NCBI GenBank assembly: GCA_009602725.1
Contig: WELB01000069.1
Span: 87,999 to 129,699 of the forward strand
Length of the DNA: 41,701 nt
DNA from: Spirogloea muscicola
Lineage: Eukaryota; Streptophyta; Zygnematophyceae; Spirogloeales; Spirogloeaceae
Direction: 5' to 3'
The notes under the pieces were generated by a model that saw only the letters and a list, made by a program, of their open reading frames with translations, ran no database searches and was not told where the DNA came from. Shown piece after piece: positions 1-41,701 of the stretch. How positions within the stretch are numbered: position 1 is the first letter of the stretch; each line of letters opens with the position of its first letter. The translations under genes and the position numbers were made by a program.

Positions 1-60
1 GCCGCCGCCGCCGCCATCGCAGCCGCCGGCGCTGCCGCCGCCGCCGCCGCCGCGTCGGCA
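1..60. repeat. GCC triplet repeat at left edge
   Basis: Imperfect GCC runs fill the first 55-60 bases. Similar CGG/GCC runs precede almost every gene in this window, so this may be the 5' leader of a gene lying off the left edge. No coding sequence can be assigned here. Confidence 0.7.
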
Positions 61-95
61 GCAAAGGCGGCGAGAGTTGCGGCGGAGGCGCGGCC

Positions 96-103
96 AAACC
101 CTA
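96..103 (+). promoter_or_regulatory. telo-box-like motif (AAACCCTA)
   Basis: A perfect AAACCCTA octamer lies just after the GCC repeat. In plants this telo-box is common in promoters of translation and replication genes. Together with the adjacent GCC run it suggests a promoter for a gene outside the window. An eight-base motif can occur by chance, so this is only suggestive. A one-mismatch relative lies near 27865 upstream of the octanoyltransferase. Confidence 0.3.
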
Positions 104-104
104 G

Positions 105-1800
105 CCTGTGCGGTCGTCGTCGGCGCTGGACGCTAATGTGGCATACCATACAGTGGGAACGCTTGCATGGAGTGCCGTCTGGCTCCGACTTAGCGGTGGC
201 AGCGGAGCCTCTCTGCACTCGTGCCGTTCGAAAGTGGCCCGCAAATGTGGCGCCGCCGTCAGGCGGCGACTCCTCCTCTTGGGCACAAGCTGTGATCAGA
301 TTTGCATCTAGTGACGAGAGGTTACTGAGAGTTCGCTTACTGCTGTCAGAGTCCTTAGCACTCCGACTCTTTCAGACCTTGTCCATGCTTTTGGGCTGGC
401 CTCTCCCAGCCACCAGTTAATCTGGCCGCGCTTGCTCTGTGAATGGCCAGAAGAAGAGGAGTCTTTCTCTAGAAGAGGAGTCTTTCTGCTAGAAGAAGTG
501 GCACTCCCAATGGGGGCAAGGGCTGTGAAAAGCCAGCCCGGAAAAGAATTGACAAAGGTTCGAAGGGCCAAAATGATGGAGGGGCCTAAAAAGCGCTAAG
601 CAGCTACTAAGGGGCCTGAAGACACTATGTCAGAACGGGGGAGGATGGACCACTTAGTAGTTACAAGTGAGGAGCCTCAAATCCGATCTTCTAGAAGAGA
701 GAATCTCTTCCAGTCGAGGGCGATGGCTGTGACTGGCCAGCCCAGAAAACATGTGAACAACGTTCGAAGGGGCCAGAAAAGAAAGAGAATGGCTCTCCCA
801 CAGAAACTTGCGCTTCCAGATTGACAGCAGTGGCTGTGAGAGGCTAGCCCAGATTCAAATTGCTAGCCCACAGAGGGTAGGGGCTGGGAGGCCAGCTCAA
901 AAATGAACGGACAAGGTCCAAAGAGCCAAACGGTGCCGAAAGGAGTGGACAAGGTCTGAAAGGGGCCAAATGAGGCAAGGCCAGAAAAGTGCTAGAGCTC
1001 AACTCAAGTGGCAATTGGTTGCTCAACATCCCTAGTGAGCAGCCGCAGGTCAGAATAATCATAGCCAGAGGCTGCAGCCAAAGCGCGACCGGGACGCAGA
1101 TGCAAGTTGGGTGCCATGTGCACGCAGATGGGCAGCCGGACGTCAGCTCCCCTAGCGCCGTCCAGGCAACGAAGAAGTCGCTCGGTGCGCATGAAATGGA
1201 AGCTGCCTCTGGCTTTCGTCAGGGGGATTGTTTTCTGCTAGCTAGTTTGTCGGATTTGAGGCTCCTCACTCGTTGCTGTTGAGTGATTCGTCCTACCCCA
1301 GGTTTGAGATTGCGCTTCTGGCCCCTTGTCAATTCATTTTGGGCTGGCTTCTCACAGCCCTTGCCCCCAAATGAAAGGGAGGCCAAGCAAGCCAGTACAA
1401 TCTGTGTAAGACGAACATACAAGCGATTTATTATCAATTAAGAGGGGCTAAGGTAAGATACGAAAAGCACAACTGAAGGGGGACAAGGAGGGGAGACGGC
1501 GCGAAGCAAGCGTCTCCGAAGCTTGTCCACATTTTCAGGCTGGCTTTTCACAGCCCTCGCCGCTTTTGAATAAGCCCCTTTTTCATAGCCCACCAAAGAG
1601 TGAACAAGCTCAGCCACCGCCGCACCTTTGGATGACCTATTTCTTTCCGGCTGCTTGTTGTTATTAAGCTCCCACTCGCTGCAACTTTTTGCATATCGGT
1701 GTGCCTTTGGCGCCTTTCTGGCTCACTTCTTTCTGGACCATTAATCTTTCTGGGCTGGCTTTATCCTGGCTCACGCAGCACACTTGCGAGCAGGCCGCGC
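105..1800. repeat. degenerate hairpin-repeat fragments, no gene
   Basis: No recognisable gene. The stretch is a mosaic of short fragments on both strands, many carrying a GGCTGG...CCAGCC stem-loop: 394-411 (+), 520-539 (-), 725-742 (-), 881-898 (-, decayed), 1341-1360 (+) and 1538-1555 (+). The fragment at 300-440 matches the repeat at 5980-6090 and the fragment around 1180-1210 resembles the start of the repeat at 17948. Small open frames here have no family resemblance and look like chance. Confidence 0.6.
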
Positions 1801-1809
1801 TATGGCTGC

Positions 1810-1935
1810 AAGAAGAAAGGGCTCGCCCATAGAGGATAGGGGCTGGAAAAGGTCAGCCCATAAAAGACTGAACAAAGTGCGGCCAACCCAGGGGTCCTGC
1901 TGCCCACGGTCGCCGATGACACCACCATGGTTGAG
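1810..1935. mobile_element. chimeric LINE fragment: 3' tail joined to RT active-site scrap
   Basis: Bases 1819-1859 match, on the minus strand, the two-stem-loop 3' tail of the LINE family (SL2 at 1819-1828, SL1 at 1840-1859). Around 1908-1930 the plus strand carries a short stretch nearly identical to the LINE reverse-transcriptase active-site region at 4082-4100, encoding A-D-D-T-T-M-V. The two pieces are in opposite orientation, so this is a rearranged remnant rather than a simple truncated copy. Confidence 0.45.
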
Positions 1936-2518
1936 AGACGAGCTCGCCCAGGGAGGATAGGGGCTGGAAAAAGCCAGCCCAAAATAGAATGAACGAAGTA
2001 CGATAAGGGGGCAGGGGAAGCACTAAGGAAACCAAGCACCATAAGTAGTAAGCAGCTACGAAGCACTCAGTAACCCCTGCTAAGCAGCCTCAGGTCAGAG
2101 AAATTTGGCTCCTGGAGGCAGGTCCCCTGGCCAGAGCCAGAGGCAGCAGCGAGGGCTCTTCCAGCACGCAGGTGCAGCGCGCGGGCCATAGACCTTTGCA
2201 GCGAGACGGCCGAGCGCATGCGGTACACCTGCGCTAGCGACCCGGCTGCATGAAAGTCCACCGGTTCCCCATGGAAGCGGCGGACGATGGCGTGACGTGA
2301 GAGCTGGTTGAGCAGCTCGAGCCACCGAGCACCCAACGCCCTGTGCGTGTCGATGGCGAGCGGGAAGGCGCGCGGTGCGCATGATATTGAAAGAGAGGCC
2401 AGTTCTAGCCTTACAAGTGTCCTGGTAACGGGGTAATGAGTTAGCTAAGGGGGGCACTAATATCCTCGAGTGAGCACATACACATCTGGCAAGGGAAGAA
2501 CTCGTCTTCCTGCGGGTG
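1936..2518 (-). mobile_element. LINE copy 1, 3' end only, interrupted by a short repeat
   Basis: Minus-strand remnant of the retrotransposon family. It holds the end of the endonuclease region and the carboxyl terminus (open frame 2067-2336), followed by a 3' untranslated tail with the SL1 stem-loop at 1961-1980. Bases 2368-2492 are an inserted repeat; LINE sequence resumes at 2493. The copy is 5'-truncated around 2518, where the 3' tail of copy 2 begins, so copy 2 lies directly against it. Confidence 0.7.
2368..2492 (+). mobile_element. 125-bp short repeat inserted in LINE copy 1 with GGGAAG duplication
   Basis: This segment matches the tandem repeats at 17948-18225. It interrupts LINE copy 1: comparison with copy 3 (around 5455-5480) shows uninterrupted LINE sequence where this copy has the insert. 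GGGAAG flanks it at 2362-2367 and 2493-2498, consistent with a 6-bp target-site duplication. No terminal inverted repeats and no open frame are seen, so it is a non-autonomous element of unknown class. Confidence 0.65.
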
Positions 2519-2519
2519 A

Positions 2520-4072
2520 TCTGAAGAAGGGCTCGCCCAATGAGGATAGGGGCTGGAAAAAGCCAGCCCAAAAAAGAATGAATAAAGGACGAGAAGGGGC
2601 CAGGGGAAGTACGAAGAACAACAAGCACAAAAAAGAAACGAAGCAGCTACGAAGCACTCAGTAACCCCTGCTAAGCAGCCTCAGGTCCGAGAGACTGGGT
2701 CCCTGGAAGCGGGTCCCCTGGCCAGAGCCAGAGGCAGCAGCGAGGGGTCTGCCTGCGCGCAGGTGCAGCGCGCGGGCCATAGACCTCTGCAGCGAGACGG
2801 CCAAGCGCATGCGAAACACCTGCGCTAGCGACCCTGCTGCATGGGATCTGCGTATTTGAGCTCCTTGGCCCGAGCGGCGCAGGCTTACCGCATACCCAGC
2901 CTTGGAGGCACACTGGGCGGGGTGTGAGCGGTCGTAGGGGTCAGTGGTCACCACGTCAAGGATAAGACGTGGCCCGCCGGCTGGTGGGGGGTGGCCACAA
3001 GGTCGACGCGACGGGCGTGCAGACCGCTCGCCGGTTGCTGGAGCGGCATGACTGCGGAATTCTCGGCGGCCACCGAGAAGCCGGCCTCCACGAGGATGCC
3101 CATGTATCGCATCCCGGAGGAGGTCGTGGGCCGCTGTCCGCTCGCCGCCGTGGGAACAGCGCAGAACATGGGCGGCCAGCTCCCCAGGCTCGGCCCCTCG
3201 CTCGCTACATTCGCATTGCAGCACACCCTGGAGACATGGCGGCGGCAGGCCCAGGAGCCGGTGGACGGCACTGCGGAATACCTCGTCCGGGAGGGTGGGG
3301 GCGTTGTTGAGGGGGAGTGCCTGGAGCCGTGCCGCTGCTCCCGGGGAAGAGGCCGAGTGGAGTCGTGCGCGCCCGCGCAGGTCGGCCGCCGGGAGCTGCT
3401 GCAAGGTGGTGGTAAAGGCTGCCTTGTCCATCGCGGCCGCGAAGCGCGCCTGTACGCGCAGGTCGGCGGTGTGCGCGAGGTGCTCAAAGGAGACCCCTGG
3501 CCCGCCAGATTCGGGTGCGCTGCGAGCAGCTCCTGGTAGGCTGAGCGTAGCGACGCCTGGAAGGGCAGCACACCCGTGCTGACGTCCACCACTGCCTGCT
3601 CCAGCGCCGTGGACCAGGAAGCGCTGGGACACGGAGGCGGCTGTCTGTGCCTAGCTGCCGAGGTACGCCGCCCTGCAGGAACAGACGAGCAGGCGCAGGC
3701 CGAGACCGCCGTAGCTGAAGGGCAGCGCCGCCTGATGAAGAGCGGCAGGCGACTGCGGGAAGCCCTGGTGGCGGACCAGGGCCGCCAGGCTCGCCACCAT
3801 GTTGGCGTCGAAACCCGCGTACGTTGTCAGCGCCCCTGGGCACGGCGGGGTGGCCCGCGCCAGGTACTGGGGCCTCTGTGCAATGGCCTTGGTCAGCATG
3901 GCCAAAGTCAGCTGCATGTCCTGCAGCTCGGGGAGCCGGGCCGCAGGCTGGAGGTGCTCCTCGAGGCGGGCGCGCAGCTGCCCCTTCATGAAGGACGGCG
4001 CGCCGAGGGGGACCCCGAGGAGGATGAAGCCGTCTGCAGGAGTCAGGCATCCGGGGGGCAGCGCCAGGGTGG
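2520..4072 (-). mobile_element. LINE copy 2 (left arm of head-to-head pair)
   Basis: Minus-strand, 5'-truncated copy of a non-LTR retrotransposon. Reading 4072 to 2520 it covers the region after the RT active site, a CCHC zinc knuckle, a restriction-like endonuclease core, the carboxyl terminus and the 3' tail with SL1 (2550-2569) and SL2 (2529-2538). Coding is broken among several frames (long open pieces at 2658-3632, 2948-3592, 3484-4407 and 3651-3989), so it is a pseudogene. Bases 4072 down to about 2660 are an inverted duplicate of 4218 to about 5740. Confidence 0.75.
2661..4072 (-). pseudogene. RT/endonuclease polyprotein remnant of LINE copy 2
   Basis: The decayed coding part of copy 2. 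It lacks the fingers and palm of the reverse transcriptase, including the F-A-D-D motif, and starts downstream of the point where copy 3 has that motif. The downstream CCHC finger (C-x-C-x12-H-x3-C spacing in copy 3) and endonuclease region are present but spread over more than one frame. The family's role would be target-primed insertion of its own RNA. This copy cannot encode a working protein. Confidence 0.65.
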
Positions 4073-4076
4073 CCTA

Positions 4077-5743
4077 CGTTCGCTGACGACACCACCATGG
4101 TCGGCCCTCCGGAAGACATGGCGGCGGTCTTCGTCTCCTTTGAGCAGCAGCTGGCCACCCTCGGCCTGTCCACCTGGACGACGAAGTGCGCGGCTTGGTC
4201 CCCCTGCGGCCTCCCATCCACCCTGGTGCTGCCCCCTGGATGCCTGACTCCTGCAGACAGCTTCACCCTCTTGAGGGTCCCCCTAGGCGCGCTGTCCTTC
4301 GTAGAGGGGCAGCTGCGCGCCCACCTCGAGGAGCACCTCCAGCCCGCGGCCAGACTCCCCGAGCTGCAAGACATGCAGCTGGCTCTGGCCATGCTGACCA
4401 AGGCCATTGTGCAGAAGACCCCAGTACCTGGCGCGAGCCACCCCGCCGTCCCCAGGGGCGCTGGCGGCGTACGCGGGTTTTGATGCAGGCATGGTTGCGA
4501 GCCTGGCGGCCCTGGTCCGCCATCAGGGCTTCCGCCAGTCTCCTGCCGCTCTTCATCAGGCAGCGCTGCCCCTCAGCTACAGCGGTCTCGGCCTTCGCCC
4601 GCTCGTCCGTTTCTGCAGGGCGCCATACCTGGGCAGCTGGGCGCAGACAGCCGCCTCCATGTCCCAGCGCTTCCCTGTCCACGGCCGGCATGTGCTGGAG
4701 CAGGCGGTGGTGGAGGCAAACGCGGGTGTGCTGCCCTTCCAGGCGTCACTACGCACAGCCCACCAGAAGCTGCTCGCGGTGCACCCGGATCTGGCAGGAC
4801 AGGCGGTCTTGTTTGAGCACCTCGCGCACACCGCCGACCTGCGCGTCCAAGCGCGCTTTGCGGCCGCGATGGACAGGGCAGCCTTTGCCACCGCCTTGCA
4901 GGAGCTCCCGGAGGCCGACCTGCGCGGGCGTGCACGACTTCACTCGGTTTCTTCCCCAGGGGCAGCGGAGTGGCTCCAGGCCCTCCCCCTCAACGACGCC
5001 CTCACCTCCCGGACGAGGTCTTTCGCAGCGCCGTCCACCGGCTCCTCGGCCTGCCACCGCCATCCCTCGAGGGTGTGCTTCAGTGCGAATGCGGCAAGCG
5101 AGGGGCCGAGCTTGGGGACCTGGCCGCCCATGTTCTACGCTGCTCCGACAGTGGGGAGCAGACAGCGGCACACGACCTCCTTCGGGATGCGATGCACGGC
5201 ATGCTCGATGGAGGCCGGCTTCTCGGTGGCTGCCGAGCACTCCACAGTCATGCCTCTACAGCAACGAGCGGACGGTCTCCACGCCCGTCGCGTCGACCTT
5301 GTGGCCACCCCACCAGCCGGCGGGACACGTCTCCTCCTTGACGTAGTGACCACCGATTCCTACGACCGCACACACCCCGCACATTGTGCCTCCAAGGCGG
5401 GGTATGCGGTAGCCTGCGCCGCTCGGGCCAAGGAATCAAAGTACGCCGACCACACGCGGGACGATGAGTTCTTCCCGCTCGCGATCGACACACACGGGGC
5501 GTTGGGCGCTCGTGGCTCGAGCTGCTCAACCAGCTCTCACGACACGCCATCGCCCGCCGCTTCCATGGGGAGCCGGTAGACTTTCATGCAGCCATGTCGC
5601 TAACGCAGGTGTACCGCATGCGCTTGGCCGTCTCGCGGCAGAGGTCCATGACCCGCGCGCTGCACCTGCGTGCCGAACGAGCCCTCGCTGCTGCCTCTGG
5701 CCCTGGCCAGGGGACCCGCTTCCAGGAGCCACGTTTCTCCGAC
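4077..5743 (+). pseudogene. frameshifted RT + CCHC + restriction-like endonuclease
   Basis: Remnant of a LINE polyprotein: RT motif F-A-D-D-T-T-M-V, then thumb-like sequence, a CCHC knuckle, and a domain with the D-V-V...K-x-x-K-Y arrangement expected of the restriction-like endonuclease found downstream of RT in R2/CRE/Dualen-type LINEs. Comparison with the other copies shows an extra base near 4417, a missing base near 5005, a frame change near 5270 and a missing base near 5515. The N-terminal RT half is absent. Endonuclease class is inferred from motif order, so its assignment to a named clade is open. Confidence 0.65.
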
Positions 5744-5836
5744 TTAGTACCTTGCTTGCTGTGCCATCCGGCTCCTTCAGACCTCGTCCATTCCTTTGGG
5801 CTGGCCTCTCACAGCCACCAGTCAATCGGGCCGCGG
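5744..5836 (+). mobile_element. 93-bp hairpin element inserted in LINE copy 3, 10-bp duplication
   Basis: Copies 1 and 2 run straight through TTTCTCTGACCTGAGG, whereas copy 3 has TTTCTCCGAC (5734-5743), then this 93-bp segment, then TTTCTCTGAC (5837-5846) before continuing. The flanking pair is a 10-bp target-site duplication with one mismatch. The insert carries a stem-loop GGCTGg...CAGCC (near 5799-5816) followed by a shorter CCAG..-type hairpin, and it matches the repeats at 340-430 and 5985-6085. It has no coding capacity. Confidence 0.75.
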
Positions 5837-5927
5837 TTTCTCTGACTTGAGGCTGCTTAGCAGGGATTACTGAGAGTTTCGTAGCTGCCTAGTTTCTTCT
5901 TGTGCTTGGTTTTTCTTAGTGCTTGCC

Positions 5928-6460
5928 GCCTGCTAGCTATTCAGACTCGCATCTACTGACTAGAGGTCACTGAGAGTCCGCTTGCTGCTGTCTCAGTCCT
6001 TAGCACTCCGGCTCCTTCAGACCTTGTCCATTCCTTTTGGGCTGGCCTCTCCCAGCCACCAGTTATTCTGGCCGCGCTTGCTGAGTTGCAGCGGTCCCTT
6101 GCCTTCGCGGTTCACTTGTGCGCAGGCCGCGCTTTGGCGGCGCCCTCCGGCTTCCGTCAGGGCGACGTCTTTCCGCCTGCTAGCTATTCAGCCTTGCATC
6201 TACTGACTAGAGGTTACTGAGAGTCCGCTTGCTGCTGTCTCAGTCCTCAGGACTCCGGCTCCTTCAGACCTTGTCCATTCCTTTAAGAGCAAGCGCGGCC
6301 AGATTAACTGGTGGCTGGGAGAGGCCAGCCCAAAAGAATGGACAAGGTCTGAAGGAGTCGGAGTGCTAAGGACTGAGACAGCAGTAAGCGAACTCTCAGT
6401 AACCTCTCGTCAGTTTGGGCTGGCCTCTCCCACTTAATCTGGCCGCGCTTGCTCTTCCCC
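5928..6460. repeat. cluster of hairpin repeats, direct and inverted
   Basis: Two direct copies begin at about 5930 and 6178 (period near 248 bp), each running from CTGCTAGCTATTCAG through the GGCTGG/CCAGCC hairpin family. The second is cut at about 6283 and meets a minus-strand copy (about 6284-6412), so 6249-6283 and 6332-6366 form an inverted repeat that could snap back. A partial plus copy follows at 6412-6460. Confidence 0.7.
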
Positions 6461-6648
6461 TGGCCCCAACTTGCCGCTTCTGGGTCTCGTTCGGGGTGCC
6501 TCTTTTCCAGCTGCGAGTTACTCCGACTTGCAGCTTCACGCAGGCGGTCAGTGTCGGCCGGCCAAGGCCCGCCAGGCCGTCGGCCGCCCGACGATGGCGG
6601 CTCCTGCGGGGCCCCTCCACGAGTCCGGCGCCCCGTAGCGACAACTGC

Positions 6649-6694
<46 letters not shown>

Positions 6695-6962
6695 AAACTG
6701 CCGGTGCTCACCAAACCCAAGCGACTAGGAGAGAGGCAAGTGGTGCCTTGACGGCGGCAGCGCACATGGCAAAAGGCACCCGACTGCCGCACTCCAGCCT
6801 AACAGGCGACCTGCGGCGCCGGCGAGAGAGGCGGGGCCGTTGGATCCCTGCCATCGGAGGGCACGGCGCTGCTTGCATCCGACGGCGGGGAAGTGCCGCT
6901 GGAGATTGGGGAGGATCGGATATTGGCTGCGCGGGATGCCACGCGGGAACGAGCTGACGGCN

Positions 6963-6997
<35 letters not shown>

Positions 6998-7002
6998 GAG
7001 CA
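6461..7002 (+). promoter_or_regulatory. MED12 promoter/5' leader with CGG runs
   Basis: GC-rich stretch without a supported gene, placed directly upstream of the MED12 start codon. It holds a CGG/GGC run at 6651-6694 and a second at 6963-6997, ending five bases before the ATG at 7003. An isolated n at 6962 marks an unresolved base or collapsed gap in the repeat. The open frames across it encode polyalanine or polyarginine and are products of the triplet run. Confidence 0.5.
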
Positions 7003-10000
7003 ATGCAAGCCTTCCCGGCGCGCGGTCGACGGCTGGCCAGCGGCCAGCAGCTCGTGGCCTACGAGCTCAAGTGCGACCGCGAGGCCCTCTCCGAGCGGTG
7101 AGCTCACGGAGATAACGAAGTTTTCCGGCTCTCCGCCGTCGCCGCAGCCATGGCCAGCGTCGCTTTGCAGCGAGCGCGGCTTCGGAAGAGCCAGAGCTCG
7201 TCCGAAGCTGGCCGTCCACCACCAACCGGCGCCCGCTTAGAGAGGGTCCAGCGAGCCGCTGTCCACCAACAGGAGTCTGGCGTCTTGCTGATATTCCAGT
7301 CACTAGTAATCCTACGGAAGTCAGAATGGGCAAAGGGAAAGGGAGTTCTATTGGCTGGATTGCTCGATATCAGAAGGACATATCTCATTCGAGACGAATG
7401 GAGTCAGTCTGTCCGATGCTCAAGCAAAAAGTGGTACGGATCTCATTCGAGATTTAGTCAGTTTTTCCAATGCTCAAGTGTAAAGCTTTGCTTGAGCATT
7501 GAACAAACTGACTCCACTCTTCTCAGATAAGATCTGTCCTTCTGATACTCGAGCAGTCCAGCCAGTAGAAATTCTTCTCCCTCTGCCCAATCTTACTTCT
7601 GTAGGCTTACGAGCAAGTGGCATATCAGCAAAAACTCGTACCCATATCTTAGCTCAGAAGGAGCTGCCGCTGCCAGAAGGCAAGCCAGGGGGGGGGCGTT
7701 GCTCAGCGCCGTTCAGAGCCACAGCAACTACGGCACTCTGGACTTGATTAAAGCCAGGCGCTTTGGCAAGCACCCACCTGCAGCAGAGCATGCCCAAGCT
7801 CGATCTGCCAGCTTGCCTTGTTGGGCCATTGCTTACATTGGCGCCTGATCGTTGCGCCTTGCCTTGTCAGGCTGGGCCCCGCCGAGTACTACCCACCGTC
7901 CGCTGAGGACTGCGAGGGGGTCCTGTCGAAGGAGGATGTGCAGAGCGGCTACAAGGAGGTCATTCCGGGGATCGAGGTGATTGTCAAACTTCATGTTGCT
8001 GGCCGTCTGCAAGCCAGTGGAGCAAGCCAGTGCCGATGCTGTTACGCTCGTGGTTGCAAGCTTCAGTGGCCACGCAGCCCCATTGTGCTGGTGGCATCTT
8101 GGTTGTCATTTACGTCTGTCATTGAGATTTTCATGATGAGGAGCTTTGGTGCGTGACACATTCTCATTTGCCTTCCTCATTTGGTTGCCTTTGCTGGCAA
8201 CTGCTGGCAATTGCAGGAGAGCATGGAGGTGGCGCACACGCTGACCGGCGGCTCCTTTGCAGACATCTGGGCGGCACACAGCATTGCCCAATACCGTGAG
8301 GTCTGGCTGGCAGGCCTTGCAGCTATGACAGCCACACAGAGCTGCCAATCGACACACTTCACTCCATCTTGTACTTTTGAATGTAGTTGTTGCAGTCACA
8401 GTGGCATGCAGAGGTATTAAACCTTGTAAGCATCTCAGATTGAGAATGCTACCACCCTGCAGACCATCCGGCGGCAGCTCCGGGCTCTGCACGGCGTGGT
8501 ACTGCGGAAGCGGAAGGCAAGTTTCTTTCGTGAAGAGCTCAGCAGAAGTTGATTCGAATATAACAGTTGTGCACCTTACAGTCAAGTAACCCCTGTTGTA
8601 CCTCTGCCGGTATACATTGCTTCTTGGTGATTTTGGTTTGGTCAGTGTTTGACATACGGCTGCATGATTGGAGGAGGCAGGTCGGGCAGGTATATGGTGT
8701 GCCGCTGGTTGGGCCCCTGCTCCTTAAGTCTGGCCAGTTTCCCGAGCTGAAAACATGTGGCGAGGACTTCCGCCGGAAGTGGATGGAGGTCAGCACTTTG
8801 TCTGACCTCCCTGTCATACTTGCTCTGATGTCAGTTGTATGCCTTCTGCAGCTAGCATGGACAGAGGTGTGTGCTGCCCAGTCTTCGCCAAATCAGGCCG
8901 ACCCTTTTAGGTGACTTGGACGACCTGATAGAGAAGGTTTGCCGATCTTGCAAGGATATGTCTCTGTGGTGATATCTCAAAGACAATGTGTAACCCTTCA
9001 GGACCTGGCTGGGCGGAAGCGACTCCGGCAGTTGGCTGAGCACGTCCCCCATGGCTTCCGCAAGAGGTTGCTCTTCGAGGCGCTCATTCGCCACAATGTA
9101 CCGCTTCTGCGGGCGACCTGGCACATCCGCATCCTCTACTTAAATCAGGCACGTATGGTGTACATGAGAAGCAGCAAGCACAAACTGGACCACCTCGTCT
9201 GCTGGCTGGCAGCCGTGTCGAGCTTGTTTCTCATTGGAGAACAGAGCAACTACTCTTGAAGTAACGTGATAACAGCATCACTTAGGTAGGAAACAGTCTT
9301 GATAAGTTTTATATAAATATAGCACAGCTTCTGGGTGTGGGAAATTCAAAAGCTCTGAGCATTCCAATGCTCAGGTACGCCCGACGGCTCCTGGAGGAAA
9401 TGGTGTGATCACTGACAAGGCGCAGGCACGGCGAGTGGATGTCTGGACCAAGGATATACTAGAATATGCTCAATCTCTGCTCGAAGAGATTGCTGTCACA
9501 GAGTCTCCGGCCACGTTCAAGGAGCCTGCCAACTCGTCTGCGAAGCTGGGAGAGGCTTCCTCGGAGGCGTTGCCGGTCGATGTACAGGTGCAAGGAGCTA
9601 TGCTTGCACGAGACACATTCATGTCAAAGGCCTGCTGTTTCGCATCATTCTTGCCAAAGAGACGAATGGTTTGTCCTGCCTTGTATGGCTCCTACTGGAG
9701 CTTGGGTAGGTCCTACCTTGGTTTAGCTCCTGATTTGAGCCTTGTGCTGCAGGCCAAGTGGCGGTACCTCATGCGGCTGGCACAGTGGCATTGGTCGGAA
9801 GGCCTGGTCCCATGCTCAGCAATCCTGGACTGGATCCTCAAGCAGATGCAGGTACGAGTCAGACCCAGGTCACTACGTCTTTTCTTTGAAAGATTGGCAG
9901 AAGTGAAGACAATCTGGTCTGCATTCTCATGGTCAGGTATTATTTGGCAATCTCCATTGCAAATGATTACTTCGTATAATCATGTGATGTAAGGTTATTA

Positions 10001-13000
10001 ATGGGAGGTGGAGTGCCATGGCTGTGCTGGACACTGCAGGACATGGAGTCCTTGCGAGTCCTGGAGGCGCTGCTGCCGGTCCTGCTGGCGCTCCTGGACT
10101 CGCTGGACGTTGTGTCCCAGCTGCATCTCCGCAACATCGTTGACGCCTGTCTCCAGTGGTTGGCCAGGTTGAGTAGAGAGCCAGTCGCCGTCGGTGCTAC
10201 ACATGATTCGCTGCTGGAGGCCCGAGCATGCCTCGCCAACATCTTGCTCTACCTTTTGGTGGCCATGCCGGACTCCTTTGTGGCTCTCGAAGCTTTCCCG
10301 CTCTCTGCCGTGACGAGCCATATCCGCCATCAAGTGAAGCAAGTTGGCGACATGCAGGGCGTTCTGTTCGACAAGATACTCAGGAGACAAGGGATTCACA
10401 CGGAGCTTGCTGCAAGGCCTCAGATGGTGCTGTGCATTGGCGAGGAGGTGGCTGCGTCGGTGAGGTCACGCGCTGCAGCGCTGGCTGCCGGCGTGGCGCC
10501 CGGCGTCCTCCGAAGCAACGAGGGAAAGGTGGTTCAGGAGCTCCACGCCGCGCTGAGCTCCGGGAGTGTGGCGGCAGCTTGTGGGGCCCTATTTGATGCC
10601 GCCTTCTGCGACGGCGAGCTCCTGGCAGGCTCCTGTACAGGCCCCAGGAGCTCGACGGAGGTCAACGGGAGCAGCCCGTCAGGGGTCCGCTCGCGGCGGC
10701 TGAAGGCCATGACCAATGAGCTGGCCGCCATCCAATTCCTATGCGACTGGGCTGTCTCCAGCTCCCAGCCACACCTGCAGGCCTCTGGCTGCTTGGCGAG
10801 CGGCGATTTACGTAAGCTCTTTGCCGTCTCGGTCTTGCGGCACCGAAAAGTGGAGTTGCATGCCGAGCAAGGAAGCATGGAGGAGGATGCCATGCACCAG
10901 CTGCTTCTCAAGTGGCTGGACTCCATGTCTGCCTCCCACCAAAACAATAGCAGTGCCCTGCAGGTTGGTCAAGCAGAATATGATCCCTTAGGCGTTGTGT
11001 TTACAAAAGCATTTGCTGGTAACACTTGTATTTGCTGACGAGCATTGACTTCTTTGCAATGTCTAATAAATGCATGCATGGTATTTGTGCTTCATTTAAA
11101 GCAGCAAATCTGTGCCGGATGTTGGATCATATAGTGGCAGATTGGCGCTGACCTTCATAATCTCCCGTGTCGCAGGCTCTTATTATGGAAGTGGTGCATG
11201 CGGGCTTGATATCCCCAGCCGCTTATGTGGGCTGGCTAGTGGCGGAAGGCGTGCTGGTGCGGCAGAGGTCGCCTGCAGAGGTGGCACGTGCCCGCTGGCA
11301 CCTGCAGCTCTTGCGCAACATGCCATGGGGCCTCCTGGGCGGTCAGCAACAAGACGAGGCCAGCAGAAGTTTCATGGCAGAGCGTGAGCTTGCGCTGAGC
11401 ACCTTCCAGAGTGTCGGTTCTCCATTAGCAGCAAGCGATGGTAAAGTGAAGAGAGGCAAGGCCGAGCTGCTATTCTTGAGACAGCTGGCCTGCGAGGTGC
11501 TGCAGCTCCCCTGCGCCCCTTGCTGCGGAACCATTACGAGTGAACTCCCGGCAGAAGCTCGGCAGGTGGACAACTTGCCAATACCAGCAAGAGCTTCGCA
11601 GATTGACGGAGACACAAAGGTTGTCAAGGACAGTGGCTATGCCACTGCGGCAAATGACGATGGCTCTTGGTGGCTGCGAGGTGCCTCCAACTTTGACAAA
11701 ATGAACGGTGAAGTCACTGGTACAGGTGAAATTGCAACATCCACCTCTTCTCATACGCCGGCAGTGGATGAGAAGGTGCTACAGATGCGCAGGGATGCTA
11801 GGTGGGGAGCGTCATGTAGTCACAACTGCCTTGGACATTGCTCGGCTGTCTCAAAGCTCAAGACAACTGCGAAGGACGAGATCAAGCTTGACCAACTGCC
11901 TGTCCGCATCAAGAACCTGAAGATGCGAGAGCGGCGCAAGCTGTCGCGGTGGCTGACTGCGGCAGTGAAAGCGTACGTTGAACGCATGGGGACACACAGA
12001 TCAGGCACAGGTGATGCGATCGGTGCCAGCCTGCCAAACAAAGTGGACAAAATGCCAAGCAATGCAGGCTCGGACAAGGTCAGATTGGTGAACTGCGACA
12101 GCGTCTCCGTCAAAGCCGAGGCTCGATGGGAACCGCATGAGGAGGAAGTGAACGTTGTCCTGTTGCTGCTGGACAGCACTGAAGATTTTGGGGGCCTCGT
12201 CGATCTGCTGTTGCTGCTACTGAAGCAGTGCGCTACTTCCTCCCAGCAACATGCAGATCAAAAAGTTGCCCTGTGCAAGTTGGACCCCATCCCCCTCCAC
12301 TATCTTCTGTCCTGCTTGAGGAGGTGAGATCAATGACACCCCGTGACAGGGCAAAGATAAACCCTTATTACAGCTGTTTCTTACACGGAAAGATGACGCT
12401 TGCAATGCCATCTTCCAGAAAGTTCAGATAAGATGTTGCTAGTTACGTCGTTGATACATTATACCTTGTCCAATTCTCACCCCTTGATAGCACAGATTTA
12501 GCCATAATACAATCGTCAGACTGACTGACTGTATCTTTGCATGCAACCTATGAGGTGCAGGTACGAGAGACATGTGGCGGCCATGGAAGTGGTGCCTGAA
12601 CTCTTGGCCACTCTCCTCCAGCTCTCCAGCACGACCCCGCAGATCCAGGCGAGTTGCCGGGAAGAGGTTTCTCGCCTCTGGCATGCCTACAAGCTCGTCC
12701 CGTCTGTGCAATCGTGGGAGACCTCACTGAGGACTTCCAAATGCGACTCGAAGATGGTGGCCGAGCTAGACCACTGCCAGGCGCAAGCAGAGGCAACCGC
12801 GAGCTACTGGCGCGGGCAGCCGGCGACCAACTGGGTTGCTGAAGCAGAGAGAGGCGGCAGCGACCACGCAGAGCTGCCCGGAGGGAAGCTAGTGGTGTCA
12901 CTGCAGGGCTGTGTCCGTGCTGAGCTGACTGACGAGATGCTGGGCATCCTCAGCCGCGCTCGAGAGGAGAAGAAAGCTGACTCCTGGATGAATTCTCTAG

Positions 13001-16000
13001 AGGACATGGCAAGGAGGAGGAGGGAGCGGGAGACAGAGCTGGCTGCCATGGAGAGGGCCGCAGCAGGGCTCGCGGAGATCGTCCAGCAGGGCTGCTCGGA
13101 GCTGCCGGGGGCAGCTGCGCAGGAGGCGCTGGCACGAGCAGCCGCTGCCGCGATCGTGAGCCACTGCGTCACCGCCACGGTCAGCCTGCTGGACAGCCTT
13201 GAGGAGGGAGGGAGGGGGGCTGACGGAGGCGCCGCCGCGGCCGACGTCGAGCTGTCTCTGGGCCAGAGGAAGGCCGGGCGGCGGTGCGTGCAGATGCACG
13301 TCCGGTGCTTGGCGGCCCTGGAGGGGCTGCTGCCAGACCGCCACCGCTGCCACCTGGAGGAGGGCGCCGTTGTGGAGGCCGCCGGCCACGTCCTGGCAAG
13401 CTTAGCCAGGGGCCCCTTGGCAGCGAGCGCCTCTCAAGCTGCGTTCCACATGTCGCCGGAGACGCCCGACTTGAGCAGCCCGCTGTCGCCGGCTGCGGGG
13501 TCCCTCGCCTCTAGCGACAACATGGTGCAGGCAGGCCCCATCTCGCCGGCCGGCAAGTCGGTGGCTGCGGCGTTCGTGGCGTCGGCCGTGGCAGCCGATG
13601 CGGTGCAGCTGGACTGGGCCCTCAAGGTCCTGCAGCTCCGGGAGGGGCTCGCGAGGGCGCAGCGCGGCCCCACGCCGCGCTCCGCGGGCGAGTGCCACCT
13701 CGCGCTGCTCTTTTGGTACTGCGTGCTGCAAGGCTGCGGCTGCTCGGAGGCCGTGGTGGGGTCCCAGCCGGCGGTTGCTGGCCTTGTCGGGCCGGCAGAT
13801 GGCCTGGCCCTGCGCCGCCTGCAGCAGGGGCTGCCGTTCGAGATGGCCGTGCCGCCGGCCTACTCGCTCTTCTGCTCCCACTTGGCGCGCATGGCTGCAC
13901 CGCACAACAACGACGGCAAAGTCAGTCCTCAGTCCCCCCCCGCCATTCCTCAGCTTGCCGGCTGCAATCATCCAGTGCTACAGCTGCTTCTGTGGCTTGC
14001 CCTGCATTCGCTGTGCCTGACATGGTCAAAGAGCATGCTGTCAGGAGCTGAGCGCCGCGGCAGCTGCAGCCGTCGCTAGCTGCTCGGTGCGGGAGATTGC
14101 TCTCCATGACACACGAGCTCTTTACACGTACTTTGCCGAGGAGATGGACCTGCTCGGATCGAAACCGAACCACCTGATCTCGTTGGAGCCCAAGCTGCCG
14201 CTCTCGTCCACGGCCTCGACAACCTTGGAAGCTGGCGCAAGTCAGAGCAGCAGCATGCCGTTGCCGGCCCGCCTGTTCTTGCACGCCCTGATGACTGGCG
14301 CGCTGCCAGGGACTCGGCCCCCCTCCAGCACAGCAGCGTCAATCACCTCGGAGCTGATACGTGTCCTCAACGACCTCCAGCCGTGGACCTTCCACTGGCA
14401 GTGGGTTGAGCTCCGGCTGCTGCTCAACGAGCAAGTGAGCAATACAAGGCTTGAGTCTATACATAGAGATGCCTTGCTGGCTGACGGTTAAGCAACTTGA
14501 TTATGTGTGCTCCTGTTAATCAAGAGTATGTTTGACTTGACAGATTGTCATATACGTGGCGGCATGTCCAGGTCCTGCTTGAGAAGCTGTCTGTACTGGG
14601 GGCGAAGGACGAGGACGCTTGGCAGTCAGCGCGACTGGCGGGGGGCGACAAGGGCCAGCTCGCGGAGTGTGAGAAGACTTTCACATCCGCCGTGCTCTCA
14701 CGGCTGCTCGTCCACCCCCGCAGGGCAGCTCTGTACAGCGAGGCCATCCGCTGCCTGGGCAGGGGCCTTGAGGATTACCTCATCCTCCAGGTGAGGCAAG
14801 AAGGTCACCGCTATGTCGTGCCTGTCTCTGACTTGCCCACAAATTTCAGATGAATTTGTGGAAGCTATCAAGAACGTGGCTGTCAAGGTCAAATGAAGGT
14901 CTTTGGTTGTCAAGACGTGCTGCAACTCTAATTCTGATTACTACAAGAAGGCCCTAAGCACAGAACTTTGAACGTGCAAAACGAGCAAAGGAGAGCAAAC
15001 CAGCACGCTCTGCACAGCCCCAGCAGTGCTCACAGGCTTGCATCCAGAGTGGAGGATCCTGTACCTTGGTCTTGGGGCTCAGAAGGTCAGGGGCAGTGTC
15101 CAGGATTTGCAGATGTCAGCCAGCACCTGCCTGATTCCTCATTAGCTTGAAGCATTGCTTGTTGCCTGCAGGTGAAGTGGGTTCTCGAGGGCAGCGACAT
15201 GCTCTTTGGCCGTAAGTCACTGCGTCAGCTGCTTGACCACAACTCTCAGGCGCATGGGTTCAGCACGCCCCCGGGTTATGGCAATGGACAGGACGCCGCA
15301 TCGCTGGTGGAGGGAGAGGATGTGCAGAAGGAGGCCGCTGGCGAGGACGGAGGAGGGCGGCTGCAGCCATTTGCTACTGAGCGGGCGCTTGCTGACCTTG
15401 TGCTGCCCTGTCTGGCTCGGAGCTCCCACGACACATGCGCTGGCTCGGCGGCAGACCTCGTCAAGCAGGTGCAGTAGCCGCTCCTCACCTTGACTCTCTG
15501 AGCATGTTATCAAGTTTAAAGTTCTTTATATGTAACGCCTGCTCGAACGTAAGTGACTCGTGTTATGTTACTTATGTCAGTTACGGTTATTGTGTTAGTG
15601 TTTTGCTAATATGACACCTTTGCTTATGGCCATGCAGATTGGGTACCTGGAGCAGCACATAAGCACGCTGACCAAGAGCACCTTGGCAGGCAGCGGGCCC
15701 TCAGTGGCTGAGGCACGGGGCCTGGCGCCGCTGCGAGGGCGGCGGATGGGCGGCGAGGCAGCGAGCAGCCCTGGCATGGGTCGGCGGCCCCTAGCAGGTG
15801 GCGGCGCCGTCGCAGACACAACGCCCGCCCCGCCAGCAGTGGCCACTGCAGCGGCGCTGCAGACTTCGCTGTGGCTTCGCCTTCAGTTCCTGCTGCCGCT
15901 GCTGCCCATCATACACGCTGACAGGTTCTCGATGTCCAGGCCTGTCTTGCGGCATGCTTGTGTATTGACATCTGACAATTAATCCACTTGCTGGCAGCCT

Positions 16001-17273
16001 TTTGATCTGGCCTTCTTTTCTCTGGAGTTGTCAATGGCCATGGTCCTGTATATAAGCTTGCGGCTCCTGGCAGCACATTTGAGTTTATGCAACCAACTTG
16101 CTGGCTGACGCAACGCGGGGCGCGGCGACTTTTCCTCACAGGGACCAGACAGCGCGCAACATGCGGCAGTTGCTCGCACCGATTCTGCTGCGCCTGCTCG
16201 GCACGGGCGTCGTTCAAGAGGCCATTGAGCCGGTGCTGCTCCCACCCGCGGCGTTGGGGCCCGACTCCTGGCCTGGCAAGCAGCCGCCGGTGGCCGACGA
16301 TGCGGAGTATGCCGTGCGTGCGGCGACTGTGGCAGCCGCCATGGCTGGGGAGTCGCTGTTCGAGCGAGTCCTCAGCTTGCTGCACGCGTTGGCCAGCGGT
16401 ACATGGGCGGCATGGCTCAAGCCGCCGCCTGGAACAAAACCAGCCAAGGCGCTGCGGGAGGTGCCACCGCTCGACCGCGACTCTGTGGAGCGCATGCAGG
16501 TGCCTCCAAGTAAACCTAGATCGAAAAGCAAGAAAGCAAGGCCTGTATCTCTGGCCCCAGACATATGGGGTACTGGTTTCCATGTTGAGCCTTCCACAGA
16601 TCGCTCGTAGACCTGCCTTGCCTTCTGGACTTTACCAGCAATTCTGGTCTGCAGTGTCTGCGCGCTTGCAACATATATACACGTCAGGCAGATTGTGTAG
16701 GACTGTTGTGCTGACAGCCGACAGCATATATCTGTGTGGTGGCACTCATTGTGGTGCTAACAGCCGGCAGCATGATCTTCGTGTGGTGGCACTCAGAGCG
16801 AGCTTGACCACATGCAGCTGCCGGAGGGCGTGCGACAAAGGATCCGGGCCGCGCTGCCAAACCTGCCGCCGCCGCCGAATCCTGTGCTGTCGGCAGCGCC
16901 CCCGATTGTACCACCGGCAGCCTTCCAGGTCGTCCAGATTGCCAATGGCTGCGAGGCGCTTGTCGAGCCGGTCACAGAGAGTGGTAGCAGCACATACCGG
17001 AGCATGCCGCAGCAGGAGGTGGGGGGCAAAGCCCGGTCGGCAGCACTGGAGTATGAGATGGAGCTGGACCTCTGGATGCTGCTGGAAGAGGGCACTGCAT
17101 CAGGCGCTTTTGCTGTGGCAGCGCCGTCGGCGGCAGCAGCGCTGCCCGAGGGGGTCGTAGCTGGCAGCAGCGCCAGCAGCGTCCAGCGGGCCAGCGCATG
17201 CTTGCGTGGTGCGGTGCGCGTGCCGCGAGCACGGCTCACGTATGTGGACGTGCAAGGCGACAGCGGCGGGTAG
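7003..17273 (+). CDS. MED12: Mediator subunit MED12 (kinase module), 17 exons
   Basis: Encodes the large scaffold of the CDK8 kinase module of Mediator in the nucleus. The exon model is phase-consistent throughout: 7003-7097, 7871-7976, 8217-8300, 8439-8516, 8681-8788, 9002-9148, 9375-9587, 9753-9851, 10040-10963, 11176-12323, 12561-13920, 14045-14434, 14572-14790, 15172-15468, 15638-15924, 16142-16499, 16818-17273, giving about 2,122 residues (plant MED12 is about 2,200). Landmarks are Y-E-L-K-C..., R-L-G-P-x-x-Y-Y-P across the exon 1/2 junction, V-Y-G-V-P-L, the Med12 core H-N-V-P-L-L-R-A-T-W with Y-L-N-Q, L-Q-P-W-T-F-H-W-Q-W-V-E-L-R-L-L-L-N-E-Q, and the conserved tail L-P-x-x-V-R-x-R-I-x-A-A-L-P. 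Exons 4 and 6 use GC donors (GCAAGT, GCACGT). Exon 3 is the least certain. Intron 1 holds a long hairpin. Confidence 0.9.
7284..7632 (+). repeat. long hairpin in MED12 intron 1
   Basis: Left arm 7284-7431 and right arm 7486-7632 are imperfect reverse complements, with one 41-base block differing at about four positions and an inner 28-base block differing at three. The loop is about 54 bases (7432-7485) and itself partly repeats the left arm, starting again from ATCTCATTCGAGA. The outer ends read TTGCTGATAT...ATATCAGCAA. No obvious target-site duplication is seen. It could be a foldback/MITE-like element or a small-RNA precursor transcribed with MED12. There is no coding sequence. Confidence 0.8.
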
Positions 17274-17940
17274 ACTGAACGAGGGTTCAGCCAAGCCCCG
17301 ACAGAGTCGTGCTGCCCACCACAGTGGACCCATAGCAGTGGTGTAGCTTCTAGTGGAGTGACTGTCTTACAATGTAAAGTATTGAGAATTGCACAACCAC
17401 TTACAGTAGTGCTGCTCGTTACCCGCAGGCACATGGGGTTTTTGTATTGATGTCACTAAGGTCATGGTTGAGTCAGGTGTTGCATCTTCGTAGGGGAAAT
17501 AATGGGCACGTATGTCGGGTTTTGCTCTGGCCGCTGATGGTGCACGAGGAGAAGAGGCACTGTGCAGCGAGGAGTAAGCTGACTGAGAGCTACGAATGCG
17601 AAAAGTCAGCCCAGAACGAACGGACAAGGTCCACAGGAGCCGGGGAAAAGTAGGAAGGAAGTGAGCTCTTCCAGAGGGGCCCGGTGCTATGAAAAGCCAT
17701 GAAAAGCCACCAGGAGAAGAAGGCGCGCGGTGCGCTTGAACCGAAATTGAGGCCAATTCAAGCCAACACTTTCCAGGCAGAATCCAGTGCATAATAAATG
17801 ACATGGCTACATTAAACGAAGCCCTCTGCTAAGATCCGAGTGCTTCCCCTGGCCCCTTCTCGTCCTTTATTCATTCTTTTTTGGGCTGGCTTTTTCCAGC
17901 CCCTATCCTCGACGGGCGAGCCCTTCTCTCTGCTAAGGTG
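17274..17940 (+). repeat. MED12 3' flank with LINE-tail remnants
   Basis: After the MED12 stop there is about 300 bp of unassigned 3' flank. A decayed minus-strand hairpin remnant lies near 17590. At about 17840-17930 a clean plus-strand LINE 3' tail appears without any coding part, with SL1 at 17883-17902 and SL2 at 17914-17923. A fragment of the 141-bp repeat family starts at 17719. No additional gene is supported. Confidence 0.6.
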
Positions 17941-17947
17941 CAGAGAC

Positions 17948-18228
17948 AAGGCGCGCGGTGCGCATGAAATTGAAAGGGAGGCCAGTTCTAGCCTTTAAAA
18001 TGTCCTATTAACTGGGTGATGAGCTGGCTAAGGGGGACACTAACATCCCCGAGTGACCACATGCATATCTGACGAGCTATGCAGAGGGAAGGCGCGCGGT
18101 GCGCATGAAATCGAAAGGGAGGCCAATTCTAGCCTTACAAATGTCCTGTTAACTGCGTAATGTGCTGGCTAAGGGGGACACTATTATCCCCGAGTCAGCA
18201 CATGCATAACCGACACGCTACACAGGAG
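17948..18228 (+). repeat. tandem pair of 141-bp repeats with internal stem-loop
   Basis: Two adjacent copies begin AAGGCGCGCGGTGCGC at 17948 and 18089, 141 bp apart, and share almost their whole length. They match the insert at 2368-2492 and a fragment at 17719-17770. The second copy folds well: ATGTGCTG near 18160 pairs with CAGCACAT near 18197, enclosing a GGGG/CCCC inner stem. The first copy has lost part of the outer stem. There is no open frame, and class and function are unknown. Confidence 0.75.
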
Positions 18229-18230
18229 AA

Positions 18231-18930
18231 GACGCGGAGACCACCAAGGGTGCCTCGGAAGAGCTTCCCTCGTTGGGAAAGAAGGCCTCCTTTGTCTTCC
18301 CTTCTTCCCGCTGCAGTCTCCCGTCTCGCCGGGCCCTCTCTGCCCATCGGCAAACGGGCTCCAACGTTAGCGGGGCCGTCACAGCCGCCGCTTCCCAGCA
18401 GCGGGAGCCCCCGGCCCCCCCTGAATCGAATCGGTGGGCGAATTCCCGGACGCGCTGCTGGCCCGCAACCACCGTGCCCCCGCGCGCGCCAGTGGGGGAG
18501 GAGGGGGGTGGGGGCCGCGGCGGCGAGGCGCCCGGTAATTTTACGAGGAGCGCGCGGGGAGGGAGGGCGGCGCCCCGGGCTAGCCGACACTGGCGGGGCT
18601 GGCGTAGGGCCTCCCCCCCTGCGGAGCTCGAGGAGGGCGCCGTGCCCCCCCGCGCCGGCGCCGGCGGCGGCGGCNCGCTTTTCCCTTTTCCCGTTTCGGA
18701 AAGTGCCTCACAGCCATCGGCACCCCCCCCCCACGACGACCTCCTTCTAGAAGAGTGGCCTCCTCGTCAAATAAAAGACGTAAGGCCTTCTAATAGTTCA
18801 CGGTTTGCACCAAAGTACGGTCCAGTCTTCCCACGCCGTCGTCAGCGCCACCGCCGCCGCCGCCGCCGCCGCGGCATTCGTTGCCCGTCAAGCTCACCCG
18901 CTTTCACCGCTCCTCGCCTCGGCTCGACCG

Positions 18931-18962
<32 letters not shown>

Positions 18963-19030
18963 TGCCGCAGCCGCCGCCGCCTTGCGGCGCTGATTCTGCC
19001 GGCCTCTGCTCTGCCTCCGCGGCTCGCCAG
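18231..19030 (+). promoter_or_regulatory. upstream region of CK1 gene, CGG runs and unresolved base
   Basis: About 800 bp of GC-rich DNA with triplet runs at 18661-18674, 18850-18873 and 18931-18981, and an isolated n at 18675. The first coding exon of the downstream kinase (glycine-rich loop) should lie here but is not present in any frame. The overlapping open frames on both strands consist of triplet-derived homopolymers and are not credible. Promoter identity is inferred from position only. Confidence 0.4.
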
Positions 19031-22000
19031 GCACCAACCTCCACACCAACGAGGAGGTCGGCATCAAGCTCGTAAGCTCCAGCACCACTGCCTGCCATCG
19101 TTGCCGATGCCTCGACGACGCCGCCGCCAACTGCGCCTCGTCGCGCCAGAGCCTGTGCGCCGGTCGAGCCCTTCACCTTGCCTCATTAGCGCCACGGCGG
19201 CCATGGCGCCGTCGTTTGCAGGAGTCGGTGAAGACGAAGCACCCCCAGCTGCTCTACGAGTCCAAGCTCTACCGAATACTCCAGGGCGGAAGTGAGGGTG
19301 CACTGCCTGTGGCCACCGGCCATGCTGCGCCAGCCATGGCTGCCGCTCGCTGTGCCATTGCTCGAAGGCCAGGGCCCATGCTGCTGCTTCCTGCAGTGGC
19401 CACAGTGGCTGGCTTGCGGCTTGACGGGGTTTGGCATGTTTTGGCCACCCCATGCGGGCGCAGCGGGCATTCCCAACATCCGCTGGTTTGGTGTGGAGGG
19501 CGACTACAATGTCATGGTCCTGGACCTCCTCGGGCCGAGCCTGGAGGACCTCTTCAACTTCTGCGCCCGCAAGTTCTCGCTCAAGACCGTCCTCATGCTC
19601 GCTGACCAGCTGGTGAGCAGGCGAGCGAGGGCCGCCAGCTTCGACATTCGCAGAGCATGGCCACCTTCGGCAAGGAGGGTCTGCCTTCGGCGGCCTGCCA
19701 TGACGAGCGTTGACGCCCTCATGCCTGCTGCCACCGCCGCCAGATCAACCGTGTCGAGTACGTGCACTCCAAGAGCTTCCTGCACCGCGACATCAAGCCC
19801 GACAACTTCCTCATGGGCCTGGGGCGGCGGGCCAACCAGGTGCGCGGCACATTCGCACGTCGTTGGAAGTCGCTGACAAGCGCAGGCATCCACCCGTTGC
19901 ATGCTCAAGCTCAGCCGCGCTCCGCTATCGAAGATGTACATGCGAGGAGCAGACTCTCAGCATGCTGGTCCTCGTCGACCGACGAAGCGCTCTCGACTCT
20001 GCCTGTCAGGTGTATGTGATCGACTTTGGCCTTGCCAAGAAGTACCGCGATCCCACCACGCACCAGCACATCACCTACAGGTGCAGTGCATGTTAGGCCC
20101 AGCGCTGGCCGAGCAAAATGCCATTACACTGCATGCAAGGCTAAGATAGTTGTGCCTTGTCTGGTAGAGAGAATATCATTGTGCCTGGTTATACACCTAG
20201 TATTGTGAATCTTGGCACCGCAAGATTGTTGACCTTAGCCCCTTACTATCATGGCCTACCCCACCTCTTGCGTGTTTGCATGTTGTGCTAAACACACAAT
20301 CTCTTCTCTGGTACCATGTCCTCTCACCCACCTACAACCATTTCTGTTTCCTGACGTCGTCGCTTCTAAGCTTCTGCAGAGAAAATAAGAACCTGACAGG
20401 AACTGCTCGTTATGCTAGCATCAACACACACCTGGGCATTGGTAGGCCTTGCTTAAAGTGTTTTGAGATGAATGATGTTTCTTAAAAGCGTGACTTTATG
20501 AAGACAGGTTTCAATCATTGCTTGACATGGGGCCTGATCAGAGCATGTACAAGCACTTCTTCTGGTGCCTGCGTAACTTTGCTGCACTACTGACTGCGGT
20601 AAATGCTGTCGCCCTTCCAGAGCAAAGTAGGAGGGACGATCTTGAGTCATTGGGCTACGTTCTTATGTACTTCCTGCGAGGGAGGTAAGGTTGCTGTCAC
20701 AGATGAACACTGTCTCAAAGTTGTAACCAGATAGCACAAAGGCCGCTTGAGACTTTCCTGTGGTATGCCCAATCTTCTGCAACTGTCTCATAAATGTCCA
20801 CGACAAGAGCTTGTTTCACGTTACATTTGCCTTGCCAATCTACCTCCAGTGAAGCATTGCAAGATAGCCTGAAGGGCCAGTTGCCTCTGCTGCGGCAGCC
20901 TCCCTTGGCAGGGCCTCAAGGCTGGCACCAAGAAGCAGAAGTACGAGAAAATCAGTGAGAAGAAGATGTCTACACCAATTGAGGTGCAGGGTTTGCCTCA
21001 ACCCCTGCCGCTGTCTCTTGGTGGCCCAGTTTGAGATGGGAGAGATCAATCTGTGCACATCATCAGTGAGCAAGTTTCTTGACCGCATCAGCCACTGAGG
21101 AGATTGTTAGTCGCACCTGCCTGCAGCTTCTGTGTAAGAGCTATCCGTCTGAGTTTGCCACGTACTTCCACTACTGTCGGTCGCTGCGCTTTGATGACAA
21201 GCCGGACTATTCCTACTTGAAGCGGCTCTTCAGGGACCTCTTCATACGTGAATGTGAGTGATTGCGCTGGGTGTCCGTGAAGCAGGTCCTATACTCGTTG
21301 ATTTGCTCTGTAAATGGGACTTGAGTTTCCCCAAATGATTCTTATGGATATGGGAATACAGGCTTGTTCCCCTGACATTCTGTGCTCGGTTGCTGGCCAG
21401 CATTCCAATTCGACTACGTTTTTGATTGGACAATTCTCAAATACCAGCAGTCACAGGCTGCTGCGGGTCCCCAGAGATTTGTAAGTCACTCTTCCTTCAA
21501 GTCTTTCAAGGTGTACAATACAGCATCAAGAGATTGCATCGCAGCATGAATGCTTGACTGGGATCAGATGTCTGTGACGTGAAGTAAGATAGAGGCCGAG
21601 CTGCTGATTGATGCCGGTGGTATCCCAAGAAATTTAATCAACTCGATCTAAGCTTCATGATATCTGACCCCCATGGAGTTCTGCTTGCAGCCGCAAGGAG
21701 CAGCAGCAGGCCCAAGCAGTGGTGCAGCACAGGGAGCAGGAGGTAAGCCTGGGGTTGCCATACGCACTTCGCTCCGTCAGGCAACGCAAATAAACATCAC
21801 CAGACGATAAGATGTAAAGCTTGACGCCAGATTGACCGAAGCTGGTTCTGCAAGAGCTCGCAGACAGTACAGAGATATCACGGCGCCGGATCACTTCGGG
21901 TGCAACCGGGGAAAGCCCCAAACACAGGAGCCCAGTGCGGGACGATTCTGTCAATGCCGTGAAAGACGAGGTTTTGCTATGTTCTGATCTCGATAACACA

Positions 22001-22542
22001 CAAGCCTTGGTTTGTTGCTGTTGCTGTCACTTTTTCTGCAGGCAGTTCTTACTTTGATGTACTTCTCGGAATCGGCACATGAATGTATAATTTGCTCCAA
22101 GATTCAATTACATACTGATGCAAGCTCCGCAACCCACGTGGTTGTTTGTGATGTGGGCTGTCAGGCTGGTCTGACGGAGGCAGAGAGGTTGCACACGACC
22201 TCGTTCACGAGGGGGGGCAGCGGCTCTGGCATCCGGCGCACCGCGCTCGTGTCGGGCAGCCGAGGGTCTGGCACCCCTGAACCGGCCGACACATCCCGCA
22301 CTCTTGTGAGATTTCTTTTGATTCTCTGTATGCTGATTTCCAAGATGTGTGCAGGCTGTGGAGTGCATATTGCTGGCCAAGTAGGCTCACTATCGACAGT
22401 GTTATCAACGTTCAGATCCTCTCAGAAGCACATGATTCTGTGACATGGCATGCGTTTATGTTCATATGTTTGATCACCGGTGTGGAACTGCTGTTTATAT
22501 CTTGGATCTGCTTGTTTATGTCTGCAGGCCTCACAGAGATGA
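19031..22542 (+). CDS. casein kinase 1, plant CKL type, first exon missing
   Basis: Ser/Thr kinase of the CK1 family. Exons: 19031-19071, 19222-19291, 19464-19612, 19744-19839, 20010-20080, 20380-20441, 20621-20684, 20899-20983, 21127-21253, 21401-21480, 21691-21742, 21864-21970, 22165-22305, 22528-22542, for 385 residues. Seen motifs are the ATP-binding lysine in [16 protein letters not shown], catalytic [16 protein letters not shown], the CK1 signature [19 protein letters not shown] and [11 protein letters not shown]. The basic Ser/Gly-rich tail is typical of CKLs, but its last three exons are less certain. The model opens in phase 2, so an upstream exon with the start codon and G-x-G-x-x-G loop (about 26 residues) is required. 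It is not visible upstream, where an n sits in a CGG-rich stretch. Confidence 0.88.
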
Positions 22543-24681
22543 TATGTCAGTAAGAGGGAGGTATCCGGCATATGTAGGAGACAGGCCTCTGCGTGTGGCC
22601 TCTTGAGTACATCCACGGCAGACTATGGGGACCCTTCCTTTTACATCATTGCACTCGAGCAACTTGCATCGGACCCAGATCGCAGCCCGCAGGACCAGCC
22701 GATGCGTCTCAGCCAGGTTCCTTCTGAGGTATCAGCATGTATTGCATGTGGCTGTGGGTCTGAAGCCAATGTTCGGACTAGTCGGCCGTCACTTGCGGAA
22801 GATGGCCCGTGGCTGTGGCCGGCGGATCATTGCAGGGCAATGGCCCGCAGCAGACGCTTCTGCGGTACACTGCTTCTGCAGAGTGCAGTGCCCAAGCTCC
22901 GCTAGCAGCAATAGGGAGATGCGACTACTACCCTCCAGCAGGAAGATGCAGCGCTGTGTTTGAAGCTGTAACGCCATGGCAGAGTGGCAGAGCCGTATTC
23001 TTGAGCGGGAGCAGCAACATGCAGCTTTCAGAGTTGGTCTTCTCTGTCCTTCAAGCACATGGGGATAGGCAGAGCCGAGCAGATGAGAGCTTCTTCGAGG
23101 AACACATCATAGGCTCGGCTGAGGACATTGTTTCCTGTGTGAGCTGCCATGTGGCCGGCAGCTCGGCAAGGAATTGTGCATAATCTGATTCTGCTGGATG
23201 ATGTGACATGTCCATTGGTACCTGTTCAGACGCCATGGCTGGTTCCTGCCTTGGCCTCCACATTTTCCGCTTGGGGAGGTTATCTGTCATCTTGTACACA
23301 GTTCCTGCTCATATGCAAGCGAGGGCTTATTTTGCGAGAGTCTGTGCCCGACCTGTATGCAGACAGCTGCAGGCTGTGGCTCTGTGGCAAAGTGAGCATG
23401 GAAGGTATGAGACGGCGCTGCAGTGGATTGTGTGACCGTAGCGCCAGGTGATGCTTATATGAATATGCATGTCGAGGGTATATCTTTTAAAGGAGATGTG
23501 GTGCTGTCGTGAGTGATGAATGCTTCAGCATGCGTTTAAGTGTGTGCTGCAACATCATTTTGGAGTTGCTCGACAGTAAATGTTGGTTATCATAGCGGCA
23601 GCGCGGTGGCATTTGTCAGAGCATTTCAGGCTGACCCTGGTTCTGCATGTAAACTGGGAGTTTAGGGGCTGGGCTATCGCCCCACTTCAGCCCATAGGGG
23701 TGATTGGGCATGTGGCGGCAGGAAGCCGGCGAATGCCAGGGGCTGTGCATGCTCTTCAGAATGAGATTTACACACCGTTATCTTGTTTTTCCCAGCTTGT
23801 CAGCATGGTAATCGCAGTCGATAGGCCCTAAAGAACAGTATACGTCTGATCCAGATCTCGCCACCACGTGAACTAACCACTGTCATGATATACTGAAGAA
23901 TGACTGCGCATCCAACGGTTTCTGTCCTCCTCCCTGCACGTGTGCATTCTCATCTTGCAAGCCCCCGTCAACTTATAACCATGCAAAATCAACACATCAG
24001 ACCCAGGTGGGATGTTTATCAATACGTCTATATGGACCCCTCAGCAAGGCACATTTTTATAATTGATTGCAGGAACGTCAGAAGAGCACTTCTGACTTCC
24101 GCCATGCCTTCGCTATCTATGCAACAGATGCCTTCTGATGGCAAGTCACACCTATTCGTCTTGGAGCGCCAACCGTCCTCTACATGCTGCACCGAAATTG
24201 CACAACCCATCTATTGCGAGCTCGAGCACAACATGTTGGTCGAAGTGCTTGCCCACTGCAAGCTTTCAATATCAAGCCATATGATGTGTCATCTGCATCT
24301 GATAGTGACACAAACTCGCCGCGATACAGTACCCCAATAAAGTCTCAGCTATCGTGCATTGATGTGGCACTATTCTGCGAGCCCGTAGAAGAGGGAGTAG
24401 TGCTGTTACAATGCAAATTCTCCTCATTCTGATTGCATGAGGATCAGCTCCTCCATTGCATACCAGTCAAGCCCCCCTCTTGAGTCAAGCTTCTTTGCTG
24501 TAGTGTCAATGCAGCTCTGCACATTGCAAAGCAGCAGCCCCTTGTCAGTGAAGATTGCTGTGATACTCAAGGCACCTAGTCTGTAGGCAAGGATTACCTA
24601 GCATGCCTTGTCTCGTGTAAGGGTGACCAGCCTATACGATGCCCAGAAATTGAGGCGACCATCACAACGTGCATGTGAGGA
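22543..24681. other. convergent intergenic region, no gene recognised
   Basis: Lies between the 3' ends of the CK1 gene (+) and the PDCD2 gene (-), so it should contain both 3' untranslated regions. Open frames such as 22603-22905 (+) and 23208-23435 (+) have no family resemblance, conserved motif or splice-supported extension. No repeat family from the rest of the window was recognised here. Confidence 0.5.
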
Positions 24682-27514
24682 CTAGCATTGCACCTGGCTG
24701 CAGGTAAACACGGCCAGGGTCGACCACTTCCACGACTCGGGCCCAATTGCATCTGTCGCATGCATTGCTTCCTCGAGGAAGTACACAAGAGGCGGCATGA
24801 GCTGCAGCTCAAATACTCGAGGGGCGCCACACAACGGGCACGGCGGCGGCGGCGGCACAGCCTGCGCTCCAGGCCAAACTGGCTCTCCTTGGAATGCATA
24901 CCTGCAGCACAGAGCTGAAGCCTTTGCCTTCATAGACTTACAGCATTGAGCACAGAGCCAGAACTTGCTCTTTGACAAGATTTGGGTTCTGTCACAAAAG
25001 CGGGTGGCAATTACAACGGCGTTAAGAGTTCAGCACACAGCTGCTGCTTACTTGCCTTCATTCACCACTAACCAGTGTCTAAGATGGCGGGGCAGCGAGT
25101 GCAAACAGTGGTAGATCTTACCTAAGGCACTGCTCAGGGCTCCTGTCTAACCGCTTCTTGAACCTGAGGTACGACCGGTCAGCTGTCAATGCCTGGTCAT
25201 GCTCATAGACCTCGCCCTCCCAAGCTTCGCCAGGAGCTTCTTCCTCTTTGCCAAGTCCACCTCGTGCAGCCCTTGCTTGCAGGCAGTCACTGGAAGCGCT
25301 TACGCTCGACTTGGCCGAGGGCTCGGTGACAGAATATATGTAGAAGCAAGGCAGCGCTGCGAGATGTTGTATAAGTTTGGACGACTCGTCTGACCTGTGG
25401 AATCTTAAAGTAATCGGCTCTGAAGGAAATGCTGACTCGCCTGGTGCATTCAAGCAACCCAACTATACATCCAGTAGCTGATGAGATTGGTAAAGTATGT
25501 GTAGGGCGTAAATTTGCACGTTCGTGTCAAGGAACTATGTCATGGCAGGAGCAATGTCAGGCCATTGTGTCATCGCCTTTCAGAACTTGGGCACGTAAGA
25601 CAAGCTCAGGGAGCGAACAGGGGCTTTCAATGACGTTGACAAGCAAAAGCACTGGCAAGAGAGGCATCTGTGAACGCCTCACCAAGCATCTCCGACGCGC
25701 TCCGCCGACTCGAAGAGGCTTCATTCAGATGACAAGCACTATCACCACCACGTGCTCTGGTCGAATTTGCCGTTCGCTTGGCTCGACTACTGGCCTGCCG
25801 GCGGCTCTGTGAAGCTGCCGCCAAGGCCGTTTCTTGAACGAGCGCATCCGTGAGCTCGCGCATGCTGAAGGTGGCCTCCTCGCGGAGTCGGCCGTCTTCA
25901 CCTTCCTCAATCCCTGTGGGCCACGGCGGCGTAGTCCAGCACCCGTCCTCGATGCTCGTGTCATTCCATGCACAGTCGTCCATCGCTTTAAACCCTGAAC
26001 CCGTTGAGCCAGAGTGCCAGGCAGCTCCTTCCACAGGCAGCCCCAGGTCTTTGCCGGCAGGGAGCATGCTAGCCGAGGCCGGGCTTGGTGACGTCCTCGA
26101 GTCATCGGCATCCAGCGGGCGTGCAAACATCTGTAAGGAGGGGTCGGAGGAGGTGCCCTGGGTCGGCTCGACTGCCTCAGCAGGCTCAGCTGCTTCGCCC
26201 TCCTTACTCCTGGCCTGCAGCCGCAGGGCCGTCCAGCTGCACGAGCAAATCAAGCTAACACATGTATGTAACACTACTTCAACAGTGTTACATACAGTGA
26301 CGAAGAATATCTAAGCTCAATCGGGAATGATGACCCATGATATCTATTCTGCATCTTGTACCTTTGGCTCAGAACCTGGAAGTCAACAAGCACACGTCAA
26401 TCAATGACTGCTGAGTGGCCGGCGAACGCTCACATCTGGCGTGTACTGACATCATCCCGCCACGATAATGCTCGAGTTAGCGGTCTGTGCAGCTATTACC
26501 TGCTGGGGTGGACGCCACAGCCGGCTTGGCCACAGCCCAGGACATACAGTGTGCGCTCGTCAAAGTGTGCGCCACCGCCCAGCGCCAGTGGGGCGTAGGC
26601 CTGCACTTCAGCCTGCAGCCTTGTCAGAGGACGTCAAAGACAGCTGAGAGGCAGCATCTGATTGCTGCAACAAAGTGGGCTGCGGGCCAGCAAACCTGCG
26701 CAACGAGCACCAGGGAGTGGCCGCATGCGCCGCAGACGAGCGAGGCCCTTCCGTCACTGACGCTGGCGCCCGCAGGCCAGTCCTGCAGCAGCCAAGTACG
26801 CCCCGTCGTGTGAGGAAAGAGCAACGAGGCTGACTTAGCGAATCCCCGGATTCTCCAACACTTAGCCTGAAATCCCCAATGCCCCAAAACCCCTGGACGA
26901 CAGACGGACTGCTGGACCTCAGCTGACATTACTGACATCAAGAGCTTGGTACACCCTGAACTCTGACACCTGCGTCGCTCGACGGAAGGCACCCGCTTCA
27001 AGCTGAAGATGAGTCCCGCGTGCTTGCCCAAGGAGCCATCGGGCCTGAGGCAGCGCAGAGATGACGGCGACGGGCTTACCGGCAGGCCGCCGATCTTGGT
27101 GGCGTAATGGCTGGCCGGCTCGCGCCGATCGGCGGCCCACGGGCCCGGCAATCCCAGCAGCACTTCCTGCAGCAGCGGCCCGGAAGCCGCGCGACCCGGC
27201 TGCGCATCAATTGGGGTTCAGGTACTAGCCTCAGGGCTTCAAGGCAGCCACGATCAAGAGCCAGTGTGGGCTGCCACAGCCGCGACTGAGGCTGGCTTCG
27301 ACGGGAGCCGCGGCAGCGGCGACGGCACTGACGACATCGACAGCGAGATGCGTGGCTAAAGCCGCCTCAGGTTTTGGCACCGCTCCTTGCAGCCGCCACT
27401 GAGGGCGACTCCCCGGCGGCTGCGGGTGGCACTGACGAGCTTGGCGGCGAGAGCGGCGGCCGCCCCGGAGGGGCTCACCGTCGCCGCCGGCGCCATTGAC
27501 AGCTCCTTGCCCAT
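24682..27514 (-). CDS. PDCD2L: PDCD2/TSR4-family protein, 7 exons, complete
   Basis: Homologue of plant PDCD2 C-terminal-domain proteins. Relatives such as yeast Tsr4 chaperone ribosomal protein uS5 during small-subunit assembly. Minus-strand exons: 27514-27479, 27166-27080, 26782-26696, 26600-26500, 26236-25683, 25356-25122, 24901-24682, all in phase, about 439 residues. N-terminal signature L-G-L-P-G-P-W-A and S-H-Y-A-T-K-I-G-G-L-P|D-W-P; zinc-binding C-G-A-C-G and C-G-x-x-G-C; then an acidic linker of about 185 residues (exon 5). The C-terminal domain has L-P-C-F-Y-I-Y, A-L-T-A-D-R-S-Y-L-R-F-K-K-R, C-P-L-C-G-A-P-R-V-F-E-L-Q-L-M-P-P-L and V-F-T-C-S-Q. The short first exon was chosen because its GTGAGC donor is in phase. 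A GT after C-S-Q leaves open one more short 3' exon. Confidence 0.88.
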
Positions 27515-27919
27515 TCCGCCGGCCTTCGCCGCGCCAAGTCCCACGGCAGAGCTACTGGGCGCTCCAGGAAAGCCTCTGGCGCTCAGCCAAGGTGCTCTCT
27601 CGGAGAAGCGCTGAGCTGCGCATCGCCGCCGCCGCCGCCGCTGCCGCCGCCGCTGTTGCGCACTCGCGGCTTCAATCCTCGAGCTGCTATGGCGGGCGGC
27701 GGAGGTAGCACAGCAGAGGGTGCGGCCGGGGGGTGCCAAGTAAAAGGTCGCCCGGTTGCTGCGGCCAGGGCTCGAACCGTCGACCTGCCGGCGGCGATGG
27801 CGACGGCGGCGGCGGCTGCGGAAGTATCTCCGGGCAGTGCGGGCTTAAACCCCAGCGGAGGGCTAGGGTTCCCTTAAACCCCGGCTGCCCCGGCGGGCGC
27901 GCCGGAGTCCGCGGCGGCC
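27515..27919. promoter_or_regulatory. divergent promoter between PDCD2L and octanoyltransferase
   Basis: About 400 bp separate the PDCD2L start codon (-) from the first plausible plus-strand start region (ATG at 27920). The stretch is GC-rich with triplet runs near 27627-27655 and a telo-box-like AACCCTAG in reverse complement near 27865-27873. No gene is supported inside. Promoter function is inferred from the head-to-head layout. Confidence 0.4.
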
Positions 27920-27967
27920 ATGGAGGCGGCCGCGGCGGCGGCGGCGGCGGCGGCGGCGGAGGCCATG

Positions 27968-28334
<367 letters not shown>

Positions 28335-28335
<1 letters not shown>

Positions 28336-28646
28336 CACATGGCGTGGCCGCCGCCGGCCGCGTCTGCGGTGCGCCCGGCGCCTGGGTGGGCGACGCCAAG
28401 CTGGGCGCCGTGGGCGTCCGCGTGGGGCCCGGCGGCGTCACGACGCACGGCCTGGCCTTCAACGCCGACCCCGACCTCGCCTTCTTCGACCACATCGTCG
28501 CCTGCGGCCTCGCCGGCAAGCGCGTCACCTCGCTCGCCCGCGAGGCCGCCGCCGCCGGCCCGCTGCACACCGACGGCGTCGCGGAGCAGCTCATCGCCGC
28601 CTTCGCCGACCGTCTGGGCTACGAGGAGGTGCTCCTGGACCTCTGA
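28335..28646 (+). CDS. LIP2: lipoyl(octanoyl) transferase (LipB/LIP2), C-terminal half
   Basis: Transfers octanoate from acyl-carrier protein to lipoyl domains in mitochondria or plastids, the first step of protein lipoylation. The visible part (about 103 residues to the TGA at 28644) aligns with the second half of LipB/LIPT2: H-G-V, then G-A-W-V-G-D-A-K-L-G-A-V-G-V-R-V with the catalytic lysine, T-T-H-G-L-A-F-N, D-L-x-x-F-D-H-I-V-A-C-G-L with the catalytic cysteine, and V-T-S-L. The usual P-C-G-[IL] is A-C-G-L here. About 110-130 N-terminal residues, with the targeting peptide and substrate pocket, are missing and presumably fall in the poly-A/N gap. No intron is seen in this part. It may be intact in the organism. 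Confidence 0.85.
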
Positions 28647-28959
28647 CACCGGCGACGGTGCTCGCCATCCCTGCGCCGTCGAGTGCAGGCTTATCTGTGC
28701 CATTGGGTCATCGAGCCCGTGGGTGGGTTTGCTGTACCACCAACTATGACGCGGCTCGCGATACATATTTCTTAATCTTTGAAAGCCGCTAGCATGTATG
28801 ACGACTTTGATGAATTGGAGAAGGCGAAGATGGCACCCGAAGATCTGGCTGAAGATGGCTGGGCAGATAGCTCTACTAGTACCAAGAACAGGAAGAAGAA
28901 CTTCAGCAGAAGCGGCTGTGCAGGAGCAGGGAGAGAGAGGTGTACGTATGCATTAAGAA
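28647..28959 (+). other. 3' flank of octanoyltransferase with small open frame
   Basis: Probable 3' untranslated region. An open frame entered at 28779, with ATG at 28794 and rich in Asp, Glu and Lys, continues into the Copia-like stretch. I do not recognise the acidic part, and it could be read-through of a degenerate element. Confidence 0.3.
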
Positions 28960-29125
28960 GAGGCCTAATTCTTACAGCCGTAATGATGAGAAGATCACAG
29001 AGAACAAGAAAGCCTGTGAACCATCCTGGACAACCTGCCGAGGTACTGCCACCCTTTAATGACACTGACATTGATGCACCATCTTCGCTGCAAGAAGCAA
29101 CGTTTATTGACTGCAATGCATTGTA
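28960..29125 (+). pseudogene. possible Ty1/Copia polyprotein scrap
   Basis: The open frame here contains R-R-S-Q-R-T-R-K-P-V followed 24 residues later by A-P-S-S-L-Q-E-A. That pairing resembles the linker between integrase and reverse transcriptase in Copia polyproteins, where R-R-S-x-R-x-R-x-P precedes a P-x-S-x-x-E-A motif. No integrase or RT core, LTR or primer-binding site is visible around it. If correct it is a short dead fragment; a chance match is quite possible. Confidence 0.3.
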
Positions 29126-30640
29126 AGGAGGCTGTTGCTGGTGAAGTGATCACTTCGCCAATTTAGAGCTTGACTTTGGGAATACATTTGTTTAGCATAT
29201 CCGCCACCAGGACCGCTGGTGTACAGTGGTGAAGCATACTACATTTTGCTGTACATGCCTTCTGATTGATTAACACTGTGACTCATTGTCCGAGAGTGGA
29301 GATTCCGATCTGCGGTCAAAGCAAGACTGCCATGTGAGCCTGTGAAAGTTGTCATAAAAGCTTGATGCAGACCAGAGGTCCAGCATGAGCCGTCGGCGCC
29401 AACTTGCATCCTTAGCAGAATGTGTAGCCGCCATGTATCCAGCTTCTGTTGTTAACAGGTCAACTGTTGCTCAATTTCTCACTGCTCCAGGACATAGCTT
29501 GCGCATGTGACAAAGGTTGGAGGACGTCTGTCATTAATATCACCAGCCCACTTTAGAATCTCAAATTACAAGTATTAACATCAGTACGCAGAATCAGTAT
29601 GTACAAGTATCACATTTGGCTGTCTCCAGACTTACGGATGTGAAGGAGGGCTCCGAAGGATAGAGCTGCTGGTAGTGATTTTCTCAAACACCTGATGACA
29701 CGCTTGACTGCTATCCAGTGTGACCAACCAGGATCAGACATGACTTCACTAACTTGACTTGAGTCATTGCTCTGGCCGAGTGCCTAACACGATCGAACAC
29801 CGACTTGCGACTGCCCCAACTAGGGATGACTGAGAGGCCTTCCTTAGTGACTCCTTCGTTTCTACGTCCTTCTGCTCTCCGTCTCTTCTTGACCTTGTTA
29901 GTCATCGCCTTCCTTTTGCACGGCTGCTTCTTCATGTTGAATATGGGCTGGCCTTGTACAGTCCTCACCCCCTTGGAAGAGCTGCTTCTCCATTCCTGCT
30001 GCTAATTCCTCTGGTTGCAGCTGCTGATTATGGGATACTCAACAGGTCTTAGCGATCTCTACACTTTCCGGCTCCTCTGAGTGCCGCTGTCGAAAGCGCT
30101 CCCAAGCTTTGGCTACCCATCAGCGTGCTGGGCGCGTTCTAATTCGGGCCACTGGCTTCCGTGGCAGTGCTCCGGCTCCCCAGATTAGCATGTCGAGTTG
30201 GTACTTGCTCATTCAAGGGTACTGAAGTCCCCCCTCAACCTGCTTCTGCCCTGATACGGTAGCCCCCCTTAGCATAGGGCTTCGCTTCTTGTGGCCCCAG
30301 TCCAAAGAACCAACTATTGCCTGTCAGTGTAATGGCTTGGATAGGCCTCCAGTTGATTCCATGCTCACTGCGCGCATTCTCTCGGTCTCATTTGACAGAG
30401 ATGCAAGGCATGTGTCAGAGAGCGCCGCAGGGAAATTGATAGCCGCATCTAATACACCACGTCCTGAGAGCCCGCTGCGTTGACATCTGCCTCCCCGTGG
30501 TGACGTCGGGACACAGTGCGAAGTGCAAGCTGGTGCAAGAGAGGAAGTGGCTCTCCGAGAGGAAAGAAAGTGGCTCCCCCGAAGGCGGCAAGGGCTGTGA
30601 GCAAGAGGTCAAGCCATCGTCAGCGGCGGCTTGACCTGAC
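29126..30640. other. gene-free stretch, AT-richer, few repeat traces
   Basis: About 1.5 kb without a supported gene, lower in GC than the flanking regions. A degenerate GGGCTGG-type hairpin trace lies near 29945-29965. Open frames (29711-29968 on minus, 29805-30005 and 30289-30483 on plus) show no family features. Confidence 0.5.
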
Positions 30641-31230
30641 CTCTTAAGCTGGCTTTGGGGGCTGGCTTCTCACGGCAGGGGTTACTGAGCTCCCATATGC
30701 AGTATTATTAGCGCCACTCGGCCCTCTGGACCTTGTCCATAATGATGGGCTGGCTTTTCTCAGCCCTTGCCGCCATTGGGAGAGCCACTTCTTCTCAGCC
30801 CTCGCCTCCTTCAGAAGTGCCGCCACATATCCACAGCCATTGACTTTACTGGAAGAGCTGCCTCTTTCTTCTTGCGGTCGAAACTCTTTTGTTGATTCTT
30901 TTTCTGGTCTCTCTGACCTGAGGCTGCTTAGCAGGGGTTACTGAGTGCTTTGTAGCTGCTTCGTTTCCATTTTGTGCTTGTTGTTCTTCGTACTTCCCCT
31001 GGCCCCTTCTCGTCCTTTGTTCATTCTCTTTTGGGCTGGCTTTTTCCAGCCCCTATCCTTAATGGGCGAGCCCTTTCCCTTTCATTTTCTGGGCTGGCCT
31101 CTCCCAGCCACCGCCCTCCCCTGGAAGCGTCTTCTCTTTCGCCCTCATCTGGAGGAGTCTCTCTCTCGTTGCCTAAACAGAAATTTCCGTTCTTTCCGGG
31201 CTGGCCTTTCTTTCTTTGACAGCCCCTTTT
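30641..31230 (+). mobile_element. solo LINE 3' tail and hairpin-repeat fragments
   Basis: From about 30910 the sequence follows the end of the LINE coding region (C-T-G-A-G-G-C-T-G-C-T-T-A-G-C-A-G) into its 3' tail, with SL1 at 31033-31052 and SL2 at 31064-31073, but no upstream coding sequence. This is an extremely 5'-truncated copy or a tail-only short element. Related hairpins lie near 30745-30770, at 31091-31109 and, with a longer loop, at 31199-31225. Confidence 0.7.
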
Positions 31231-31260
31231 GTTCGAGCTTGATCTTCGTTCAGATGGGGG

Positions 31261-31613
31261 CCTCAGACGGCACGGCCCGAGGTGGATGGGCCCACAGCGG
31301 CCGCGCTCGCTTCTCCGCCGCGTCGGTGCTGCGCCCGGGAGTCGAACCCCCGACCGCTCCGGGGTAGAGGATGACGCCGCCGCCACGTGTGGGGTCAAAC
31401 TTGGGCCCCCGCCATAGCCAGGCGGCTATGGAGGCCGCTGCCCTTTGGGCCCTTCCCCCCTCCCCTCCCTCAGAATGTGGTGTTACCAGGACCCTCACCC
31501 AGAGCCCCCGGCCCCTCCCTCCTCCTCCAGAAGCCGAGAGATCAATCCTCCGCGAACCCTCGCCGCGTACGCCCTCTCCGCCGGCAAACGCGGCGGCAAG
31601 CGCGGCGGCGGTC

Positions 31614-31647
<34 letters not shown>

Positions 31648-31790
31648 GGACTCTGTGTCTGCCTTAAGCCCGCTGNGCAGCAGCGGCGGCGGCGTCGGCG
31701 GCGGCGGCGGCGGCGGCTGGGCTCTGCCCGAGAGGCGCCTGGGGAAAGCAGCAATGACGTGCCGGTGTGTGTGGCGGCCCTTGTGTGCAG
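31261..31790 (+). promoter_or_regulatory. ATG8 upstream region with CGG runs
   Basis: GC-rich stretch with CGG/GGC runs at 31601-31648 and 31681-31720 and an isolated n at 31676. The first short ATG8 exon (start codon and about a dozen residues) should be here but is not visible. An ATG at 31754 is in frame with the next exon and would replace the conserved amino terminus with an unrelated cysteine-rich sequence, so I do not favour it. Confidence 0.4.
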
Positions 31791-32965
31791 AGAAGCGGCA
31801 GGCGGAGGCGGCCAGGATCCGCGAGAAGTACCCCGACAGGATCCCGGTGAGCGCCGCGAGCGCCGCAATTGGCGGCCGCGGCGCCGGCGCCGGCTTATGC
31901 CATGGCCGCCGCTTCCGTCGTACTTGCGATTATGGCCTTGGCCGGCAGTTGGCGGCGGGGGGTCTCTGCGGCCCCCTTCCCGCCGGCTAATGGCTCCGGC
32001 TTCAGGGCAGCAGACTCTTTTTTTGAGCGGTTAACGAAGATGGTAGCATAAACCGTAATCTTTATAGTTTTCCTTCATTGAAAAGCGTTATACTTAACGA
32101 GTATTTAGCTTACTGGTGTTCTCGCTCCGGCTTCCTGGAGCCTGGCTGTGGGCTTCGGCCGACGCTGGCCGTGGCAGTCTATGTCCAGCCGCTGCTAATT
32201 GAGGAGCTGCATGCTGGCCTCAGCTCCTACATGCACTTGGGCATTCACACGCTGTCCCCAATGGCTTACCCGCTTTGCCTCAGGTCATCGTGGAGAAGGC
32301 CGAGAAGAGCGACATCCCTGATATTGACAAGAAGAAGTGAGGATGCCCGGCAGCTCCCAGCGCCGTCCTTGCACTGCAAGAACTTAGTCCTTGGTCGTGG
32401 TCTCCCAGCCGACGGCGTGGCATGGTCATGCAGTCTATAGGGGTCGAGCTAGTTTGGCCTTATGATCCACCGACTTGCCTGGTGGCCGTAGGTATCTCGT
32501 GCCTGCGGACTTGACGGTCGGCCAGTTTGTGTACGTCATCCGCAAGCGCATCAAGCTGAGCCCGGAGAAGGCTATCTTCATCTTCGTCGACAACGTGCTG
32601 CCTCCCACTGGTGAGGCCCTTCATCCCCTGCAAGATACTGCATGGGTGGCGAGTCGGTGGTTTAGATTGTGCGCTTGGATGAGTGGCCATGGCTCTGTGA
32701 TGAACAGCGGCCGTGGACATGCAGCTTGGGCATGAGCCCCTTCACTGGCAAGGTGTTGCGGCAGCAATATTAGTATGTTTCCGGTGCCAGTGCTGGCAGG
32801 GCATGCTTGATGTCTGTGCTTATCATCATGTGTTGATTGTGCTGCTCTGGGTGCCGGTGCATGACCACAGCGGCACTCATGTCGTCCATCTACGAGGAGC
32901 ACAAGGACGAGGATGGCTTTCTCTACTTCACATACAGTGGCGAGAACACCTTTGGCTGCCCCTAG
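31791..32965 (+). CDS. ATG8: autophagy protein ATG8, first exon missing
   Basis: Ubiquitin-like protein conjugated to phosphatidylethanolamine on autophagosome membranes. Exons: 31791-31846, 32284-32336, 32492-32610, 32871-32965, all in phase, about 107 residues. The fold is nearly invariant across eukaryotes: [18 protein letters not shown], then [29 protein letters not shown], and [14 protein letters not shown]. The end is F-G-C-P-stop: ATG4 would remove Cys-Pro to expose the conjugating glycine. The model opens in phase 2, so an exon with the start and the usual S-F-K-x-E-H-P-L stretch is missing, probably at the n/CGG region upstream. Confidence 0.93.
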
Positions 32966-34725
32966 AGTACGCCGGCGGCAGCGGCAGCAGTGGCATTGCC
33001 GGCGAGGCCTTGCCCAATCGTGCTGGTGGCCGTGTAGCAGGAGGCAACGGCCTGCGTGGCGGTTGCAGATAGGATGCCTGCTGTCTCACCACCTTGCACA
33101 CTTCGTGGCCTCTGTGGGGCTTCAGTTGCTTCATATTGTAGCCTGGAGACATGACCGTACTGCTGGCGGGCTGCTGCGGCTGCACAGCAGCAGGGCGCTG
33201 CTTCGGCAGCCATGTATATAGGACAGCCCGACTACAAACCCCCTTCCCCTGCCCCTCGCACCTCCACCCCCTCCCAAGTACAATGTTGAATAGGCTCAGG
33301 GATCAATTGCAGGCAGGCAAGCCTAAGTGCAGGGGCCAATCTTAGCCTTGCAGGTGAACGGTGTTCTGATCTAAAACATGTTCCCTGCTGCACTGCTTTC
33401 TCCAGTCAGCAGCGCTGCGCCTGTGCCCCCTCTTTTGAGCACCTGTACAGGCCCGCAGTGCCATGGACGGACTCGCTTTTGAAGTCAACAGCTCTTTGTC
33501 AAGTGCTCGCCGACAAACCTTTCTATTGTTGCAATGCATGTCAGTGATCAGCCGGAGAACTGGGAATTGCTTCTTACAGCAGCAATTTCTGCCATGTCAC
33601 GCAGGGAGAAGACAAGTTAGGCCACAAGCTTGCCTCTTCTACATCCCATATTGCACATGCTTTGAACAGTAAGGAGCATACGACGCTTGGCCTTTGCCCA
33701 CATGGACGCACCTACTTTGGAAGCCAACAGGTCTATGTCCGATGCCTGTCACTGAGAATTTTCTAACGCCACACTGCATGTCTATGAGCCGCCCTTCAAC
33801 TGGGAAGGGCTGGGGGAAGTGGCAGTTCAATGTCTGCCATGCTGCAGGAGAACCATAGAGCGAGCCTACAAGTGCGCCTCTTTTCTACATTGCACAGCAG
33901 CACGAGCCATTGTGGCCAGCATCGCGCCCCTCACACTGCCGCGCACACTGCCCCTAATGGATAGTCACACAGCCCAGAGAGGTCTATGGACACAAATGTG
34001 TTGCTTGCTTATGTACTAAGTGACGCATGGCACTTCATGGGATCCTACAGCACAAGGTACAACTCGCAGGCTGCCATGCACCTCGCCCTTGATGGGGCTT
34101 AGTAACAGGCCACAGGGCACAGCAGCGGCCACCATGACACATGACCGGCAGCTCTCTCCACTGCGGTTGGGCCAGGTAGCATAGTGACCTTGACCAAAAT
34201 CTTCTGACGGCGTGCGAGCAGCGGCAATGGCCGTCAGCGGCCCACCCGCATGTACAAGCATTGTGTCATCAGTGTCCAGCGCTGCCAACCCTGTAGAAGA
34301 GGGGAAATAAGTAAAGATGGCGACAGTAGCGGATTATGGGCCGCCTTGTGCAGCCCCTCCACATTGGCCCAATGTAGAGGCAGTACGCTCCACTTCATTG
34401 GTCCAAGGATATGACTAGTATCTGCTAATCTCGGACCTACACAAGCGTGGAGGGTCTTTGGGGGGTGGGAAAGGTCAAAACTGTATGCACTCATGTTGGC
34501 TGGAGCAACCAGCGCAACCTTGCCACTCCAGAGCTAAAGGAAAGCCATTGGAGCAATCTCTGTGAAGGTCAATGGACCTCCGAGCGGCCTCTGTCAAAAG
34601 CGTGGGGAAAACACCACCTTGCCCGGTCCAAGCAAGGTGGATATGGGGTCGCGGGGCAGGGGTTGAGACCCCTTGTAGCCTCAGAGCAGCTCCAACAACG
34701 ATCAGGGTAACTCACTTATTCGTGC
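32966..34725. other. convergent intergenic region, possible diverged tandem duplication
   Basis: Lies between the 3' ends of ATG8 (+) and the nucleotidyltransferase gene (-). No gene is recognised. Segments 33463-33660 and 33703-33900 look like a diverged direct repeat, sharing CATGGACG, GAAG.CAACAG, AACTGGGAA and CTCTTYTACAT landmarks in the same order. Neither copy keeps a shared open frame. Confidence 0.45.
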
Positions 34726-37700
34726 TTAATGTCGGACATGCGAGCTTTGGTAGTTCGTGCTTCTACTTTGAGCCCTGAGAGGGGGAAAGTCTTCCTCCTT
34801 TAGCTGGTATTCATTGAGCCTGCCAAGCACAGAGAATGCCATGTCAATCAACCACAGACTGATCAAGATCTTCTCCGACACCATGAACTGCATTCTGCAT
34901 AAACGATGCATGAAGTAGGGAAGCGGTCCCTCGAGCTGCGCGCTCAACTTGATGACAGCTGATATGGATCAGGCCAACACATACTCATGACAAGTAGTGG
35001 AAGCGCCTAGATATGAACTGAAGCAAGCGCATACATCAAGTTGCCACCAGGAGTAGCAAGAGAGGGACAAGCTCACCTTGCAAGCGCGATCGGCTTTGGT
35101 GCTGCTGAGCTCGGCTCTTGGTAAGTCTCTGCTGCCGATGTGGGGGGGAGAGACTGCCTGCTGCTGTTTGTGGGGCAGCCTGACTGATCAGCACGAGTGT
35201 GGACTTTGACGCTGGAAAGTGGCTGGAGGTTGGCCAGATGCACCATGTTACCACAATCAGGCACATCGAGCCCTTGCTCATTCACGCCCCCTCCCTGCTG
35301 CTCATCTCGAGAGCAAACAGCAGCTTGCAAGCAGGCAGTGCCCTTAACTTCGCGCAGTGAAGACAGACCGTCCTGCATGTTTTGGCCAAGGTTCATATCC
35401 CTAGTAGGCTTCTTGTTTGCTGGATTCTCTGATGGGGAAACAGGAGGTGTTCCATCGCCCTCTTGGCTTATCCACTGCTCAGCAACGTCGCCCGCGCAGC
35501 TGCCACTTTGCAGCACCTTGGGAGTACCACACCGCGCCAAGCTCTCGTCCAGCTCACCATCTGCCTGATAGGAAGTCGGAGGTGGCTCTGTTTCTAAAAC
35601 TGCGGGTCTCCTTGATGTTGGCTTGGGTCTTACTATCCCACTGCGAGGTCCATACTGGTGGGCCAAACGAGGTGTGTCAGATCTTCTGTGCAGATCACGC
35701 TCATCTGAAGCCCTTGACCTCTGCACAGCACAGCTCATTATATCACCTATCAGAGAAACGAACAGCGGTAGGCTGGTCAATGTCACGAGACACTGCGTTA
35801 GCAAAAAGGCGGGTGTGACCTCAAACCATGGCAAGAGTAGCCGAGTACATTCAGGAGACATTGGATGAGGACGTTGAATACGGGGGTTGGGATGGGTGCA
35901 ATTATCTGGCTCTGACATGGTGAGCTAAGCCTGTGGAGTTTTTGAAACAGCATATGCCATTGTAAACGAAACTGAGACAAGTAAACAACCATATTCATGC
36001 ATGCCCCACAGTCTGCAGCATCGAAGTGGAACCTCACTGTGGGGAGGAAGAAACTGGAGTTCCTTCGTCGTTGGACATACATTTGCTGCCGTGGAGACAT
36101 AGAGCACATGTCTTGATATCCACGAGCCATGCATAGATTGATGTGCAACTCTTGAAGATTGCTGACCAAGATATCTAAGGTCGATTGCGAAAGATACCAC
36201 GCTTGAATATCCTCCACTTTCTCCCTCTGCGACCCGGGCTCGGTCTGGACAGGTGGCTCCTCACGGCCCAAGAACCTGCCATTCTTTTGAGTGCTGCATG
36301 GATTAGTCTGGACCCTGTGCAGTAGAGAGTGCCCGCCTCCAATTCTCTCATTGTTGAGCATGAGAACCATATTGTGGGTCCCATTGCACGCCAACAGCGG
36401 TACGCAACTCGTCACATAGGGTCCATGGAAACCTCCATGCAAGACCTGGTTGGGCAGAGACGGCAGCACGTTGTCTGGGGGCACAGCACCACCTTGAGAG
36501 AGCGGCTTGGCCAGGAAGCTACTGCCCAAGCTGCGGGCACCTGCGTCTGCCTGAGTATGCAAGGCCATGCTGCGGTTGGCCACCATTGGATCTGCCATGG
36601 TGTGCAGTGTGGCAAGGGGCTGCAACCCGGCTGTGCAGAAGGGGCTGCCAAGGTGGTCCACAGAGGATGTCTCGACTGACGGCACTGCACTGAATGCATT
36701 GCCTGTCATGGACATTCTCTTGGTGTTACATGGCATCACACTGTGTGCAATCAGCGGTCTCGGCACCACATGTCCATTTCCCTGTACATGGCTTGACTTA
36801 GCCCCGGTCTCCACCTCTGCACCTCTCCCTCTGCAGGCAGCTTCCAACTGTCTGTAAACGTAAACTGGATATGGGTGTACAAATGGTGCCATAGCAACTG
36901 CTGGAATCTGCACCAAGGGCATCACAGTTGATGACCTGAGTGCCATTGGAAGAGACACATTTGGCTGGCCACAGAACAGCTGAAGCTCCTCCTGTCCTTG
37001 ATCAGCTTCACCTCGAGGTCCCACGTCCGCTCTCCTAGCTACACCATTCTGATCCCAGGTGTTGCTGAAGAAGGAGTCTAGGCTACTCAATACATAACCG
37101 TCCTGGCCTTGAACGATGGAATGAAGTTTTTGCGATGCTGCAGCTACGGCACCTCTGATATACAAGAAATTGTCTGCATAAGAAAGCAGGAAATGCATCA
37201 GTACAGCAGCTCTGCACCACAGCAAGGTGATGCGAGCAATGACAAGACTGATTGTATAGCTAACACCTTGTGATGCCAGTAGTAAACAACCCTCATCAAA
37301 GCACCCTCATACCACGCAACCTTGCTCAATGTCTACAATATGACATACCTACAGGTAACAACGCACCTTCAACTTAGCATCAATGTGGGCAGACAAGCAT
37401 GACCCATGCTGCCTGGAAGACAACCAAGCCTAAGAAGTACATATAATCTTGCCTTTTGTGACGCTGCGACCAAGATTGTTGGTCTCCAGCAAGGGGTCCA
37501 TAATGTTCATGTGCTTAAGTATGAAGTCCCGGCCGCCACCAGCATACCATCCAGACGAAGTCGTGGAGTATAACAAGCGACACTGCGTTAAAAACTCCTC
37601 GTTCAATAGTAGCCCATTCGCAGATGGTACAGAAAATTTAGCTGCAAATCAGATGAGCAGGATAGCCCATGAGCCATGCGTGCACCTTGACCTTCCCAAA

Positions 37701-40215
37701 CTCATGCAAGCGCACAAAGGCAACTCAAGACATCCCAGAAGCGCCATAGCTCTTAAGCGACATCTCTGTTGCGAAATGTACTAGGAGACAAAGTCTCGAC
37801 TTTCAGAGCAAGCCTCCATGGTAGCTTGCATGTAGCAGAAATGTCACAGGCAGGTCATAACCTAATTGATAACCGAACTACTTGAAGAAGATGAGGCAGG
37901 AAGATAAAGAGGCCAGAAATAGACAAACTTCTTCACAGAAATTCCAATAGCATTGGGACGTTCGAGACAGACTATGCAAAAACTCACTTCTTGAGCTTCG
38001 GAGGGCGTCCAAAGGTATAGGTCCTCTCAATGTCAGGCAATAAGTATCCCAGTCGAACGTGCCAAAGAAATCCAGAAATTGTAGGAGAACCTGGAGAAGG
38101 AGTGGCCAAAGTAGTCAAGTCAATGCATAGATAAAGGAAGAGTATGTACTATATCATGGTGTATGATTGCTGCAGTTACATTACGTCGTCTCCTTGCTCT
38201 CTACCACATCTCTCTTGGATTCATCTCTCAGAAGATCATCTTCTTATGTGGAGTAGTATCCTCCTAAAGTGGCCAGCCCCTGTGCATATTGATAAAGCGT
38301 ATGATTTGTGTCTAGGAAACTCGTGTCTGGAGTTGAAGGCAAGAAAGTCTACCTGTAGGGGGCTACAAAGATTGGCATGATATATCTGAAATATGTAAAG
38401 AAGGAGAACTTCCAAGGCATATGTTGACAGGAGCCCTTGGTTGGCACCAATAATGTGGCTCTCATAGCAAGCCCAAGCCTTGACTAGGATAACACTCTGC
38501 TTGAAAAGGTGATCTCGTCGAATGAGACGGTCAACCTATGAGCAACAATCAATGACAATGCAGGACATGAGTCTCTGTATGATTGTAAGTGCCTTGCAGG
38601 ACATGCGCGTCTGACTTGGGTCGTCCAGTGCTCCTTCAATACTTGTCTCGTCTGATGCTGCTGTCTTTGTGTATGCAAACATGTCACAGAGACCATCATG
38701 CCAGATATCGATTTGTTGTTCCAGGTCACACTAACAAGCTTCATACAGTAGCCAAGGCATGTGGTAATATGGCAAAGCCAATATGCTTGTATAGTACCTG
38801 TTCAAGAAAGCAGAGCGTACCCAGACCTCCGAGCTGGTCAAATGAGATGTCAACCATGATGCCTTCTATACAGCATTTTATAAGACGGACCTGATAGAAT
38901 GCAAGAGTACAACAAATCAGTACACAATCCATTTTCACTTCGAATTCACCTCCACGCGTTTGCCGTGAATTTGGCCAAGCTGACCTGGCTGTGCTTGCAA
39001 GGCCTTGCTTTCAGCATTGATCTATATTCTCAAGCGTGCCAGCTATCTTGCATGCTGTATTGACTAGAGGCTGTCATGCTGTCATTATCTTGTCCAATCA
39101 GGCCTCAGAAGCTGTCAAAATGTACTGCTGTACAGCAGCACAGCTGCACAACAGGTCCTTGACCCTAGCATTTGAAAACAGTACAGTGTACCTTGGCTTC
39201 AACAAGAACTACGCCTGTCACTTTGTACAATGCCCCAGGATTGCGCATTTCATTATCGAGGACTCTTTTAAGCTCATATGCCCAGATGTCCTTGACAGCC
39301 TGGATCTGACAGAAGATTGTCAAATCTATATCTCCAAGAGGGAGATATGTCTTCAGGGGCACTGAACCAAACGTGAAGACCTGCACATCAAGTAAAGGGA
39401 GTCCTAAGCAAGACCCTGAAGAAGCGACTGCAACAGGATGCTCGCTCACCCAAGACTTGTATACTCCAATGCCATCTGTCAAGCAGCTGGCATCCTGAGA
39501 AAACTAAATGAGCACTAAGAGTGCGGCAAACAGTCTCTAAATGCATGTTCATGCAGTAGACACCCATGCCAGCCTGCTGAAGGGAGTGCTTGACACAAAA
39601 CTTTACCCCCTGAGACAGGCCATCGCAGCTTTTTCAACAAGTTGCCTACTGCCAGACACCCAAACAAGTAGCAATGCGAAACGACATCCTATAGAAATTA
39701 TTTGGCAGTGCCAGGACAGACCAGGCAGGACTTGGCAGAGAGCACCAAAGTGGTGGATGGAGAAGCGCTGCACCAGCAATGCCTTCGCTATCTGCTCAGG
39801 ATTCCGTCGGGCTCACCTGGCAGTCAAAGCACCTCTGTGTGAGGTGGCGAACATACTCAACGATGTTGTGGCGTCGAACATCCGCCTGCCTCGTCGGCTG
39901 TATCCTCGCAATGAGCTCCGAAGTACGGTTGTTGACAGTCGCCAACCATCGGAGACCGTCCTCCTGCCGGCGCCTGTGCGGCAGGCTGTGCGATGAAGCC
40001 TCAGTGCTTCCAGATGTGCTCGTCGAATCTGCGACATCCTGGTCAATTGGACAGGTAACAGCCGACTCACTCCTGCTGCTCTCGCATCGATCTTCACTAC
40101 TGGCATGTCCTCCTTGATTGTGGAAGATGTCGTCGCCGACGTCGAACAGGTGCCTGGACACTCCTAAGCCCTCAGCAGGATGTGGTGGTGCCGGGAAGAA
40201 CCGGCTCTCAAGCAT
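34726..40215 (-). CDS. plant-type nucleotidyltransferase (PAP/OAS1 substrate-binding superfamily)
   Basis: Related to poly(A)-polymerase/TRF-type nucleotidyltransferases, which add nucleotides to RNA 3' ends. Well-supported minus-strand exons, all in phase: 40215-39817, 39380-39192, 38890-38798, 38535-38353, 38090-37988, 37641-37453, and one starting at 37173. Catalytic core F-G-S-V-P-L-K-T-Y-L-P-L-G-D-I-D-L-T (GS plus DxD), third aspartate in M-V-D-I-S-F-D-Q-L-G-G-L, then I-L-V-K-A-W-A-C-Y-E-S, S-T-Y-A-L-E-V-L, F-F-G-T-F-D-W-D and D-P-L-L-E-T-N-N-L-G-R-S-V. Downstream, long Ser/Pro/Gln-rich frames (37173 to about 36000, and about 35804-35077) and a last exon ending E-E-D-F-P-P-L...TAA at 34726 probably form the C-terminal tail, but their junctions are unresolved. 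One intron uses a GC donor (37452-37447). The substrate is unknown. Confidence 0.85.
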
Positions 40216-40291
40216 CGTAGGTGAATCCCGAGCGGGGCCGTCAGCCGCGGCTGCAGCAGCGGCGGCGGCGGCGGCTGCGGCGGCGGCGGGG
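40216..40291. promoter_or_regulatory. 76-bp head-to-head start region with CGG run
   Basis: The predicted start codons of the nucleotidyltransferase (-, 40215) and the LARP1-like gene (+, 40292) are separated by only 76 bp, of which 40258-40290 is a CGG run. The two transcripts must start inside each other's leader or coding region, so this is a compact bidirectional promoter or overlapping 5' ends. An upstream in-frame plus ATG at 40127 would even overlap the other gene's first exon. Confidence 0.5.
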
Positions 40292-41701
40292 ATGCTAGCT
40301 GCAGGCAAGCCGGGCCCGCCACATGGCAGGGCGACGGCCGGCTCTGCGACGGGCGGTGGTGGCGGTGGGCTGCCTCGGCGAGGCTCCGGTCCTCTGCAGC
40401 AGCCGCCACAGCCGCAGCAGCCGCAGCTGCCGCTGCAGCAGCGCCAAGCGACGCGCTCCAGCGGCGTCGCGGTTGCCAGCCAGGCTCGCCAGGAGCAGCA
40501 GCAGACGCCTCAGCAGAACACCGTCAGCCGGGGCTCCAATGAGACACCTTCTCCTGATGGTGGCAGCGGCAGTGGCGGCGGTGGCATCAGCACCGAAGGC
40601 ATCACCGCTGCTGCAGCAGCGCTTCTCGCTGCGCATGCTGAGCCTCAGGGGGATGCTGAGAGCCACAGCCGGGAGGCAGCGACAGCGGTCGCGGACGAGC
40701 CCGTCAAGCCGGCCAAGCCGGCATGGGGCCGTGCTGCTGTAGCTGCAACTCCTGCCGCGGCGGCAGCTGCCGTGGTAGTGCCGCCGGTCATGGGTGCTGT
40801 TGCGTGGCCGACGCTTGGTGACGCCAAGCAGAAGGCGGCAGCCCCCAGCATGCGAAGCAGCGATGACACTGCCAAGACGGCCCCTAGCGACGGAGTGAGT
40901 TGCCATGTTGCTAAGTGCACAGCTATGCCGTGCGCATGTGGCCATGCATGTGCATCGCATGCCGCCGCCACTGTGCTCCTGCACACAGTGCTCCTGCAGC
41001 TGTCTGCTACTCATGCTGAATGCAACCCCCTGTGTGCAGTGTGCAGCCCTCAGGTCTCCAGCGGCCAGCGGGAGCGGGCGGCAGCAGCTGCCAGCCAAAG
41101 CGCGCATGGCAACAGGGAGCGGCCTGCAGGCGCCACCGCATGGGGACATAGCCAGCCATGCGGCAAGCGCCAGAGCGGGCGTAGCAGGCGGTGGCGGCAG
41201 CAGTGGCGGCAGCAGTGGCGGTGGCAACTACGGTGGAGCAGGCAGCGGCAGTGGCAGTGGTAGTGGGCGCGAGTCAGCACGTGGTGGGGGTGGCGGCAGC
41301 AATGACCGGGAGCGTGCAAGCCTGCAGCCGCCGTTGCAGCAGCAGCCACCGCCCCTGCAGCAACGCTTTACAGGGCGTGGCGGGATGGGTCCTGGCGGCA
41401 GCGGGGGCGGCCCCGGCGTTCGCCGAGGCGGCAGCAGTGGCCGAGGATCTTCACAGCAGCAGCCGTTGTACAATAGCGGTGGCGGCGTCGGCGGTGGTGG
41501 TGGCGGCGGCGGCGGCAGCGTCGGCGGTTACGCGGCCAGCGGGCGTGCTCCTGGCATCGGCCCATCGCTCGTCAGTGGCAGCCAGCACCTGGATGTCGGC
41601 GGCGGGGCCAGCGCTGGCCGTGGCGCCGGCCTCCGCCACAGCGGCGGGGGAGGCCCCCGGGGCTACGGCGGAGGAGCAGCATTCGCTGGCCCGCCAGGTG
41701 C
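40292..41701 (+). CDS. LARP1: LARP1-like RNA-binding protein, N-terminal part, cut by window edge
   Basis: LARP1 binds mRNA, notably 5'-TOP and decaying transcripts, in the cytoplasm. Exon 1 is 40292-40894 (201 codons, GTGAGT donor). Exon 2 runs in phase from 41040 past the window edge. Exon 1 is Gln/Ala/Gly-rich and ends with K-P-A-W-G and P-V-M-G-A-V-A-W-P-T-L-G-D-A-K-Q-K, matching the conserved block before the La motif in plant LARP1. Exon 2 is Gly/Ser/Gln-rich with R-G-G-like stretches and looks disordered. The La motif and DM15 repeats lie beyond the window. The identity rests mainly on the V-M-G-A-x-x-W-P-x-L block. The start is the ATG nearest the repeat; 40127 is an alternative. Confidence 0.62.

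What the first reader, a model, noticed from the sequence alone, without database searches (positions are those of the whole stretch)
7284..7632. Long near-perfect hairpin inside MED12 intron 1
Two arms of about 148 bp, highly similar as reverse complements, surround a 54-bp loop that itself repeats part of the left arm. The hairpin lies wholly within the first intron of a Mediator subunit gene (intron 7098-7870), so every MED12 pre-mRNA would carry it. It is longer than a typical animal pre-miRNA and fits a plant-type small-RNA precursor, a young MIR-like inverted duplication or a foldback transposon. It belongs to none of the other repeat families here.
Basis: seen in the sequence. Interest (0 to 1): 0.72.

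Follow-up and report, generated by a model that had tools for sequence, protein, structure and literature searches.

The report
Hairpin from a duplicated mitochondrial fragment
The long hairpin in this gene's first intron is an old piece of mitochondrial ribosomal-protein DNA present twice in opposite directions; it folds well but shows no sign of being kept for a purpose.

Summary
The hairpin is real: a 347-nt inverted repeat (7285-7631) in MED12 intron 1 that folds far better than shuffled sequence. It does not look like a transposon, and nothing here supports a microRNA gene. Each arm, translated, hits Pfam Ribosomal_L16 and has plant mitochondrial uL16m as best PDB match. So it is best read as an inverted duplication of a mitochondrial rpl16 fragment in the nucleus (a numt). 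At least ten other loci hold single, non-palindromic rps3-rpl16 pieces. The same hairpin sits at the same site in the MED12 copies on contigs C94 and C36, so it predates their split; the genome is probably Spirogloea muscicola (inferred). It is no better conserved than the rest of the intron (invariant columns 241 of 360; 5' flank 151 of 189; 3' flank 157 of 221). Arms of one copy pair no better with each other than with swapped arms (321 of 426 cells against 319-328). Best reading: a decaying palindromic numt, a passenger removed by splicing. Whether it is diced into small RNAs is untested.

The parts
7098..7870 (+). MED12 intron 1 (773 nt) carrying the hairpin
   Evidence: GTGAGC...TTGTCAG ends, kept in the C94 (778 nt) and C36 (776 nt) copies; the reading frame joins exon 1 to exon 2 (read from the sequence)
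7285..7428 (+). left arm: decayed rpl16 fragment of mitochondrial type, sense on +
   Evidence: translation hits PF00252 at 31.9 bits, cut-off 27.9; best PDB match plant uL16m, E 8e-9; 84% DNA identity to numt C25
7440..7478 (+). third, partial direct copy of the end of the left arm, inside the loop
   Evidence: left arm matches L013:3939-3977, i.e. 7440-7478, at 79%; direct repeat 7402-7431 / 7456-7485, 80%, spacing 54; seen by eye in the C94 copy and, more diverged, in C36
7487..7631 (-). right arm: the same rpl16 fragment, inverted (sense on -)
   Evidence: translation hits PF00252 at 40.2 bits; best PDB match plant uL16m, E 5e-19; 82% DNA identity to numt C25
7632..7648 (-). right-arm extension: about 17 further nt of rpl16 with no partner on the left side
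   Evidence: numt C25 aligns to the right arm up to 7648 (query from 809) but to the left arm only from 7285 (query from 827)
7003..7097 (+). MED12 exon 1, coding part (start codon inferred)
   Evidence: 93-97% identical between the three copies
8996..9130 (+). exon sequence coding for the Med12 domain
   Evidence: PF09497, 63.1 bits; the same domain over the cut-off on C94 and C36

Best explanation
A fragment of the mitochondrial rpl16 gene (about KIWVRVFADIP... to ...SLSNAQ) was inserted into intron 1 of a MED12 ancestor as, or soon turned into, an inverted duplication with a short spacer and a partial direct repeat. Shown: rpl16 identity of both arms, nuclear intronic position, presence at the same site in three paralogous MED12 loci, broken reading frames, no excess conservation, no detectable arm co-evolution. 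Inferred: the mitochondrial (rather than nuclear-gene) donor, entry by end joining at a double-strand break with two pieces in opposite orientation (or fold-back synthesis), and that the hairpin is now a passenger, transcribed with MED12 and removed by splicing. Any dicing into siRNAs would be incidental, with other numts as the evident matching sequences.
For: Both arms hit Pfam Ribosomal_L16 above the curated cut-off. Plant mitochondrial uL16m is the best PDB match of each: 70 bits against 44 for the best other L16 and 39 for chloroplast L16 (right arm); 37 against 28 and 22 (left arm). Arms do not match the plastid rpl16 (best 23 nt, E 0.39, in the 5,253 bases of C460 compared). Ten other loci carry fragments of the rps3-rpl16 stretch; three of them (C31, C67, C214) share one end point and look like copies of one insertion, the other ends are scattered. 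An inverted self-match was found in 0 of these 10. C25 and C31 are frameshifted and carry rps3-like sequence upstream (the rps3 label is recalled). The hairpin lies at the same place on C94 and C36, inside about 4.4 kb of 87-88% identical DNA. K2P between copies: hairpin 0.21-0.28; 5' intron flank 0.11-0.15; 3' flank 0.14-0.24; exons 1 and 2 0.03-0.08. Invariant columns: hairpin 241 of 360; 5' flank 151 of 189 (Fisher p 0.001); 3' flank 157 of 221 (p 0.31). True arm pairing 321 of 426 cells, five arm swaps 319-328. GC 44% against 57% for the window.
Against: No mitochondrial contig was found in the held assembly: the 11 PF00252 matches are plastid, cytosolic L10-type (label recalled), numts and this hairpin, and COX1 gives 15 partial matches, 10 of them with internal stops. 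So the donor was not compared directly. The arms of the C94 and C36 hairpins were not among the PF00252 matches listed. The hairpin is clearly less conserved than the 5' flank only; against the 3' flank there is no significant difference, and for C69-C94 the 3' flank is the more diverged (0.236 against 0.214). All three copies still fold very stably (z -17.6, -19.7, -13.7). Three copies give the swap test little power. The duplication mechanism and the spacer's origin are not explained.
Confidence: 0.88

Rival explanations
1. Intronic microRNA or siRNA gene born by inverted duplication: the hairpin is cut by a Dicer-like enzyme and the products silence complementary RNAs.
For: Very stable long hairpin in an intron. 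Intron-derived miRNAs that need no splicing are established in Chlamydomonas (PMC4817775, passages). Inverted duplication, also of pseudogenes, is a described route to plant MIRNA genes (PMC3237417, abstract). Spirogloea has DCL2/3/4-type and AGO1/5/10 genes (PMC7994812, passages).
Against: No better conserved than the flanking intron. The longest run of invariant columns is 14 nt, reached by 669 of 2000 column shuffles. No detectable arm co-evolution. No Rfam match at gathering threshold in the window. DCL1 was not identified in the two published Zygnematophyceae genomes (PMC7994812). The matches listed for the hairpin in its own genome are the other two hairpins and two numts (lower bound, and short 21-nt targets would not show).
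Confidence: 0.08
2. Foldback transposon or MITE with long terminal inverted repeats.
For: Long inverted arms; several related places in the genome.
Against: The three complete copies found are at one paralogous site. The other matches are single rpl16 fragments. The two ends are unequal by about 17 nt. No direct repeat of 4 nt or more at the ends is shared by the three copies; chance-like 4-nt repeats appear in C69 and C36, none in C94 (shorter duplications were not tested). The arms are ribosomal-protein coding sequence.
Confidence: 0.02
3. Inverted duplication of a nuclear gene for mitochondrial L16 (functional transfer to the nucleus) rather than of mitochondrial DNA itself.
For: No mitochondrial contig is at hand, so the donor compartment is inferred.
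Against: No intact uL16m reading frame among the 11 PF00252 matches (a gene cut up by introns could be missed). C25 and C31 carry rps3-like sequence upstream of rpl16, as in an organellar gene cluster (gene order recalled).
Confidence: 0.05

Closest known systems
Nuclear mitochondrial DNA (numts), rearranged type with mixed orientation
   Same: Organellar gene fragment in a nuclear intron, non-coding, decaying. Numts in introns and numts of non-uniform orientation are described in plants (PMC7037861, passages).
   Different: Here two copies of the same short fragment face each other and form one 347-nt hairpin, plus a partial third copy.
Plant MIRNA genes arising by inverted duplication
   Same: Hairpin from an inverted duplicate of a gene or pseudogene (PMC3237417, abstract).
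   Different: Arms are of organellar type; no sign of conservation or co-evolution of the arms; no small-RNA evidence.
Intron-derived miRNAs of Chlamydomonas
   Same: Stem-loop inside an intron of a coding gene (PMC4817775, passages).
   Different: There small RNAs and DCL3 dependence were shown; here no small-RNA data were available.

Membership tests
numt (nuclear mitochondrial DNA) | sequence derives from a mitochondrial gene | tested here: met
   both arms PF00252 above cut-off; best PDB match plant mitochondrial uL16m for each arm; in the protein comparison only
numt (nuclear mitochondrial DNA) | lies in a nuclear chromosome | tested here: met
   inside an intron of MED12 on contig C69, 672,250 bases; same site on C94 and C36
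numt (nuclear mitochondrial DNA) | matches the species' own mitochondrial genome | not testable with these tools
   no mitochondrial contig found in the held assembly
numt (nuclear mitochondrial DNA) | no longer codes for the protein | tested here: met
   only short pieces readable, frames shift within the arms
MIRNA gene | stable stem-loop transcript | tested here: inconclusive
   the fold is met, z -17.6, -19.7 and -13.7 in the three copies; transcription was not tested
MIRNA gene | precise 20-24 nt products from one arm | not testable with these tools
   no small-RNA reads available
MIRNA gene | conserved, co-evolving arms among paralogues (expected of a functional precursor, not strictly defining) | tested here: not met
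   three copies only
foldback transposon / MITE | target-site duplication | tested here: not met
   no direct repeat of 4 nt or more shared by the ends of the three copies; 2-3 nt duplications not tested
foldback transposon / MITE | complete copies dispersed at unrelated sites | tested here: not met
   of 5 loci listed, 3 are complete and lie in MED12 intron 1, 2 have one arm only; counts are lower bounds
foldback transposon / MITE | inverted repeats reach both ends equally | tested here: not met
   right end runs about 17 nt further into rpl16

The most novel reading that the evidence does not exclude
Organelle DNA as raw material for RNA-silencing hairpins: a palindromic numt in an intron supplies double-stranded RNA that is diced in an alga whose group is reported to lack DCL1, giving siRNAs that mark the genome's other numts for silencing, or an evolutionary seed of a MIRNA gene.
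Probability: 0.08. Interest if true: 0.7.

Novelty: new member of a known kind. Interest (0 to 1): 0.3.

Why it matters
It explains a striking hairpin without a new RNA gene, and shows that an inverted-duplicated numt can persist in an intron of a Mediator gene since before that gene was triplicated. Three paralogous copies give a natural test of whether a long intronic hairpin in a close relative of land plants is diced or just spliced away.

Tried and rejected
Rfam scan of the window at gathering threshold: no match. Plastid rpl16 as source: rejected (C460 looks plastid from its translations; arms match the part compared over 23 nt only). Transposon reading: rejected. Compensatory change: 6 pairwise double changes in the true arm pairs, 5-11 in the five swaps. 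CpG-decay signature: too few CpG sites (4-6 per copy) to judge. Centre of the hairpin as a natural palindrome of mitochondrial rpl16: three numts read AAGCTAGC (C25, C59) or AAGTTAGC (C159) there, not the hairpin's AAGCTT, so unsupported. Pfam on 10 proteins of the window (the joined exon 1-3 product and 9 open frames): no hits at E 0.001; the joined product alone at E 5: none; 10 further stretches at E 0.01: none, one of them (8997-9131) misframed by my own off-by-one, corrected. Med12 domain search of the genome: 3 loci over the cut-off, a fourth (C7) far below it.

Literature. Searches for numt-derived hairpins or numt palindromes listed 9 of 9, 0, 12 of 27, 12 of 97 and 1 of 1 papers; no title or abstract start seen there describes an intronic numt hairpin. 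Unlisted papers were not seen, and the library is open-access only. Six papers were opened: PMC7994812, PMC11096116, PMC11110229, PMC7037861 and PMC4817775 as passages, PMC3237417 as abstract and outline. PMC11110229, on plastid-derived RNA genes in moringa, gave nothing used here. Searches for small-RNA data of Spirogloea listed 3 papers, judged by listing only apart from PMC7994812.

The first form of this report said that the hairpin diverged more than the rest of the intron; one search shows this holds against the 5' flank and not significantly against the 3' flank, and the text was changed.

Full report
Observation. The inverted repeat is present at the stated place. The two arms (7285-7428 and 7487-7631) are 81-85% complementary. 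Taken whole, 7285-7631 matches its own reverse complement at 75% over 351 columns with 222 bits, where the best of 200 dinucleotide shuffles reaches 38 bits. As RNA it folds at -196.5 kcal/mol, z -17.6, 0 of 100 shuffles as stable. It lies within the 773-nt first intron (7098-7870) of a gene with a Med12 domain at 8996-9130. The loop contains a partial direct copy of the left arm, spacing 54.

Where it is. The window is C69:87999-129699 of a 153-Mb, 471-contig assembly. Contig C94 is 566,364 bases, equal to the published N50 of 566.4 kb of the 174-Mb Spirogloea muscicola CCAC 0214 assembly (PMC11096116, table passage). That species is reported to have a genome triplication (PMC7994812, passages). 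The Med12 domain is found over the cut-off at three loci, C69, C94 and C36.

Same site in three copies. The hairpin recurs over its whole length on C94 (79%) and C36 (75%). The intron flanks on either side match those two loci, and no others are listed. The regions align over about 4.4 kb at 87-88%, and the hairpin sits at the same point of the intron in all three. This makes it a single insertion older than the split of the three copies, and argues against an assembly artefact on one contig.

What it is made of. The left arm on + and the right arm on - translate to pieces of ribosomal protein L16; Pfam scores are 31.9 and 40.2 bits against a cut-off of 27.9. For both, plant mitochondrial uL16m is the best PDB match, well above other L16 including chloroplast L16. 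The plastid rpl16 of the assembly (C460, beside petD, rpoA, rps11, infA, rps8, rpl5 and rpl14; names recalled from the translations) does not match the arms beyond 23 nt. Single fragments of the same rps3-rpl16 stretch lie at ten other loci: C25, C31, C67, C214, C162, C240, C41, C207, C159 and C59. Of the 23 rows, these make ten, the MED12 hairpins six, and seven match only the unrelated flank of the query (1-548). C31, C67 and C214 share one end point and flanking sequence, so they count as one insertion. None of the ten has an inverted self-match in the stretch tested. A COX1 search gives 15 partial matches on 11 contigs, 10 of them with internal stops. So mitochondrial fragments are common in this assembly and no mitochondrial contig is evident. 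The hairpin is best read as an inverted duplication of an rpl16 numt. One gap: the PF00252 search listed the arms of C69 but not those of C94 and C36.

Is it under selection? Between copies the hairpin has K2P 0.214, 0.283 and 0.214 (C69-C94, C69-C36, C94-C36); the 5' flank 0.135, 0.145 and 0.114; the 3' flank 0.236, 0.206 and 0.144; exons 1 and 2 0.03-0.08. Invariant columns are 241 of 360 in the hairpin, 151 of 189 in the 5' flank and 157 of 221 in the 3' flank, leaving out 26 columns of the numt tail. The hairpin is thus less conserved than the 5' flank (Fisher p 0.001) and like the 3' flank (p 0.31). The longest invariant run in the hairpin is 14 nt, reached by 669 of 2000 column shuffles. 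If pairing were maintained, the arms of one copy should fit each other better than those of another copy. They do not: 321 of 426 cells pair in the true combination and 319, 320, 324, 324 and 328 in the five swaps; pairwise changes kept on both sides number 6 in the true combination and 5 to 11 in the swaps. With three copies this test has limited power. All three copies still fold strongly, which can be expected while arms remain 70-81% alike.

Mechanism. Most likely mitochondrial DNA was captured at a break, the route discussed for numts (non-homologous end joining; PMC7037861, passages), with the fragment present in both orientations or copied back on itself. The right arm's extra 17 nt and the partial direct repeat fit patchy joining better than transposition; this is inference. 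Today it should be transcribed with MED12 and removed by splicing, since the GT...AG ends are kept in all three copies; no expression data were available. Whether any of it is diced is open. The species has DCL2/3/4-type genes, and DCL1 was not identified in the two published Zygnematophyceae genomes (PMC7994812, passages). In Chlamydomonas, intronic stem-loops yield miRNAs without preventing splicing (PMC4817775, passages).

Verdict. A real but ordinary relic: a new member of the numt kind with an unusually neat palindromic form. Its main value is that a transposon or miRNA-gene label is replaced by an origin with direct sequence support, and that three paralogous copies allow a simple small-RNA test.

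Noticed in passing
window 2886-5411: A much larger inverted repeat, arms about 2886-4072 and 4218-5411 in seven pieces, 86-89% complementary, 145-nt spacer; inverted self-matches also on C94 and C36 upstream of MED12. The eight open frames tested around it give no Pfam hit. Unexplained.
   Followed up: partly
window 27968-28091 and 28248-28334: Two pure poly-A runs of 124 and 87 nt close together.
   Followed up: no
L032 (G000:C382:1-9000): Plastid-like ribosomal protein cluster (rpl23 to rpl16, names recalled; rpl16 match with a TGA) followed within about 0.3 kb by long GC-rich, nuclear-looking frames: plastid insertion or misassembly.
   Followed up: no
C31:802794, C67:371532, C214:163463 (L012, L051, L052): These rps3-rpl16 numts share flanking sequence with one another, so they too look like triplicated copies of one insertion.
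   Followed up: partly
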